Shown piece by piece: positions 1 to 52,673 of a stretch of DNA of 52,673 bases. Made by a program: the position numbers and the translations under genes. Under the pieces are notes generated by a model. It saw nothing but the letters and a program-made list of their open reading frames with translations, was not told the origin of the DNA and did not search any database. The DNA is from a virus: positions 1 to 52,673 of IMG/VR virus record IMGVR_UViG_3300036715_001331, one strand, 5' to 3'. Within the stretch, counting starts at the first letter, position 1, and the number at the start of each line of letters is the position of its first letter.

Positions 1-127
1 AGCTGGTCCTCCGGCGCCTGCTGACGGACGGCGTCGACCCGCTCAAACTTCGACCCGTTCCGGCGGTACAGCTTTTCTCCCTGGCGAATCCGGATCACGT
101 CGTACTCGTCCTCGGGACCGATGACCA
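1..127. repeat. Terminal direct repeat, left copy (circle overlap)
   Basis: These 127 bases are identical to the last 127 bases of the window. The length equals a common assembler k-mer size, so the repeat is best read as the overlap left when a circular contig is written as a line, not as a biological terminal repeat. A coding frame runs through the join without interruption, which supports true circularity or circular permutation of the packaged DNA. Confidence 0.95.
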
Positions 128-137
128 GGGTGATCAC
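1..137 (-). CDS. Small protein with beta-clamp-binding-like motif, 5' part
   Basis: This is the first part of a 64-residue protein whose end lies in the other copy of the circle join (stop at 52,489). It starts with GTG and overlaps the stop of the methyltransferase gene by GTGA. The protein is polar and contains EDQLTLFDQPEEP near residue 44-56. QLTLF fits the consensus QL[SD]LF pentapeptide that binds the bacterial DNA polymerase beta clamp; that role is inferred. The 49-residue protein at 50,028-50,177 carries the related QLDLFEQPEKP. No other domain is recognised. It is the last gene before late promoter 1. Confidence 0.75.
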   Translation of the reverse strand, partial: MITLVIGPEDEYDVIRIRQGEKLYRRNGSKFERVDAVRQQAPEDQ

Positions 138-2320
138 GCGAGGCGCTCCACTTCGATCAGCGGGTCCAGAGCCTTCATGCGGTCGATTGTCACCTGGACG
201 TACCGCGGGTCGAGGTCCATGGCTGCGCACCGGCGGTCCAGCTGGTGGCAGGCGACCATGGTGGACCCGGACCCGATGAAGGCGTCGCCGACGAGCTCGC
301 CGGCCCGGCTGCTGTTCATGATCAGGTCGGCCAGGAGGATCACCGGCTTCATGGTGGGGTGGAGGTCGTTCTTGGCGGGTTTGTTCTGGCGCAGGACGGT
401 GGTCCGCGCCGGCCCCTCGGTCAGGGCCTCGATCATGCTGACCAGTTCGCTCTTGCTCATCTTCTGCAAGTCGGCCCTATCTTCGATCACCGTGCTGTTG
501 GTCCGGTCGGTGGTGAAGTAGTGGCCTCCGCCCGGCTTCCAACCGTAGAGGCAATTGTGCGTGATCAGGCCATCGGCGACGTAGTGTCCGTCCTCTTCCA
601 CGTCGAGCGAGTAGACCTGGCAATGGGCCGATTCTTTTCCTGTTTGAGTAATTGTCTTCCACTCGAATCCCTGGCCTTCGGTCGGGACAGGCAGCTGCAT
701 GATCCCTGGAATAAGGTTGACGGCCTTGATGGTTCGGGATGCCTCCCGGCTGAACATCCCGGTTTCCCCTCGTACCAGGATTGGGTTTGCCTCGTCCAGT
801 CTGAAATATCGCAGGATCTCGCTGGCCCCTTGCTTCACGCGGTCCATGCCGATTATCTGGTAGATCTCTTCCACCCCATCGAAGGTCCGCAATTTCTCCG
901 GTGCATTGCTGTACGGATCAATTCTCCACTGAGTCTGCGGAATGCTGAACCGACACGAAAGAGCTTGCTCGAGAACTCGGGCGTGTACCTTATCCCGGGA
1001 GACGGCCAGAATCCAGGCGACGTCTCCGTCCTCATCGGCCAGCCTGCTGGCAAGTCCGAATCCCCGGGTGTTGAATAGTCGGACTTGACCGATCCGCCAT
1101 CGTTCACTTTTCCGCATCAGGTAGATGATCTGACTGTCGGCTGCTCCCTCGTCTAGCTTGATCGTGAAGCGGTGGTCAGCGGTGGCCCTGGTCGTTTTTC
1201 CGTCACAGGTCACGTCCACCATGAGGCCGTCGTATTCTCGGGACGCTATTTTTATCGGTCGTCCCCTCTGGTGAACTATCGCTTGGGTCGAATTGTAGCT
1301 GACCACCACGTCTCCGTCTTTCAGGGTCTCGATTGGCACGTCCTGGGTTTGGGAGAAAGCCCATTGTCTGCCTTTTTCGGTGGCCCTCGGTTCGATCACC
1401 TTTCTGACCAGCGTTCCGGCAGGTTGGCATGGTTCATGCTTCCATTGGTAGTCCCGACGGCCGAGGACGAGGCTGTTCTTGACCCAGATCAGGCACTGCT
1501 TCAGGAGCAGGCCGGATTCCTCGAAGGTGGCCCGGAAGTTGACGCCCTCGCTGTCTGCGTGCCAGACGTACCAAGCTTCGCCTGGTTTGGTGACCTCGAT
1601 CCAGGTGGTGTAGAACTTCTTGAGGAACTCGCGGAAGGCGACATCCCCCATCCGGTCATTCATGATCTTGAGGTGGTCCCTGGTCCCGCCCTCGTAGTCC
1701 ACGTTATACGGGGGGTCGGTGACAACCAGATCGACGGCGGCGCCGTCCAGCAACAGGTCGACGTGGTCGCGGTTGGTGCTGTCCCCGCACATCAGGCGGT
1801 GCGGTCCGACCTGGAACAGCTGGCCTGCCTGGATTTCCGTCTTGACCTCGGTCAGGGGCTTGGGCTCGTACCCGTCCTCGGTGACGTCGGAGATCTTCGG
1901 CGCGAAGTCGAGGAACTTGGCGCCTGGCAGGGCGAGGTCCCCGAACTCGACGTCGAGATCGCCGATGAACTCGAGGACGCTTTCCTCGGTCATGGTGCCG
2001 TACTGGCTGTTGAGGCGCAGGAGCTTGTTTTTGGCTTCTGCTTCGTCTTTGGCTTCGACCCAGGCGACCGGGAACTCTGGCAGGTCTTCCCCTCGTTTCC
2101 TGGCGACCTTGAGGGCCTGGAGCCGGCCGTGTCCGTCCAGACACCGGTTGCGGTCCCCGTCCCTCCAGATGAAGAACGGGAAACTGAAGCCGAATTTCTC
2201 GATGCTGCGGAGGATCTTGTCGGCCTCGTCGGCCGTCCGGATTTTGAGCGTGCCCTGGAAGTCTTCGATCATCTCGATCGGGAGCGTCGCGGCCCCCTCA
2301 CATTCGATTCGGATCGTCAT
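134..2320 (-). CDS. ParB-like / DNA methyltransferase with intein
   Basis: The 728-residue precursor has a ParB/Srx-like domain first (about residues 12-115, with the motif DGHGRLQAL). A SAM-dependent DNA methyltransferase follows: DPPY catalytic motif at 202-205 and SAM-site motif DAFIGSGST at 679-687. DPPY marks an amino-methyltransferase (N6-adenine or N4-cytosine). The methylase is split between KHEP and CLYGWK by a 292-residue intein (298-589); removing it restores a normal KHEPCLYGWKPG stretch. The ATG at 2320 is preferred because it overlaps the upstream stop (ATGA) and has GAGGAAACG before it. No restriction enzyme is seen beside it, so protection against host restriction or regulation of host DNA is a reasonable inferred role. 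Confidence 0.9.
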   Translation of the reverse strand: MTIRIECEGAATLPIEMIEDFQGTLKIRTADEADKILRSIEKFGFSFPFFIWRDGDRNRCLDGHGRLQALKVARKRGEDLPEFPVAWVEAKDEAEAKNKLLRLNSQYGTMTEESVLEFIGDLDVEFGDLALPGAKFLDFAPKISDVTEDGYEPKPLTEVKTEIQAGQLFQVGPHRLMCGDSTNRDHVDLLLDGAAVDLVVTDPPYNVDYEGGTRDHLKIMNDRMGDVAFREFLKKFYTTWIEVTKPGEAWYVWHADSEGVNFRATFEESGLLLKQCLIWVKNSLVLGRRDYQWKHEPCQPAGTLVRKVIEPRATEKGRQWAFSQTQDVPIETLKDGDVVVSYNSTQAIVHQRGRPIKIASREYDGLMVDVTCDGKTTRATADHRFTIKLDEGAADSQIIYLMRKSERWRIGQVRLFNTRGFGLASRLADEDGDVAWILAVSRDKVHARVLEQALSCRFSIPQTQWRIDPYSNAPEKLRTFDGVEEIYQIIGMDRVKQGASEILRYFRLDEANPILVRGETGMFSREASRTIKAVNLIPGIMQLPVPTEGQGFEWKTITQTGKESAHCQVYSLDVEEDGHYVADGLITHNCLYGWKPGGGHYFTTDRTNSTVIEDRADLQKMSKSELVSMIEALTEGPARTTVLRQNKPAKNDLHPTMKPVILLADLIMNSSRAGELVGDAFIGSGSTMVACHQLDRRCAAMDLDPRYVQVTIDRMKALDPLIEVERLA
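554..1429 (-). other. Intein in the DNA methyltransferase, GIY-YIG-like insert
   Basis: Residues 298-589 of the methyltransferase have the marks of a protein-splicing element: Cys298 at the N-terminal splice site, a TxxH motif (TADH, 380-383), a closing LITHN ending at Asn589, and Cys590 as the +1 extein residue. His588-Asn589 are the usual C-terminal cleavage pair. Between the splicing halves is a segment (about 396-461) with IIYLMRKSERWRIG, a later Arg (R426) and a Glu (E451). This spacing resembles GIY-YIG or T5orf172-type nucleases rather than LAGLIDADG endonucleases. Splicing is well supported by the motifs; the nuclease reading is tentative. Confidence 0.85.
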
Positions 2321-2586
2321 TTGGACGTTTCCTCGCTGGGGACGATCCATATGCTGTCGTTCTGTTTCACGGCAACGATGCCCATTTCCCCGTCCGGCTT
2401 GGCGTACCGCGTGTACGTTCCGCCTTTTTCCTGGAGAACAATGAGGCGGGAAATGTCGGTTTTCTCAAGACGAATCGGCATCCAGATGTGGGCCGGCTGG
2501 GGAAGAAGCAGGCGGTCTGTGACCACCCCAAACAAGACGGCCCCGGCGAGGGCTAGAACAAATCCCGAGACAACGGCTGCTTTCAT
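2317..2586 (-). CDS. Small single-pass membrane protein, unknown function
   Basis: This 89-residue protein starts with a hydrophobic segment (residues about 4-25, KAAVVSGFVLALAGAVLFGV) that reads as a transmembrane anchor. A soluble, mostly beta-like tail ends IVPSEETSK. It overlaps the genes on both sides by ATGA, so it is translationally coupled inside the replication/modification operon. I do not recognise the family. A membrane-tethered protein among DNA genes is unusual, but nothing indicates its task. Confidence 0.8.
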   Translation of the reverse strand: MKAAVVSGFVLALAGAVLFGVVTDRLLLPQPAHIWMPIRLEKTDISRLIVLQEKGGTYTRYAKPDGEMGIVAVKQNDSIWIVPSEETSK

Positions 2587-3068
2587 TGTTTTCCCTTGTA
2601 TCCTTTGCTGGCGAGCCATGCGGAGAAACCGCTGGTGCTCCCGTCCGGCTCGACATCGACGTTCTGGCGGTTGACCGTCTCGGCGACGGCATCCCCCTTG
2701 CGGTAGCCTGGGTCGAGCTCCTGGTCGAGCCACCCCAGGTTGTCTTTGACGTAGGTGATGGCGCCCAGGCCCACCAGCAGGTCGTCCAGCTGCACGGGGT
2801 CGGTTGCGTGGAAGAGGGCGGCTCCCCACCGCTCGAGCCATTCGATCCGCTGGGCCTCGAATTGCTCCGCAATCATCTTGAGGTCCGGCAGGGGCTTCCG
2901 GCCGGGCTTCCTTTCCTCGAACAGCAGCGGGTCGATCCGGCGGATGTCGTCGGGCGTGAGGTCGGTCGGCTTCCTGGGGGCTCCCCGTTTGATCCCGGCC
3001 CGGACGACGGCCCGGTATGCCTGGGTGTAGGTCACCATTCTGGCTTTGGCGTACATTTCGATGGTCAT
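2583..3068 (-). CDS. Hypothetical protein, DNA-metabolism operon
   Basis: The product has 161 residues and no domain I can name. The N-terminal part (about 10-50) is rich in Arg/Lys with a helix-turn-helix-like stretch followed by PRKPTDLTPDDIRRID, so DNA binding is possible. The rest is acidic and helical. The start at 3068 overlaps the RuvC-like gene's stop by ATGA. Its place between the resolvase and the membrane protein suggests a DNA-processing accessory role, as inference only. Confidence 0.8.
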   Translation of the reverse strand: MTIEMYAKARMVTYTQAYRAVVRAGIKRGAPRKPTDLTPDDIRRIDPLLFEERKPGRKPLPDLKMIAEQFEAQRIEWLERWGAALFHATDPVQLDDLLVGLGAITYVKDNLGWLDQELDPGYRKGDAVAETVNRQNVDVEPDGSTSGFSAWLASKGYKGKQ

Positions 3069-3634
3069 AGTTTCCTCGGGTCGATTTTGAACTTTTCCAG
3101 CTGGTACCGGATGTTTGCGGCCCCGACCCCTGGGGCGTTTTTCTCTCCTGAAATCTTGACGCACTGGTAGAGCAGAAAGGCATCCGCCTCGTCCGTCGTC
3201 TTGAACCTGGCCCCGAACTTCTTGGTCACCTCGTTCAGGTAGTCGCTTTCGTAGTCGGCTCGGCCCTTCTTCATGCTGATGCCGGTAACCATCTTCCAGG
3301 TGCCGATCGGTACCTCGATGATCGGCACCTTTCTGGCGTTGAAGAGCCCACGGAGAAGTCCGCCGACCTCGGCCAGCCCGGTGAGCGAGCTTGACCCGCC
3401 CCGGACCTGCCCGGACCGGTCGACGAACTTCTCGCGGGCCATGAAGGCGTACTGCTCGATGATCATCAGGTCCCACCCCTCGGCGCTGATGCGGGCGAAC
3501 TTGAGGCAGAACCGGCCGAGCACGTCGATCCGGTTCTCCTCCTTGCGTTGGATGGCCTCGCTGAACCAGACCCCGTCTTCACAGGTGAAAATCCCGAGGC
3601 TTCGGAGGCTGGGGTCCAGCGAGATCGCTTTCAC
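3065..3634 (-). CDS. RuvC-like Holliday junction resolvase
   Basis: The 189-residue protein has the RNase-H-fold pattern of RuvC-type resolvases. It shows SLDPSLRSLG near the start (Asp7), MIIEQYAF (Glu60) and TTDEADAFLLY (Asp148/Asp151), matching the acidic residues that bind metal. Length fits bacterial and phage RuvC (about 150-190 residues). Such enzymes cut four-way junctions made during recombination or replication and can clear branched DNA before packaging. The gene is ATGA-coupled on both sides. The likely partners are the exonuclease/ERF annealing genes of this phage. Confidence 0.85.
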   Translation of the reverse strand: MKAISLDPSLRSLGIFTCEDGVWFSEAIQRKEENRIDVLGRFCLKFARISAEGWDLMIIEQYAFMAREKFVDRSGQVRGGSSSLTGLAEVGGLLRGLFNARKVPIIEVPIGTWKMVTGISMKKGRADYESDYLNEVTKKFGARFKTTDEADAFLLYQCVKISGEKNAPGVGAANIRYQLEKFKIDPRKL

Positions 3635-4086
3635 TCCGGGTCGCTCCCAGGCGTGGGGGGTCCGTCGCCACCGCCGGCGTCGCCCAGGCCGTCGAGCTCC
3701 GCCTGGCCGTGGTCGTCATCCTCGCTGTCCTCCTCGGCCGTGGTGACGTCGCCCTTGACCGACGAAAACTCGACCTTGAGGTTGACCTCTTTCGTCACGT
3801 TGGCGAGGAAGAAGCTTCCGGTCTTCGGCTCATTCGGCATGAAGAAGTCCAGCTTGACGCCACCGTTGCGCAGGCTGGTGAGCTTCAGGAGCTCGCCCTG
3901 GCTGCTGGCTTTCCGGCCATCGTGTTCGACCGTGACCCTGCAGATCTTGTTCACGTTCTTGAGCAGGACCGAGGCCTTTTCGTCGTTGGCCACCCGGACC
4001 GGGATCCCGATGCCACCGTCTCGGTAGGTTTTCAGGTCCCCCAATTTCCCGCCACCTTCGTAGGTGCCGGCGTTGAAGTCGATCAT
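3631..4086 (-). CDS. Hypothetical protein with acidic C-terminus
   Basis: The product has 151 residues. Residues about 1-115 look like a compact beta-rich domain (repeated Val/Leu/Phe strands such as FFLANVTKEVNLKVEF). The last 35 residues are strongly acidic and Gly/Pro-rich (EEDSEDDDHGQAE). A beta domain plus an acidic tail is the general build of phage single-stranded-DNA-binding proteins, and the location beside RuvC and a DnaC-like loader fits, but I see no decisive SSB motif. The gene ends in an ATGA overlap with ruvC. A good ribosome site precedes the ATG at 4086. Confidence 0.75.
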   Translation of the reverse strand: MIDFNAGTYEGGGKLGDLKTYRDGGIGIPVRVANDEKASVLLKNVNKICRVTVEHDGRKASSQGELLKLTSLRNGGVKLDFFMPNEPKTGSFFLANVTKEVNLKVEFSSVKGDVTTAEEDSEDDDHGQAELDGLGDAGGGDGPPTPGSDPE

Positions 4087-4114
4087 TCTCTCTTCCCTCC
4101 TTTGGGATGATTTC

Positions 4115-5359
4115 TCAAAAGCTAGACCTTTGTTTTCGCTCCGTCAAGAGCGCCATGAGGATGGTCCAGGCCAGGACCACCACCTGGGGAACCTGCCCGT
4201 TTCCAATGGCCTTGAGCCGGTCGACCCGGGCCGGGCGCCCGCGGGCCACCCGGGGGATGTCGGCCTCCCAGCTGCCGTCCGCCCATGGCTGGCGACCGTA
4301 CCGGCCCTTCTCCCAGATCCAGGCCTGGAAGTCCTCGAGGCTCACCGGCTGAAGGCTGGACCAGCCCATGGGCCACCCCATCAGGAGCTCGACCCAGTCG
4401 GCGTTCAGCTGGCCCCCGATGGCGTTGGGCAGTTGCTCGCCCTTCTTTCCTCCGCCCCGGGCTTCGTAGCTTTCGGCGTTCGGGCTTCGATAGTCCCGCG
4501 CTGCCGGCGTTAGGAAGGCCTCGCGCTCGGCCGTTGCCACCGCGGTCTCGAGAGTGGCTCCGAACCGGACCCCGGAGGCGCTGGTTCTTGTTTTCCCGTC
4601 CGCCGAGACGTCGCCGGCAATTTGTCCGGTGTGGGCGCCCCGGGGCGTGGCGCTTGGTGTGGGCCAAGTCTGGGTGAAGGAGTGCAGGGTATCCGGAACT
4701 CCTCGGTGTGCCCCCGTGCTCTGTGAATCCTCGGCTCGAGGGGTGGGAAACCTCTGGGCTACAACGCTGAGGCTCGGGCTCCCGTTGGGGTATCCCTTCA
4801 CCATTTCGGCGTCAGCCCTGATCGGTGTGGGCCAGAATCCAGATCCGGTCCCGCTGGTGGGGAGCACCGGCGTCGGCCGCGGCCAGAACACCCCATTCCG
4901 CACCGTACCCCATCTTGGCCAGGTCTCCGAGTACGGTTCCAAGTCCCCGAGAAGTGAGCATTGGCGAGTTTTCCACGAACGCGAATCGGGGTCGTACTTC
5001 GCCAATGATGCGGGCCATTTCTTTCCAGAGCCCGCTTCGCTCTCCCTCGAGGCCGTCTCCGTTTCCGGCGGCGCTGATGTCCTGGCAAGGTCAAGGGAAC
5101 CCGCCACAAATGACGAGTTCCCGATTAACCTCCCTTGCCCTGTCGAAGAAGGGTCTTGTTTCTGGATTGTCGGCTCGGAACGTCTTAACGTCGTCCCAAA
5201 TGGGAAAAACCGGTAGAACTCCGTCAAGCTGTCTTTGGAGCAGAACTCTTCGGGGATAGCTTTCGATTTCAACGGCGCAGATCGGGACGTGTCCCAAAAG
5301 GGCGTCGGCGACAATCCCCCCCCTGCTCCTGCAAATAAGTGGATGGAATACAAACCCAT
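4115..5359 (-). CDS. C5-methyltransferase-like ORF, catalytic core out of frame
   Basis: An unbroken 414-codon frame opens with MGLYSIHLFAGAGGG, the SAM-binding motif I of C5-cytosine methyltransferases. It closes with the usual end of phage enzymes: LNADWVELLMGWPMGW (318-333) and RVDRLKAIGNGQVPQV (378-393, motifs IX-X). Residues about 16-178 are not the expected catalytic core. The core (PCQ, ENSP, RDRIW motifs) is encoded in the other frame of the same DNA (4812-5321). Even so, this frame reads sensibly here: SLAKYDPDSRSWKTRQCSLL, YSETWPRWGTVRNGV, SGTGSGFWPTP. From memory, similar text occurs in phage proteins annotated as methylases. It may be a dual-coding locus, a frameshifted enzyme or a decayed one. 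A ribosome site, AGGAGGGCC, precedes the ATG. Confidence 0.7.
   Translation of the reverse strand: MGLYSIHLFAGAGGGLSPTPFWDTSRSAPLKSKAIPEEFCSKDSLTEFYRFFPFGTTLRRSEPTIQKQDPSSTGQGRLIGNSSFVAGSLDLARTSAPPETETASRESEAGSGKKWPASLAKYDPDSRSWKTRQCSLLGDLEPYSETWPRWGTVRNGVFWPRPTPVLPTSGTGSGFWPTPIRADAEMVKGYPNGSPSLSVVAQRFPTPRAEDSQSTGAHRGVPDTLHSFTQTWPTPSATPRGAHTGQIAGDVSADGKTRTSASGVRFGATLETAVATAEREAFLTPAARDYRSPNAESYEARGGGKKGEQLPNAIGGQLNADWVELLMGWPMGWSSLQPVSLEDFQAWIWEKGRYGRQPWADGSWEADIPRVARGRPARVDRLKAIGNGQVPQVVVLAWTILMALLTERKQRSSF
4812..5321 (-). pseudogene. C5-methyltransferase catalytic core in the alternate frame
   Basis: Read one base out of step with the 414-codon frame, this DNA encodes the normal middle of a C5-methyltransferase: a motif II-like CAVEIESYPRRV, CGGFP then a TGA then PCQDISAAG (motif IV, catalytic Cys), RFAFVENSPMLTSRGLG (motif VI) and GAPHQRDRIWILAHTD (motif VIII), stopping at 4812. 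A -1 shift on the eight-G run at 5316-5323 would join it exactly to motif I. The TGA at 5091-5093 comes from a 6-bp tandem duplication (CTTGAC/CTTGCC) that leaves the other frame open. As sequenced, the active site cannot be made by ordinary translation. This could be decay, two assembly errors, or recoding. Confidence 0.7.
5316..5323 (-). other. Eight-G run at the methyltransferase frame switch
   Basis: On the coding strand the run GGGGGGGG lies in codons 13-15 of the C5-methyltransferase ORF. One extra G, or a -1 ribosomal slip here, changes frame so that LFAGAGGG continues as IVADALLGHVPICAVEIE, the expected continuation. Such runs are prone to replication slippage (phase variation), to ribosomal slippage and to sequencing error. 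Confidence 0.6.
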
Positions 5360-5363
5360 GCCA

Positions 5364-6113
5364 TCAGGCCCTCCTTGATGCCCAGTTCAGTTCCAGTATG
5401 GCGCCACCGCCCTCCCGCAGTCTGTCGGTGATCGCGTCGCCAAGAAAGGCCCGGAACCCGTCGATGTCCATGTTCGTGACCAGAAGCGTCGGCTTCCTGC
5501 GGTTGTACCGTTCGTTCATCAGGTCGAAAAGGTACAGGCGTTCGACTTCGGTTTCAAACTGCCGGCCGAGCTCGTCGATCACCAGCACCCCGACCGAGGC
5601 GTACCGGTCCCGGATCACGCTCTCCGGCTCGGGGCTGTCTTTCCGGTAGCTCTCTTTGATCCTGCCGGTGTAGTCCTTGGCGGTGGTGTACATCCCGTCC
5701 AGCATGGCCTGGTGGCGGTCGTTCAGGATCCCGCAGGCGATCCAGGTTTTGCCTGTGCCTGCGCTTCCTTGGAGCGACATGGACGGGCAGCCGAGTTTTC
5801 CGAGCATTTCGACCCAGACCAGCATTCGGTCCCTGACGTGGGTTTCCTTGGGGCCTTCGGGTTTCCAGCCGGCCAGGGTGGCGGTAGAGAACCGCTCGGG
5901 GATCCCGCTCGAGTCCCGAAGGGCCTTGATGCCGGCGTCCCTCTGTTCCCTGGCCTTTCGCACTTCTTCCTGTTCGAAGAGGTCAGGCCCCTGCCCCTTC
6001 ATCTCCTCGAGGCGCTGGTCGATCATCTCAAGCGTTCTCCCGAGACACCCCGAAACCTCGACCCAGTCCTCGACCCACTTTCCGTCCCGGATGAACCTTC
6101 TCCACACCTTCAT
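5364..6113 (-). CDS. DnaC-like helicase loader ATPase
   Basis: The 249-residue protein is an AAA+ ATPase of the DnaC/IstB group: Walker A GSAGTGKT (116-123), Walker B VLVIDE (177-181), sensor-1 LLVTNMD (211-216) and DRLREGG (230-236). The N-terminal 80 residues are helical and likely bind the helicase. It would load the host DnaB-type helicase at the phage origin, since no phage helicase gene is seen. It lies directly downstream of the iteron-bearing initiator and overlaps it by ATGA, the same order as lambda O and P. QGPDLF at 41-46 loosely resembles a clamp-binding motif. Confidence 0.9.
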   Translation of the reverse strand: MKVWRRFIRDGKWVEDWVEVSGCLGRTLEMIDQRLEEMKGQGPDLFEQEEVRKAREQRDAGIKALRDSSGIPERFSTATLAGWKPEGPKETHVRDRMLVWVEMLGKLGCPSMSLQGSAGTGKTWIACGILNDRHQAMLDGMYTTAKDYTGRIKESYRKDSPEPESVIRDRYASVGVLVIDELGRQFETEVERLYLFDLMNERYNRRKPTLLVTNMDIDGFRAFLGDAITDRLREGGGAILELNWASRRA

Positions 6114-6880
6114 AGCTTGTGCTCCTGTACCGAGGGTTTGCTCGGGTCGAACCTGACGGCCCCGAACCTGTTTTCTCCGGCCTTGGTTATCCGGGTTGGA
6201 GTGCTAGCTTCGTTGAGGTACTTGTCAAACTTGCCTGGTCTGAAGAGCGTTTCGGGCGTGAGGTACTTTTCCCACTCCGTACCCTTCCAGGCCTTGATCC
6301 TGCTGTCGATGACAGCCTTGAAATCATCCAGAGAGTACCCCTCGCGGATGCGCTCTAGCAGCCCGGTTCCCTTCCAGGTTCTGAAGCGCTTTCCAGCCTT
6401 TTCGTTGAGGTATGAAAGAATGCTTTCTGGGGTGATTTCGGCATTACTCTTAAGTGGGGTTTTAGAGTGGGGTTTTTGTTTAACTGTAGGATGTGACGTG
6501 GCGGTCACTTCCGGGGTGACGGCGCCGTCACTTCCGAAAAGGTTTTGATGTGACAGCGCCGTCACTTCCGGAAGTGACGTGGCGGTCACTTCCGGATTGT
6601 CGTTTTCTTCCCACAGAACCCGGTAGATGTTGGTTCGGTTTTGGCCGCGTTGCTGTCGCTCGAGCCACTTCATTTCGATCAGGTGAACCACGGCCCTGCT
6701 GACGGTTTCGGGCGCCAGGCCGGCGTGTTTGGCGATCTCATCCCTGGACGGGTAGGCTTCGTCATTGTGGCCTTGGAACATCGCCAGAACCGTGTAGACC
6801 CGGAGGTCCGCAAAGGTCAGGTCTGGCTCCTGAAGGAGGAGAATCGGGACCACCCCGTGGCGGGGAATTTTGACCCTCAT
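6110..6880 (-). CDS. Replication initiator with HTH and phage C-terminal domain
   Basis: This is a 256-residue protein with a winged-helix-type DNA-binding domain (about 22-90, including YPSRDEIAKHAGLAPETVSR). A low-complexity linker rich in repeated PEVTATS/PEVTALS (about 96-131) follows. The C-terminal part (about 151-222, ILSYLNEKAGKRFR to KYLTPETLFRPGKFDKYL) matches the conserved phage C-terminal domain of DnaD/O-type replication proteins (Phg_2220_C). The linker is encoded by four iterons, so the origin probably lies within the gene, as in lambda O. It is followed by the DnaC-like loader, its expected partner. Confidence 0.88.
   Translation of the reverse strand: MRVKIPRHGVVPILLLQEPDLTFADLRVYTVLAMFQGHNDEAYPSRDEIAKHAGLAPETVSRAVVHLIEMKWLERQQRGQNRTNIYRVLWEENDNPEVTATSLPEVTALSHQNLFGSDGAVTPEVTATSHPTVKQKPHSKTPLKSNAEITPESILSYLNEKAGKRFRTWKGTGLLERIREGYSLDDFKAVIDSRIKAWKGTEWEKYLTPETLFRPGKFDKYLNEASTPTRITKAGENRFGAVRFDPSKPSVQEHKL
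6453..6594. repeat. Iteron array and AT-rich patch: putative replication origin
   Basis: Four 21-bp copies of GTGAC-N6-GTCACTTCCG lie at 6493-6513, 6516-6536, 6550-6570 and 6574-6594. Each contains an inverted repeat (GTGAC/GTCAC) around a GC-rich centre and ends in the same TTCCG. To one side, at about 6440-6490, the DNA is AT-richer than its surroundings and holds two direct copies of AGTGGGGT (6453-6460 and 6466-6473). This matches the plan of the lambda origin: iterons within the initiator gene next to an unwinding element. Binding by the initiator itself is inferred. Confidence 0.75.
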
Positions 6881-7431
6881 GCCCGTTGGTCTCCGAATCC
6901 AAGATGGTAGTTTTCGCGCTCGACGGCCTGGTCGGATTGGGCTTTGGTAAGTACCCGGCTGGTGGCTCCCGCTCCTGCCCTGATCACCTTGGCCTTGAGG
7001 CCGTCAGTGATTTCGAGCAGTCCCTTGAGCACGATGTCTCGCTCGTGTGGGGTTGGCTCTGGCAGGAGGGCGAGTGCTTTGTTCTCGAAGAGGGCCAGTC
7101 CAAGGGCCTGGGCCACCTGCTGCCGGTCGATGGCTTTCTTCTCCCAAAGGATGCGGATTTCCCGCAGTTGGGCTCCGTTGGGAAGTCTGCGGACCTCGCT
7201 GTTTGGCAAAGGTCTAGCTTTGTCATTTGGCGAGGTCCGGAAGGCCAGGGCGATGGCGTCGGCCACCGGCTGGGGCACCTTCCCGTACACGTAGCTGGCC
7301 AGGTGTTCAACCTCGGCCCTGGTGAATATTTTCCGGATGCCGTTTTGCATTGGGATCCCGGCGTCTTGTGCGTGCCGGCGGATGGTGCTTTCTCCCTTTC
7401 CAAAGAAGCCGGCCAAGTCAGAAACGGTCAT
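6877..7431 (-). CDS. HTH DNA-binding regulator, first gene of replication operon
   Basis: A 184-residue protein. Residues about 1-50 form an excisionase/MerR-like helix-turn-helix (MTVSDLAGFFGKGESTIRRH, then QNGIRKIFTRAEVEHL). The rest is helical, with Leu/Ala-rich segments that may mediate oligomerisation. The ATG at 7431 is chosen because AGGAGGAAAC stands just upstream; a longer reading frame extends back into the hairpin leader. It overlaps the initiator gene by ATGA. As the first gene behind promoter 3, it may regulate the replication block, but its target is not known. Confidence 0.8.
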   Translation of the reverse strand: MTVSDLAGFFGKGESTIRRHAQDAGIPMQNGIRKIFTRAEVEHLASYVYGKVPQPVADAIALAFRTSPNDKARPLPNSEVRRLPNGAQLREIRILWEKKAIDRQQVAQALGLALFENKALALLPEPTPHERDIVLKGLLEITDGLKAKVIRAGAGATSRVLTKAQSDQAVERENYHLGFGDQRA

Positions 7432-7450
7432 GGTTTCCTCCTGGAAATAA

Positions 7451-7520
7451 AAAAGGGCTTCGACCTGCCCACCCGCACGCTCGTGAAAGCGTGTCACCCC
7501 GGATGAACAGATCGAAGCCC
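7451..7520 (-). terminator. Hairpin leader or attenuator before the replication operon
   Basis: On the transcribed strand GGGCTTCGA (7512-7520) pairs with TCGAAGCCC (7455-7463). An inner hairpin, CACGCT/AGCGTG, lies at 7476-7493, and a run of U follows the outer stem (7449-7454). The ribosome site of the HTH gene begins a few bases later. A terminator-like fold with a side hairpin between promoter 3 and its first gene suggests attenuation or a small leader RNA. It does not have the arm pattern of a tRNA. Confidence 0.6.
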
Positions 7521-7581
7521 TGAACCGATGTTCGTACCTTCCAACCTTCGGGGGGTGAATCCCGGCGGTCGGTTGATGGTC

Positions 7582-7725
7582 TCAAGATACCGGAGCTCCC
7601 TGGACCAAGTCAACACCCGGAGGGAGGTGGTGCTGGTGGGCCGACCATGCTATCCATGCGGCCGTGAGGACACAGACCGCGCAGAGAATCAGGATCTTGA
7701 TGCCGTGCTTTGTTCCTGGGATCAT
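7582..7725 (-). CDS. Small membrane protein (47 aa)
   Basis: This short gene overlaps the HNH gene's stop by ATGA and encodes one hydrophobic segment (GIKILILCAVCVLTAAWIAW, residues 8-27) with a basic N-terminus and a polar tail. It looks like a single-pass inner-membrane peptide with the N-terminus inside. Function unknown. It is the last gene of the early operon, and its 3' end contains promoter 3. Confidence 0.65.
   Translation of the reverse strand: MIPGTKHGIKILILCAVCVLTAAWIAWSAHQHHLPPGVDLVQGAPVS
7584..7613 (-). promoter_or_regulatory. Candidate sigma70-type promoter 3
   Basis: On the minus strand TTGACT (7608-7613) and TATCTT (7584-7589) are separated by 18 bp, close to the sigma70 consensus TTGACA-17-TATAAT. 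The spacer contains an imperfect palindrome, CCAGGGAGCTCCGG, which could be an operator. It would transcribe the hairpin leader and the replication/modification genes from 7431 downward. Confidence 0.6.
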
Positions 7726-8090
7726 GGCGCCTTTCCTGTCCCGTGCTGCTCGGCGAGCTCCCGGTAGAAGTCTTCCATGCGCAGGTCGAAGCCCTGGGCC
7801 AGCTGGTCGTGGATCCGGTGTGCCAGGGTGTGGGCCGACATCGGTTGCATCCCAAGGTTCATGGCGCTGTTGCAGGGCTCGACCTGGCAGACCGGCGCAA
7901 GGTTGTAGGGATGGTTGATGACGTCCAAGCCCCAGCGGACGATGTTCCCTTTGGTCTTGGCGATGCGGTGGGCCAGCTGCGGTGTGCCGTGCTCCCGAAG
8001 GTATCCTCTGCAGTGGAGGCACTTCCAGTCGGCGGCCTCGAAGAGCTCTTGTCGGCGCTCGTTCGCGTCGTGCTTCTGGCGGGCGTTCAT
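7722..8090 (-). CDS. HNH-type endonuclease-like protein
   Basis: The 122-residue protein contains CLHCRGYL (Cys24/Cys27), a later AHRIAKTKG, NHPYNLAPVC and CNSAMN. Paired cysteines around a His...Asn...(His) core are the zinc-stabilised HNH (beta-beta-alpha metal) nuclease pattern. Many tailed phages encode such an HNH protein near their packaging or recombination genes. Here it sits at the end of the early operon, away from the terminase. Whether it cuts DNA in packaging, recombination or host takeover is not evident. Confidence 0.75.
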   Translation of the reverse strand: MNARQKHDANERRQELFEAADWKCLHCRGYLREHGTPQLAHRIAKTKGNIVRWGLDVINHPYNLAPVCQVEPCNSAMNLGMQPMSAHTLAHRIHDQLAQGFDLRMEDFYRELAEQHGTGKAP

Positions 8091-8419
8091 AGCTGCCCGT
8101 CCTTCCTGGAAAACACTTTCACGAGGTGCCTGGCCACGGCTAGATCTGCTTCATTCCAGATCCGGCCACCCCATCGGCAGAAGTGGATTTCTTCGGCGAC
8201 ACGCTCTACTTCGGTTGCCTTGAAAATCCCAAGGGGTGGTGTCCATCCAAGCGCCATCAGGCCCTTCCGGATGGCTTCTTCCTTGAGGTCGACGATTTCC
8301 TTGTAGTGGTTCACCATCTTGTCGTTCATCGTCTCGAGCACGTCGAAGGAGAGCGTCTGTTCCTGGGGGTCAATGCTGGGGGTGATGGTTGTCTTTCCGA
8401 TGAATGTTTCTCCGCTCAA
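8087..8419 (-). CDS. Hypothetical protein, early operon
   Basis: A 110-residue protein with a beta-rich N-terminus (GETFIGKTTITPSI) and helical C-terminal half. I prefer a TTG start at 8419 because it overlaps the previous stop as TTGA and has GGGAGGGTGG in front. An upstream ATG at 8446 lacks a visible ribosome site. No family recognised. Confidence 0.65.
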   Translation of the reverse strand: MSGETFIGKTTITPSIDPQEQTLSFDVLETMNDKMVNHYKEIVDLKEEAIRKGLMALGWTPPLGIFKATEVERVAEEIHFCRWGGRIWNEADLAVARHLVKVFSRKDGQL

Positions 8420-8613
8420 GGCACCACCCTCCCGAACATCAGGCATCCGCTGACGCTGGCGAGGGAGTCCAGTTTGATTTGGACGCCGGGCGCCTCCAGA
8501 CCGGTCACCTGAACCGGCGCCAGATTTCCTCCCAAGAACACCTCGTCGGTTGGTCGAATGAATCCATCGTCGAGGATCCGGCCCAGCCTGGTGTGGAGTT
8601 CCTGGGCGGTCAT
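8416..8613 (-). CDS. Small hypothetical protein, early operon
   Basis: A 65-residue protein with an N-terminal helix (MTAQELHTRLGRILDDG) and a short beta-rich C-terminus. The ATG at 8613 overlaps the upstream stop (ATGA). No recognisable domain. Confidence 0.7.
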   Translation of the reverse strand: MTAQELHTRLGRILDDGFIRPTDEVFLGGNLAPVQVTGLEAPGVQIKLDSLASVSGCLMFGRVVP

Positions 8614-9062
8614 GATTCTCTCCCCGGACGCATGACGGCTTCGCGGGCCTCTTCCCAGCCCTCGTCTCGAATGCTGATGTTCAGGGGGTGCACAGTAGCC
8701 TCCGAGATGATCAGGTGGTCCTGCTTGATCTGTGGCAGGTTCCCCAGGATTTCGGCGACGGTGATGGTTTTCTTGGCTGCGACAATGACCTCGCGCTTTC
8801 GCTTGAGGAGCCAATCAAGGAACGATGCCGGCGGAATCGGGACCACCGTGGAGATGACCAAGTCGTGCTCGGTGACGACCCGCTGCATGAACCAAGCCTC
8901 GAGTCGGTGGACTAACTCGTCCCTGAAGTCATCCTCGGTTGTTGTCCGTTTTTCAATTTTCAGCATTGCAACGGCTCGGCTTTCCCTTAGTTGTGAGACG
9001 AGTGTTTTTGTTTCAAAAACGAAGGACACCAAGTTGCCTTCGATGCTGGTCTGTGGTTTCAT
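8610..9062 (-). CDS. Hypothetical protein, early operon
   Basis: The 150-residue protein is of mixed composition: a beta-rich N-terminus, an amphipathic helix (DFRDELVHRLEAWFMQRV), a Pro-Pro turn and a basic helix (WLLKRKREVIVAAKK). It is coupled to both neighbours by ATGA. No known family or catalytic motif is visible. The basic helix may contact nucleic acid, but that is only a guess. Confidence 0.75.
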   Translation of the reverse strand: MKPQTSIEGNLVSFVFETKTLVSQLRESRAVAMLKIEKRTTTEDDFRDELVHRLEAWFMQRVVTEHDLVISTVVPIPPASFLDWLLKRKREVIVAAKKTITVAEILGNLPQIKQDHLIISEATVHPLNISIRDEGWEEAREAVMRPGRES

Positions 9063-9775
9063 TTGCCTTTCCCCTCCTCGAGAATTTTCTTGAAATCTTC
9101 CCGCAGTTGCAGGAATTCGTCGATGTCGGTCTTGAGCAGTCCGCCCTCGGTGATCTGGTCGATCTTGCGTTTCACCCAGGGCGAGAACTCTTTCGTGTCG
9201 AGGTAGCTGGTGGTTCTCCAGACCTCGACCCGGTAGGTGTTCCCGTCGCCCACCGGCTCTTTGCGCTTCACCTTGCCGAGCTCGACCTCCACCCCGCGGG
9301 TGAACCCGAACACGTCGTCTTTGGGGACGAAGTAGGCGGTCTTGACGGCGTAGGTTTCGAGCTCGTCTTCGTGGATCTCGGCCGGCGTCACGATCTGCCC
9401 TGGCGTCTTCTTGGACCAGTACCCGGACCGGTAGGCTGGCGTGCCGTTGATCCAGTTGGCTTCGATCTCGAGGAGCTTCCACCACAGGGCGGTGGCGTTG
9501 ATGCTGCGCTTCCTGAAGTGGATGGTCAGGTCGAGCTCGAGCTCCACCAGGGTGTCGGCGTAGTTCGGCGCCGGCCCGCGGGCTCCGGACGCCCGGTGCT
9601 TCTCGACGGCCTTGTTGTAGAGTCCTGCCTGGCGCTTGATCAGGATCGCCAGCTGCTCGCCGAGGCGGGCGCGGTACTCGTCGCCGACCTGAAGCAGGAG
9701 CAGGCCGTTGCCTTTCGGAATTCCCAGCTTCAGGTTGGTGAACGGGTTGAACGTCGATCTGGCCTTGATTCTCAT
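9059..9775 (-). CDS. Hypothetical phage protein, possible recombination-associated
   Basis: This 238-residue protein has no motif I can assign with confidence. It is charged, with a central helical region (ARLGEQLAILIKRQAGLYNK) and a beta-rich second half, ending in a Glu/Lys-rich helix. The ATG at 9775 overlaps the stop of the ASCH-like gene by ATGA; longer frames upstream are out-of-frame Arg-rich text. It lies in a run of coupled early genes upstream of HNH and downstream of Exo/ERF. Confidence 0.8.
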   Translation of the reverse strand: MRIKARSTFNPFTNLKLGIPKGNGLLLLQVGDEYRARLGEQLAILIKRQAGLYNKAVEKHRASGARGPAPNYADTLVELELDLTIHFRKRSINATALWWKLLEIEANWINGTPAYRSGYWSKKTPGQIVTPAEIHEDELETYAVKTAYFVPKDDVFGFTRGVEVELGKVKRKEPVGDGNTYRVEVWRTTSYLDTKEFSPWVKRKIDQITEGGLLKTDIDEFLQLREDFKKILEEGKGK

Positions 9776-10353
9776 GGCTGGACCACCTTGAAGCTGACGA
9801 CCTGGACCCAGGGGTTTTTCTGCCAGCTGCCGGGGCCGTTGATCGACTCCCAAAGCATCACGTAGGCGTCGACCCGGGAGAGCGTCTCCATCTGCTTCTC
9901 GCTCAGGTTCTCCATGGCCCAGGTGTAGACCCCTTCCTGGCGGGCGTCGTCGTCGGTGATGTCCCAGAGACGTTCGATCCTCTCGGGCTCGGTACGCTCG
10001 AGGAGGATCCGGCTTTCTTTTCTCGGCATGAAGATCGACGGCTTCCAGCATCCTTCGTATGCATCCCCGGTGTGGCTGGCCCTGTAAATCGTCGGGGCTC
10101 GCTTGGTGATGTCGTAGGCGTCCAGGACCGGGCAGAAGGTTTCCTTAACCCACAGGCGGTCTCCTGGCGGGCCGAATTTGAAGCTCTGAAGAAGCCAGGA
10201 CCTATTTCCGGGGTCTCGCACGTAGCTGTCGGTCCATCTGCCGTCGAACAGCCCTAAGCCTCCAGGTTTTGCGAGGCGCCTGGTCTGCGTCTTGTGTCCG
10301 GCCAGAATCGCCCGGACCATGGGGCCGGAAAAAAGGATGGGGTGTTCTTTCAC
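9772..10353 (-). CDS. ASCH/PUA-like domain phage protein
   Basis: A 193-residue protein beginning PILFSGPMVRAILAGHKTQT followed by RR, then GDRLWVKETF, and IFMPRKESRI further on. This pattern is typical of a widespread phage family that reads as an ASCH (PUA-fold) domain, thought to bind RNA or modified nucleotides. The conserved KTQTRR and WVKETF blocks are present and length is usual for the family. The biological role in phages is not settled. ATGA-coupled to both neighbours. Confidence 0.75.
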   Translation of the reverse strand: MKEHPILFSGPMVRAILAGHKTQTRRLAKPGGLGLFDGRWTDSYVRDPGNRSWLLQSFKFGPPGDRLWVKETFCPVLDAYDITKRAPTIYRASHTGDAYEGCWKPSIFMPRKESRILLERTEPERIERLWDITDDDARQEGVYTWAMENLSEKQMETLSRVDAYVMLWESINGPGSWQKNPWVQVVSFKVVQP

Positions 10354-10559
10354 TGGATTCCCCTCCTAGCGCCCGGCGCCGAGTACATGGCGATCCGCTC
10401 GGTCTTGATGAAGGCCCCGTGCGTTTCCTGAACGCCGGCGAGCGTGAACGTCTGGGCTCCGCCGACCAGGGTGGGGTGAGGCCGGCTGATGACGGCCGGG
10501 GGCGGGTCGTCGACCTCCCCGTGGTAGGTGTTTCCTTCGATCGTAAATTGTGCTTTCAC
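10350..10559 (-). CDS. Small hypothetical protein, GTG start
   Basis: This 69-residue protein starts with GTG at 10559, which overlaps the previous stop as GTGA. It is beta-rich (KAQFTIEGNTYHGEV; GGAQTFTLAGVQ) with a basic end. No family is recognised. Confidence 0.65.
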   Translation of the reverse strand: MKAQFTIEGNTYHGEVDDPPPAVISRPHPTLVGGAQTFTLAGVQETHGAFIKTERIAMYSAPGARRGIQ

Positions 10560-10858
10560 TTCAGTGCCCTCCTCTTCAAAAAGTCGATCAGGGCCTGGGC
10601 GTCGCCCATCATGTATCGGTCGCCGACCCTCCACTTGTTCACGGTGGGCCAGAAGTCAATCGCCGGGTACCCGCGGTGGCGCACCAGAACCACGTCGCCG
10701 GCGTTCTGGAACTTGAACGGCAGCGTGGAGGCGCGAAGGACCGAGAGGTTGGCTTCCTTCCGGTCGGCGTGCTTTTTCTGCTCGTCCTGGCGGATTTCTC
10801 GGTACATCTCGGTGGTCTCGTTCAGGCCATTCCGGCGCCGGTCGTATCCGTGGCTCAC
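10556..10858 (-). CDS. Hypothetical protein, early operon
   Basis: A 100-residue protein with a highly charged N-terminal helix (about residues 10-40) followed by a small beta region (AGDVVLVRHRGYPAIDFW) and a basic C-terminal helix. Starts with ATGA overlap behind the exonuclease gene, so translation is likely coupled to it. No known domain. Confidence 0.75.
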   Translation of the reverse strand: MSHGYDRRRNGLNETTEMYREIRQDEQKKHADRKEANLSVLRASTLPFKFQNAGDVVLVRHRGYPAIDFWPTVNKWRVGDRYMMGDAQALIDFLKRRALK

Positions 10859-11511
10859 GCCTTCCTCCCCAGGTCCACGTAGGTGGCCCTTTCGAGCTTG
10901 GCGATGGTGGCTTCGACGTCCTCGAGGAACCGGACCACACCGTCTTTGATGATCCGGATGGTGGATTCGTCGCGCCAGACCCGCTTGATGTACAGGCGCT
11001 GGGCCTCAGGCAGTCTCGGGTGGAAGCTCACGAAGTCGCACCACTCCAGGGCGGCACACTCCATGAGGGCCTGCATCTGCAGGTAGTACCCGCGAGGGAC
11101 GGCGCCGGTCAGCACGTACTTGGCGTGGGTGGCCAGGAGCGGGCACTTGCCCTCGAGGCCACCGCGGATCTCCGGCATCACGCCGTCCGGGCTCACTCCG
11201 AACCCGGCCAGCGTCGGGTGGTCGATGAATCCGACCTCCTGGACCAGGACGTCCTGGCGTTCCTCGTAGAGGCTCCGCATCACCGGCTCGCGTTCCTTCC
11301 CGTCTCGGATGGCCTGGTTGACGAACCCTTCGGGGGTCGGCTCGCCGGTCATGCGCTCGGAGACGATCTCGTAGAGGTAGTTCTGATAGCTCGCGGTGGT
11401 CGTCGCCATCAGGACGTCCTCGATCCTGCTGCCGGTGGCTTTGCCGGAGCGGATCCGCTTCCACTCGTCGGTGCCCTGGACGATGTCGGTGTGCCAGTTG
11501 GGGCGGGTCAT
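10855..11511 (-). CDS. YqaJ/lambda-Exo-like recombination exonuclease
   Basis: The 218-residue protein fits the YqaJ viral recombinase family (PD-(D/E)XK fold): the N-terminal QGTDEWKRIRSGKATGSRI, the metal-site GVSPDG (Asp109), and GLEGKCP (Glu120, Lys122) where the family usually has E-x-K. Length is typical of lambda-type exonucleases. Such enzymes resect double-stranded ends 5' to 3', and an annealing protein then pairs the exposed strands. The ERF-type gene just upstream is the expected partner, so this phage probably recombines by a two-component single-strand-annealing system. Confidence 0.88.
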   Translation of the reverse strand: MTRPNWHTDIVQGTDEWKRIRSGKATGSRIEDVLMATTTASYQNYLYEIVSERMTGEPTPEGFVNQAIRDGKEREPVMRSLYEERQDVLVQEVGFIDHPTLAGFGVSPDGVMPEIRGGLEGKCPLLATHAKYVLTGAVPRGYYLQMQALMECAALEWCDFVSFHPRLPEAQRLYIKRVWRDESTIRIIKDGVVRFLEDVEATIAKLERATYVDLGRKA

Positions 11512-11600
11512 CGGTTGGACTCGGTCTGAATCACGGGATCCATGATCAGCTGTTCGGACCTGCGGTTCTGCTTTGAAATCTCGACCTTGAAAATGTTCAC
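11508..11600 (-). CDS. Tiny ORF bridging ERF and exonuclease genes (30 aa)
   Basis: A 30-codon frame starts with GTG overlapping the ERF stop (GTGA) and ends in TGA overlapping the exonuclease start (ATGA). GGAGG lies just upstream. The peptide is polar and basic (VNIFKVEISKQNRRSEQ). It may be a real micro-protein, or mainly a device that keeps ribosomes coupled between the two recombination genes. Confidence 0.5.
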   Translation of the reverse strand: MNIFKVEISKQNRRSEQLIMDPVIQTESNR

Positions 11601-12475
11601 AGGCGGCCTCCGCTGATTTCCTTCAGGCGCTGATTTTTGACCGTGACGATCACCTTGCGGTCCTCGTCGCTCTTGTCCTTGACCGCGGTCATGTAGGCCA
11701 TCTTGAGCTCCTCCTGGTTTTTGGCCTCGCGGATCAGGCTGATTTCGTTGGAGAGTCGGACGCCGACCTCGAAGGTCAGGGACCGGGCGTCGTCGTCCTG
11801 GTCTTCCATCACCATCCCGAAGCCGGCGGTCATGGCGTAGCGGTGGCCGTAGCTCTGCAGGCTGGCCGCCTTCTGGGCGCCGTTCATCAGCGGGGCGCTG
11901 GCGCTCCCCTCGGGCAGGTCCACGTAGGTGGTCCGGGTGTGGCCCCAGCCGGTGATGTCGATGTAGTACCGCATCACCTTCCTGGCGTCGAGGTATTCCT
12001 CGCGGAAGGAGTAGCTGAACCCGTGATCGGCGATCGCCCGGCCGTTGGTCTGGACCATGGCCTCGATCGGGGCGTAGTCGTACAGGTCCCGGCCCTTGTC
12101 GTTGTCCCTGGCCGTCTTGATCCTGGGGACCGGTTTGAAGTCGCCCTGCATCAGGGCAAAGTTCCGGTCAAAGTCGAGCTTGGCCTGGCGGGCCTCTTCG
12201 CGGTCCCGGAGGTCCATGAACTTCTCCAGGGTGGGCAGGTCGGCTCCCCTCTCAACCAGGGTTGCCAGCATCGTGGCACCGCTGGTGCGGTCGGGCATCG
12301 GCATGATCGGCATCGACCGGACGGCGACCTCGCGCTCAGCCTGCTCGGCGATCGCCCGGTTGCGCTCCGGATCCAGCCCCCTGCCCAGGTCGCTGAAAAG
12401 GTCCGGCCCGCGGGCCTGGTCGAGGTCGACGACCTCGGGCTGCTGGTCGGTGCCAGCTTCGTTCAAATCGGACAT
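11597..12475 (-). CDS. ERF-family single-strand annealing protein
   Basis: A 292-residue protein with the core of ERF-type recombinases: DYAPIEAMVQTNGRAIADHG, then a GFSYSF/DITGWGHTR region, and KAASLQSYGHRYAMTAGFGM with VMEDQDDDA. The block around Y-x-x-R-Y-A/M and the acidic stretch is conserved in ERF/Sak proteins, which form rings and anneal single strands. It has an acidic N-terminal extension that includes ARGPDLFSDLG. It pairs with the YqaJ-like exonuclease downstream. AAAGGAGGG precedes the ATG. Confidence 0.8.
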   Translation of the reverse strand: MSDLNEAGTDQQPEVVDLDQARGPDLFSDLGRGLDPERNRAIAEQAEREVAVRSMPIMPMPDRTSGATMLATLVERGADLPTLEKFMDLRDREEARQAKLDFDRNFALMQGDFKPVPRIKTARDNDKGRDLYDYAPIEAMVQTNGRAIADHGFSYSFREEYLDARKVMRYYIDITGWGHTRTTYVDLPEGSASAPLMNGAQKAASLQSYGHRYAMTAGFGMVMEDQDDDARSLTFEVGVRLSNEISLIREAKNQEELKMAYMTAVKDKSDEDRKVIVTVKNQRLKEISGGRL

Positions 12476-12531
12476 CTTGTGTCCCTCCTTTCTCTCGGCA
12501 GTGTAACCCTTTGTCGCTTTGTTTGCAACAG

Positions 12532-12705
12532 TCAGACATTTTGTTTAGGCATGGGCTGAACCCGAGACGACTTGAGCAGGCGGGACTCCTCTCTGCCCTG
12601 ACCGGTGTCTCGGCAGACCTCAGTCAGGTCGCGGATCGTGCGGACGAAGCGCCAGCCGTCCTCGGGCGGTCGGTCGTCAAGAATCACGGGGGCGTCGTAT
12701 TCCAT
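12532..12705 (-). CDS. Small hypothetical protein after terminator-like hairpin
   Basis: A 57-residue acidic-then-basic protein (MEYDAPVILDDRPPEDGW ... RVQPMPKQNV). The ATG at 12705 is chosen because GGAGGACACC stands directly before it; an ATG four codons earlier is less well placed. The ribosome site follows the T-run of a hairpin at 12716-12744. No domain recognised. Confidence 0.65.
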   Translation of the reverse strand: MEYDAPVILDDRPPEDGWRFVRTIRDLTEVCRDTGQGREESRLLKSSRVQPMPKQNV

Positions 12706-12715
12706 GGTGTCCTCC

Positions 12716-12744
12716 AAAAAAAGGCCCCGGGGGTTACCCGGGGC
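12716..12744 (-). terminator. Intrinsic terminator within the early operon
   Basis: On the transcribed strand GCCCCGGG (12737-12744) pairs with CCCGGGGC (12724-12731) across a five-base loop. Seven T then follow, after one intervening C (12716-12722). It stands directly behind the stop of the coiled-coil gene. It should reduce, not necessarily stop, transcription into ERF/Exo. Confidence 0.75.
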
Positions 12745-12750
12745 TGGTTG

Positions 12751-13794
12751 CTACTTCAGTTCCCTGCGGGCACTGTCGACCATTTCGGTGAACGTGAACC
12801 GGAACGACTTCACGGCCTGTGCCAGCGCCTTGTCGGCGATCTCGGGGGGGGTGGCCATGAAGGCTTCCAGGGCCGTCAGCCACCTGGCGATCTTTTCCTT
12901 GTCGGGCGCCAGTGCCGCCAGCCGGTCGGCCTCCGCCTTTCGCTGGGCTTCCTCGGCGTCGGCCCGGGCCTGGGCGTCGATCTTGGCCTGGGTTGCTTCC
13001 TTCTCCCGGCGGAGCTTGTCGGCCTCGGCTTGAGCGTCGTCGGCGATCTTCTGCAGACGGGCTTTTTCGGCCTTGTCGGCTTCCTCCTGGATCCGGCGCT
13101 GGCTGGCTTCGAGTTCGGCCTTCTGGGCGTCGATCCGGCGCTGCTCGGCTTCCTGTTCCTGGCGCTGGTTCTCGAGGCGTTCGGCTTCCTTCCGGTTGGC
13201 CTCGGCCAGTTCCCGGGCCTCGCGCTCTTCCCGTTCCTTCCGCTCGGCCTCCGCCCGCCGGCCGGCTTCCATGATCTTGAAGTCGGCCTCGGCCTTGGCG
13301 AGCCGGTCGGCGAACATGGCCGGGGTGTCCTGGGCGACCTCGTAGGGGTTGCCGTTCCACTCGAAGGCTCGCAGCTGGGCCAGGAGGCCGTCGACCCGGT
13401 CCTGCTCGGCCTTGGCTTTGGCGTCCTCGATGGCCTGGCGGTCGGCGAGGTACTTCTCTTCCTTGGCCTTCGAGATTCCCTCGATGGTCTGAAGCCGGCC
13501 GACGATCTCGTCTTCTTTGGCCTTGACCTTCCGCTGGTACTCGAGGGCGTCCGCCCGAAGCGCCTTCATGACCTCCGTGGTCTTGGTCCGGATCGGGACG
13601 ATGTCCAGACGGTGCCGGCGGACTTTCTCGTACCCTTCCTTGTCCTCGGGGCCGGCGATCTCCAGGGCGCGGGCCGAGGCCTCGAGCTCGGTGAGAACCT
13701 TCTCGGTGACGTTGACCTTCACCAGGGCGGTGACGATCGGATCCGGCGGGGCGTCCTGGAGCTCCTGGGGAGTCTCTTCGTTCTCGTTTGCCAT
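12751..13794 (-). CDS. Large coiled-coil phage protein, early region
   Basis: The 347-residue protein has an N-terminal helical region (about 20-150) and then a long Glu/Lys/Arg/Ala-rich coiled coil (about 165-310; AEAERKEREEREARELAEAN). A short C-terminal domain follows (DKEKIARWLTALEAFMATPP). Proteins of this build often sit beside phage recombination genes and may organise the annealing protein or bind DNA ends; that is inference from position. It starts behind AAAGGAGGGAAAC and ends just before a terminator, so it is the best candidate for high expression in this operon. Confidence 0.8.
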   Translation of the reverse strand: MANENEETPQELQDAPPDPIVTALVKVNVTEKVLTELEASARALEIAGPEDKEGYEKVRRHRLDIVPIRTKTTEVMKALRADALEYQRKVKAKEDEIVGRLQTIEGISKAKEEKYLADRQAIEDAKAKAEQDRVDGLLAQLRAFEWNGNPYEVAQDTPAMFADRLAKAEADFKIMEAGRRAEAERKEREEREARELAEANRKEAERLENQRQEQEAEQRRIDAQKAELEASQRRIQEEADKAEKARLQKIADDAQAEADKLRREKEATQAKIDAQARADAEEAQRKAEADRLAALAPDKEKIARWLTALEAFMATPPEIADKALAQAVKSFRFTFTEMVDSARRELK

Positions 13795-13816
13795 GTTTCC
13801 CTCCTTTTGGGTTTGG

Positions 13817-13972
13817 CTACTTCGTTTCGTTCTGGTCGGGCTGCTTGAGGTGTTCCGGCGAAAGGTCGGCGCAGACCGCCACTTTCCCGCAAACCTCGCA
13901 CGGCCCACAGCTGGCGCCAAGGTCCACCTTCCATCGATGTTTCTCCGGAAGGCATTCCCTGCAGATGAACAC
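13817..13972 (-). CDS. Small zinc-ribbon-like protein (51 aa)
   Basis: A 52-codon frame starts at GTG (13972), just after the TAG of the upstream gene. It has ICRECLPEKH, then CGPCEVCGKVAVC: six cysteines at 4, 7, 22, 25, 28 and 34, arranged as CxxC pairs suited to zinc binding. It fills the gap between two clear genes. Small CxxC proteins of this type are common in phages; binding partner unknown. Confidence 0.65.
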   Translation of the reverse strand: MFICRECLPEKHRWKVDLGASCGPCEVCGKVAVCADLSPEHLKQPDQNETK

Positions 13973-13975
13973 CGC

Positions 13976-14266
13976 CTAGCCCTTTTTCTTCGGCCGGCCG
14001 CCGGCGCCCATGCTGAGGAGGCCGTTCCGGGCGTTCCGGTCGGCGATCCTCTTGGCGACCGCGGGGTCCCGGCGGGCCTTCCGAATCTCGGCGGCGTGCA
14101 GGAGGACCTGGTCCTCGTAATCCAGCAGGTCGCTGGGGCTGTCGAAGAACCCGAACCCGCCCGGCACCCGCTTCATGGCGTGGTAGCTGGGTCCCTCGAA
14201 CCGTTGCAGGGCTTCGTACTCTTGCTCTTCCTTCGGGACGTCCCTGGGGATGCTGACAATCGTCAT
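13976..14266 (-). CDS. Hypothetical basic protein, early operon
   Basis: A 96-residue protein with an acidic N-terminal half (KEEQEYEALQRFEGP) and a strongly basic C-terminus (ARRDPAVAKRIADRNARN ... GGRPKKKG). The basic tail suggests nucleic-acid contact. AAAGGAGCAAGG precedes the ATG. The roughly 70 bases between it and the upstream gene hold a GC-rich inverted repeat (AGCCGGGT/ACCCGGC) without a T-run. No family recognised. Confidence 0.75.
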   Translation of the reverse strand: MTIVSIPRDVPKEEQEYEALQRFEGPSYHAMKRVPGGFGFFDSPSDLLDYEDQVLLHAAEIRKARRDPAVAKRIADRNARNGLLSMGAGGRPKKKG

Positions 14267-14335
14267 TCCTTGCTCCTTTCGCTTTCGCGGACCCGATTCC
14301 AGGCCGGGTTTCGGCCGGGCGCGACCCGGCTCTCA

Positions 14336-14662
14336 TCAGCGCGATAAAACTCCGGGCTGCTCGCCCTCGTCTTTTGTCAGTTGCCGGACCCGGCCTTCGA
14401 CCTCGGGCCAGATCGGCATGGCCACCCGGATCACTTCCTCGACGCTCAGGATGGTGGCGCCCTGGTTCAGCTTTGCTGTGAAGACCCACCCTCGGTCGTC
14501 CGGGTCGAAAAGCGCCGAGGTCAGGCCGAGCTGCAGGGTGCCTTCGTAGTGAACCAGGAACTCCCGGCGCGTAATCCCTTCTTTGAGCAGGATCGGATTC
14601 TGTCCTCGACACTGGCCGGCGAGGCTCATCCGTCCGGGCTCTTCCCAGTCGAGGTCGATCAT
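14336..14662 (-). CDS. Hypothetical protein, early operon
   Basis: A 108-residue protein, mixed alpha/beta, with no recognised motif. It starts in an ATGA overlap with the gene before it. A segment EGTLQLGLTSALFDPDDR and EVIRVAMPIWPEVEGRV are the most ordered-looking parts. Confidence 0.75.
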   Translation of the reverse strand: MIDLDWEEPGRMSLAGQCRGQNPILLKEGITRREFLVHYEGTLQLGLTSALFDPDDRGWVFTAKLNQGATILSVEEVIRVAMPIWPEVEGRVRQLTKDEGEQPGVLSR

Positions 14663-14976
14663 TCGTTCCGTCCCTGGCGGGCGCCCATCGGGTCGTCGAC
14701 CAGCTGGATCCGGTAGAAGGTGAACCCCCGGACCTGGGTGGTCTTCATTTCATAGGCGCCCTCGCGGTAGGGGTCCATTCCCCGGTTTCCCGGCTCGTCC
14801 TGCCATGCGATCGTCGCCAGGGTTTCATTCGGAAACCAGACCCCGGCTTGGCCCTCGTCCTCGAGGTAAAGGTGAGGCTTGGAGGTGTACCCGATGTTCC
14901 CCATGAACCCAGGGAGGCCGGCCATCTCGCTGTAGGTGGTGCAGACCCGGCGTCCGGGCTCGACGGTGATGCTCAT
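14659..14976 (-). CDS. Hypothetical protein, early operon
   Basis: A 105-residue, probably beta-rich protein (MSITVEPGRRVCTTYSEM; KPHLYLEDEGQAGVWF; QVRGFTFYRIQLVDDP). ATG at 14976 overlaps the previous stop by ATGA. Longer frames upstream are Arg-rich shadow text. No domain recognised. Confidence 0.75.
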   Translation of the reverse strand: MSITVEPGRRVCTTYSEMAGLPGFMGNIGYTSKPHLYLEDEGQAGVWFPNETLATIAWQDEPGNRGMDPYREGAYEMKTTQVRGFTFYRIQLVDDPMGARQGRNE

Positions 14977-15347
14977 TCTGGCTTCCTCCAGTACTTGTCG
15001 ACGAATTCCTGAATCGTCCCCCCGAAGAAGGACACAAACTGGCGCCGTTCCCACTCGTTCCAGGCCCAGGTCTTCCGGCTGTAGGCGATCACGTGGATCC
15101 CGTTGCTTTCCATTCTCAGGTCGTACTTGTACTCGGTGCCGATGTTGATCCCGTGGGACGGAGTCGGATCGGCGCTCGGGTCGGCCTCGACAAAGCAGTC
15201 CTCGTAGGGCGCTGTCGGGTTTCTGGCCCAGATCTCGAGCAGGAGCTTGAAGCGCCCGGCAGCCCCGCTTTGGTATCCATCGTGGTGGACGTAGAAGAAC
15301 TTGTCGGCGCCTTCCTTTTTGAACCGGTATGTGGCGGAGGTGCTCAT
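14973..15347 (-). CDS. Hypothetical protein, early operon
   Basis: A 124-residue protein, alpha/beta, rich in aromatic residues (KFFYVHHDGY; YRKPE at the end). The block TEYKYDLRMESNGIHVIAYS looks like paired beta strands. It is coupled to both neighbours. It may belong to a family of small phage early proteins of unknown role. Confidence 0.75.
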   Translation of the reverse strand: MSTSATYRFKKEGADKFFYVHHDGYQSGAAGRFKLLLEIWARNPTAPYEDCFVEADPSADPTPSHGINIGTEYKYDLRMESNGIHVIAYSRKTWAWNEWERRQFVSFFGGTIQEFVDKYWRKPE

Positions 15348-15562
15348 CGACTCCTCCAGTCGTTGCGCTGGTCGGTGATCGGCTCAAAGCACAGGATGCC
15401 GACATTTTCGCCGTGCGTGTAGGCCTTGCACCGATCGCACCGTCCGGTGAAGAACAGGCCATCCTTTGTCGCTTCGGACTTGAAGACGGCGACCATAGTG
15501 GCGGGCCTCCCGCATTCGTGTCCCCACGTTCCCGCTTGGGCGAATGAGCAGGTTGTGATCAT
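15344..15562 (-). CDS. Small Cys-containing protein, possible zinc site
   Basis: A 72-residue protein with five cysteines, including HECGR, TGRCDRCKAYTHGE and GILCFEP. CDRC together with the other Cys/His residues could bind zinc. ATGA-coupled on both sides. Function unknown. Confidence 0.7.
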   Translation of the reverse strand: MITTCSFAQAGTWGHECGRPATMVAVFKSEATKDGLFFTGRCDRCKAYTHGENVGILCFEPITDQRNDWRSR

Positions 15563-15777
15563 TCTTCCTTCTCTCCCGTGTAGGGGTTGAGGCCGAGGCA
15601 GGGGCGCAGTTGCTCGACGTACATCCCGAGGTTTCCGGCGTACCCCCAGTTTTTCGTTGTGCGCCCGGCTTGAGCATCTTCCTTGATCTTGCCGATCAGG
15701 GCGGTGGCGAGAGTAAGAGCATTCGCCTCCCGCCGGTCGATGGTCTGTTTCAGGGTTTCGTGCTTCGTGGCGGGCAT
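15559..15777 (-). CDS. Small hypothetical helical protein
   Basis: A 72-residue protein, mostly helical (ETLKQTIDRREANALTLATA), with a Gly/Tyr-rich centre. The ATG at 15777 overlaps the stop of the first early gene as TGATG. No family recognised. Confidence 0.7.
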   Translation of the reverse strand: MPATKHETLKQTIDRREANALTLATALIGKIKEDAQAGRTTKNWGYAGNLGMYVEQLRPCLGLNPYTGEKEE

Positions 15778-16322
15778 CAGCGGGCCTCCCTGACCATCTG
15801 CGCTTCGATGTCCTGGGCCTCTTCGATCTTGCTGTCGATGTCCGCCTTGCTGGCGACGGCGCCGTTGGCGACCCAGAAGCGGGCGGTTTCGGGAAGGTCC
15901 CCGCTTTCCGTCAGGTAGCTGAAGAAGTCGATCTTGGAAACCTCGGCCTCGGCCTCGGTCATCTTCTCGACCTTGGCGCGGCTCTCGATTTCAGCTTCGG
16001 CGAAGAGCAGGGCGTCAATGAAGGCCAGAACCTTGTCGGGGTCTTCGTCGGAGATCAGCTTGGTGTAGTTGTTCTCGTCGTCGTACCACTCCTCGTTTCC
16101 GTTGGTGAAGCCACGGGCGTCGCCGTTGACCGTCGTCTTGTTGACCCGGGCCAGGAAGAACCCGCCCTCTTCGTCGTCGAAGGCCAGGAAGTCGTGGGTC
16201 TTGTTTTCCTTGATCAGGTAGGCCCGGAGGTTCCAGTCGGCGTTCAGGCCGACCATCTTGAAGTTGCGGGCCTCGAAGGTCACCCGGAAAACCTCGCCAG
16301 TCTCGTCGTTGTACTTCGCCAT
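15777..16322 (-). CDS. First gene of the early operon, acidic protein
   Basis: A 181-residue acidic protein. Residues about 1-100 look beta-rich (EVFRVTFEARNFKMVGL) and the rest is helical with many Glu. The ATG at 16322 follows GGGGGCG and lies about 50 bp downstream of promoter 2, so it is probably the first phage product from that transcript. No domain recognised. Acidic early proteins can act as DNA mimics or host-enzyme inhibitors, but nothing here proves that. Confidence 0.8.
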   Translation of the reverse strand: MAKYNDETGEVFRVTFEARNFKMVGLNADWNLRAYLIKENKTHDFLAFDDEEGGFFLARVNKTTVNGDARGFTNGNEEWYDDENNYTKLISDEDPDKVLAFIDALLFAEAEIESRAKVEKMTEAEAEVSKIDFFSYLTESGDLPETARFWVANGAVASKADIDSKIEEAQDIEAQMVREAR

Positions 16323-16377
16323 CTCGTTCGCGCCCCCTTTGCGCTGGCAGGGTTTCTTTCGTCCCCCTGTTGAGATC

Positions 16378-16406
16378 ATTCTAACCCCAGAATGGGGTTT
16401 GTGCAA
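16378..16406 (-). promoter_or_regulatory. Promoter 2, early operon
   Basis: On the minus strand TTGCAC (16401-16406) and TAGAAT (16378-16383) are exactly 17 bp apart, a good sigma70 match. The spacer is filled by a palindrome shared with promoter 1. The first gene starts at 16322. Confidence 0.8.
16383..16399. promoter_or_regulatory. Operator palindrome in promoter 2
   Basis: The 17-bp perfect inverted repeat AACCCCA-GAA-TGGGGTT lies between -35 and -10, where a bound protein would block or bend the promoter. Nearly the same palindrome occupies the same position in promoter 1 (52,452-52,468). The binding protein is unknown; the HTH protein at 6877-7431 is one candidate. Confidence 0.7.
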
Positions 16407-16430
16407 GCGAGGCATCGGTTTTTTGCAAAA

Positions 16431-16473
16431 TAAAAACCCCGCCATTGGCCCTTTCCCGGGCTTTTGGCGGGGT
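16431..16473 (-). terminator. Strong intrinsic terminator at the end of the late operon
   Basis: On the transcribed strand the perfect 8-bp stem ACCCCGCC/GGCGGGGT (16436-16443 with 16466-16473) encloses a second small GC stem. It is followed by TTTTTATTTT. It lies behind the last lysis gene and before promoter 2, so it separates late and early transcription. Confidence 0.9.
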
Positions 16474-16508
16474 CTGTGTTCTGGCGGTCCGGATGTCGGT
16501 CTTTTGGG

Positions 16509-17078
16509 CTACTTGTGGCCCAGCAGGGACGCCAGGATCCAGAGAACTGCGACCGTCGCTGCGCCTGCGGTGGCAAACGCCCATCGCGCTTGTTTCAGGG
16601 CTCCGATCTCGGTGGCCTGGTCGTCGTCAGTAACCTTCACCAAGTCTTTGTAGGTCGTAAAGTCCTTGCCGGTAGTGTCCAAGGAGGTCGAGGCATTTTT
16701 TAACGAGCTCGATGTCGCCGTCGAGTCCTCCTGAGACTGATCGAGCGTAATCGCCAGATTGCTTGACGAATCGGTCAATTCCGACCCGGACTTCGCTGAG
16801 TTGTCGGCTTGCTTTTCGGCTTGCTTGGATTGCTCGTTCAGCCGTTGCTCGAGCGTCTTCAAGGTCTGCTCGAGCTCGTCCAAGATCGGCGTCGGCTTTT
16901 CGGCCGGCGGCGTCTCGGGCTTCGCGGTCGGCGATGATGGTTCGCTCGAGCTCGGCGACTCTTGGCCCCAGGCTTCCCCTGGCGAAAGCGTCACCAGCCC
17001 AAAGGCCAGCCCCAAAAAAAACCAGGCCCGCCAAGGCCCAAAGAAATACTTTTTCCATCGGGATTCCCTTTTTTCCAT
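16509..17078 (-). CDS. Lysis-cassette membrane protein, overlaps spanin-like gene
   Basis: A 189-residue protein with an N-terminal basic-hydrophobic segment (WRAWFFLGLAFGLVTL) that may be a signal anchor or be cut after AWG. A Ser/Pro/Glu-rich linker, a helical coiled-coil-like stretch (about 65-95) and a C-terminal hydrophobic helix (WAFATAGAATVAVLWILASL) follow. Its first 150 codons lie over another good reading frame (16627-17088). The two starts are 10 bases apart and share one ribosome site, GAAGGAGA. No lipobox Cys is visible, so it is not a classical outer-membrane spanin. It may be an unusual spanin or holin partner. Confidence 0.65.
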   Translation of the reverse strand: MEKRESRWKKYFFGPWRAWFFLGLAFGLVTLSPGEAWGQESPSSSEPSSPTAKPETPPAEKPTPILDELEQTLKTLEQRLNEQSKQAEKQADNSAKSGSELTDSSSNLAITLDQSQEDSTATSSSLKNASTSLDTTGKDFTTYKDLVKVTDDDQATEIGALKQARWAFATAGAATVAVLWILASLLGHK

Positions 17079-17088
17079 GACGGGTCAT
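16627..17088 (-). CDS. Rz-like inner-membrane spanin candidate
   Basis: A 153-residue protein with one N-terminal transmembrane segment (about 14-33, FLWALAGLVFFGAGLWAGDA) followed by a long charged coiled coil (ELERTIIADREARDAAGRKA ...). This is the usual build of Rz-type i-spanins, which join the membranes during lysis of Gram-negative hosts. Its ATG overlaps the upstream stop (ATGA). Almost the whole gene lies inside the longer gene at 16509-17078 in another frame. Nested lysis genes are known for Rz/Rz1, but here the partner is larger than usual. Confidence 0.65.
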   Translation of the reverse strand: MTRHGKKGIPMEKVFLWALAGLVFFGAGLWAGDAFARGSLGPRVAELERTIIADREARDAAGRKADADLGRARADLEDARATAERAIQASRKASRQLSEVRVGIDRFVKQSGDYARSVSGGLDGDIELVKKCLDLLGHYRQGLYDLQRLGEGY

Positions 17089-17402
17089 TCTCCTTCGGTC
17101 CACTCCGGCAGGTCAACCGTCTTTCCCGCGAGTTCGTGGGCGCTGTCGGGGAGGAACTGGATCCGGCCGTCTGTGACGAAGGAATGGCAGAGGGTTTCCT
17201 GGGGCTTTCCTCTGGGCCAGTCGGCGCTCGGTGGCAGGGCCGGGGTGTAGAGCAGGAGGGATGGGGTAAACGTTGGGAGGTCTGGGTTTCCGTTGTAGGT
17301 CCAGGTTGGGTGGTCCCCAGGAACGACCCAGACGGTGTGGTGGTACTTGCACCCCGGGCACATGAACATCATCAGGCCGTCGCGGATTTCTCGTAGCTTC
17401 AC
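17085..17402 (-). CDS. DUF6527-like protein, copy A (lysis cassette)
   Basis: A 105-residue protein with MCPGCKYHHTVWV (one CxxC), WTYNGNPDLPTFTPSLL, and CHSFVTDGRIQFLPDSAHEL ending GKTVDLPEW. This pattern is that of a common small phage family (DUF6527) with a likely zinc site. A second copy is encoded at 34,817-35,146 with the same order of motifs. Function unknown. ATGA-coupled to the holin-like gene and to the spanin-like gene. Confidence 0.8.
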   Translation of the reverse strand: MKLREIRDGLMMFMCPGCKYHHTVWVVPGDHPTWTYNGNPDLPTFTPSLLLYTPALPPSADWPRGKPQETLCHSFVTDGRIQFLPDSAHELAGKTVDLPEWTEGE

Positions 17403-17632
17403 TGCTTTGCCTCGCTGGTCGCCGGGTCAAGCTCGGGCCGGTAGTGCTTCGATCGGGTGTAGTTGTCAGCCGAGTTGGATGCCTGGTAGGAGGCGGCGGC
17501 GGCCACCAGGGCCGTCAGAATGGCCCCCAGGGCCTCGACCAGGTGTTCCGGTGCCCGCCATGCCACAACCGCAAAGGCGGCCGCCAGGAACAGGTAAACG
17601 GCCCAGAAGGCCGTGCTCTTTTTTGTCTTCAT
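17399..17632 (-). CDS. Holin-like membrane protein
   Basis: A 77-residue protein with two hydrophobic segments (about 9-24 FWAVYLFLAAAFAVVA and 31-49 LVEALGAILTALVAAAASY), a short basic N-terminus and a charged C-terminal tail. Size, two membrane spans and position between candidate lysis genes fit a class II-type holin, which would open the inner membrane at lysis time. The family is not recognised by sequence, so the call rests on topology and location. Confidence 0.65.
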   Translation of the reverse strand: MKTKKSTAFWAVYLFLAAAFAVVAWRAPEHLVEALGAILTALVAAAASYQASNSADNYTRSKHYRPELDPATSEAKQ

Positions 17633-18123
17633 GCGGCGACAACCTGGAATACCCGAATACCGCCGGTCCCGTCGCTCTGAAGGGGGTAGGGGTCACCCTC
17701 GGCGACGGTCACCGATCCACCCTTGATCGAGTCCCACTTGACCGGCTTCTTATTCCCGATCACCCAGTGAACGAATCCGGTCCTGGGGTTCTTCCAGGAG
17801 ACGATCACCCAAAACCCCGGACCCGAATACTTGTCATGGTCGGTCTGGTCGAACTTGCCCAGATACTTCAGGTTCAGGCCCAAGAAGTCGACGAACCCCT
17901 GGGGGTTGAGGAGCAGGGCTTCATTCGGGTCATCCATGTCGTCGTCGTCGTTGACATCACCCGAAATCAGCCCTTTGTCGACAGCCAGGTGCATCGTGGC
18001 GCCGAACTCGTGGACCCGCCAGGGTTTTCCCATCCCAAATTCGCGCCAGGCCGCGATCGCATCGGCCAGGCAGGCATAGTGCTGGATCCATCCAGCCAGC
18101 AGGTTGTCGTTCTGAAAAACCAT
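17629..18123 (-). CDS. Papain-fold-like (DUF261-type) protein, possible lysin
   Basis: A 164-residue protein with QHYACLADAIAAW near the start, FWVIVSWKNPRTGFVHWVIG and then KKPVKWDSIKGG. A Cys on an N-terminal helix (Cys18), a His within a beta strand (GFVHWV) and a following Asp (WDS) is the order of papain-like peptidases. It resembles the DUF261 group. In this cassette no other obvious peptidoglycan hydrolase is seen, so it may be the endolysin. That is inference; activity and substrate are open. Confidence 0.55.
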   Translation of the reverse strand: MVFQNDNLLAGWIQHYACLADAIAAWREFGMGKPWRVHEFGATMHLAVDKGLISGDVNDDDDMDDPNEALLLNPQGFVDFLGLNLKYLGKFDQTDHDKYSGPGFWVIVSWKNPRTGFVHWVIGNKKPVKWDSIKGGSVTVAEGDPYPLQSDGTGGIRVFQVVAA

Positions 18124-18134
18124 GAAATCCTCCC

Positions 18135-18950
18135 TTACGCTTGCATTGGTAGACCGGTCAGGCTGGCCGGAATGTCATCGATCTGCCGCTGGGCCACCTT
18201 ATCCAGAATGGTCCGGATCTCGACGTTGTCGGTAGTCTGTTTGAACTCCTCGACGAACGCCATCAGCTTCCGCTCTTCCTCTTGGGCGATCTCGTGGAAC
18301 CGCTCGAGGACTTCGGCCGTCAGGCCCCGGATCTGGTCCTCGAGACGCTTGAAGGCCGGGAGCTTGTTCCCGGGCCAGGCCAGCATCTTCTCGTACCGGA
18401 TCCTGTAGATGGCCACCTTGTCGTTCAGGTAGTCCGGGTTCAGGTACCGCTCCCCGTTGACCTGGCGGTAGACCTCGTCCAGGATGTGGTTGAAGTTGGC
18501 GACGTCCCGGAGAACGGTCGCGTACCGCTCCCAGGCGGCGCTCACCTGCCGCCGGTCCGTGCAGACGCCAGCCAGGATCGGGATGAACAGGTCCTCGACG
18601 GTGGAGTTGATCGCGGCCGTCTGCCTGGCCCAGGTCGTGTTGATCGAGTCAAATCGGTGCCGGGAAACGATCTGGACCATTTGGATCGGCTTGATGTCGA
18701 GCTCGATGCACCGTCGCTCGGGGCCTACGTAGACCCCCTTCTCACCGGCCTTCCGGTCTTCGGCGCTGGAAACCTCAACCTTCCCGGCCTTGGATTGCCA
18801 CCGGATCCCCGGGGCCTTGCCAATCAGAATCAGGATGAAGTACATGATGCCGAGCAAGCCGGCGACAATCGATGGTGCGATGACCCCCCAGGGGACGTCG
18901 GTGTGGATGTCGCGGATCATGTCGGGCGCGGTGGTGATAAGGGTCGTCAT
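18135..18950 (-). CDS. Single-pass membrane protein, lysis/tail boundary
   Basis: A 271-residue protein with one transmembrane segment (about 21-44, WGVIAPSIVAGLLGIMYFIL) and a large charged, mainly helical domain facing one side (about 50-271). The soluble part is rich in Glu/Arg helices. It starts in an ATGA overlap behind the lipase-like gene. No family recognised. It could tether lysis proteins to the inner membrane or control lysis timing. Confidence 0.75.
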   Translation of the reverse strand: MTTLITTAPDMIRDIHTDVPWGVIAPSIVAGLLGIMYFILILIGKAPGIRWQSKAGKVEVSSAEDRKAGEKGVYVGPERRCIELDIKPIQMVQIVSRHRFDSINTTWARQTAAINSTVEDLFIPILAGVCTDRRQVSAAWERYATVLRDVANFNHILDEVYRQVNGERYLNPDYLNDKVAIYRIRYEKMLAWPGNKLPAFKRLEDQIRGLTAEVLERFHEIAQEEERKLMAFVEEFKQTTDNVEIRTILDKVAQRQIDDIPASLTGLPMQA

Positions 18951-19639
18951 TCGGCGGACTCCAAGGCTTTGATGTAGGCGTCTCCATTGTGGACACTCGG
19001 ATGGAAGCCGAACCGGTAGTGCCCGACGTACTGAACTTTCCCGACGTGGCGGTAACCGGCCAGGGCCGGAACGGAGTGGGGGACCGGGTCGCCCCACTGG
19101 CGGATCTGGGTGTAGGAGCAGGGGACCGGGGCTTGGGCCAGGGCCTGCGTGAACTCGTGGGCCGCCCGGCCTTCGTAAAGCCTGGGGCCGCCGAAGCCGA
19201 CCCCGTGGATTTCCATGGCCTTGAAATTGTGCAGGGCGTCTCGGGTGGTCAGAACGGAATGAGCCTCGCCCTGGGAAAACCCGGGGACCCGGATAAGGCT
19301 GGGCCGGTAAATGTCGATCCAGTTCATGACCTCGGCCCGGAAGGTTCTGTACTCCCGAAGGAACCCGTCATGGACCAGGTATTCCTCGGTGCCGACCGAA
19401 AGTTCCATCGGCCAGGCCATCAGGTTCTGCCACCAGTCGGCCGAAAGGAAGAACCTGTTTTTCAGGCTGAAAACGGCTCCCAGGGTGCAATCGAACCCGA
19501 TCACCATTTCCTGAGGCATTACCGAAAGCGTCGAGACGTAGGCGGTCACGTGCCGCGTCTCGTCCTTGATTTCCTTCACCACCCGGAAGCCCTGGGGGGC
19601 CTGCCCCTGGGTGGACCGGAACGCTTCGCTGTACTTCAA
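18947..19639 (-). CDS. Class-3-lipase-like alpha/beta hydrolase
   Basis: A 230-residue protein with VPGFSQGEAHSVLTTRDAL, a G-x-S-x-G nucleophile elbow (GFSQG), then GVGFGGPRLYEG, which resembles the block after the active Ser in class 3 lipases, and a C-terminal HYRFGFHPSVHNGD that could supply the catalytic His. Such enzymes cut lipid or other esters; on a phage they may act on the envelope during entry or lysis. Start is taken as TTG at 19639, overlapping the previous stop (TTGA) with GGGAGG upstream. Assignment rests on motifs only. Confidence 0.65.
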   Translation of the reverse strand: MKYSEAFRSTQGQAPQGFRVVKEIKDETRHVTAYVSTLSVMPQEMVIGFDCTLGAVFSLKNRFFLSADWWQNLMAWPMELSVGTEEYLVHDGFLREYRTFRAEVMNWIDIYRPSLIRVPGFSQGEAHSVLTTRDALHNFKAMEIHGVGFGGPRLYEGRAAHEFTQALAQAPVPCSYTQIRQWGDPVPHSVPALAGYRHVGKVQYVGHYRFGFHPSVHNGDAYIKALESAE

Positions 19640-20382
19640 TTCGCGGCCTCCCAGTTGTCGTAGATCTTCGCGGCCATCGCCGCGCTGGTGGCCTGCCGGA
19701 TGTTGTTCTTGATAGCCCCAATGTTCGCCGAGGTGCTTTGAACGAAGGCAAACAGGGCCTTCACGTACCCCTGAAAATCGGCCAGGGCCTTGAACGTCAC
19801 GGTATTGTCCGAGGCGTCGGGCCACTGAAGCGGGAAGTCGACCGGTATCCCGGCGGCCAGGGCCACGTTGACCCCGGTGGCGTTGACCACCTGGTCCTGG
19901 GTGCCCGAGAACCTCATGCTCTCGAAAACGAACCCATTGGCCAGAATCTCGCCCATCTTCGAGTCGATCATGGCGAAAAGCTGGGACTGAAGAACGCCCT
20001 GGTCGATCAGGCCGGCGTAGGCCTTTTCGCTCGGCGTCATCCCTCGGATTCCGCCAGCGCCACTATTCAGGCTGGCATCATAGATCTCGCCGGAGGGAAC
20101 CTTGACCTGACCTGCATCGATCAATTCCTTTAGAGTCATCTCGGCGAGAGTCAAGCCGACGAGTTTGAAGCCGACAGGAACAGGAACAATCTTATTAACT
20201 ACCAGGGTGGCGTAGGGGATGGTATTCCATGTTTCATCCCAAAGGGCGCGAAGATCGCCCCTTTTTGGAACAACATGATCAGGAACTTTTTCAAAGCCCT
20301 CTGCATCAGGAAAGGGGCCGCAAAACACCCCATCAATGACGTCGTTGGTTTTATGAACGTAAACCAGGTTTTCATACGTCAT
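19636..20382 (-). CDS. Tail-fibre-associated protein (DUF4376-like C-terminus)
   Basis: A 248-residue protein located directly after the tail-fibre gene, where fibre-assembly chaperones usually lie. The C-terminal part (about 150-248: IPVDFPLQWPDASDNTVTFK ... then a helical segment) resembles the DUF4376 domain of tail-fibre accessory proteins: small residues, W-x-x-x-x-D-N, and a closing helix. ATG at 20382 overlaps the fibre stop (ATGA) with GGAGGAGGA upstream. Confidence 0.65.
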   Translation of the reverse strand: MTYENLVYVHKTNDVIDGVFCGPFPDAEGFEKVPDHVVPKRGDLRALWDETWNTIPYATLVVNKIVPVPVGFKLVGLTLAEMTLKELIDAGQVKVPSGEIYDASLNSGAGGIRGMTPSEKAYAGLIDQGVLQSQLFAMIDSKMGEILANGFVFESMRFSGTQDQVVNATGVNVALAAGIPVDFPLQWPDASDNTVTFKALADFQGYVKALFAFVQSTSANIGAIKNNIRQATSAAMAAKIYDNWEAAN

Positions 20383-21830
20383 GCCGTCCTCCTCCATTTT
20401 GTTGCCAAAGTATAAGAAGTCGTCGTTTCTGGTCCGGAACGGACACTACCAGACACCCCATCTGAAATAGGTCCCGTGATAGACACGATAGGGAGGTTTG
20501 CACTGCCAGCAACACTACCCGATGGGCCTGATCCAGAAAAACCTTGAAAAGTGACGTTTGTGGCGTGAAAGTGCCCCTCAAAAGAATCGGCAAACGTATA
20601 AAATCCGTCAAACAAAAGGGCCCTTCCTGACGTATATCCAGCCCCTGGCGTCGTTGTGGTCACTCCCGTGATAGCACCGCCAGAGTTCGTTGTTGCCGTG
20701 CCAACCCACTGCGTAGTACAAGTGCCCACAAGGGTGAGAGGAATCGTTGTACTCGCTGGATACCCAGACCCACCACTGACAACGTTAAAAGATGGAACCC
20801 CAGCCGAGACTGAGACTGTGATTTGTGCCGGAACCCCCGATACTTTCGTGTTTCCAGGAGCACTTTGCCCGATTCTCCTGGATGTGCCAAGTTCTTCCCA
20901 GTTTACGTTTGCCCAGGTGGTTCCCGGGAACAAAGACGCAGGGGTAGCATCGTTATTTCCCTGGATGTAGACCGAGAGAATCGGTGGCGTAGAAGAGCGA
21001 ATCCAGGGTTGCCACGTGCCGGCGACCAAGGCCGAGTACCAGATGTCGGCCGTCGCGCCAACTTTGAACGCGGTGATCAGGCCATTCGATCCGTCGCCCT
21101 GGTAGTCGTAGTACCACGTGCCGGTGGCGGTGCCTTCCGGGGTGGTGGTCGCTCCGGTCAGGAAGGTGAACATCCCGGGCGAGGCATTGGCCTTCACCTG
21201 GGCCTGGGAGTCACCGGTCAATCCGGTAGCGGCAAACATCGCGGCCGATGCCACGGGGGCCATCTTAAGGTTCGTGATCGGGGAGGATCCGCTGTTGTAC
21301 GTGAAGGTGGCAACCAGCACGGAATCGGCCGGGATCGACCCGGTGGTGACGCCGAACACCACGGTGGGGGTGATTTCGTAGTTGTACGATCCGGAGGCCT
21401 TGGCCCGGGTTCTTGAGGGCCCGTTCACTTCGGAGTACGAGGCGTAAAGCTTGTACGCCGTGCCGCCTCCGGAAGCCCCCAGGGTGGTGACGTTGACGGT
21501 CTGGGCGGCCCAGGCCAGCGGAAGGTTCGCGGTGAACGTCGTAGTGGGGGGGGGCATGGCCCACGAGGCCCCGGGGATGGTCACCAAAAACGGCAAAACC
21601 GCCAAGGCGGCGGAAAGGTCGATCTGGTTATTCGGGAGGGTGGCGTTGATCGCCGGGATCGTCTGGCGGATGAGCGTCGGTACACCGGGCAGGCGGCCAA
21701 CAACAGCCAACAGCGCGGTTCCAAGCTGGTCATACAGGTGGTAGAAGTCCCGCGCGAGATCCTGGGAATAGTACCGGTCTCCGGCCGCCAGCGGGTAGCC
21801 TGAACTGAATTGGAAATTGTGATGGTTCAT
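20379..21830 (-). CDS. Tail fibre / collar-type adhesin
   Basis: A 483-residue protein, rich in Gly/Ser/Thr/Ala, typical of receptor-binding fibres. The N-terminus (YPLAAGDRYYSQDLARDFYH) is the likely baseplate-attachment end. The middle is made of beta-rich segments. GTTWANVNWEELGTSRRIGQ is the tail-collar-like signature, followed by a repetitive Gly/Thr part and DGFYTFADSFEGHFHATN, a His-containing tip as in short fibres. It follows the gpI-type baseplate gene, as in P2-like phages. Confidence 0.8.
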   Translation of the reverse strand: MNHHNFQFSSGYPLAAGDRYYSQDLARDFYHLYDQLGTALLAVVGRLPGVPTLIRQTIPAINATLPNNQIDLSAALAVLPFLVTIPGASWAMPPPTTTFTANLPLAWAAQTVNVTTLGASGGGTAYKLYASYSEVNGPSRTRAKASGSYNYEITPTVVFGVTTGSIPADSVLVATFTYNSGSSPITNLKMAPVASAAMFAATGLTGDSQAQVKANASPGMFTFLTGATTTPEGTATGTWYYDYQGDGSNGLITAFKVGATADIWYSALVAGTWQPWIRSSTPPILSVYIQGNNDATPASLFPGTTWANVNWEELGTSRRIGQSAPGNTKVSGVPAQITVSVSAGVPSFNVVSGGSGYPASTTIPLTLVGTCTTQWVGTATTNSGGAITGVTTTTPGAGYTSGRALLFDGFYTFADSFEGHFHATNVTFQGFSGSGPSGSVAGSANLPIVSITGPISDGVSGSVRSGPETTTSYTLATKWRRTA

Positions 21831-21839
21831 GCGTCTCTC

Positions 21840-22499
21840 CTAACCAATCTGTCCTCCGGCGTAGGGAACGAAGGTCCCGGCCGAAGTGTAACCCATGAAA
21901 ATCCTCATGTAACAGGGGACGAATCCGGCCAGGGCGACCACGATCTGGCTGACCTGATCCGCGGTCAGCGTGCTGGTTCCCACGTCGATCAGGAAGATGC
22001 CGGTGATGTCCGACTCGTTCCCGGAGCCAACGAGGTCCAGCCCGGTGTTCAGGTCGACCCCGTTCGTTCCGATCACGCCCTGGTACGTGGCGAGGTAGCT
22101 CGGGTTCTCGCTCCCGCCGATCATGATCCAGTCGGATGAGTTCGTGCTGTTGTAGAAGCTTGAGGAGAACCCGGTGATCCCGTCGCTCGTGGGCTTGATG
22201 TTGTCGTCCCAGGTGCTTAGGTACCGGAGGCTGTGGACCCCTTGTTGGATCTTGATCCTCTTCTGCTGGTCGGTGTCTGTGTTTAGCAGGGTGACGCCGA
22301 CGAAGTAGGCGAGCTCCGGTAGGAACTGGGGCGGAACGCGGGCCGGGTCGCGCCACATCGATTCCAGAAGCATTTCCTGCTGGATGGCTACCATCAGCTT
22401 GTCCAGGTAGGCTGCCAGGGCCAGGACCCCTGGGTCGGCCTCTTCCCGCAGTCGCCTCGGGAAGTAGTTCAGGCTGGGATACGGGAGCCGGTTTCCCAT
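21840..22499 (-). CDS. P2 gpI-like baseplate protein
   Basis: A 219-residue protein in the gene position of P2 gpI, between the gpJ homologue and the fibre. It shows PQFLPELAYFVGVTLLNTDT and VHSLRYLSTWDD, the usual opening of phage tail protein I (fibre-attachment part of the baseplate wedge). The second half is beta-rich and diverges from P2. It probably joins fibres to the gpJ wedge. Confidence 0.75.
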   Translation of the reverse strand: MGNRLPYPSLNYFPRRLREEADPGVLALAAYLDKLMVAIQQEMLLESMWRDPARVPPQFLPELAYFVGVTLLNTDTDQQKRIKIQQGVHSLRYLSTWDDNIKPTSDGITGFSSSFYNSTNSSDWIMIGGSENPSYLATYQGVIGTNGVDLNTGLDLVGSGNESDITGIFLIDVGTSTLTADQVSQIVVALAGFVPCYMRIFMGYTSAGTFVPYAGGQIG

Positions 22500-22500
22500 G

Positions 22501-24264
22501 CTAGACCTGCGCCAGGGTGTTGGTCCCTGCCTGGGTTATCTCGGTGGCTGCGCAGACAAACGGGAAGCTGGGGACGCTGGCGATGATGTATGCCACCCCC
22601 GGCACGCCACCCTGGACGAATTCGTACAGTTGAGAAAGCTGGATGGCGTCGCCGAAACTCCGGGGCGGATTGACCGCAAACTGCGAGAGGATCTGCGTGA
22701 TTACGACGTAGTCGTTGGTCCCGAAGCTGTAGGACAGAATGCTGTTGATCAGGGCGACGGCCGATGAGATACCGGTCGCTGCGTAGGCTTCATAGATCTG
22801 GGATCCAGCGTCGCTGAAGAAGAGCTTACACGCGAGGTCGATGTAGGTCTGGACGTTGGCCCAAAGGTACCCGGGAAGGAGGTGGACGTTGGCGGTCACC
22901 CCGGTCGGCGTGAAAATTCCGGCGTCGAAGAAAACCGTCACGCTGTTGAGGACCGTTTTGGACTGCAGGTATGCTGCGATTGCGGTTCGGAGAGCAAGAG
23001 ACGGCGAACCGCCCCCGGATGCGACGCCTAGAACTTGGGCAGTCAAAACCCCGTAAGCGTTCGCGTTGACGATCGCCAGCGAAAGCCCACCATAGGCGAT
23101 TGCTAGGGCCTGGCCGTCGCTGGCCGTTACGAACCGATTCTGTGCCTTGAGGAGCATCGGTCCTGTGTTCGCTGCGTGCGTCAGACTCTCGGGGTCCGCT
23201 CCGCCGGTCAGGGCCAGAGGATTGGTCGCGCCGGCGACGTTGGCGTTGTTTCCTGCGTAGGCATTGAGACCGTCTGGCAGTGCCACGTTCGAGGCGGCAC
23301 CGCCACCGTAGGCGTAGCTTGCGACGATCGGGAACGCTCCGGGGATCGCGCCATACACGCCGTCGTTGAACTCGACGTTGACGGTGCCGTCCGTGTTGTA
23401 GACCAGCTTATAGACCTGCGAAGCCGGACCGGACTGGACAAACGTGGTGACCTGGCTCCATGTGACGCCGTTTACCGTCACGATGACCGTGGCGCGGAGG
23501 ACGTTCGGCGTGCCGATCTTGAAGCTCTGGTACGGGGTAACACCGTCACTGGTGCCGATGGTCTGGGCTGCCACGGACTGTTGCTGGTAGGCGGTGGCTG
23601 TCGCCGAAAGACGGGTGAGCGTGTGGTTTCCGCTTCCCTGGGTGCTGAACGAGAGCGCCGTGCCGGCGTAGGCATTCTTCCGGCTGGTGGCGAGCTTGAT
23701 GGTCGTCGGGCTCAGGTAGATGGCGAAGTAGTCGGTTCCCGCGGTGATCCCGGTGGGCAGGACGCCCGAGGTGCTGACCTGGACCTTTTCCCCGGTGGTG
23801 TACGCGTTGGCGACCGTGATCACTCCGGTGCCGGTGTTCCAGGCTGCAAACCCCGTCACCTCTGTCGTCAGCGGGTAGGTCAGTCCGGCCCTGGCCTCGA
23901 ACCGGCGAGCCGAGGAGCTTCCTGATCCGGGAGCGTTGAAAACCAGATCGGCGGCCGACAGCGTCACCGGCCACCCGTCGGCCGGGCTGGGCACGATGTC
24001 GACCAGCACGGCTCCGGTGGCCGGCGTGGCCTCGGTCATCTGGTAATCGATGAGGGCCATCAGGTCCCACATGGCCCGCCGGGTGAAGGCGGTTCTGGGA
24101 AAGGCCTGGTTGGCGCTGGCGTTCTCCCACGTGCTGACGGCGTCTCCGATTCCGGCCACCAGCCTTTTGATCCAGTCAGGTTTGTCGGCGAGGTTGGCGT
24201 CGGCGTTCAGATCGTTCAGGATCGTGGCGAACGACCGGCTTGTCGCCTGGATTGGGTTGGTCAT
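22501..24264 (-). CDS. Baseplate J-like protein with inserted beta domain
   Basis: A 587-residue wedge protein of the gpJ/gp47 family: N-terminal helical region, then beta-rich middle with GDAVSTWENASANQAF, RAMWDLMALIDYQ and, later, GDAIQLSQLYEFVQGGVPGV. Residues about 140-220 contain an extra domain (GVITVANAYTTGEKVQV ... SPTTIKLATSRKNAYAGT) of the type often found in phage fibres and capsid decorations, inserted into the wedge protein. It is followed by gpI and preceded by the gpW-type gene, so it belongs to a P2-type baseplate. Confidence 0.85.
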   Translation of the reverse strand: MTNPIQATSRSFATILNDLNADANLADKPDWIKRLVAGIGDAVSTWENASANQAFPRTAFTRRAMWDLMALIDYQMTEATPATGAVLVDIVPSPADGWPVTLSAADLVFNAPGSGSSSARRFEARAGLTYPLTTEVTGFAAWNTGTGVITVANAYTTGEKVQVSTSGVLPTGITAGTDYFAIYLSPTTIKLATSRKNAYAGTALSFSTQGSGNHTLTRLSATATAYQQQSVAAQTIGTSDGVTPYQSFKIGTPNVLRATVIVTVNGVTWSQVTTFVQSGPASQVYKLVYNTDGTVNVEFNDGVYGAIPGAFPIVASYAYGGGAASNVALPDGLNAYAGNNANVAGATNPLALTGGADPESLTHAANTGPMLLKAQNRFVTASDGQALAIAYGGLSLAIVNANAYGVLTAQVLGVASGGGSPSLALRTAIAAYLQSKTVLNSVTVFFDAGIFTPTGVTANVHLLPGYLWANVQTYIDLACKLFFSDAGSQIYEAYAATGISSAVALINSILSYSFGTNDYVVITQILSQFAVNPPRSFGDAIQLSQLYEFVQGGVPGVAYIIASVPSFPFVCAATEITQAGTNTLAQV

Positions 24265-24668
24265 CTTGATCCACCTCCGATGGTGGTTTTGGCTTGCTTG
24301 AGGCTCGAAAGGTCGGCCAGCAGGAAGTACGGCACGGTCACGTCTAGGGCGCCTCCGCCGGCGTCGGTCACCTGGACGACGTTCTGGCTCGTCATCGCCC
24401 GGCGGTCGGCGTACTGGACGCCGTTGACAATCTGCCCTCCGGTCACCACGGCGTTTCGCGTTGACATGAACTTGGCGACTTCAAGGCGCAGGGTGACGAT
24501 CGTAAGCAGGCTGATTGGCGTGTTCTCGAAATCCGGCACGCCGGCGCCGTAGCTGCGGTTGTAGTACATGGTCCGCTTGCCCTGTGTGAGTCCGCCCAGG
24601 ATGTCCTCTCCGACCTCCTGGGAGATGGGAATCTGGCCCCAGTTGAAGAACCCCTCGGCAGCGCTCAT
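24261..24668 (-). CDS. Baseplate wedge protein (gpW/gp25-like)
   Basis: A 135-residue protein with a gp25-like core: EDILGGLTQGKRTMYYNRSY, DFENTPISLLTIVTLRLEVA and a beta-rich end. Size and order (between gpV- and gpJ-type genes) fit P2 gpW and T4 gp25, which form part of the inner baseplate and start sheath assembly. ATGA-coupled to both neighbours. Confidence 0.78.
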   Translation of the reverse strand: MSAAEGFFNWGQIPISQEVGEDILGGLTQGKRTMYYNRSYGAGVPDFENTPISLLTIVTLRLEVAKFMSTRNAVVTGGQIVNGVQYADRRAMTSQNVVQVTDAGGGALDVTVPYFLLADLSSLKQAKTTIGGGSR

Positions 24669-25315
24669 TGTCCGAGCACCTTGGTAGAGCGGAAGTCCGA
24701 CAGGGACGGGGCGCTGGAGACTGGGCCGCCGGACGTTCCTGTGACCGGGCTGCCCGGCCCGGCGCTCAGGTAAAGCCCGGCGCCGTGAGTGTGCCCAGAA
24801 ATCCAGGTCATCAGGTTCTGCATGAACGTGTAGAACGTGCTGCCTTTCACGAAAGCCTCCGAACCGTCGCCGATCTTAAAGGTCTGCAGGAGGATGTCGA
24901 GCTCCTGCTTCGCTTCGTCGTAGGTCATAGAATCGCCTGTTTTCGGGTTTTGGTACAGAGTATGCTTTCCGGGGTCGACCGCTGTCGGTGCCTTGAACCC
25001 GTTCAGCGGGCTCTGCCATGCGACCTCCTGGACGCCGGCCAAGTATACAGGGCGCCGGGCCTCGCCGGCAATGAACCAAACCTCGACCCATTCACCAACC
25101 GCGGGGACGTCAGCCTGGTGGCCCTGGCGGGGCCAGCACCAGATGGCGAGGGCCGGGGTGTCGAATCCTAGTTCGTCGATCTGAACCTTGACCCGGCCGG
25201 CCGGCGTGGGCTTAGGGTCGGCGTTTTCGACCACTTTTCCGATGTAGTGGCGGAGGTAGCGGGTTTCTTCATAGACGATCCGCTGGATCTGTCCGTGGAT
25301 GGTTCTGTCAAACAT
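24665..25315 (-). CDS. Baseplate spike protein (gpV / OB-fold)
   Basis: A 216-residue protein with an OB-type domain at the start (IGKVVENADPKPTPAGRVKV ... FDTPALAIWCWPRQG ... GEWVEVWFIAGEARRPVYL), the pattern of gpV and gp5 OB folds. A beta-rich extension ends in a Gly/Ser-rich tip (GLYLSAGPGSPVTGTSGG). It should form the central membrane-piercing spike. The start overlaps the hub gene as TGATG. Confidence 0.8.
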   Translation of the reverse strand: MFDRTIHGQIQRIVYEETRYLRHYIGKVVENADPKPTPAGRVKVQIDELGFDTPALAIWCWPRQGHQADVPAVGEWVEVWFIAGEARRPVYLAGVQEVAWQSPLNGFKAPTAVDPGKHTLYQNPKTGDSMTYDEAKQELDILLQTFKIGDGSEAFVKGSTFYTFMQNLMTWISGHTHGAGLYLSAGPGSPVTGTSGGPVSSAPSLSDFRSTKVLGQ

Positions 25316-26625
25316 CAGATGATCCCCAGGGCGTTGATGGTGAAGGTGTCGACCACGTCGGCTTCGGTGTAGTAGCTGGCCTTGTCGATGGTGTGGGTGA
25401 CTTTTCGGAGCCAGAACGCGACCGGTGGGAGGCCGGTCGGGACCGCCCCAGGCCCGAGGCCGGCGAGGCCGGTCTGGCTTTTGGGAGTCCCATCGTCTCT
25501 GCGGAACATCGACGGGAACCCGGGGCCGAACTGCGCCATCATGCCGGCCGTGGTCATCGGGTCCCCGATCAAGCTCATGCTGATTTCGTACCCGATCCCG
25601 TTGGGCGCCGTCTGCTGGTCGACCATCTTGAAGGCCCAGTTGATCCCCTTGTCTGTGACCAGGGGGGCAGCAAGGGCTGCCTGGACGATGGCGGTCTTTG
25701 CGGAGGCATCGGTGTTCGGATCGTTCATGGCCTTGTCGATGGCCTGCTGGTCGATTACCCAGGTCTGGACGCTGTCGGTGGCGGCCGTGTAGCGCAGGTA
25801 GGTCGGCTGTCCGTTGGGGTAGGTCAGGACCACGTTGTCGCCGGATCCGTTGATGCCGGCATTGTTTTTCCAGTTGTAGCTGCGGACGTTCCCCCGTGTG
25901 CCGGCGCCCCACTCGAAGATTCCGGATGCGCTGGCGGCCCCGCAGACCGCGGGCGCTATCGGGAAGTTCGGCAGGTACTTCGGGTCGCAGAACACCCCGG
26001 TGAGCGTCCCGTCTTGGTTGGTGGCCATCGTGAAAACGCACCGCCACTCTCGGGCCAGGCGGACCAGGAACTGCCAGTCTGTTTCGGTCTGGCGCTCGAC
26101 GCTGGTGGAGTCGTAGAGCTCGAGGCCTCGGTCGAACTGAACCATGGGGCTTTTGAGGGTGGTGCCGGCGCCCGATGCGATCCTGTTCAAGACGTCGAGC
26201 ACAACGGTTTGTTTCGACCCGCTGTCATAGGTCTTAAACTGGGCCGGCTGGACCCAGCCCATCGACAGAAGCTGACAGCTGAACGTGCGCAGGCCGTTGT
26301 CCTGGGCGCCTCCGGAGGGATTCATGACCTGAAAGTTCAGTCCTCGGCGCTCGAGGTTTAAAGACTGCAGGTCGGCATTCCCTTGGTTCAGACCCCCGGA
26401 GAAGTCGATACCGTTCCGCTTGTATCCGAAACTGGCCTGGGTGAGTGTTCCGGCTTTGAACACCGACCCATAGAGGCCGTTGCGGTCGAGAAGGGAAAGC
26501 TGGCCGTTGGTGACCTGGCCCATCTCCTCGGTCACTGAAAAGCTCAGGATGTCGCGCGTGTCGATCAGATTCTGGGGGATGTTTGTCAGGGTGAAAAATG
26601 CCGAGGCCCGGTTTCGGTAGATCAT
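25315..26625 (-). CDS. Tail hub protein (gpD-like)
   Basis: A 436-residue protein in the gpD/gp27 position, upstream of the spike gene. It has beta-barrel-type segments throughout (ILSFSVTEEMGQVTNGQLSL; ETDWQFLVRLAREWRCVFTM). The block QFLVRLAREW is typical of phage late-control/hub proteins. It should form the ring that links the tube to the spike. Confidence 0.78.
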   Translation of the reverse strand: MIYRNRASAFFTLTNIPQNLIDTRDILSFSVTEEMGQVTNGQLSLLDRNGLYGSVFKAGTLTQASFGYKRNGIDFSGGLNQGNADLQSLNLERRGLNFQVMNPSGGAQDNGLRTFSCQLLSMGWVQPAQFKTYDSGSKQTVVLDVLNRIASGAGTTLKSPMVQFDRGLELYDSTSVERQTETDWQFLVRLAREWRCVFTMATNQDGTLTGVFCDPKYLPNFPIAPAVCGAASASGIFEWGAGTRGNVRSYNWKNNAGINGSGDNVVLTYPNGQPTYLRYTAATDSVQTWVIDQQAIDKAMNDPNTDASAKTAIVQAALAAPLVTDKGINWAFKMVDQQTAPNGIGYEISMSLIGDPMTTAGMMAQFGPGFPSMFRRDDGTPKSQTGLAGLGPGAVPTGLPPVAFWLRKVTHTIDKASYYTEADVVDTFTINALGII

Positions 26626-26894
26626 CTCGGTACCTTGATCCGGCTCAAGGCGTCGTAGTTCAGCAGGTTGTCGAAGATGTCGACGATGTTGGCCTCGTCG
26701 AGCTTGTAGCTCTGGCTTTCTCCGCCGGCGCCGTAGATGGCCTCTCGGCTGGCGATCTCATCGAAGTCGTCGGCTGCGTTCCTGGCGATGACGGTGACCG
26801 CGGGGAACGTCTCGATCGGCTTCATGTCGTGGACGGTCCGGCTCACGCCGTTGATGTCCGTGAAGGCTGCAGTCGGTACTCCGATCCACCGCAT
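26622..26894 (-). CDS. Small baseplate/tail protein
   Basis: A 90-residue protein between the tape-measure-side gene and the hub. It has DDFDEIASREAIYGAGGESQ, which loosely resembles the LysM/gp53-like parts of small baseplate proteins (P2 gpX position). The resemblance is weak. ATG overlaps the previous stop as TGATG. Confidence 0.65.
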   Translation of the reverse strand: MRWIGVPTAAFTDINGVSRTVHDMKPIETFPAVTVIARNAADDFDEIASREAIYGAGGESQSYKLDEANIVDIFDNLLNYDALSRIKVPR

Positions 26895-27484
26895 CAGTAG
26901 GCCCCCTGGTTGGTCTGCGAAAGCGTCGAGAGCAGGCCAGTGGCGGACCCGACCAAGCCGGCGAGAGATCTGAAGGCGACCTCCTGCTGGTAGATCGGAT
27001 CCTCTTCGTCGAGGATGAGCTCGAACTCGATTTCGCTGTACTGTGGCTGGCCGGAAGCGTTGACCCATCCCATCTTGTGGGTGGCGTCAGCCTTAGCGAC
27101 CCAGTAGACCAGGGGCACGCTGCCGGTCCCCCAGTAGTAGAGCACCTTCGGGTTGCTGTTGAACCGGAAGGTGCCCGGGGACGCGAAGGCGCCCAGGAGG
27201 CCCAGGCTCTGGTTTCTCAGGGCGTCGATCTGCTTCAGGACCAGGACGTTCCCGACGTAGTTGTCGCGCATGATCAGCGGAAGAGTGAAGCTCAGTTTTC
27301 GGTTCCCTCCGCCCCCCGGGATCACTGGCTGGTAGTTCAGGCCTGGCACCGGAGCCTCGGTCAGCACGACGCTTTTGGTGTCGCGGATATCGCTGGGGAT
27401 CGTTCTGCTGGTGATCAGCTGGTAGTTCGACAGGTCAAACATGAACCACGGAATGTTGAAGGGGAACTTCGGCAGCTTCATCAT
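26894..27484 (-). CDS. Tail/baseplate protein, gpU-like position
   Basis: A 196-residue protein with NRKLSFTLPLIMRDNYVGNV and VLYYWGTGSVPLVYWVAKAD, and near the end a YSEIEFELILDEEDP block. The latter is common in the P2 gpU-type or T4 gp53/54-like tail proteins just below the tape measure, but I cannot fix the family. Two adjacent ATG codons overlap the tape-measure stop; the first is used here. Confidence 0.65.
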   Translation of the reverse strand: MMKLPKFPFNIPWFMFDLSNYQLITSRTIPSDIRDTKSVVLTEAPVPGLNYQPVIPGGGGNRKLSFTLPLIMRDNYVGNVLVLKQIDALRNQSLGLLGAFASPGTFRFNSNPKVLYYWGTGSVPLVYWVAKADATHKMGWVNASGQPQYSEIEFELILDEEDPIYQQEVAFRSLAGLVGSATGLLSTLSQTNQGAY

Positions 27485-28797
27485 CGCACCTTCGGTATCG
27501 GCGTTCGGCCGGTGTTTGTTTGGTTGGCCCAGATCTCGTTGATTACCTGCTCGACGCTTTCCTTGGTTTTCTTGGCCCTGGTCTGAACCTCGGCGTCGCT
27601 CATGTGAATCATGCTCTCGGCTTGCGTCACGGTAACCGTCAGGCCTCCCATGTTGATCGTTGGTCCGATGCCCATGGAGGACCCGATGTTCTGGAACGTG
27701 GCTGCGTAGGACGCTCCCTGTTTCTTGAGGAGCTCCGCCTGCTGCGATGCCAAGCTCGAGGCCTCTTTGGCCCAATCGAAGGCCTGGCCGGTGCTCAAGG
27801 CCGTTACCCCGCGGATCACGTACATGAGCCACTGCAGGGCGTCAACCAGGAGCATGATGCCGGTGGTGATCGAGGTGATGGTCAGCATGACGTCGTTGCC
27901 GAAGTTCTGGCCGATCCAAGAGAAAAAGCTCTGCCCGCCCTCCGATCCCGTGAAGTCAGAAATGTTTTTCATCAGGCCGGCGATCGCTTCGGCGACGTTG
28001 GTCAGCGGGGTCATGATCTGCGTCAGGCTGCTCTTCATGATGCCGTCCGTCAGGGCCTTCACCACGTCGCCGATCACTTTGAACGCGAGGCCTATCGCCT
28101 GCGCGAGGGGCTTGAAGAACGTTGCCATGCTGTCGCCGAGGCGGTTGGCTTTGAACAGGCCGGCGACGAAGTCCACCACGTTTTTGACGATGGCCTGAAG
28201 GTCCGCCAGGATAGCCTTGAAAATCGGGCTTTTGAAAATGCTGTTGAACGTCGCCGTCAGGAAGCTGGCAACGATGGCCAGTTTGGCGAGCAACAGGTTC
28301 ACCCCTCCCCCGATGCCCTCGGATCCAAAAATGGACCCGATGATCGGCTTCAGGATGTTGGTCCACAGCCCTGACAAGATGTTCCACAATTGCTGGGCAA
28401 GAATCACTCCGGTTCTGAACGCGTTTGCGAGCACCTGCCCCCACTTCGCGAACTGGGCACGGTTGTCCCTCACCCAGTCGAGAAGGTGTTGCAGGTACGG
28501 CCCGAGGGCCTGGCGCAACGGCCATAGGAAGTTCTTCATGAAGATGTCGTTTGCGATCTTGAACGTCTGTCCAATCTCGGGGATCTGGTTGGCGACGTTA
28601 CTGACGGCACCCTTGATGGCGGCGCCCAGGGCCTGGGCCTTGAGCATTCCCCACGTCATCGCGCTGGACATCTTCTCGCCTACGGCCTTGGTCGTCTTCT
28701 CGAGCTTCTCCAGTCCGCCGTTGGCTTTCTGGAGGCCAGCAAGAAAGGGCTTCGGGTCGAACGTAAATCCTACGTCGTCAGCTGCTGTTGCCGGCAT
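27481..28797 (-). CDS. Tape measure protein (short)
   Basis: A 438-residue protein with a coiled N-terminus and long stretches of hydrophobic helix (FLTATFNSIFKSPIFKAILA; IGLAFKVIGDVVKALTDGIM), as in tape measure proteins. It lies directly after the tail-assembly chaperone pair, its normal site. It is short for a tape measure, so the tail should be short (tens of nanometres if each residue adds about 1.5 angstrom). A good ribosome site, GGAGGGACAC, precedes the ATG at 28797. Confidence 0.8.
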   Translation of the reverse strand: MPATAADDVGFTFDPKPFLAGLQKANGGLEKLEKTTKAVGEKMSSAMTWGMLKAQALGAAIKGAVSNVANQIPEIGQTFKIANDIFMKNFLWPLRQALGPYLQHLLDWVRDNRAQFAKWGQVLANAFRTGVILAQQLWNILSGLWTNILKPIIGSIFGSEGIGGGVNLLLAKLAIVASFLTATFNSIFKSPIFKAILADLQAIVKNVVDFVAGLFKANRLGDSMATFFKPLAQAIGLAFKVIGDVVKALTDGIMKSSLTQIMTPLTNVAEAIAGLMKNISDFTGSEGGQSFFSWIGQNFGNDVMLTITSITTGIMLLVDALQWLMYVIRGVTALSTGQAFDWAKEASSLASQQAELLKKQGASYAATFQNIGSSMGIGPTINMGGLTVTVTQAESMIHMSDAEVQTRAKKTKESVEQVINEIWANQTNTGRTPIPKVR

Positions 28798-28975
28798 TTT
28801 GTGTCCCTCCCTCGCTCTTCTTGCTCAATTCCGCGATCATGGCCTGGTAGTCGTCCCAGGCCATCTCCTGGCAATCCTGGTAGCGGATCCCGCCGAATGT
28901 CGCCCTGGCGACCGAGACGGCCTCAAGGATCAAGCTCCGGTGGTCCACGTCGAGGCCCGAAACGGCCGGAACCAT
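28778..28975 (-). CDS. Tail-assembly chaperone second part
   Basis: A 65-codon gene with its own ATG and AGGGAG site. The frame stays open upstream into the end of the preceding gene. This is the usual build of the second tail-assembly-chaperone gene (gpGT or E'-type), made as a fusion after a -1 ribosomal slip. The peptide is helical (ARATFGGIRYQDCQEMAWDD). Both separate and fused products are possible. Confidence 0.65.
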   Translation of the reverse strand: MVPAVSGLDVDHRSLILEAVSVARATFGGIRYQDCQEMAWDDYQAMIAELSKKSEGGTQNAGNSS

Positions 28976-29004
28976 CCAGAGCTCCCTGACGGTCTTCCGG
29001 GCTG

Positions 29005-29835
29005 CTACTGGGCTCCCTGAAGACCGGACGCGAAAAAATCTTGCGTTGGCACCACGGCGTGGTACTTCTTCCCGCACTGGGCGCAGACCACCTCCATCCG
29101 GTTGTCGAGGCCGTAGTCGGTCAGGGCCTTGGCGATGGTCCGGACGTCGGCAAGGTCCATCCGCTCAAAGAGCTTATCCCACCACTGCAGGCGCCACTTG
29201 TCGTCGACCGGTTCTCCGTCGACCTCGCGAATGCTCTGCGCCCAGGCGAAATACTGGAGCCTGGTCGTGTCGTTCAGGCCCACCCGCTTTTGGGCTGCGA
29301 TCAGGCTCCTGAGAGTCGGGATTTCGAACAGGATTTCGCTGGCCGAAAGAAGGGTTACTTCTGTCCGCTCTCTGGTGCTCTTGCTCACAATCTCGATCGG
29401 GTACTCGAGCTTGACCAATGGCTCCGGCACGACCGGCACCGGGCCGGTTTCCTCCTCGAGCTCGGAGACCACCAGGGGAAGGTCCCGGAGTCGGGGGCTT
29501 TGTTGCGTGGTCTTGGTCTTGCAGACCGGGCAGGTGCAGATCATGTCGATGGGGTCGTCGGCGCCGATGCTGGCGAGGGCCATGAGCGACAGGTACTCGG
29601 TGTTCACGTACGGTCCCTCGAGCAACAGGGTCTTGATCTGCCCGCGGTCTTCCTCCCGCCCGCCGGCCTCGTCGACCAAGGCCGAAACCCCGCCAGAGGC
29701 CAGGATGTGCATGGCGAGCCATGGCTCGCCGTTGTCCCTGGCCTTGCTGGCGTCAGCCAGGGCCATGCCCTTGAGGCGCCCGCTGTCGGCGCCGATGATC
29801 ATCCGGTCTACCCGGTAAGGTACCGGCAGCTTCAT
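29005..29835 (-). CDS. Tail-assembly chaperone, zinc-site protein
   Basis: A 276-residue protein with CTCPVCK (about 100-106) and CAQCGKKY (about 250-257), two CxxC pairs that may bind zinc together, and a helical middle. It sits between the tube and the tape measure, where tail-assembly chaperones (P2 E, T4 gp26-like) are found. A slippery sequence near its end should also make a longer product of about 350 residues. ATGA-coupled to the tube gene. Confidence 0.7.
   Translation of the reverse strand: MKLPVPYRVDRMIIGADSGRLKGMALADASKARDNGEPWLAMHILASGGVSALVDEAGGREEDRGQIKTLLLEGPYVNTEYLSLMALASIGADDPIDMICTCPVCKTKTTQQSPRLRDLPLVVSELEEETGPVPVVPEPLVKLEYPIEIVSKSTRERTEVTLLSASEILFEIPTLRSLIAAQKRVGLNDTTRLQYFAWAQSIREVDGEPVDDKWRLQWWDKLFERMDLADVRTIAKALTDYGLDNRMEVVCAQCGKKYHAVVPTQDFFASGLQGAQ
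29032..29038 (-). other. Slippery heptamer T TTT TTC for -1 frameshift
   Basis: In the reading frame of the chaperone gene the codons GAT TTT TTC form the classical heptamer T TTT TTC. A -1 slip gives QDFF then RVRSSGSP and enters the 28,778 frame with no stop on the way. The place, about eight codons before the normal stop and just before the tape measure gene, matches known tail-chaperone frameshift sites. Confidence 0.65.
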
Positions 29836-30257
29836 GCGAGGGCGTCCATCGGGGTGAAGTCGAACGGGATGAAGGTGGCCTCAAGCTGGGCGAACTTGGG
29901 CGAGGCGGCATCGTAGTCCGGCTCGGAGAACTTGATGCACTCGGCGCCGGGGGCGAGGTCCCTGGCGAACTCGGTACCCGTGGCGTCGCACCGGAGGATG
30001 GTCAGGTCGTGGACCTCGTTGTTGAGGTACCAGTTGCGGATGGTTGCCAGGGCCGTTCCGCCCTTGGCGATCTTGTACTTGACCTGGACCATGGGGATCT
30101 TTGTGACGCCGTTCTGGATGTTCCGCTTCTTGGCGAACTCCGGAACCTCTATGACGTCCTTTTCCATCTCGACCGCGCCCACGTAGACGAGGTCGGGAAT
30201 CTCGATGCCGTCGACCAGCAGGCGCTTCTTTTCAGCGAGGTCGTTTCTCTGGCTCAT
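29832..30257 (-). CDS. Tail tube protein
   Basis: A 141-residue protein with the length and beta-rich pattern of contractile tail tubes (P2 FII, T4 gp19): LLVDGIEIPDLVYVGAVEME, MVQVKYKIAKGGTALATI, RNWYLNNEVHDLTILRCDAT. It lies between the sheath module and the chaperone. Tube subunits form the rigid inner channel within the sheath. Confidence 0.78.
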   Translation of the reverse strand: MSQRNDLAEKKRLLVDGIEIPDLVYVGAVEMEKDVIEVPEFAKKRNIQNGVTKIPMVQVKYKIAKGGTALATIRNWYLNNEVHDLTILRCDATGTEFARDLAPGAECIKFSEPDYDAASPKFAQLEATFIPFDFTPMDALA

Positions 30258-30260
30258 GGG

Positions 30261-30842
30261 TTACTCCTGCCCGGTCGGGGCGGTGGGTCCGCCGTTGGGG
30301 CCGGACTGCGAGTCGAGCGGGCCGGTGCCGGCTGGCGCCGGGACGGTGGGAGCGCCGTCCTGGGTGGACGCCGGGGCCGGCTCGCTTCCGGGGGCCGATT
30401 CGGGGTCGGTCTGGGGAGACTCCGCGGTGTCGACCTTCTGCTGAAGCTGAAGCTCGAGGGCCTCGACCTGCTTCTGGAGCTCGGTGGCGTTGTCCCTGGC
30501 GGCTTCGGTGGCTTGGCGCTCGGTTTCCAGCTGGGCCATGTAGGAGTCGCGCTGGGCCTCGACTTCGAGGATCTTGGCCTCGGCCTGGTCGGCTCGGGCG
30601 ATGGCGCCCTGGTACTCCGCGGGGTCGATGGCCTCCGCGGGGCCTTCGTACTCGGGGACGGCCTCGGCGGTGCCGTGCTCGGTCACCAGATCCTTGAGGT
30701 TGGCGGTCAGGGGGTGGCCCTTCTTGAGCAGGGTGGCGGCCTCGTCCAGAAGGCGCTTGCCCTCCTCGAAGGCGTTTCCTGCCAGCGACTGGGCGCCGAC
30801 GAGGATGGACTGGGCAACGATCAGAGCGTGCTTGATGGTCAT
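30261..30842 (-). CDS. Acidic coiled-coil protein between sheath and tube
   Basis: A 193-residue protein with a helical N-terminus (about 1-70), a Glu/Gln-rich coiled coil (about 88-150, ETERQATEAARDNATELQKQ) and a low-complexity Pro/Ser/Gly/Glu tail. The ATG at 30842 with AGAAGGAGAGA in front is chosen; the much longer frame extending into the sheath gene is Arg/His-rich shadow. It may be a tail-assembly helper or tail-terminator-associated protein; not identified. Confidence 0.7.
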   Translation of the reverse strand: MTIKHALIVAQSILVGAQSLAGNAFEEGKRLLDEAATLLKKGHPLTANLKDLVTEHGTAEAVPEYEGPAEAIDPAEYQGAIARADQAEAKILEVEAQRDSYMAQLETERQATEAARDNATELQKQVEALELQLQQKVDTAESPQTDPESAPGSEPAPASTQDGAPTVPAPAGTGPLDSQSGPNGGPTAPTGQE

Positions 30843-30856
30843 GATTCTCTCTCCTT

Positions 30857-32722
30857 CTAGTTCCTGAGCAGGATGCCGACCCCGATCCGGATGGATCCGG
30901 CGGGGACCGGGTAGGTAAAGTACACGTCGTAGTTCTGCTGCCCGGCGTTGAGTCCGGACTGCGGATTGTTGATGGCGTCGGCCTTGACCTCGAAATGGTC
31001 GGAGAACTTGGTCGGGGTGACGCCGTCGCTGGCGAAGGTCTGCCCGAAGGTTTCGCCGGTGGGCACGTTTCCGGTGCTGCCGGCGTTCCAAAGGTTGATC
31101 AGGAAGTTGAGAATTCCGGCCTTCGATTCCTTCAAGAAGGCATAGCTGTTGGGGGTGTTTTCCCGGCCCTGCATCGACGAGGTGACGCTGGCCTTGATGA
31201 ATTCCCGCATGAGAACCCCGTTTGCCCACTGAAACTCGAGGGTGGTGCTGGGCGTGAAGAAGTTTCGGATGACGATGCCGTAGCCCGGCAGTTGCTGGAC
31301 CACGTTCACGCCGGCGTTGCACACGTCGGTCCGGTCGACGTCGTTGAGGATCTGGTCGCCCGACACCCCGATGCATCCCAGGAGGTTGATGTCTTTGGTG
31401 GCCGGGATGTAGTGGATGCCTTTGAAGTAGATCGATTGGATCCAGGCGCCCATGGCGTGACCGGTGGCCGGCACGTGTCTGGGGGGCGCCGTGGGGCTAG
31501 TGGCGTAGGGGTCCGTCGCCAGGAGCCAGTGGCCGATGTTGACCTGCATCACGTCGTCGGCCCGCTGGTACTGAACACCCCAGGCGAGCATGGAGCTTTT
31601 GCTCATGGCCTCGGGGCCGTGGACCAGGGCCTTCGGGCTGTCGTTTGTGGTCCTGTTCTTCAGGTAGCTCTCGAAGGCCTTCTGGGTCGGGATGTCGGTC
31701 GTCTCGGGGAGGCATGCCATCACGAACGGGATGTTGTTCAGGTTCTGCATCAGCGGGGTGAAGGCTGCGGCGTTGGCCGGCTGGGTACCGTCCACTCCTA
31801 GTGCGCTGGGTGCGACCGCGGTGGGGTACAGAGTCGTCGCGTTGGTGAAGCTGGTTCCGGACGGGGTCTTCTTGTCCGCCGTCGACGTGGTGGTGTTGAC
31901 GCTGACCAGGAGGTAGTTCGAGTTCGCGAACACGGCCGGCGCGTAGTAAGGGGTGGCGTTCGGGTTGAGCGACAGCCATTGCTGGCTCAGGGCGACGTCG
32001 ACCTCGGTCTCGGCGCCAGCCGGAGTTTTGTACCACGTGTGGATTTTGAAGGCCGACACGCTGAGGGGGTCGCCGATGGCCATGGTTGTGGCGGTCGTGA
32101 CCACGGTCACGGTGATCTGGTTGAGGATCGGGTTGACCGCGGTGACGGTGCCCCATTGCGTGCCCGGGGTGCCGCCGGTCCATGCGCCGGTGACGATGTC
32201 GCCGACGTAGATTCCCGCGACGCTGGACAGCGACAGCACCTGGCTGGCGCCGGCGCTCGAGGTGGCCGTGGCCGCTACGGTGTAGCGCACGCCGGTTTCG
32301 ATTCGGACACCGACCCGGTTGCCCGCTGCCCCGTACTGGGGATAGGGCACGCCGAGGTATGTCAGGCCCGGCTGAATGGTCAGCGGGTACTGAACGGTGC
32401 CCATGGTGTCAGGGATGCCGAGCGTGGCAGCCACGTCACCGGACCAGTTGGGGCTCGAAACCCAGAGCGTTGCGCCGGCGCCTTTGAGGTTGGCGAAGAA
32501 CCCGTCGACGGCGTCGGGGCCGTAGTAGGTGCTGGGCTGGTTAAGGCGCTGGCCGAACTGGCGCCAGACATCCTGGGGCGTGTTGGACGGGAACGGGACG
32601 GTGAACTTCCTCTCGAAAAATCCCATGATGGCGGCGACCGTGAACACGGCCGGCTGCACGCTCAGGGTTTTCTTGGTCGGGTTGGATTCTCCGTATACGC
32701 CTTGGCGACGAAGTCCTGGCAT
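30857..32722 (-). CDS. Contractile tail sheath protein
   Basis: A 621-residue protein beginning MPGLRRQGVYGESNPTKKTL, the opening of sheath proteins, with a C-terminal core (ILNDVDRTDVCNAGVNVVQQ ... YGIVIRNFFTP ... LEFQWANGVLMREF) typical of phage sheath subunits. It forms the contracting outer tube. Long middle insertions of Ala/Thr-rich beta text likely face outward. Tube gene follows two genes later, as expected. Confidence 0.9.
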   Translation of the reverse strand: MPGLRRQGVYGESNPTKKTLSVQPAVFTVAAIMGFFERKFTVPFPSNTPQDVWRQFGQRLNQPSTYYGPDAVDGFFANLKGAGATLWVSSPNWSGDVAATLGIPDTMGTVQYPLTIQPGLTYLGVPYPQYGAAGNRVGVRIETGVRYTVAATATSSAGASQVLSLSSVAGIYVGDIVTGAWTGGTPGTQWGTVTAVNPILNQITVTVVTTATTMAIGDPLSVSAFKIHTWYKTPAGAETEVDVALSQQWLSLNPNATPYYAPAVFANSNYLLVSVNTTTSTADKKTPSGTSFTNATTLYPTAVAPSALGVDGTQPANAAAFTPLMQNLNNIPFVMACLPETTDIPTQKAFESYLKNRTTNDSPKALVHGPEAMSKSSMLAWGVQYQRADDVMQVNIGHWLLATDPYATSPTAPPRHVPATGHAMGAWIQSIYFKGIHYIPATKDINLLGCIGVSGDQILNDVDRTDVCNAGVNVVQQLPGYGIVIRNFFTPSTTLEFQWANGVLMREFIKASVTSSMQGRENTPNSYAFLKESKAGILNFLINLWNAGSTGNVPTGETFGQTFASDGVTPTKFSDHFEVKADAINNPQSGLNAGQQNYDVYFTYPVPAGSIRIGVGILLRN

Positions 32723-32965
32723 TTAGTTCACCTCCTGAACGGTGAAGAACCCGGCTTGCTTCTTGGCCTGGAAGTCGGGATGGTCGATGATTTCCCTCGG
32801 GAGGGTCTTGCTTTCGTAGGCGCTCCACGTCGAGTGGATGCTCCCGTTGATCCAAAGTTCAAACGCCCGGTTGTGCTGAAAGCACACGGTCGGGTCTTTG
32901 GCGGGGGCCGGCGCGGGCGGAGCCTTGGGGGGCTTTTCCGGGGCCTGGGTTTGCTCGTCGCTCAA
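32723..32965 (-). CDS. Small protein upstream of sheath
   Basis: An 80-residue protein with a Pro/Lys/Ala-rich N-terminal third and a compact C-terminal part (FELWINGSIHSTWSAYESKT). Role unknown; its place between the connector region and the sheath suggests head-tail joining. Coupled to the neighbours. Confidence 0.7.
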   Translation of the reverse strand: MSDEQTQAPEKPPKAPPAPAPAKDPTVCFQHNRAFELWINGSIHSTWSAYESKTLPREIIDHPDFQAKKQAGFFTVQEVN

Positions 32966-34170
32966 TTGATGCCTCCTGTGTGAAGGTTGGGCAGGACGCC
33001 TACCTTCGTGGTGAACGTGGCGGCCGGCGTTGTGAAGGCGGGCAGGAACGTCCGGGCCTGTCTTTCCTCGAATGCGTCGACCTCGATTCTAAACTGGATT
33101 TTCGGGATCTGGATAGTGGCCTCTGTCGGCTCGACGCTGGCGGTCTGCCAGTCGATCCGCAGGTCGTTCCTCCTGGCGTTGATCCAGACGCTTTGCCCTC
33201 CGAGCCACCACCGGACCGCCCGGCTCAAAAGGGCCAGTGTCTGCACCTGCCTGGCTTCGCAGTCGATCAGAACCTCGTAGGTCTGTTGCATGACGTTCTT
33301 GCGAACCGCTGCGCCCCCGCTTGGCGTGAACGTGTCGACGATGGTGCCGACGTCCGAGGAGCTCTGGTCCGGCACGGGGTTGAGGCCCCAGATTGTGATG
33401 GCCGGGACGACGGCTTCTTTTTCGGTGACGCCGTACTCGACAGGAATCCAAAGGCTGATGCTGGCTGGCGCATACGAGAACTTGAGCGCCTGGCCGTCGT
33501 AGAGGCTGGTGAACTGGACGGCGCTCTCGTCCCACCGCTGGATCTGGTGGTACTCGGTGTGTGTGCCGTCTGTGAACTTGAGGACTGCTCCCCGCTCGAG
33601 AAAGCTGGGCCAGGGCGAGAATGCGACCGACGTGGCGCCGGCGGCGAGGGTCTTGCTGCCGATGGTCGGCAGGGTGAAGGTCGCCAGAGCCTGGCGGATT
33701 CCGTCCTGGATGCCGGAGTAGACGTCCAGAGGGTACTCGTCGGTGACGGCGTAGCACCCGGAAATAATCAGCCAGTCTTCATTGTTTGTCTGGGGGATGA
33801 TCTTGATCTGCGAGGCGTCGGTCCATCCGTTGATGCCGATGTCGACGGCGTCAAAGGTCATCGGGGTCGGGAGCATGAAGACGTTCCCACCTCCGAAGTC
33901 GATTTCGTAGGCGTAGTCGGCCGGCTTGTTCTGGGTGGCCCTGCGCTGCTGGCGGCTCCAGACCGACAGCACGATGCTCGAGGCCCCGGGGAAGCTGGCG
34001 CTGACGTTTTTCACGAAGCTTTGGCCGAGGCTGTTGGGCGGGATGTAGATGACCAGGCTCGCTCCGAGATTGTTGGCGATGAACTCTTCGACTTGGTTGA
34101 CGGTGAAGGTCGCTCCTACAGGGCCGGTCCATCCGGCTGCGCTGGTCAGGGTGTCGATGGGGGTGAGCAT
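32962..34170 (-). CDS. Virion protein, head-tail joining region
   Basis: A 402-residue protein of high beta content (YAYEIDFGGGNVFMLPTPMT; ISLWIPVEYGVTEKEAVVPA). The ATG at 34170 overlaps the previous stop (TGATG); an in-frame start four codons earlier is less likely. Position between the tail-completion gene and the sheath suggests tail terminator or joining function, but the length is larger than usual for these and I do not recognise the family. Confidence 0.7.
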   Translation of the reverse strand: MLTPIDTLTSAAGWTGPVGATFTVNQVEEFIANNLGASLVIYIPPNSLGQSFVKNVSASFPGASSIVLSVWSRQQRRATQNKPADYAYEIDFGGGNVFMLPTPMTFDAVDIGINGWTDASQIKIIPQTNNEDWLIISGCYAVTDEYPLDVYSGIQDGIRQALATFTLPTIGSKTLAAGATSVAFSPWPSFLERGAVLKFTDGTHTEYHQIQRWDESAVQFTSLYDGQALKFSYAPASISLWIPVEYGVTEKEAVVPAITIWGLNPVPDQSSSDVGTIVDTFTPSGGAAVRKNVMQQTYEVLIDCEARQVQTLALLSRAVRWWLGGQSVWINARRNDLRIDWQTASVEPTEATIQIPKIQFRIEVDAFEERQARTFLPAFTTPAATFTTKVGVLPNLHTGGIN

Positions 34171-34820
34171 CAGGCGTCCCACTTTCCCCAGGGCTCACCC
34201 GCGGGGCCTTCATGCTTTGCCATTTCCTCGATGGCCTTGGCGTCGCCGTCTCGCACCAGCTTGACGATGGCCTCTTTCACCATCTTGGTGTTCTCGGTCC
34301 TCTTGAGCTTGCGCATCAGGGTGTTGTAGGCGACGTGGAGCGCCGGCCGGGGTGGGATCCGGATCAGGATGCCCCGGCCGAACCCGTTCTCGATCGTCCG
34401 GCCGTATTCGTGGACCTGGAACAGGTCGGCCAGCTTGATCGGTTTTCTTCCGGCTTCGATGTCTTCCTGGGTCTGGTGGTGGAACCCTTCGGCGGGTCGG
34501 ACCCAGTATTTCCGGCCGTTGGCGTCCCTGGTGATCCGCATCATGTTGGCGTAGGTCATCTTCTCTTCGTCGTCGTCACCCCACCCGTAGAGGGGGGTTT
34601 CGGGCTGGGCCTGGCCGAGCGCCTCTTTCCTCGAGATCGTGGTGTCTCTCAACGGCTCGAGGCCGAGCTCGTCGTTCTTGATGCCGTCGTGGAAGATCTC
34701 GATCACCTCGATCGCTCTCTTTTTGGCGCTGGTTTCGATGGCGTCGAGGACGATCTTGGGGAGTCTCTTGATCCGGCTTTTTTTGGCCTCGAAGTTTTTT
34801 GAGAACCGGGCTTTGATCAT
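34170..34820 (-). CDS. Virion morphogenesis / tail completion protein
   Basis: A 216-residue protein with a helical N-terminus (NFEAKKSRIKRLPKIVLDAI), YGWGDDDEEKMTYANMMRIT, and FQVHEYGRTIENGFGRGILI then IPPRPALHVAY. These resemble Mu gpG/P2 gpS-like virion morphogenesis proteins (HYG..I....I..R.F motif). Its position after the capsid and connectors supports a tail-completion role. ATGA-coupled to the DUF6527-like gene. Confidence 0.7.
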   Translation of the reverse strand: MIKARFSKNFEAKKSRIKRLPKIVLDAIETSAKKRAIEVIEIFHDGIKNDELGLEPLRDTTISRKEALGQAQPETPLYGWGDDDEEKMTYANMMRITRDANGRKYWVRPAEGFHHQTQEDIEAGRKPIKLADLFQVHEYGRTIENGFGRGILIRIPPRPALHVAYNTLMRKLKRTENTKMVKEAIVKLVRDGDAKAIEEMAKHEGPAGEPWGKWDA

Positions 34821-35146
34821 TCGGGCCTCTGAGGGAGTTCCATGGTTTTCCCGGCGCTGGTATGCGGGCAGTCCGGCAGGAACTGGATTTTCCCGTCCGT
34901 CACGAACGAGTGGCAGCAGGTCTTCTGTCCTCGGCCGAGACCGGGGTGCGTTGGCATATAGAAGTGGTCTCCGGGGCTCCACTGGACGGCCTCCAGCTTC
35001 ACGCTCGGGGTGAAGCTGGGCTCGTCAAGGGATCCGTTCCATCCCCAACCGGTGTCTGGCGTCACGTTGACGGCGTGCTCGGTGTTGCACCCCGGGCACC
35101 AGAACGACAGATAGGGCGGGTGCGGGTTGAACCATGCTTTGGCCAT
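34817..35146 (-). CDS. DUF6527-like protein, copy B (head-tail module)
   Basis: A 109-residue protein with FWCPGCNTEHAVNV, WGWNGSLDEPSFTPSV, and CCHSFVTDGKIQFLPDCPHT, ending GKTMELP. It has the same block order as the protein at 17,085-17,402. Two copies in one phage genome, in separate virion/lysis modules, hint at different partners. Function is not known. TGATG and ATGA overlaps bind it to neighbours. Confidence 0.8.
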   Translation of the reverse strand: MAKAWFNPHPPYLSFWCPGCNTEHAVNVTPDTGWGWNGSLDEPSFTPSVKLEAVQWSPGDHFYMPTHPGLGRGQKTCCHSFVTDGKIQFLPDCPHTSAGKTMELPQRPE

Positions 35147-35622
35147 CACCCTCTCCTGCTGAGGCCGAACGCGTAGTAGAGGTACCCGTTGGCGTAGGCG
35201 CCGGTCCGGCTCTTCTCGCGCACCTCGTAGGTGGCCCCGCTGGACTCCCCGGGAATCACCGGCTGAATCACCACGGTGGTCCGGATCGTCTCGAGGTCGT
35301 CGAAGGCCACCCCGATGTCCATAAAGTCCTGGACGGCGCACTTGATCGTTACGTCGCACTTCTCCCGGAGGCCGACCTTCTCGAGCTGCTTGCTCGTCGG
35401 GTTGTAGGAAATGGTGGCGGCGTTGACGTTGAACGGGAAGACCCCAGTGGGGACCGCTCGGCTGGCGATGCTGTTGTACAGGTCGCGGGTGACCTCGCTT
35501 TCCTTTCGCTGGTTGAACGTGACCGGATTTCCATACTCGGCCGTCATGGCCTGCGCGTCTTGGAGCGCCTGGAGGAATTCCGAAGCGACACCGCTGGCCG
35601 ACACCGGGTGCTGGGTGTTCAT
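35146..35622 (-). CDS. Head-tail adaptor/neck protein candidate
   Basis: A 158-residue protein with ASEFLQALQDAQAMTAEYGN and EVREKSRTGAYANGYLYYAF. The centre is beta-rich (CDVTIKCAVQDFMDIGVAFDD). It lies after the connector-like gene and before the completion protein, the usual place for neck or stopper proteins. No decisive motif. Confidence 0.65.
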   Translation of the reverse strand: MNTQHPVSASGVASEFLQALQDAQAMTAEYGNPVTFNQRKESEVTRDLYNSIASRAVPTGVFPFNVNAATISYNPTSKQLEKVGLREKCDVTIKCAVQDFMDIGVAFDDLETIRTTVVIQPVIPGESSGATYEVREKSRTGAYANGYLYYAFGLSRRG

Positions 35623-36485
35623 CCCATCGCTCCGGTCATGTATCCGCGCAGGTCCGCCATGGCCTCACGGGTGAGCCGGCGCCGTTCGTGGGTGTACTTT
35701 CCGCTCTTCCCGAAACTGCGCGAGTAGCCTTCTCCGGAAAGGTCCCCGCCTCCGGTTTTGCTCGCTGCGGAAGCGAGGGCCTGCTCGGCTACCAGGGCGC
35801 AGATGGCCTGGTTCACGTCGGCCGGGATGGTGGCGTACCCGTACTGGTAGATCACCTGGATGTTCCTGGTCCCGCGGTAGAAAATCGGGATGTAGCTCGA
35901 GTCGTTGAAGTTGCTCTTCGCCTTGAGGATTCCCTCGGCCTGCATCAGCAGGATGGCGCTGGGCGTTAGGTAGTAGAGGTTGCTGTTGACGTTGGTGTAG
36001 CTGATGGATAGGAGCGAAACCACCGGGCGCCGGCGGAGCATCAGAACGGCCTCGCCTGTCCCGTCGTAGAACTCGGTCACGGTCTGGATGCCTTGGAAGT
36101 TCTGTTTCGTGACCCGGTTCACCCACGGGATGACGGTGGAGTCCCGGCACTGGATGAGCCATTCGTCGCTCTTCACGCTGTAGTACCAGACGGTCAGGGC
36201 CTGCGGGCCAGGGCCGGTCGTGGGTGTGTCGAGCACGATGGTGCCGTTGCTGAGGCCCGGGTCGCTCGGGGTCAGGATGGAGGCCACCCTGGTGCCCTGA
36301 GCGATGTTGGTTCCGGTCACCATCATGTACGGCCGGATGCCTTTGGTGCTGACTCCTGAAACGTTGACGCCTCCGCTGGTGAAGGCGCCGGACGGCAGAG
36401 AGAGGGAGGCCTGGGCGTCGAATCCGTATCCTTCGATCCTGGCCCGGATGTCATCAGGGGTCGGTATGCCCAGGCTCATGCCCAT
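35619..36485 (-). CDS. Head-tail connector (gp6-like) with beta insertion
   Basis: A 288-residue protein whose frame around PTPDDIRARIEGYGFD and INQAICALVAEQ-like text (DVNQAICALVAEQALASAAS) fits phage gp6-type connectors. Residues about 30-110 form an inserted beta domain (GVNVSGVSTKGIRPYMMVTG ... IASILTPSDPGLS). It would bind the portal below the capsid. ATGA overlap at its end. Confidence 0.65.
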   Translation of the reverse strand: MGMSLGIPTPDDIRARIEGYGFDAQASLSLPSGAFTSGGVNVSGVSTKGIRPYMMVTGTNIAQGTRVASILTPSDPGLSNGTIVLDTPTTGPGPQALTVWYYSVKSDEWLIQCRDSTVIPWVNRVTKQNFQGIQTVTEFYDGTGEAVLMLRRRPVVSLLSISYTNVNSNLYYLTPSAILLMQAEGILKAKSNFNDSSYIPIFYRGTRNIQVIYQYGYATIPADVNQAICALVAEQALASAASKTGGGDLSGEGYSRSFGKSGKYTHERRRLTREAMADLRGYMTGAMG

Positions 36486-36488
36486 CGG

Positions 36489-36980
36489 TTACTCCTCGTA
36501 GCAGTCAAGGTCAAACGTGTAATTTCCGGACGCCAGCAGGTTCAGAGTCAGCAGGTAGACCGTATTCGGCTTCAGGATGGTTTCGGCTCCGCTCTGAAGG
36601 CCAGCCTGAGCCCACCCGATCGGATTGACCGGGACGGAGTCTGAAGCTACCACCGCACCTCCGGTTCCACCCGTGACGCCTTTCAGGCCCGAGGTCAACA
36701 GGCCTTTGAGCGCCTGCATCCGGTTGTAGGGCTGGATCGCCATGGCAGCTCCACCTCCCCATCCGGTTGGCGCTTCGGTGATCGTCATCAGCCCGCCAGT
36801 CGAAATCGAAATCCTCCGCATGATGTGGAGGGGCTTCGCTCCCACGGTCAGGAGGTACAGGACCGGTCCGGCTACGGCCTGGCCTGAATCTCCATAGGTG
36901 AAGAGCAGGCCGGACTGAACGAGGAACCGGCTGTACTCCATTTCCGTGGAGGAGTTGTTGGGGGCTTGCTTGGCTCCCAT
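36489..36980 (-). CDS. Virion-associated hypothetical protein
   Basis: A 163-residue protein rich in Gly/Ala/Leu with alternating beta-type segments (FLVQSGLLFTYGDSGQAVAG; YLLTLNLLASGNYTFDLDCY). Position in the head-to-neck gene group and composition suggest a virion decoration or neck protein. Not recognised. Confidence 0.7.
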   Translation of the reverse strand: MGAKQAPNNSSTEMEYSRFLVQSGLLFTYGDSGQAVAGPVLYLLTVGAKPLHIMRRISISTGGLMTITEAPTGWGGGAAMAIQPYNRMQALKGLLTSGLKGVTGGTGGAVVASDSVPVNPIGWAQAGLQSGAETILKPNTVYLLTLNLLASGNYTFDLDCYEE

Positions 36981-36983
36981 GGC

Positions 36984-37493
36984 CTACAGCCTCTTCACGT
37001 AGACAAACACGGTCCGCTTGGCAGCGGTGGCGCCGCCGGCGTCGACCAGGTTGAGGGGGTTGGCAGCGTAGGCAGCCGGGTTGGACAGGGGAAGGAACTG
37101 GCTCTGCGCGGGGTCGATGGTGCCCGCCCTGGTGATGGCGTTGAGCGAGGCCGAGATGATGGCATCGGAGACGGCCGTGGCGCCCTTTTTCAGCTGGACG
37201 GTGCTGGAGGCGACGGCCGTCTCGGTTCGGACCACCACGTCGACGACTTCGAAGTCGAAGAGCAGGTCCGGCCTGGCGCCGGCGACGGCTCCCTGTCCCG
37301 CGGGCAGGTATGCGGCAAGGCTGGGGAGGGGAAGCTGGGTGATCACACCGGCGGTGCCGGCGGGAATGGGAACCTTGAACACCATGAGGCCCCACTGGGC
37401 CTCTTCGACGATCCGGGATCCGAGTCCTTCGATCTGGGTCCAGGGCTCCTGGGCGTTGATCATGTCGGCGTCAGCGGGAAGGGCGGTTTTCAT
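36984..37493 (-). CDS. Virion-associated protein, possible capsid decoration
   Basis: A 169-residue protein, Ala/Val/Pro-rich and beta-type (VFKVPIPAGTAGVITQLPLP; FEVVDVVVRTETAVASSTVQ). The pattern resembles phage head decoration or head-fibre proteins made of jelly-roll-like domains. Two genes after the capsid gene, so a surface protein is plausible. Overlaps the upstream gene by ATGA. Confidence 0.65.
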   Translation of the reverse strand: MKTALPADADMINAQEPWTQIEGLGSRIVEEAQWGLMVFKVPIPAGTAGVITQLPLPSLAAYLPAGQGAVAGARPDLLFDFEVVDVVVRTETAVASSTVQLKKGATAVSDAIISASLNAITRAGTIDPAQSQFLPLSNPAAYAANPLNLVDAGGATAAKRTVFVYVKRL

Positions 37494-37885
37494 TTCTCTT
37501 GCTCCTTGAGGCGGTCAAGCTCGGCCTGCCACCGTGGTTCATTCTGGACGAAGGGGACGTCGTTCACAAGCCGAAATCCCTTAGCTTTCAAGGCCTCGCA
37601 GACAGCCGGGTCGGTCGTGCTGTACTGGCCCATGTCGGGCTTCAGGGCCACCCGCTGGCCGTCTGGCAATTCGACGACGAACTTTGACCTGACCGGGTCC
37701 CCTTCGGTGGAGTCCGGATGGACAAAGACCCAGGTCTTCGGGTCCACGGGGTTTTCGACCTCGCGTACCCTCGTCCTGGGCTTCGGCTGGAAAAGATTCC
37801 TGACGGCGTCGACCGGCGAATCGAAGGAGGGAATGGGCGCTTGCGCTGCCCGCCGTTCCGCCAGTTGAGAGGCCGTCAGGACCAT
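37490..37885 (-). CDS. Hypothetical protein after capsid gene
   Basis: A 131-residue protein with a basic, Pro-rich N-terminal half and beta segments (RSKFVVELPDGQRVALKPDM), ending in a charged helix. It directly follows the capsid gene. No family recognised. Confidence 0.7.
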   Translation of the reverse strand: MVLTASQLAERRAAQAPIPSFDSPVDAVRNLFQPKPRTRVREVENPVDPKTWVFVHPDSTEGDPVRSKFVVELPDGQRVALKPDMGQYSTTDPAVCEALKAKGFRLVNDVPFVQNEPRWQAELDRLKEQEK

Positions 37886-37888
37886 TTG

Positions 37889-39394
37889 CTAACTCACCCG
37901 CAGGCCGATGTTCACGACGCTGGTGGCTTCCCAGCTGTCGATCATCGTCAGGTACGACTTGATCAGGAACGGCAGGTTGTCGTCGGTCTTGGCCAGGGGC
38001 TCCAGGCTGACCAGGCCGTTGAACCGGGAGCCGGCGGCGTTGGTGTAGGCCACCTTGCCGAGGCCCTGGATTTCGTCGAGGTCCCACAGGATGATCCGCT
38101 CGGGGGGCGAGGCCTGGCCGGCCGGCTGGTAGAGGGGCACGTCGCTCTGGAGCACCGTGGGCACCGTGGCCGTCAGCGAGGGAACCACACCACCGCCGGA
38201 AGCGGTGCCGGCGGGCGCCGTGGCGTTGATCAAGGAGATGGTCGGGTTAGCAACCGAGGGATCGGTGCTGAACTGGACCGAGATCACCTTGTCCGCAGGG
38301 GTGCCGTTCACGTCGTAAAGCTGGCCGGGCAGGACGCAGACGAGCTTCTCGCCCAGGGAACCGGCGGCGGAAAGCTTGGACGCGTAGATCTTGTAGTAGA
38401 ACGGCGCACCGCCGGGACCCGCGGTCCAAGTGGCCCAGGCGAGGGTGACAACGGAGGTCGAGCCGGTAGTAACCTGCGAAACTTCGGCGCTGGCGAGTTC
38501 TTCGCCACCCCAGTCGACAACGGAGACCATGAAGTAGTAGGTGCCGGCCGCGATGGTGCCACCGATGGTGGAGGTGGTCGGGGTGACGGTGGTCATCTGG
38601 GCGGTGGGGCGCATCTGGGTGGACTGGATGATCGGGATGTCACGGTACCCCTGGAGGCGCCAACCGCCGGGAACGTCGATCACGCTCATGCCACCGGCCG
38701 ACAGGCCCTGGTTGAGGCGGACGTTGGTCAGCATCCGGCTGATCTTCGACAGCATCTGGGGGCTCATGATGAAAGCCTTTCTGTGGGCCGCGCCCTGGCG
38801 CAGAAGGTTCTTGTCGATCATGTCGTCGAGAAATGCGAGGTCGGTCGGGACAATGCCACCGATCACGTTGACGGTCCGGTTGCTCTGGATGAGCAGGTCG
38901 AGCCCGGGGAAGGTGAGGGCGTCGGCGTTGTCGTTGCCCCACATCAGCAGGGTAACCAAGTCGTAGACGTGGGCCTGGACGTGGTTCTCCATTTCGATGG
39001 CGGATGCGTCGACGTAGTTCTTGCTGGCGTCCTGCAGGAAGTTGGTCACCGCGCCTTTGCGACGGATGACCTTCAGGATGCGCCCGGTCCGGACGTAGGT
39101 CGAACGGAGGGTGGGGGTAACGGCGCCTTCACCCATCTGCCCGGCAGCGGCGGGGAGCGCGGTGAGCCGGTTGAACTCGTGGTAGGTCTGGGCGTCGTAT
39201 TTGGGGGTGATCAGGGCGATCTCGGGCGCGAGCCTGACGATCGTGTTGGTGATCAGCTTTTCGAGATGCTGGGGAACCAGGGGTCCCGCTGCGCCGTTGC
39301 CGGCTCCACTGGTAAGCAGAGCCTTCTGGACCAGCGACTGAATCGCGCCCTTCTGGATCTGCATATTCGGGTTTCCGAAGTTGCTACCGTACAT
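37889..39394 (-). CDS. Major capsid protein with Ig/FN3-like insertion
   Basis: A 501-residue protein in the place after protease and scaffold genes. The N-terminal HK97-type part runs to about 265 (LTSGAGNGAAGPLVPQHLEK; APEIALITPKYDAQTYHEF; IMSPQMLSKISRMLTNVRLN). Residues about 268-395 contain a foreign beta domain (GTIAAGTYYFMVSVVDWGGE ... PFYYKIYASKL), like fibronectin-III or Ig domains, before the capsid fold resumes (PPERIILWDLDEIQGLGKVA ... FLIKSYLTMIDS). Such inserts usually stick out of the head and may aid stability or surface binding. Confidence 0.85.
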   Translation of the reverse strand: MYGSNFGNPNMQIQKGAIQSLVQKALLTSGAGNGAAGPLVPQHLEKLITNTIVRLAPEIALITPKYDAQTYHEFNRLTALPAAAGQMGEGAVTPTLRSTYVRTGRILKVIRRKGAVTNFLQDASKNYVDASAIEMENHVQAHVYDLVTLLMWGNDNADALTFPGLDLLIQSNRTVNVIGGIVPTDLAFLDDMIDKNLLRQGAAHRKAFIMSPQMLSKISRMLTNVRLNQGLSAGGMSVIDVPGGWRLQGYRDIPIIQSTQMRPTAQMTTVTPTTSTIGGTIAAGTYYFMVSVVDWGGEELASAEVSQVTTGSTSVVTLAWATWTAGPGGAPFYYKIYASKLSAAGSLGEKLVCVLPGQLYDVNGTPADKVISVQFSTDPSVANPTISLINATAPAGTASGGGVVPSLTATVPTVLQSDVPLYQPAGQASPPERIILWDLDEIQGLGKVAYTNAAGSRFNGLVSLEPLAKTDDNLPFLIKSYLTMIDSWEATSVVNIGLRVS

Positions 39395-39414
39395 GGTGAT
39401 TTCTCCTTGTTGCT

Positions 39415-40668
39415 TTAGTTCGCGTTCCAGAGGCCGTTGCGACCGAAGAGGCCGGTGAACGCCTGCATGGACTTGTGGACGGCCTGGTTGTTTCCGGGGG
39501 CCTGTCCCTGGTCGTCGGCAAGAAGCGCGTCAAGTTCCGGGTCGCCATAGGTGCTCTGGACTCCCGGTCGGCCGGTGCCGGCAGACTTCTTGACGATCGC
39601 GTCGGCCAGCTGGTCGATGATGCTGCCGCCCTGGGTGTCCATGGGGTAGGCAGCCTGGGGGCGGGCCGACTTGGTGACGGTGCGGGGAAGCTCGGGGGGC
39701 AGGGGAGCTCCGGTGGCGGCGGCCTGGATCCCGGCCAAGACCTCGTTGAGGATCTGGGACTGCTTCTGGACGGTGGTCCGGAGCACGGTCATTTCGTGGT
39801 TCTGGATGCTCTTGGCGACCTTCTGCTGGTGCCGGCGGCCGATGGCCTCGAGCATCTTTTCGACGGCCTTCGGACTGGCTCCGGTGCTCCGGCTCAGATC
39901 ATCGATGTCGTCGATGTCGTACTGGGGCAAGTCGCCGATGATCTCGTCGGCGCTGTCGAGGCTGTCATGCCCGTTGTGCGGGGTGCCTTCGATCGCCTTG
40001 TTCACCTGAGCGAGCTCGGCCTCGAGGGCCGCCTTTCTGGCGAGGGCCTGCGACTTGAACGCCGAATACCGGCCAGGCTTGGCTCCGTCGTCCTGGATGC
40101 CAGCACCCTGCTTGGAGGCCTCGGGCATCCCCTCGTCGTCGGGGGCGCCGAAGTCGCCCTCACCCCAGTTGTCATCGCCAGACCCATTGGGCGCCGTGGC
40201 GGTGGTTTCCGGAGTGCGGGTCCTCATGCCATCCACTCCGATCATGGTCGAGCCTTTGTAGACTCCGTTGCGCAGGTTCATGTTGGGTTCCTCCCCTTCA
40301 AAGTAGAATTCTTCGGCCGTGCTTTTGGCCGCATTGGGTCCGCCGTTGCGGAATTTGCCCGCGGTGCGGGGGTCCGGGGCTTCATCGCCGTCCGGCTCGT
40401 TTTTGGGATCGTAACCTTCCTCTTTGGGGGGTTCGTCTCCGCTTTGGGCGTCCTGGTAGCCCTGGTCGACGACGTCGCCGTCGTCGTACCCGGGGGCCTG
40501 GTCCATCTGAGCGTCCTGGCCCGGGGCGAAGGCATCGAGGCCCTGTCCCTGGGTCACGCTCGGTGACGCCCCCATCATGGTCTTGAGCTCACTGACGAGG
40601 GCCTCGACCTCACTGAGGGTCTGGAGCTCTTCAGGGCTGCCTTTGAATACCAGCGTGCTTCTCGACAC
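39415..40668 (-). CDS. Scaffold protein (GTG start)
   Basis: A 417-residue acidic, low-complexity protein, with Gly/Asp/Glu-rich N-terminal half (GYDDGDVVDQGYQDAQSGDE) and a helical C-terminal part (AVEKMLEAIGRRHQQKVAKS ... SIQNHEMTVLRTTVQKQSQI). This composition and its place between prohead protease and capsid gene fit an internal scaffold. GTG start at 40668 with AAGGAG in front. Its start overlaps the protease end by 38 bases. Confidence 0.78.
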   Translation of the reverse strand: MSRSTLVFKGSPEELQTLSEVEALVSELKTMMGASPSVTQGQGLDAFAPGQDAQMDQAPGYDDGDVVDQGYQDAQSGDEPPKEEGYDPKNEPDGDEAPDPRTAGKFRNGGPNAAKSTAEEFYFEGEEPNMNLRNGVYKGSTMIGVDGMRTRTPETTATAPNGSGDDNWGEGDFGAPDDEGMPEASKQGAGIQDDGAKPGRYSAFKSQALARKAALEAELAQVNKAIEGTPHNGHDSLDSADEIIGDLPQYDIDDIDDLSRSTGASPKAVEKMLEAIGRRHQQKVAKSIQNHEMTVLRTTVQKQSQILNEVLAGIQAAATGAPLPPELPRTVTKSARPQAAYPMDTQGGSIIDQLADAIVKKSAGTGRPGVQSTYGDPELDALLADDQGQAPGNNQAVHKSMQAFTGLFGRNGLWNAN

Positions 40669-41596
40669 GGTTTACTCCTTCCCGCCATGTACCGGCGAGG
40701 GATCGCAGTCTATCCGCCAAGCTCTGGAGCTTCAGAAGCCCCGGGCTGGGAGAATTGTCCGCATCCTCACCTGGCCCACGTGGGGTCGGAGAGTAGCTGT
40801 CTGGGTGATCGAGGATCTCTTTCTGGGCCAAGGTCGAAAACTGGCCCAAGAGATCCGCCAGCCGGGAGGGGCGCTCGCTTTCGTCTTCCGTCATGATCGT
40901 CCGGATTCCGTCGTCGAGGGCGTCCTGCAACTGGTACCAAGTCCGGAAGTGGGACTTCTGGTCTTGGCCTTCCTCCGCCGGCCGGACGCTCTTCTCGAGG
41001 GCTTTCCGGATCCGCCAGGGGGGCGTGAGGCCCAGGGCCTTGTAGACCCCGTGCGCGATACTGTCGGCGTAGGCCGGCTTGTCCACGACCACCACCCCGG
41101 TGAGGGTGACGTCGTTCATCACTCGGCGACCGTCCTGCTCCGCGGAAAGGATTCCGCCTGGCGGGACTTCGCCTTCGATCGAGAAGCCCTTTTGTCTGGG
41201 CTTCGTGTACGGGGCCAGCCCGCAGACCTGCTTCCACAGCTTGTCTGCCCGGCCAAGGGTGACCGAATCCATTCCGTCCGATTCGTCATAGAGCCGGTAC
41301 TTTGTCTTCCAGTTCCCGTCCGGGTCTATGGTTGACTCGACCAGCTTTCCGATGTCGTCGATGAAGTTGACCCCGTGGAGCCCTCCATACAACAGAATGT
41401 CCCCGCTCTCCGCTTGGCGCTGGAACGAAAGGATACACGCTTCCGTCATCCTTTCGCCGTGGCCGTCCACCTTGCTGCCCGAGGTGACGCCTTCCAGGTA
41501 CCGTTTTTTGGCACCGCCTTCCGCTTTCTCAACCGCACCCACGTTGGGCGCTGCGTTGAGGCGGAAGTGGAATTGAACCTTCACCTTGTCGCTCAT
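40631..41596 (-). CDS. Prohead protease
   Basis: A 321-residue protein with KRYLEGVTSGSKVDGHGERM, ILSFQRQAESGDILLYGGLH (His) and KGFSIEGEVPPGG (Ser), as in HK97/U35-type prohead proteases; after VTLTGVVVVDKPAY a long helical C-terminus follows. His and Ser positions fit the catalytic dyad of the family. It should trim scaffold and capsid after assembly. The longer C-terminal part (from about 200) may act as an extra scaffold-like domain. Confidence 0.82.
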   Translation of the reverse strand: MSDKVKVQFHFRLNAAPNVGAVEKAEGGAKKRYLEGVTSGSKVDGHGERMTEACILSFQRQAESGDILLYGGLHGVNFIDDIGKLVESTIDPDGNWKTKYRLYDESDGMDSVTLGRADKLWKQVCGLAPYTKPRQKGFSIEGEVPPGGILSAEQDGRRVMNDVTLTGVVVVDKPAYADSIAHGVYKALGLTPPWRIRKALEKSVRPAEEGQDQKSHFRTWYQLQDALDDGIRTIMTEDESERPSRLADLLGQFSTLAQKEILDHPDSYSPTPRGPGEDADNSPSPGLLKLQSLADRLRSLAGTWREGVNRVEKHAGIQRQP

Positions 41597-41605
41597 GTTC
41601 TTTCC

Positions 41606-41634
41606 TTTGTAGATCCGCCGAGACTTGCTGTCAA
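41606..41634 (-). promoter_or_regulatory. Weak candidate promoter upstream of prohead protease
   Basis: In a rare gap between head genes the minus strand has TTGACA (41629-41634, full consensus) and TACAAA (41606-41611) with exactly 17 bp between. Against it: the expected start of the RNA would fall almost on the ribosome site of the protease gene (ATG at 41596), leaving a very short leader. Confidence 0.35.
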
Positions 41635-41653
41635 GGGCGGGTCTGTGGTCGTT

Positions 41654-43138
41654 TCAGGCTTGGCGCCCGCCCGGGGCGCCTTTTTTCACGGTCAGGACGA
41701 TTCCTTTTCTGTTCAGGACGTGGTTTCGCAGGGCTGCCTTGAGCGCCTTGAGCACTTCGATCCGCTGGCCTGGCCGGTCGGCGATGATCCTCTTGAACTC
41801 GTCCATGGGGATCTCTTCCATGCTTTGGAGCACCATCCTGTCGTAGTGCGCTTCGAACCACCGGCGGGCCTCGCCCGGGCCGGCGAAGCCCAGCATAACC
41901 TTGTCTTCGTCGTAGTCCATGCTGCCGGGCTTGTACGTGTGGATGACGTAGGCGTTCGGGGATTCGGGGAAGTCGCCGATGAACACGTCGACCTCGTCGC
42001 CGTCCGTCCCGCGGGTGCCCCGGATGTACCCGTAGGGAAACAGCATCTTGGTTTTCCAGGGCTTTCCGTCCGGGTCGACGCCCTGGCGCACTCCGCCTTT
42101 GTGGTGCTCGAGGCTGATGGGCAGTCCCTGGAACTCGGTCCGGCCGGCCAGCTTGTGGTAGCCCTTCTGTACCCTCGGGTCAATCCATTCGTCGGCGAGT
42201 TTGCTGAACTCGGCCATGGACCCTCCGGTGGCGAGCAGGCGATCGTCGCTCGGGATCCCGCTGTCGGTGAACCTCCCGTCTGAATCCCGCGGGTGCTCAT
42301 CTTCCTTGAAGGCCTTGTGAACGGCGCCGGCCATCCGGTCGGTCACGAACTCGTACCTGTAGTTTACCTCGCAGTGGCAGTTGATCACCTGTTCGGGCGG
42401 GGCGCTGGGGTCGTGCGGGTGGAGCATGGCGACGTCGCCCTGGTGCCACCACGTTCCGTGGCGCTTGACCATGTTGGCGACCATGAAGCGGTCGTGAAGG
42501 CCGATGGTCCGGCCATCTTCCATGGCGTGGCCCTCGCGGGGCTCGGCGCTCAGGCCTGGCCTGTGGATCCACGTCTTGGTCATGAAGATCTTCCCGCGGT
42601 TGGCTTCGGCGAGGCTGACGGCGTACTGGTGTTTCGTGTCGCTGGCCGCCGACCGGACCTCGGTTTCGGCGATGGTACGGATGTTCGGGGGGAACTCGCC
42701 GTTTCCGCTCTGGGTGTACTCGCTGAAGAGCTCGGAGATCCGACCCTGGAACTGGTCGACCAGGGCTGGATTGACGGTCCCCCGTGCCTGGCCCCGGCTG
42801 TGCTCATGGTCGCTGGCGATGTACTCGGCCATGGTGGTCCGCAGGGCTTGGCTCAGTTTCGTGCGCATGGTGTCCGCCAGGAGGGCACCGTTGGTTGCGC
42901 CCTTGCGGATCTGCTGCTGTCGGGAAAGCTGAACCTCGATGGCCTTGGGGATCTGCAGTTGTCTCGCGGTGGACTTCTTCATCCGCCTCAGTTGCCCTCG
43001 GAAGTGCTCTTCGGACAGGGTGGCGACACGCTCCTGGACGGTGGCGTGCGTCTTGGAGACGATACCGGCCATCAAGGCCCGGTACTTTCCTCCGGTCCAT
43101 CCGAAGCGCTCCCGCAGGCGGTCGAGGCGGACTCGCAT
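41654..43138 (-). CDS. Mu F-like head protein fused to pyrophosphatase-like domain
   Basis: A 494-residue protein. The N-terminal part (to about 275) is a Mu gpF-like minor head protein: IAETEVRSAASDTKHQYAVS, RPGLSAEPREGHAMEDGR (H), and QVINCHCEVNY, the usual end of that domain. The C-terminal part has GVDPDGKPWKTKMLFPYGYI, RGTDGDEVDVFIGDFPESPN, and DYDEDKVMLGFAGPGEA: these match a phage inorganic-pyrophosphatase-like domain (InPase type). Between them is HPRDSDGRFTDSG. Whether the pyrophosphatase-like part is active is unknown. Confidence 0.8.
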   Translation of the reverse strand: MRVRLDRLRERFGWTGGKYRALMAGIVSKTHATVQERVATLSEEHFRGQLRRMKKSTARQLQIPKAIEVQLSRQQQIRKGATNGALLADTMRTKLSQALRTTMAEYIASDHEHSRGQARGTVNPALVDQFQGRISELFSEYTQSGNGEFPPNIRTIAETEVRSAASDTKHQYAVSLAEANRGKIFMTKTWIHRPGLSAEPREGHAMEDGRTIGLHDRFMVANMVKRHGTWWHQGDVAMLHPHDPSAPPEQVINCHCEVNYRYEFVTDRMAGAVHKAFKEDEHPRDSDGRFTDSGIPSDDRLLATGGSMAEFSKLADEWIDPRVQKGYHKLAGRTEFQGLPISLEHHKGGVRQGVDPDGKPWKTKMLFPYGYIRGTRGTDGDEVDVFIGDFPESPNAYVIHTYKPGSMDYDEDKVMLGFAGPGEARRWFEAHYDRMVLQSMEEIPMDEFKRIIADRPGQRIEVLKALKAALRNHVLNRKGIVLTVKKGAPGGRQA

Positions 43139-44082
43139 CAGAGACCTTTTTCGACCCGGAGGTTGAAGGCGGCGATGTCGGGGTCGATGGATTTGTGGAG
43201 TCGCTTGTACTTCTCCAGTTGAATGGCGGCATTTGTCTTGTTCTTCTGTCTCTGCTTTTCAGAGACTGGTCCGAGCATCATCTTCGACCTCGGGTTTTCT
43301 TCCTTTTTCCCATTCCCCGCATGGTGTCCCAGCAGCCTCTCCGGGTCGGCGCCGTGGTCGAGGGCGTATTCCTTGATCCGCTCGGGGGTGGCGTCCGGGC
43401 CGAGCTCGGCGACGTCCTTGGCGGCGTTCTTGTGGCGCTTGTCGGCTGCCTCGGGGGTATCGGCGTGCAGGTCGGGATGGATCAGCTTGTGTAGGGCTCG
43501 GCCTTTTTCCTTCGATCCGGTGAACCCGTTGTAGAACCCGGCGCCATGCTCGGGGGCGATACCGTTCTCTTCGCCGAGCTTGCGAATCTTGGCGAGCTCC
43601 GTTTTGGTCAGTCCCTCGGGTCCAGCCTGGGCCAAGTCTTTCAGCTGTCTGGCCCGGTGCATGGGAGTTCGGTCTGGGTAGGTGCTGGTCTTCTTGTGGT
43701 GCTCGTCCCACTTCTTGCTTTCGTCTTCGTTGGCTGCGTGCTCGGCCCGGAGCTTGTCGTGGGCAGAGCTTTCGCGGGGCGGAGGGGTTCCTCTGGACCT
43801 GGGCTTTTCATTCTGGCCAGTTTGAGCGAGTTCACGGGCTGAAGTTTCCCTGGCGGGTGTATCGAGCCTGGATTGTTGGGGGTGAGGTTTCGTCGTTGCG
43901 GATCCGTAGGGCCTTTCGAATTCCCCGCTGCGCCCGCCGTCGCGTTGCTTGACCCACTCCCCGCGGACCTTCCGGTAGGTGCCATCTTTTCGCTGGGAGG
44001 TGGAACCGTCAGGGCGCCCGCCCTTTTCGACCGTTCGGTTAAAGGCTTCGATATCCGGATCAATCATTCTCGACGGCATCAT
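43138..44082 (-). CDS. Basic head-region protein with repeated end motifs
   Basis: A 314-residue, charged and low-complexity protein. The start (MIDPDIEAFNRTVEKGG) and the end (SIDPDIAAFNLRVEKGL) carry the same motif, IDPDI-x-AFN-x-x-VEKG. The middle is rich in Lys/Glu/His with helical segments (AADKRHKNAAKDVAELG). It lies between portal and the Mu F-like gene. Repeated motifs may bind one partner twice, such as the portal or the capsid. Family not recognised. Confidence 0.75.
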   Translation of the reverse strand: MMPSRMIDPDIEAFNRTVEKGGRPDGSTSQRKDGTYRKVRGEWVKQRDGGRSGEFERPYGSATTKPHPQQSRLDTPARETSARELAQTGQNEKPRSRGTPPPRESSAHDKLRAEHAANEDESKKWDEHHKKTSTYPDRTPMHRARQLKDLAQAGPEGLTKTELAKIRKLGEENGIAPEHGAGFYNGFTGSKEKGRALHKLIHPDLHADTPEAADKRHKNAAKDVAELGPDATPERIKEYALDHGADPERLLGHHAGNGKKEENPRSKMMLGPVSEKQRQKNKTNAAIQLEKYKRLHKSIDPDIAAFNLRVEKGL

Positions 44083-44094
44083 GGCGCGTCCTCC

Positions 44095-44301
44095 TCAAGA
44101 ATAGGTTTGCTCTTCCGGCTCAGGGGCCAGCAGGGCGTCGACTTCTGAAACAAGCTTTTCAATGGTCCAATGCTCCCGGCCGGCCCGGGCCACCAGCTTC
44201 TGGACGTCGTTTTCGAGCGCCGAAAAGGCAGCGAGCAGGTCTTTGCTCGGCTCCTCGGCCATGTCGTCGTACTTGCCCCGGGTGAGGCGCAGGCCGTCCA
44301 T
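44095..44301 (-). CDS. Small acidic helical protein after portal
   Basis: A 68-residue protein, mostly helical (LLAAFSALENDVQKLVARAG) and acidic at its end (PEPEEQTYS). It sits four bases behind the portal stop. Possibly a portal/capsid-binding peptide; unknown. Confidence 0.65.
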   Translation of the reverse strand: MDGLRLTRGKYDDMAEEPSKDLLAAFSALENDVQKLVARAGREHWTIEKLVSEVDALLAPEPEEQTYS

Positions 44302-44304
44302 GGG

Positions 44305-45867
44305 CTACCGGCTCATCCCGGACCCGAGCAGTCCGCCCAGGCTCGCTGCACCGCCCGGCCCGGCTTGGCCCGAGGGCGCGTTGGGGTCGGGTTGCTGTCC
44401 CTGCAGGGGCCGGCCATACTGCCCACCCCAGGGCTCGTCGCCCCGCTTCACCCGGACCTCGTCGATGCTGTAGGTCTGGCTCTGGACCATGGCGGTGTCG
44501 AGCTCGAGCTGCTCTTTGTCCGACAGCCCGCTCTTGAACTTGAATTTGTACCCGCCCCCGAACCGAAGAGGGAGTACTTCGTTGTTCCAGTGGTTCTCCT
44601 CGATCTTGACCAGGGGGTAGATGCCCTTCTCTTTCTCGATCGTGGCCTGGGCCTCGCTGGTCGACCGCCCTGAGGTGTCCTCGCTGCCGGTGCTGTTGAT
44701 TTCCATGTTGGTCATGTTGAAGACCAGGGCGACGGCCTCGCGGATGTCCTTCTGGCGTTCGTTCTGGTACTGGAAGGTGTCGGCCCGGCTCAGGTCCATC
44801 ACCACCGGCGTGCCGTACCCGGAAAGCACCCGGATGGCGTTTTTCCTGGGTTCGTTGATGATGACCTCGATCCGGCTCTGGTCATCCTGCGTCAGCGGAA
44901 CCTTCAGGGCTTCCTCGCCGGTCAGGTCACCGAAGGGCGAGTCCTCGCCCATGATGACGACCTTCTCCGGGGGCCTGGTGCCGTCCGCGGCCTCGGCTGC
45001 CCTCTGGTCAAACAAAAGCGACTCGGCGACCTTGTTCACCAGGGCCTCGAGGGGGATGAGGCCGTAGGCGATCCCGGATGTCGGCATATAGGTGCTGAAG
45101 CAGACCTCGTCGCTGAAGTAGATCTGTGGGTCCATCCCGGGCAAGGCCTGGGCGAAGGCGTTGTGGGCTGAAACGAAGCGGTCGCGCAGGGGCACCACCG
45201 ACCCGCCGGGGAGCACGTAGACCGACCGGAGCAGGCCTTGCTCGTCCCGTTCCTTGTAGCCTGCGACGGCGCCGTGGACCATCAGGTCTTGGATCCGCTT
45301 CTTGGTGTAGTCCTCGAAGGTGTCCTGGGCGTTGGGCCGGTTCATCCAGTCAATGATCTGCTGGCTTTCATCGTCCTTCTGGGCCTGGATCCGGCGGTGC
45401 CACCGAAGCAGGGCTCCGTCGAAGTTGGCAAGGTCCGGCAGCACGTCGGGCAGGTAGGCCCGGACCTTTCCGAGCAGGAGCGCCCTGGTGGTGATCTCGG
45501 CGATCGTCCTCCGGCCGGCGTACTCGCTGTGGATGGCCTTGCACGACTTCAGGTAGTCGGCGATGCGGTCCTCGTCTTTGCTTTCCTTGGTCACCGTCCA
45601 CTCGAGGCCAGAGATCCGCCCAGCCCGGCCGGAGACCACTCCGAAGACGGGGTCACACCGCTGGGCGATCATGATCCGGTCGTACAGGCTCAGGCCGAAC
45701 AGCGGTTGCTCGACGGTCCCGCTGACGATGGTGCCGTCTTTGGCCCGGCCGGCGATGCCGACGATGCCGGTGGTGGTGTAGACGTTGAGCCCTCTCCGCG
45801 GTGGCTCGCCTCCGTTCTTCGGGAGGCCCATGTCCACCAGGATGTTGCTCGCTACTGCGTTGATCAT
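44305..45867 (-). CDS. Portal protein
   Basis: A 520-residue protein with the order and patterns of portals: DRIMIAQRCDPVFGVVSGRA early on, YVLPGGSVVPLRDRFV, a long middle with LIPLEALVNKVAESLLFDQR, then QNERQKDIREAVALVFNMTN and SGRSTSEAQATIEKEKGIYP, typical of the stem/crown region in siphovirus- and Mu-type portals. The Gly/Pro-rich C-terminus is flexible. It lies next to TerL, as in most tailed phages. Confidence 0.85.
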   Translation of the reverse strand: MINAVASNILVDMGLPKNGGEPPRRGLNVYTTTGIVGIAGRAKDGTIVSGTVEQPLFGLSLYDRIMIAQRCDPVFGVVSGRAGRISGLEWTVTKESKDEDRIADYLKSCKAIHSEYAGRRTIAEITTRALLLGKVRAYLPDVLPDLANFDGALLRWHRRIQAQKDDESQQIIDWMNRPNAQDTFEDYTKKRIQDLMVHGAVAGYKERDEQGLLRSVYVLPGGSVVPLRDRFVSAHNAFAQALPGMDPQIYFSDEVCFSTYMPTSGIAYGLIPLEALVNKVAESLLFDQRAAEAADGTRPPEKVVIMGEDSPFGDLTGEEALKVPLTQDDQSRIEVIINEPRKNAIRVLSGYGTPVVMDLSRADTFQYQNERQKDIREAVALVFNMTNMEINSTGSEDTSGRSTSEAQATIEKEKGIYPLVKIEENHWNNEVLPLRFGGGYKFKFKSGLSDKEQLELDTAMVQSQTYSIDEVRVKRGDEPWGGQYGRPLQGQQPDPNAPSGQAGPGGAASLGGLLGSGMSR

Positions 45868-45874
45868 CGCTTTC

Positions 45875-47446
45875 CTACCTTTGTGCCATCTGGATCAGCC
45901 TGGCGGCGATCAGGCAGTACCCTGTCGCCAGGAAGTAGTGGTCCGCCTTGCTACCCTCGACCCAGAAGTACCCGCCCTCACCGCCGTTGGCGTCGGGGTC
46001 GTACACTCTGGTCGACGCGATCATCTGGTCGTAAAACCCGGGGACGGATGGGGCGTTGGCTGGCAGGCTCAGGCCCCGGGTCATTACGGCTGCTTTGACG
46101 TTGTCCAGCGTTGCGGTTCGGTCTGTCGAGATCCGGCGGTGAGTGACCACGTCGCCCTTCCCCTTCGTGAAGAAGCAGACGAATCCTCCCGGGTGCCGGG
46201 CCACGATGGTCCGAGAAAGCCTCATCTCTGGCATCCCGTCTATCACGAAAGAGCGTACACCGTATTTCACCAAGGCGTCCAGAACCTGCTCGGGGTCGCG
46301 CACTTCGAGGATGTCCAGCACCCTGACGCCCGGCTCCCCGTACTTCAGGTGGCCGATGATGATGTTGAACGTCGCCCCGACGTCGATGCCGGCGACCGCC
46401 ACCCCGCCGTCCGGGATCTCCCCGGTGTGGTGCTGGCCGAGGGCTTCGTTCAGTGCTGCGACCGAGAGCTTGGCGCCAGGGCTGTTGTACGGCAGGCCCA
46501 GGTCGGCGTTGTAGAACCGGGCCATGAGGTCGTCGTTCCCTTCGGCCTTGCTGAACTTCTCGATGAGCTCTCGGATCTCGACGTGCGTGGTGAACAGCTT
46601 GGAGAAGTGGTAGCCCCGCTTCCCTGGCACCCCGTGGGCCTGCCACCGGCCGAGGCCCCGCCGGTCGATCTTCCGACCGCACCGGTGGCACACCAGCCTG
46701 GCGTCGCCTGGCCCCGTGGGGTCGAAGTCCGTATCGGAAACCACCCACAGGTTTTCGTCCTCCTGGCGCAGAATGTGCCGGAAGAAGTCGGGCTCGATGA
46801 ACTTCCCGCAGTCGCACTTGATCGCCCAGTGCAGCTGGTCGGTCGAGGAGAACCCGCTGTCGAAGGCGTCGCCCTCGAGCATAGGCTGGCTGATGTTGAT
46901 CTTCCGGCGGTAGGTGCTGGCCGACAGGCGTTCGTCGGTCATCAGGATGTTGACTTGGTCGCACCGGACGTACTCGTCGATGATGGCGACGTCGGCTGCA
47001 AACTCTGTGAAGCTGGCGGGGGCGTTGCTGCCGACGAAGACCGCGGTCCCTGGCCCGATCTGCTTCATGCCGACGTTGTCTGTCCGGCCTCCGGTGGCGA
47101 TCAACTTTCCGTAGTGCTTCGTGTAGACGATGGTCTTGTCGAACCGCTCGCGGACGAACCGGCCGGCCAGTTGAATCGTGGGCAGGACGTAGAACACGTT
47201 CCGGCCGGCGGAGCACTCGGTGAAAACGGTCACCAGCAGCCACTCGCTGACGCCGTTCTGCGTGCTCTTCATCACCCAGATTTCCTTGCTTTGGTCGCCG
47301 TACAGGGTGAGCATGGCTGGGTTGCTTTTCAGGTCGAGCAGGGTGCCTTTGTGGGTCCGGTGCCCGCGGAGGGCCATACCTAGGGTCGGGTGAAGCTCTT
47401 GGATGGCCTGGGCCTGCAGGTCGATCCGGGATGGCGTCACTACCAT
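45875..47446 (-). CDS. terL: Terminase large subunit (GpA family)
   Basis: A 523-residue protein. An ATPase motor with a Walker A-like MKSTQNGVSEWLL (59-71) and Walker B DVAIIDEY (152-159) is followed by two CxxC-type sites (CDCGKFIEPD; CHRCGRKIDR) and a nuclease region with VAGIDVG and FVIDGMPEM. This is the lambda gpA-like class. The protein packages DNA into the prohead and cuts it. The circular assembly alone does not tell whether cutting is at cos or headful. Confidence 0.9.
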   Translation of the reverse strand: MVVTPSRIDLQAQAIQELHPTLGMALRGHRTHKGTLLDLKSNPAMLTLYGDQSKEIWVMKSTQNGVSEWLLVTVFTECSAGRNVFYVLPTIQLAGRFVRERFDKTIVYTKHYGKLIATGGRTDNVGMKQIGPGTAVFVGSNAPASFTEFAADVAIIDEYVRCDQVNILMTDERLSASTYRRKINISQPMLEGDAFDSGFSSTDQLHWAIKCDCGKFIEPDFFRHILRQEDENLWVVSDTDFDPTGPGDARLVCHRCGRKIDRRGLGRWQAHGVPGKRGYHFSKLFTTHVEIRELIEKFSKAEGNDDLMARFYNADLGLPYNSPGAKLSVAALNEALGQHHTGEIPDGGVAVAGIDVGATFNIIIGHLKYGEPGVRVLDILEVRDPEQVLDALVKYGVRSFVIDGMPEMRLSRTIVARHPGGFVCFFTKGKGDVVTHRRISTDRTATLDNVKAAVMTRGLSLPANAPSVPGFYDQMIASTRVYDPDANGGEGGYFWVEGSKADHYFLATGYCLIAARLIQMAQR

Positions 47447-47742
47447 ATGCGGATCGAGACGACCTCGGCCATGTCCAGCGTCAGGTCGCCGATGGTGGTG
47501 ACGGACGGGTGCTTTGCGGGGTGGTCAACGAAACGGTGGCCTTCCATCTGCGTCCTGAAGTCCTTTTGCGCCTGGCCGAGCACCGTGCGGACGTTGTCGC
47601 TTCGGTCGATGACCGTGCGGACCTTGGTACGCTGGCGAGTCCCGTTTCGGAAGATCACCAGGATGTGGAAGTTCAGCACCCGCGGTCGGGTGATTGGCTT
47701 GGGTGCGGGAGCCGGGGGCTTTGTCGGTTGCTGGTCGCTCAT
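47440..47742 (-). CDS. Small protein upstream of terminase
   Basis: A 100-residue protein with a Pro/Lys/Ala-rich N-terminal tail and a compact beta/alpha part (VLNFHILVIFRNGTRQRTKV; TIGDLTLDMAEVVSIRIW). Its stop overlaps the TerL start. No family recognised. Confidence 0.7.
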   Translation of the reverse strand: MSDQQPTKPPAPAPKPITRPRVLNFHILVIFRNGTRQRTKVRTVIDRSDNVRTVLGQAQKDFRTQMEGHRFVDHPAKHPSVTTIGDLTLDMAEVVSIRIW

Positions 47743-47763
47743 TCGGTTCTCCTGTTGGGCCGG

Positions 47764-48390
47764 TCAGAACCGGTTGCTGGTTGCGCTTGACCCGGTGGCA
47801 AAGAACCCGGCCATGACCGGTTCCCTGAATTCGTACTCGTCCAGAAGCTTGAGGGCCGCCATGGCCACCCGGTAGGTTTCTTCGTTGTGCTTCTCGGACT
47901 TCCTGAGCCCTTCCTCGCGCTGGGCGATGATCCCGCCCCCGATGTCCATCACGGCCGGCGCCCGAATGATCCGGCTCTTGGCGGCCTCGAGGATCCGTCG
48001 TTGCTGGGCGATGTTGATCTTGTTTTGCTGGTAGATCTGCTCGGCCTGCAGTCGAAACCCGTTGATGTTGGCGGCGATCGGGAGGCCGGCCTGCTGCAAC
48101 AGCAAGGCCGAGAAGTACTCGCCGAATTGCACATGGACGGCGCCTTCGATGTCGGGCTTTTCCGTCACGCCCTCCTGGTCGTAGCGCTGGCGCTTTTCCG
48201 GGTCGCTCAGGACGACGTAGGCGCCGGTGATCTCGGCCATTTCGCTTTCGCTTCCGCCTTGGTCCGGGTGCGCCTCTTTGGCCGCGATCCGGTAGGCTTT
48301 CTTGATCTCGGCCTGGTCGGCCGTCTTCTCGACACCCAGGATGTCGTACAGCGTGAGGGCCGGCAGGCCCGTGGGTTCATTCTGTTCCAT
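47764..48390 (-). CDS. J-domain (DnaJ-like) protein in packaging module
   Basis: A 208-residue protein whose first 75 residues are a J domain: LTLYDILGVEKTADQAEIKK, then EAHPDQGG with the HPD triad (41-43) needed to stimulate DnaK, and VVLSDPEKRQRYDQEG. The rest has a helical region (QAEQIYQQNKINIAQQRRIL). A phage J protein next to terminase may direct host DnaK to a packaging or head-assembly complex. There is no DnaK or DnaJ zinc domain here. Confidence 0.85.
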   Translation of the reverse strand: MEQNEPTGLPALTLYDILGVEKTADQAEIKKAYRIAAKEAHPDQGGSESEMAEITGAYVVLSDPEKRQRYDQEGVTEKPDIEGAVHVQFGEYFSALLLQQAGLPIAANINGFRLQAEQIYQQNKINIAQQRRILEAAKSRIIRAPAVMDIGGGIIAQREEGLRKSEKHNEETYRVAMAALKLLDEYEFREPVMAGFFATGSSATSNRF

Positions 48391-48820
48391 CGCCGTCTCC
48401 CCCTGCCTGAACGATTCCCGGTATGAGCTCTGTGAGCCCGGCTTTCAGGGCTTCGCGTTCCTCATCGGTCAGCTGGACGCTGCCGGTCCCGATCAGCCCG
48501 CCCAGCTGCACCCGCTGGACGCTCTTTCCGAAGTTCCACTCCAGCATCTCGCGGACGGTGTTCACCCGGCCGGTCTTGAAGTCCTCGACCAGGGCTCGGA
48601 TGTAGGCCCGAATCATCCACGGTTGCGTCTTGTCCCGCAGGATGTCCCGAAGCTCGGCCTCGGTCTTTTCCCCGATCAGGTCGAGGAAGATGGAGGCGAC
48701 GTCGCTCTTGCTCAGGTCCATTTCTTTGGCGAGGGCCTTGAGCTTGTTCGGCTTCCGGCCACCACCCTCGCGCCGGGGGTCGTACCCTTTCTGAAAGGGG
48801 ATCAGGTTCTGGTCGTTCAC
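48377..48820 (-). CDS. Terminase small subunit candidate (DUF5681-like)
   Basis: A 147-residue protein beginning NLIPFQKGYDPRREGGGRKP, like the DUF5681 phage family, followed by helical segments (KLKALAKEMDLSKSDVASIF; RAYIRALVEDFKTGRVNTVR) and an acidic C-terminus. Size and position upstream of TerL fit a small terminase subunit, which binds the packaging site; no explicit DNA-binding motif is certain. Its end overlaps the J-domain gene start. Confidence 0.6.
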   Translation of the reverse strand: MNDQNLIPFQKGYDPRREGGGRKPNKLKALAKEMDLSKSDVASIFLDLIGEKTEAELRDILRDKTQPWMIRAYIRALVEDFKTGRVNTVREMLEWNFGKSVQRVQLGGLIGTGSVQLTDEEREALKAGLTELIPGIVQAGGDGDGTE

Positions 48821-49104
48821 ATGAACCTCGGAGTTTGTGCCCTGCTTTCACGTTTCCAGCGTCTTGCTTTCCTGGCGAGGCGGAGGGCCATGGTTTCGAC
48901 GCGGAGCATTTGCTCGAGGTGCTGGTCGGCCTGGCCCTCGAGGGTCACGGCTCGGATCACGCCGGCTGGCTCCCTTGGCGGTTTGGGTTCTCGGATACCC
49001 TGGAGGAGGTTGATGACCTCTGCGTTTGTCCAGGTGACGTTTGGGTTGAGGGCTCCGATTTCCTCGACGGTTTGGATGGCGTGCAGGATGGAGTCGGTCT
49101 TCAT
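48817..49104 (-). CDS. Hypothetical helical basic protein
   Basis: A 95-residue, helical protein, basic at the C-terminus (MALRLARKARRWKRESRAQT), overlapping the TerS candidate by ATGA. It may bind DNA. Unknown family. Confidence 0.7.
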   Translation of the reverse strand: MKTDSILHAIQTVEEIGALNPNVTWTNAEVINLLQGIREPKPPREPAGVIRAVTLEGQADQHLEQMLRVETMALRLARKARRWKRESRAQTPRFM

Positions 49105-49134
49105 TCCGATCTCCTGGGGGTGTGGGTGGTGGGT

Positions 49135-50031
49135 TCACTCATGCATTTTCTCCTGGTCAGAAATACCCGAAGGGGTTTCCCTTGCTGCTGTCGGACAGCT
49201 GGACTTAGGTTTGGATCCACCTGCGGACCTGGCCGGGGTGCTCACGCTTCGGGCCTTGGCAGGGCTGCCTTTCCCGGCCGGCGCCCCGGTTGAACTTAGC
49301 GCCCTTTTTCTCGCTACCTGATGCCATAGTTCTTTCCCCCTGATTTCTTTTCGGATGGTGCTGTACCGGTCCAGTATACGGTCTTGGTAGGCTTTGTTGA
49401 AGTCGTACAGCATCGGGTTCTCCTCGACCATCACCTGCTCAATGTTCCCGCTGCTTCGGAGGTTTGCGCTGCCGTGGATCACCACCTTTCGGCCGCAGTC
49501 GGTCTCAAAGATGCACGTCTTGGCGTGCGTGCCGGCGACGGCCAGCTGGAACCTGTCGCCCTGGTCCAATCGCTTGTAGATGTACGGGATCAGGTTGTGC
49601 CGTTCGTGGCTGAAGAAGTAGCTGCTGATGATGGGCGGAAGTCCTGCAGGTAGCCCTTCTCCATCATGGTGGCGAGGCTGTCGACGTTGTTCTCGCTCAT
49701 GCTCAGGGTGGACAGCGTCATCTCGGTGGCCAGGAAGTTCTTTTCCACCAGTAGGGCTTCGATGAAGTCGCCGAAGATGAAGCTGCCGGCAACGGGCGAA
49801 GGTGCGGGCGCCGAAGTCCAGGTCCACGGCTCGGGCCAGCCGGCGGGCGCCCTCGTAGGCGAGGTACTCTTCCTTCACGCTGTGGGGCAGGGGTGGGCGG
49901 ACGTATCGCGGTTCCAGGTCGGCGTCGAAGTCGGAAGGCGTGCCGAACAGCGACGGGTCGAGGTCCATGTCGACTCCGCCCAGGTCAACGTCGGGGATCT
50001 CCGGAATCTCGAGATCGTCCGGCCCGCTCAT
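49135..50031 (-). CDS. Phospholipase-D-like protein with frameshifted middle
   Basis: A 298-codon frame. The C-terminal half has GTHAKTCIFETDCGRKVVIH then GSANLRSSGNIEQ: an H-x-K with following G-S-A-N, as in PLD-type nucleases/phosphatases of phages. Residues about 78-131 (49,636-49,800) are out-of-frame Arg/His-rich text. The good reading is one base over: GSFIFGDFIEALLVEKNFLA, TEMTLSTLSMSENNVDSLAT, MMEKGYLQDF. A +1 change at about 49,803 and a -1 change at about 49,640 would join these into one normal protein. Either two indels have broken the gene, or two compensating slips or errors exist. Confidence 0.7.
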   Translation of the reverse strand: MSGPDDLEIPEIPDVDLGGVDMDLDPSLFGTPSDFDADLEPRYVRPPLPHSVKEEYLAYEGARRLARAVDLDFGARTFARCRQLHLRRLHRSPTGGKELPGHRDDAVHPEHEREQRRQPRHHDGEGLPAGLPPIISSYFFSHERHNLIPYIYKRLDQGDRFQLAVAGTHAKTCIFETDCGRKVVIHGSANLRSSGNIEQVMVEENPMLYDFNKAYQDRILDRYSTIRKEIRGKELWHQVARKRALSSTGAPAGKGSPAKARSVSTPARSAGGSKPKSSCPTAARETPSGISDQEKMHE

Positions 50032-50177
50032 ACCGGCCTTCCCCAGATGTCGTACCAGCGGGCCTTGTAGATCTCCTCGGCCGTCGCGCCCTGGCGCACC
50101 ATTTCCTGAAGCTCGGCGAGCGTGACCTTTGGTTTTGGCTTTTCCGGTTGTTCGAACAGGTCGAGTTGGTCGTTCAC
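50028..50177 (-). CDS. Small protein with beta-clamp-binding-like motif (49 aa)
   Basis: A 49-residue protein starting at GTG (GTGA overlap). It begins VNDQLDLFEQPEKPKPKVTL; QLDLF matches the consensus beta-clamp-binding pentapeptide. A helix (AELQEMVRQGATAEEIYKAR) follows. The partner at the circle join (EDQLTLFDQPEEP) has the same type of motif. It might recruit or block the host polymerase clamp; inference. Confidence 0.65.
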   Translation of the reverse strand: MNDQLDLFEQPEKPKPKVTLAELQEMVRQGATAEEIYKARWYDIWGRPV

Positions 50178-50428
50178 CCGATCCTTCCTGAAGGCGCCAG
50201 CCTGGTGCCGGTGCCGTTGTACCCTTCGGTCTGGACCAGGGTGGCGGTGAACGCGATCAGGTCGATCCGAGGGTCCTTCTCCGTTAGGTCGGTGTTGGTC
50301 ATCACGTGGCGGACCACGTCGCAGAACTCGTCCATCCCGATTTCGTGGATGCCGATCCACACCTCCGGGGTTATGGGGTGCGGCTGGGTTTTGACGCTAA
50401 TGCCGGCTTTTTCGAGTACGATGCTCAC
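50174..50428 (-). CDS. Hypothetical protein, start of late operon
   Basis: An 84-residue protein with alpha/beta text (HEIGMDEFCDVVRHVMTNTD; RIDLIAFTATLVQTEGYNGT). GTG start overlapping the previous stop. No family recognised. Confidence 0.65.
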   Translation of the reverse strand: MSIVLEKAGISVKTQPHPITPEVWIGIHEIGMDEFCDVVRHVMTNTDLTEKDPRIDLIAFTATLVQTEGYNGTGTRLAPSGRIG

Positions 50429-51030
50429 GGCGTCACCCCTGGGGTGATGGTGGCTAGGTATTCTTCGACGGTATCTGCGGTTGCGTCATCAGCTTGCCCA
50501 TCTATGTACGCCCTCCGCACCTGCTCCCGCGAGTACCATTGTGCGGTGGGGGCTTCGAGTGATTTGACGTAATTGAGCACGGCATTTTCGATAGACGCGG
50601 CGTCTTCAAGGGGGTGCCCAATACCCCATTCCACGATGCCCTTGATGTAGGCCAGTGCGTCTGTAGTCCTTTTGACAGCCGTCCAGGCTTCTACATCGAC
50701 GGTGGGGGCGGTGCGGAGGGCTTCGCTGAACCCAAAGAAGTACCCTTCTTCGAGAAGCTTCAGGGCGAACTCCCAGTCCTTGAAGTGACCCATGTCCACG
50801 TAGTCGAGCATCTCCTCGTGAGCTTGGGCCTTGATGTCGGCGTCGGTGATGACCCATTCCTGGCCGGACTGAAGATTGCTGGTCGCCCGCTCGTTGGCTG
50901 CCAGGAGGCGTTTCAGGATTGCGTTGGTGTCGTCAGGCATTTCGACCTGTCGGCCCTGGGCGTCAAACCCGACGATCCTGACGACCTCGGCAAACACGGG
51001 GGCTCGCTGGGAGGCTTCGTGTTCCATCAT
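50425..51030 (-). CDS. Hypothetical protein, start of late operon
   Basis: A 201-residue, mostly helical protein (AILKRLLAANERATSNLQSG; FALKLLEEGYFFGFSEALRT). It overlaps both neighbours by four bases. Unknown; nothing visible suggests an enzyme. Confidence 0.75.
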   Translation of the reverse strand: MMEHEASQRAPVFAEVVRIVGFDAQGRQVEMPDDTNAILKRLLAANERATSNLQSGQEWVITDADIKAQAHEEMLDYVDMGHFKDWEFALKLLEEGYFFGFSEALRTAPTVDVEAWTAVKRTTDALAYIKGIVEWGIGHPLEDAASIENAVLNYVKSLEAPTAQWYSREQVRRAYIDGQADDATADTVEEYLATITPGVTP

Positions 51031-51446
51031 TTGCCTCCGGGCTGCAGGGGCTCACCCTTGATCTCGACGGAGTCGTCGGCCGGCGTCAGCACCCCGATCT
51101 TGCTTTGCTCGGGCTGGACGATTTTCCCGTCCGGTCCGATGGTGGCGGTGGCGTAGGCGTTGACCTCGGCGACGGCGTCCCCGAACCTGGCCGACATTCG
51201 TTTGTCCTTCCGAAGCAGGATCAGGATGATCGACAGGTAGAACGTGTCGTCAACAATCGCTTTGGCGGCGTCGTCCCGGTACTGGACGTATTTCCCGTAC
51301 ACGCCGAGCTTGCGCTTCATGTCGGGATTCTTGTTTGCCAGCAAAACCTGAATGCATCGCCTCTTTTCCCCGATCTCGGTGAAGACTTCACCCCGCTCCT
51401 GTGGCGTCAGCACGTCGCGCTTTTTGAACCAATCCGTGATCTTCAT
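51027..51446 (-). CDS. Hypothetical protein, start of late operon
   Basis: A 139-residue protein with a basic helical N-terminal half (MKITDWFKKRDVLTPQERGE; KRRCIQVLLANKNPDMKRKL) and a helical centre (FYLSIILILLRKDKRMSARF). AAAGGAGGGCCAC precedes the ATG at 51446. No recognised domain. Confidence 0.75.
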   Translation of the reverse strand: MKITDWFKKRDVLTPQERGEVFTEIGEKRRCIQVLLANKNPDMKRKLGVYGKYVQYRDDAAKAIVDDTFYLSIILILLRKDKRMSARFGDAVAEVNAYATATIGPDGKIVQPEQSKIGVLTPADDSVEIKGEPLQPGGK

Positions 51447-51479
51447 GTGGCCCTCCTTTGGGTCTTCAAACGACAACGA

Positions 51480-51496
51480 CCAGCCTCGCGGGCTGG
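51480..51496 (-). terminator. Weak terminator-like hairpin
   Basis: CCAGCC (51480-51485) and GGCTGG (51491-51496) form a short stem with a five-base loop behind the 51,516 gene. The following bases are only partly T-rich (TCGTTGTCGTTT), so it would be a partial terminator at best. Confidence 0.35.
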
Positions 51497-51515
51497 CCTT
51501 GTCTCGGGTTATTTT

Positions 51516-51782
51516 TCAGTCTGTGTAGTCATCCTCGTCCGGTGGCTCCCTGTCGGCATCCCAGTTCTCGGCGCCGTACTCGTAGGCCCATTCCTCGATC
51601 GCGTCGCGCTCGCGCTCCCAGACGCCTTCGTAAACGTCGCGGACCTCGATGTCCTGGACTCTGGCGGGGTCCGGCGGGGACACGGTGGTCGGTCCGACCG
51701 GCGTCCTGTCGGCAGGGGTGTAGTCAAAGCTCACGGTCCAATCCTCGCCGTCTCGGTTGGTGTAGGTACCCGTGAGCGTCAT
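51516..51782 (-). CDS. Acidic hypothetical protein
   Basis: An 88-residue protein, beta-rich at the start (MTLTGTYTNRDGEDWTVSFD) and very acidic after (EEWAYEYGAENWDADREPPD, ending DEDDYTD). TGATG overlap with the previous gene. A highly acidic small protein early in the operon may act on a basic or DNA-binding host target; no evidence. Confidence 0.65.
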   Translation of the reverse strand: MTLTGTYTNRDGEDWTVSFDYTPADRTPVGPTTVSPPDPARVQDIEVRDVYEGVWERERDAIEEWAYEYGAENWDADREPPDEDDYTD

Positions 51783-51970
51783 CACCAGACCTCGGCCGAG
51801 ATGTCGGCCAGAAGGATGCAAACCGGGCAGGTTCTGGCGTCGTGCTTGCCCCTGTAAATGGGGTCCGAGGCCAGCCGGGCGCTGTGCTCCTCATGGAGGC
51901 GGGCACGAAGGCTGAACATCCGGTTGGTCATCTTGTCGATGGTGGCGATCAGTTCGGCGTTGGTCTTCAT
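51782..51970 (-). CDS. Small protein with Cys pair
   Basis: A 62-residue protein, helical (NAELIATIDKMTNRMFSLRA), ending with KHDARTCPVCILLADISAEV, one CxxC that may bind a metal. ATG at 51970 overlaps the previous stop (ATGA). Unknown function. Confidence 0.65.
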   Translation of the reverse strand: MKTNAELIATIDKMTNRMFSLRARLHEEHSARLASDPIYRGKHDARTCPVCILLADISAEVW

Positions 51971-52152
51971 GCCACAATCCCTTCCCAAACCAGAATGGTC
52001 TGCCATGCGAAGTCCCAGAAGGGGGTTTCGTAGTCGTCGGTTTCGGTCTGAAACTTGGCATACTCGGCCCGCAGTTCCGTGTCGTGCAGGTTGATCAGCT
52101 GGGCGATGGCGATCTGGTCGCGCATCTTGAGCGTCATGGTGGCGGTGCTCAT
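51967..52152 (-). CDS. Small hypothetical helical protein
   Basis: A 61-residue protein, acidic and aromatic at its end (DDYETPFWDFAWQTILVWEG). TGATG overlap with the first late gene. No family recognised. Confidence 0.65.
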   Translation of the reverse strand: MSTATMTLKMRDQIAIAQLINLHDTELRAEYAKFQTETDDYETPFWDFAWQTILVWEGIVA

Positions 52153-52388
52153 CAGGGGGCCACCTGAAGGGTGATGGTACCGTACTGGTCGTTGAGCTCT
52201 TTGCGCCAGTTGAGCCGGATCATTTCGCGAACCTTTTTCTTGGCCTCGGTCAGTGTCAGCGGCCCCCGTGGCTTGAGTTCGACCCGTTCGCCGGTCATCC
52301 GCTTGAAGGTGAAAATCCAGCCACCTGTGCCTTTAGGCATCTGGCCGTGGGTTCCTTCGTATTCTGTGGTCTCGAACTTTACCGCCAT
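52152..52388 (-). CDS. First gene of the late operon, small basic protein
   Basis: A 78-residue, basic alpha/beta protein (GGWIFTFKRMTGERVELKPR; LTEAKKKVREMIRLNWRKEL). AGGAGGGGCG precedes its ATG, about 60 bp downstream of promoter 1. It is the first product of the longest transcript. Unknown. Confidence 0.7.
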   Translation of the reverse strand: MAVKFETTEYEGTHGQMPKGTGGWIFTFKRMTGERVELKPRGPLTLTEAKKKVREMIRLNWRKELNDQYGTITLQVAP

Positions 52389-52446
52389 CTTTGCGCCCCT
52401 CCTTCGGGCTGGGGCCGGGGGGCTTTTGCTCCCTCAACCTTGACCC

Positions 52447-52475
52447 ATTGTAACCCCAAAGTGGGGTATTGGTCT
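52447..52475 (-). promoter_or_regulatory. Promoter 1, late operon
   Basis: On the minus strand the -10 is TACAAT (52,447-52,452). The best -35 is AGACCA at 17 bp or TAGACC at 18 bp, both weak, so an activator may be required. The spacer holds the shared palindrome. The 52,152-52,388 gene is first downstream. Confidence 0.65.
52452..52468. promoter_or_regulatory. Operator palindrome in promoter 1
   Basis: AACCCCA-AAG-TGGGGTA is an almost perfect inverted repeat with the same core ACCCCA-N3-TGGGGT as in promoter 2, located in the same place between -35 and -10. On the transcribed strand the two promoters agree at most positions from this core through the -10 hexamer. Confidence 0.7.
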
Positions 52476-52488
52476 AGCACTTTTGCAA

Positions 52489-52673
52489 TCAACCCGACCG
52501 ATTTCCTGCAATTTGAACCGGTTCCTCGGGCTGGTCAAACAGCGTCAGCTGGTCCTCCGGCGCCTGCTGACGGACGGCGTCGACCCGCTCAAACTTCGAC
52601 CCGTTCCGGCGGTACAGCTTTTCTCCCTGGCGAATCCGGATCACGTCGTACTCGTCCTCGGGACCGATGACCA
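52489..52673 (-). CDS. Small protein with beta-clamp-binding-like motif, 3' part
   Basis: This is the end of the 64-residue gene that begins at position 137 (GTG). The final 127 bases repeat positions 1-127. The stop TGA is at 52,489-52,491, about 14 bases before the promoter 1 -35 region. It contains QLTLF, as noted for the 5' part. Confidence 0.75.
   Translation of the reverse strand, partial: VIGPEDEYDVIRIRQGEKLYRRNGSKFERVDAVRQQAPEDQLTLFDQPEEPVQIAGNRSG
52547..52673. repeat. Terminal direct repeat, right copy (circle overlap)
   Basis: An exact copy of positions 1-127. It should be removed once when counting genome length, leaving 52,546 bp. Confidence 0.95.

Follow-up and report, generated by a model that had tools for sequence, protein, structure and literature searches.

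A Candidate In-Frame Stop-Hop in Catalytic Motif IV of Phage C5-Cytosine Methyltransferases with a Second Subunit Encoded in an Overlapping Frame

Organization of the Methyltransferase Locus

The window, by which we mean the whole 52,673-base virus record analysed here, contains a C5-cytosine methyltransferase locus on its minus strand. To judge from its sequence, the upstream neighbour is probably a DnaC-like gene, and short open reading frames follow downstream. Both frames of interest, designated alpha (catalytic) and beta, exist on the minus strand where a preliminary description of this DNA had placed them. The features of the alpha frame are listed below.

5316–5359, minus strand: alpha start with motif I (MGLYSIHLFAGAGGG), sharing the frame of the 414-codon open reading frame; compare MYTLHLFAGAGGGILGDILLG, intact in L113
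5316–5323, minus strand: G8 tract; nine G would join motif I to the remaining alpha (IVADALLGHVPICAVE)
5094–5315, minus strand: alpha before the interruption (IVADALLG ... ELVICGGFP)
4812–5087, minus strand: alpha after the interruption (CQDIS ... QRDRIWILAHTDQG), PF00145 E = 1.3e-11
5087–5085, minus strand: catalytic Cys codon TGC
4973–4965, minus strand: motif VI (ENS)
4868–4839, minus strand: motif VIII
4814–4812, minus strand: alpha stop

The alpha frame reads IVADALLGHV...ELVICGGFP-stop-PCQDIS...FVENSP...GAPHQRDRIWILAHTDQG-stop; it includes PCQDIS, FVENSPMLTSRGLG and GAPHQRDRIWILAH, and its terminator lies at positions 4812–4814 (minus strand). A 68-residue piece of alpha matches PF00145 with E = 1.3e-11, and with the TGA read through the matches are 5e-22 for PF00145 and 3.4e-43 for phrog_363. 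All PF00145 hallmarks, namely motifs I, IV (PCQ), VI (ENV), VIII (QRxR) and X, are present in the window, spread across two frames and with a stop inside motif IV. The catalytic core recognized in the preliminary description is thus borne out by the PF00145 and phrog_363 matches, whereas its treatment of the frame as intact is not, given the stop in motif IV and the frame break at motif I.

The latter break is due to the G8 tract, which separates motif I, sitting in the 414-codon frame, from the remaining alpha. This type of break is absent in the relatives L025, L110, L113 and L125, which are interrupted in motif IV, and the tract may reflect an error (homopolymer, assembly or sequencing), phase variation or a genuine lesion. 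Since it is a second break of alpha in the window and would not be mended by a hop at motif IV, we do not claim that alpha is produced in this phage.

Dual Coding in the Second Frame

The second frame belongs to a long open reading frame with the following features.

4115–5359, minus strand: 414-codon open reading frame, phrog_1008 E = 2.4e-28; beta (target-recognition region, motif IX and motif X) from about residue 91; alpha motif I lies within the first 15 codons
4361–4396, minus strand: motif IX WVELLMGWPMGW in beta; E, L, M, G, P and W do not vary among 36 beta sequences
4178–4210, minus strand: motif X AIGNGQVPQVV in beta; alpha-profile match in the beta frame, with the same layout in L023, L027, L028 and L113

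The two frames were searched separately, and alpha led to phrog_363 while beta led to a separate family, phrog_1008 ("DNA methyltransferase"), with a match covering residues 91–409 (E = 2.4e-28) and the frame running into motifs IX and X. The view taken in the preliminary description, that the second frame is meaningful, is sound. In the window, alpha lacks motif IX, which is found on the separate beta polypeptide. Searches of NCBIfam with beta and of the PDB with the beta profile gave no match; the AlphaFold model of beta was poor (pLDDT 51), and Foldseek with this model returned no informative match.

A frame overlapping a conserved enzyme may be no more than its shadow, kept open by codon composition, and the window taken by itself is compatible with this: 32% of synonymous shuffles leave the +1 frame without a stop over the 89 codons of the alpha core (P = 0.32), and no stop occurs there in the third frame either. 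The comparison across genes gives a different answer. We permuted synonymous codons, holding protein and codon usage fixed, in 67 distinct alpha genes from loci fetched by alpha alone; from motif IV on, the +1 frame contains 1 stop against 193 ± 9 expected and is open in 66 of the 67 genes (2.2 expected), whereas the +2 frame contains 685 stops against 632 expected. In synonymously divergent pairs, the amino-acid similarity of beta exceeds that of synonymous shuffles with a mean z of 3.24, compared with 2.00 in the control frame, and the beta value is the higher of the two in 139 of 150 pairs. In addition, beta carries motifs IX and X outside alpha, in some phages reaching far past the alpha end as the sole carrier of both motifs, and phrog_1008 is a family of its own. 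This test of dual constraint contradicts the shadow reading, which we regard as scarcely credible, and the sequence comparisons support dual coding with a nested second subunit, as the preliminary description had suggested.

Two layouts are found: in one, alpha comprises motifs I–VIII and X and beta comprises IX; in the other, to which the window, L023, L027, L028 and L113 belong, alpha comprises I–VIII and beta comprises IX and X. Both frames are open over nearly the whole gene in the Acinetobacter phage ABMM1, phage MW202462, Pseudomonas phage phPA-G and others. Some such genes are already annotated, as in Paenibacillus phage Sitara, whose gp60 is called "g59 internal gene", and in the pairs GigiOuiOui gp65/66, Samy gp49/50, RemusLoopin gp34/35 and Catdawg gp6/5.

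Several subfamilies differ in detail. The openness of the +1 frame extends upstream of motif IV in the L140–L219 subfamily (2 stops, 69 expected), where several loci have a separate +1-frame ATG located 4 nt after that of alpha. In L010/L020 a beta-frame stop at 3181–3183 lies just ahead of the conserved part while alpha is intact, which suggests that beta can start downstream of this stop. In L004 (1102–1892; Mycobacterium phage GigiOuiOui gp65), alpha motifs IV and VI are in different frames, possibly reflecting a further recoding site or an error.

In M.EcoHK31I, too, the second chain is encoded in a nested frame, and the likeness to this enzyme drawn in the preliminary description is apt. 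M.AquI and M.EcoHK31I are the established split C5 enzymes (PMC3404938), with the catalytic motifs on one chain, as here, and motif IX (EcoHK31I) or motifs IX–X (AquI) on the second. The window differs from them in that beta holds both IX and X and overlaps alpha motifs IV–VIII, and in that alpha has a stop in motif IV.

An Interruption between the Proline and Cysteine of Motif IV

The recurrent hairpin-plus-stop element in motif IV is a more unusual finding than the dual coding. Its parts in the window are as follows.

5095–5122, minus strand: hairpin GGGAACUCGUCA-UUUG-UGGCGGGUUCCC, 12 bp, abutting the take-off codon; supported by pairing and covariation across 38 alleles
5094–5096, minus strand: proposed take-off codon CCT (motif IV Pro)
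5091–5093, minus strand: in-frame stop TGA in motif IV
5088–5090, minus strand: proposed landing codon CCT

Positions 5105–5082 (minus strand) read GGC GGG TTC CCT / TGA CCT / TGC CAG, so that a 6-nt insert lies exactly between the Pro and the Cys of motif IV. A relative, L025, has TAA CTG in place of the TGA CCT of the window. Wider scans, some of them baited with the GGCGGGTT flank, raised the set to 38 distinct alleles of widely divergent phage C5 enzymes, representing the subfamilies PCQDIS, PCQDVS, PCQPYS, PCQPFS, PCQPWS and PCQAFS, with 6–10 extra nucleotides between Pro and Cys. The use of GGCGGGTT as bait biases its frequency among all 38; in the unbiased scan the flank occurs in 13 of 18 interrupted alleles, compared with 3 of 136 uninterrupted ones.

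The inserts are 6 nt long in 33 alleles and 7, 8, 9, 9 and 10 nt long in the others, and each of the 38 carries a stop or shifts the frame. All 33 six-nucleotide inserts begin with a stop codon (TAA 13, TGA 13, TAG 7). Overall, a stop is located 3′ of the take-off codon in 36 of 38 alleles; L224 and L225 lack the initial stop and retain a CCN landing codon. In 36 of 38 alleles the insert ends in a YYN codon (CCN 19, CTN 12, TCA 4, TTA 1), and in the remaining two it ends in ACA. The YYN codons can be paired by a tRNA-Pro with a GG anticodon through Watson–Crick or G–U pairs; ACA and TTA would pair with it poorly. Take-off and landing codons are CCT and CCT in the window, CCN followed by CCN or CTN in 31 of 38 alleles and CCN followed by another YYN in 5. 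The gaps that are out of frame keep the landing codon as well (7 nt, TCA, L279; 8 nt, CCC, L225; 10 nt, CCG, L224).

An unrestricted scan of viral contigs for any 6-nt insert at this site recovered genuine methyltransferases only with a stop first, its ten stop-less matches not being methyltransferases, and on this ground we rejected chance or ordinary insertion. Eight apparent 1-nt insertions proved to be uninterrupted AGFPCQ sites in another register. All interrupted alleles come from uncultivated virus contigs. A search of 84,980 bacterial and archaeal genomes did not recover the interrupted methyltransferase, the four pattern matches in bacterial genomes not being methyltransferases, and the interruption is absent from the 13 isolate or deposited phage loci inspected; the closest relatives in isolate phages are below 60% identity and uninterrupted.

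One way to accommodate these stops is that they are read through, or that alpha is made as two reassembling pieces (motifs I–III and IV–VIII). A C after the stop is in general a weak termination context, and C follows the stop in 28 of 36 alleles. Split C5 enzymes can, moreover, complement each other (PMC3404938). However, three different stops are in use, scans of the window and of 36 interrupted stretches, each only part of a contig, revealed no suppressor tRNA, and the gaps of 7, 8 and 10 nt are unreadable in frame. Readthrough would also add two residues directly ahead of the catalytic Cys, and no in-frame start is seen near the downstream piece. We therefore consider readthrough or splitting improbable.

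The Hairpin 5′ of the Take-Off Codon

In all 38 interrupted alleles a hairpin of 10–17 bp ends at the Pro codon. Its 3′ arm consists of the bases just 5′ of that codon, and pairs with a 5′ arm drawn from a more upstream part of the same coding sequence. Folding of the 60 nt that precede the take-off codon gives a mean z of −3.39, compared with +0.54 in uninterrupted genes (Mann–Whitney U test, p = 2e-16), and on average 10.5 of the eleven nucleotides ending at the take-off codon are paired, compared with 3.8. Covariation amounts to 0.232 against 0.165 in shuffled data (reached in 0 of 500). In the MAFFT alignment, both sides of a pair have changed in 10 cells (1.7 in shuffled data), and 91% of cells pair, compared with 17–62% when the partner is slid. 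The upper stem uses many pair types; at position −10, for example, they are GC 19, AU 6, GU 4, UA 4 and CG 3.

The window has GGCGGG ahead of the take-off codon, while L111, L112, L115, L118 and L124 lack it and keep the stem with other pairs. The uninterrupted L023 (from the clade of the window), L032 and L046 have GGCGGGTTCCC and neither the insert nor a long stem. A covariance model of the hairpin also scores uninterrupted relatives and gives no clean separation, because the coding sequence is shared, and Rfam has no match at the site up to E = 1. When the window was scanned for a stop flanked by matched codons and accompanied by a hairpin, a few chance sites came up, and the case accordingly rests on the comparison of alleles rather than on any single sequence.

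The geometry GGCGGG-UUC-CCN-stop resembles the prfB site, and beta is in the +1 frame, so an RF2-like +1 shift at CCN-stop that joins the alpha N-terminus to beta has to be considered. The prfB site has a strong Shine–Dalgarno-like stimulator 3 nt from the shift codon, which is not what we find here: anti-Shine–Dalgarno pairing is weaker in interrupted genes (−6.2) than in uninterrupted ones (−7.35), and the GGCGGG bases are accounted for by the stem, so that we rejected GGCGGG as a Shine–Dalgarno stimulator. Such a shift would, furthermore, leave the catalytic Cys untranslated and make an insert of 6–10 nt superfluous. The interrupted L105, L111, L112, L115 and L118 have no open +1 frame, and since some interrupted genes lack beta, we reject the idea that the stop serves to bring about a +1 shift into beta; as an account of the element such a shift is very improbable.

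Selection, Phylogeny and Association with HNH Endonucleases

In pairs of interrupted genes, dN/dS of alpha is mostly about 0.1–0.3 both before and after the interruption. After the interruption it is 0.108/0.539 for L116–L117, 0.120/0.597 for L111–L115 (no beta) and 0.130/0.705 for the window and L110; a few short upstream segments, such as that of L113–L125, are higher and noisy. The low values include the downstream part and the three beta-less genes L111, L115 and L118. Alpha is thus under purifying selection on both sides of the interruption. On the tree the interruption requires at least 12 changes by parsimony, at least four of them forced by supported branches. There are deep all-interrupted clades, one of which comprises eight rows at support 100; uninterrupted relatives of these clades are thinly sampled.

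An HNH-type insert in frame with alpha, located immediately ahead of the hairpin, between motifs III and IV, is found in 10 of 38 interrupted alleles and in none of 136 others (p = 9e-8); it matches phrog_2340 (5e-24) and phrog_8446. L228 also has an HNH-type insert. In L047 and L070, motifs IX and X are separated by an HNH-like stretch (HHxxQDxTxN...LCxxCHDFWH) that is in neither the alpha nor the beta frame and resembles the hidden HNH of the ShiLan domain. The latter is an HNH endonuclease within a phage methylase gene that shows no detectable splicing (PMC11855218); it is out of frame in a methylase without a stop, whereas the HNH of the interrupted alleles is in the alpha frame, upstream of the interruption.

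The association raises the question of whether the insert is a scar shielding the gene against an HNH homing endonuclease, with alpha dead and its flanks conserved by recent acquisition. Invasion of phage methylases by homing endonucleases has been described (PMC11855218), and the distribution of the HNH gene given above fits this account. So does one decayed copy, the interrupted L106 (1960–2107), in which most of alpha is deleted (PCQDISVTGTKNRVDRLKAIGNGQ), indicating that some interrupted alleles do decay. A scar, however, would not need a stop as the first codon of all 33 six-nucleotide inserts, and the YYN preference of the last codon, the hairpin in 38 of 38 alleles and its compensatory changes speak against it. 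Within the all-interrupted clades alpha dN/dS is mostly low at dS up to about 1, and no allele has a further alpha stop in the 70 downstream codons, a property partly built into the filter. We consider this explanation unlikely, albeit less so than readthrough or splitting.

Discussion

Overall, the sequence comparisons show the recurrence of the interruption, the covarying hairpin, the preference for particular landing codons, selection on alpha on both sides and the HNH association. On this basis we propose that the locus probably encodes a two-subunit phage C5-cytosine methyltransferase whose alpha subunit is made by programmed bypassing, which we call a stop-hop. Alpha would carry motifs I–VIII, and beta, in the overlapping +1 frame, would supply the target-recognition region and motifs IX and X. 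With the hairpin directly 5′ of the CCN codon and a stop in the A site, peptidyl-tRNA-Pro may let go of the message; the completed stem, which reaches the take-off codon, could push the ribosome forward by 6–10 nt to the YYN codon, where tRNA-Pro would re-pair past the stop and decoding would resume at the Cys codon. The product would be GGFP-CQD, with nothing added. The hop itself, the pairing of alpha with beta and the activity of the enzyme in the phage of the window are inferences.

The proposal can be compared with the few known cases. Accepted natural bypassing is limited to T4 gene 60 and, by genome inference, one yeast mitochondrion (PMC5009743). In T4, the slide is believed to be triggered when a 5′ stem completes and pulls on the mRNA, and a homing endonuclease is linked with the bypassed insert (PMC5009743). 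The present element shares with T4 gene 60 a stop after the take-off codon, a landing codon directly before the resume codon, a 5′ stem-loop, the link to an HNH homing endonuclease and the location in a phage enzyme gene (PMC5009743). It differs in that the gap is 6–10 nt and mostly in frame, compared with 50 in T4, that the landing codon is often matched only by wobble, that the hairpin abuts the take-off codon, and that it occurs in a different gene family and in many lineages, where it is known from sequence alone. Synthetic "stop-hops" have been built in E. coli, in which a single amino acid is specified by nine nucleotides that have a stop at their centre (cited in PMC5009743). These were constructs, and according to the 2016 review natural in-frame stop-hopping was not known (PMC5009743); nor did we find a report of the hairpin-stop element in the part of the literature covered.

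In Cluster O mycobacteriophages, overlapping methylase reading frames have been described for which two products, a frameshift, a hop or an intron were left open (PMC4351075). Corndog gp6/gp7 and other mycobacteriophage methylase pairs (PMC4351075) resemble the window in having coding potential in both overlapping frames; the motif IV stop and hairpin are not known there.

Taken together, our results favour, with somewhat less assurance than the proposal for the locus itself, a natural family of in-frame stop-hops, built from a hairpin, a CCN codon, a stop and a YYN codon, which would reside in a catalytic motif of phage C5 methyltransferases in at least four lineages, in association with HNH endonucleases and, in the window, inside a gene that also encodes a second subunit. 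Through the dual coding, many genes become available for comparison in an arrangement for which otherwise a few restriction-modification enzymes are the known examples, and it is relevant to the open question of the mycobacteriophage methylase pairs. If the stop-hop is real, dozens of independent, short elements with covarying hairpins would open the sequence rules of bypassing to direct tests, the view that homing endonucleases and bypass sequences travel together would gain support, and phage methylases that look broken would be explained.
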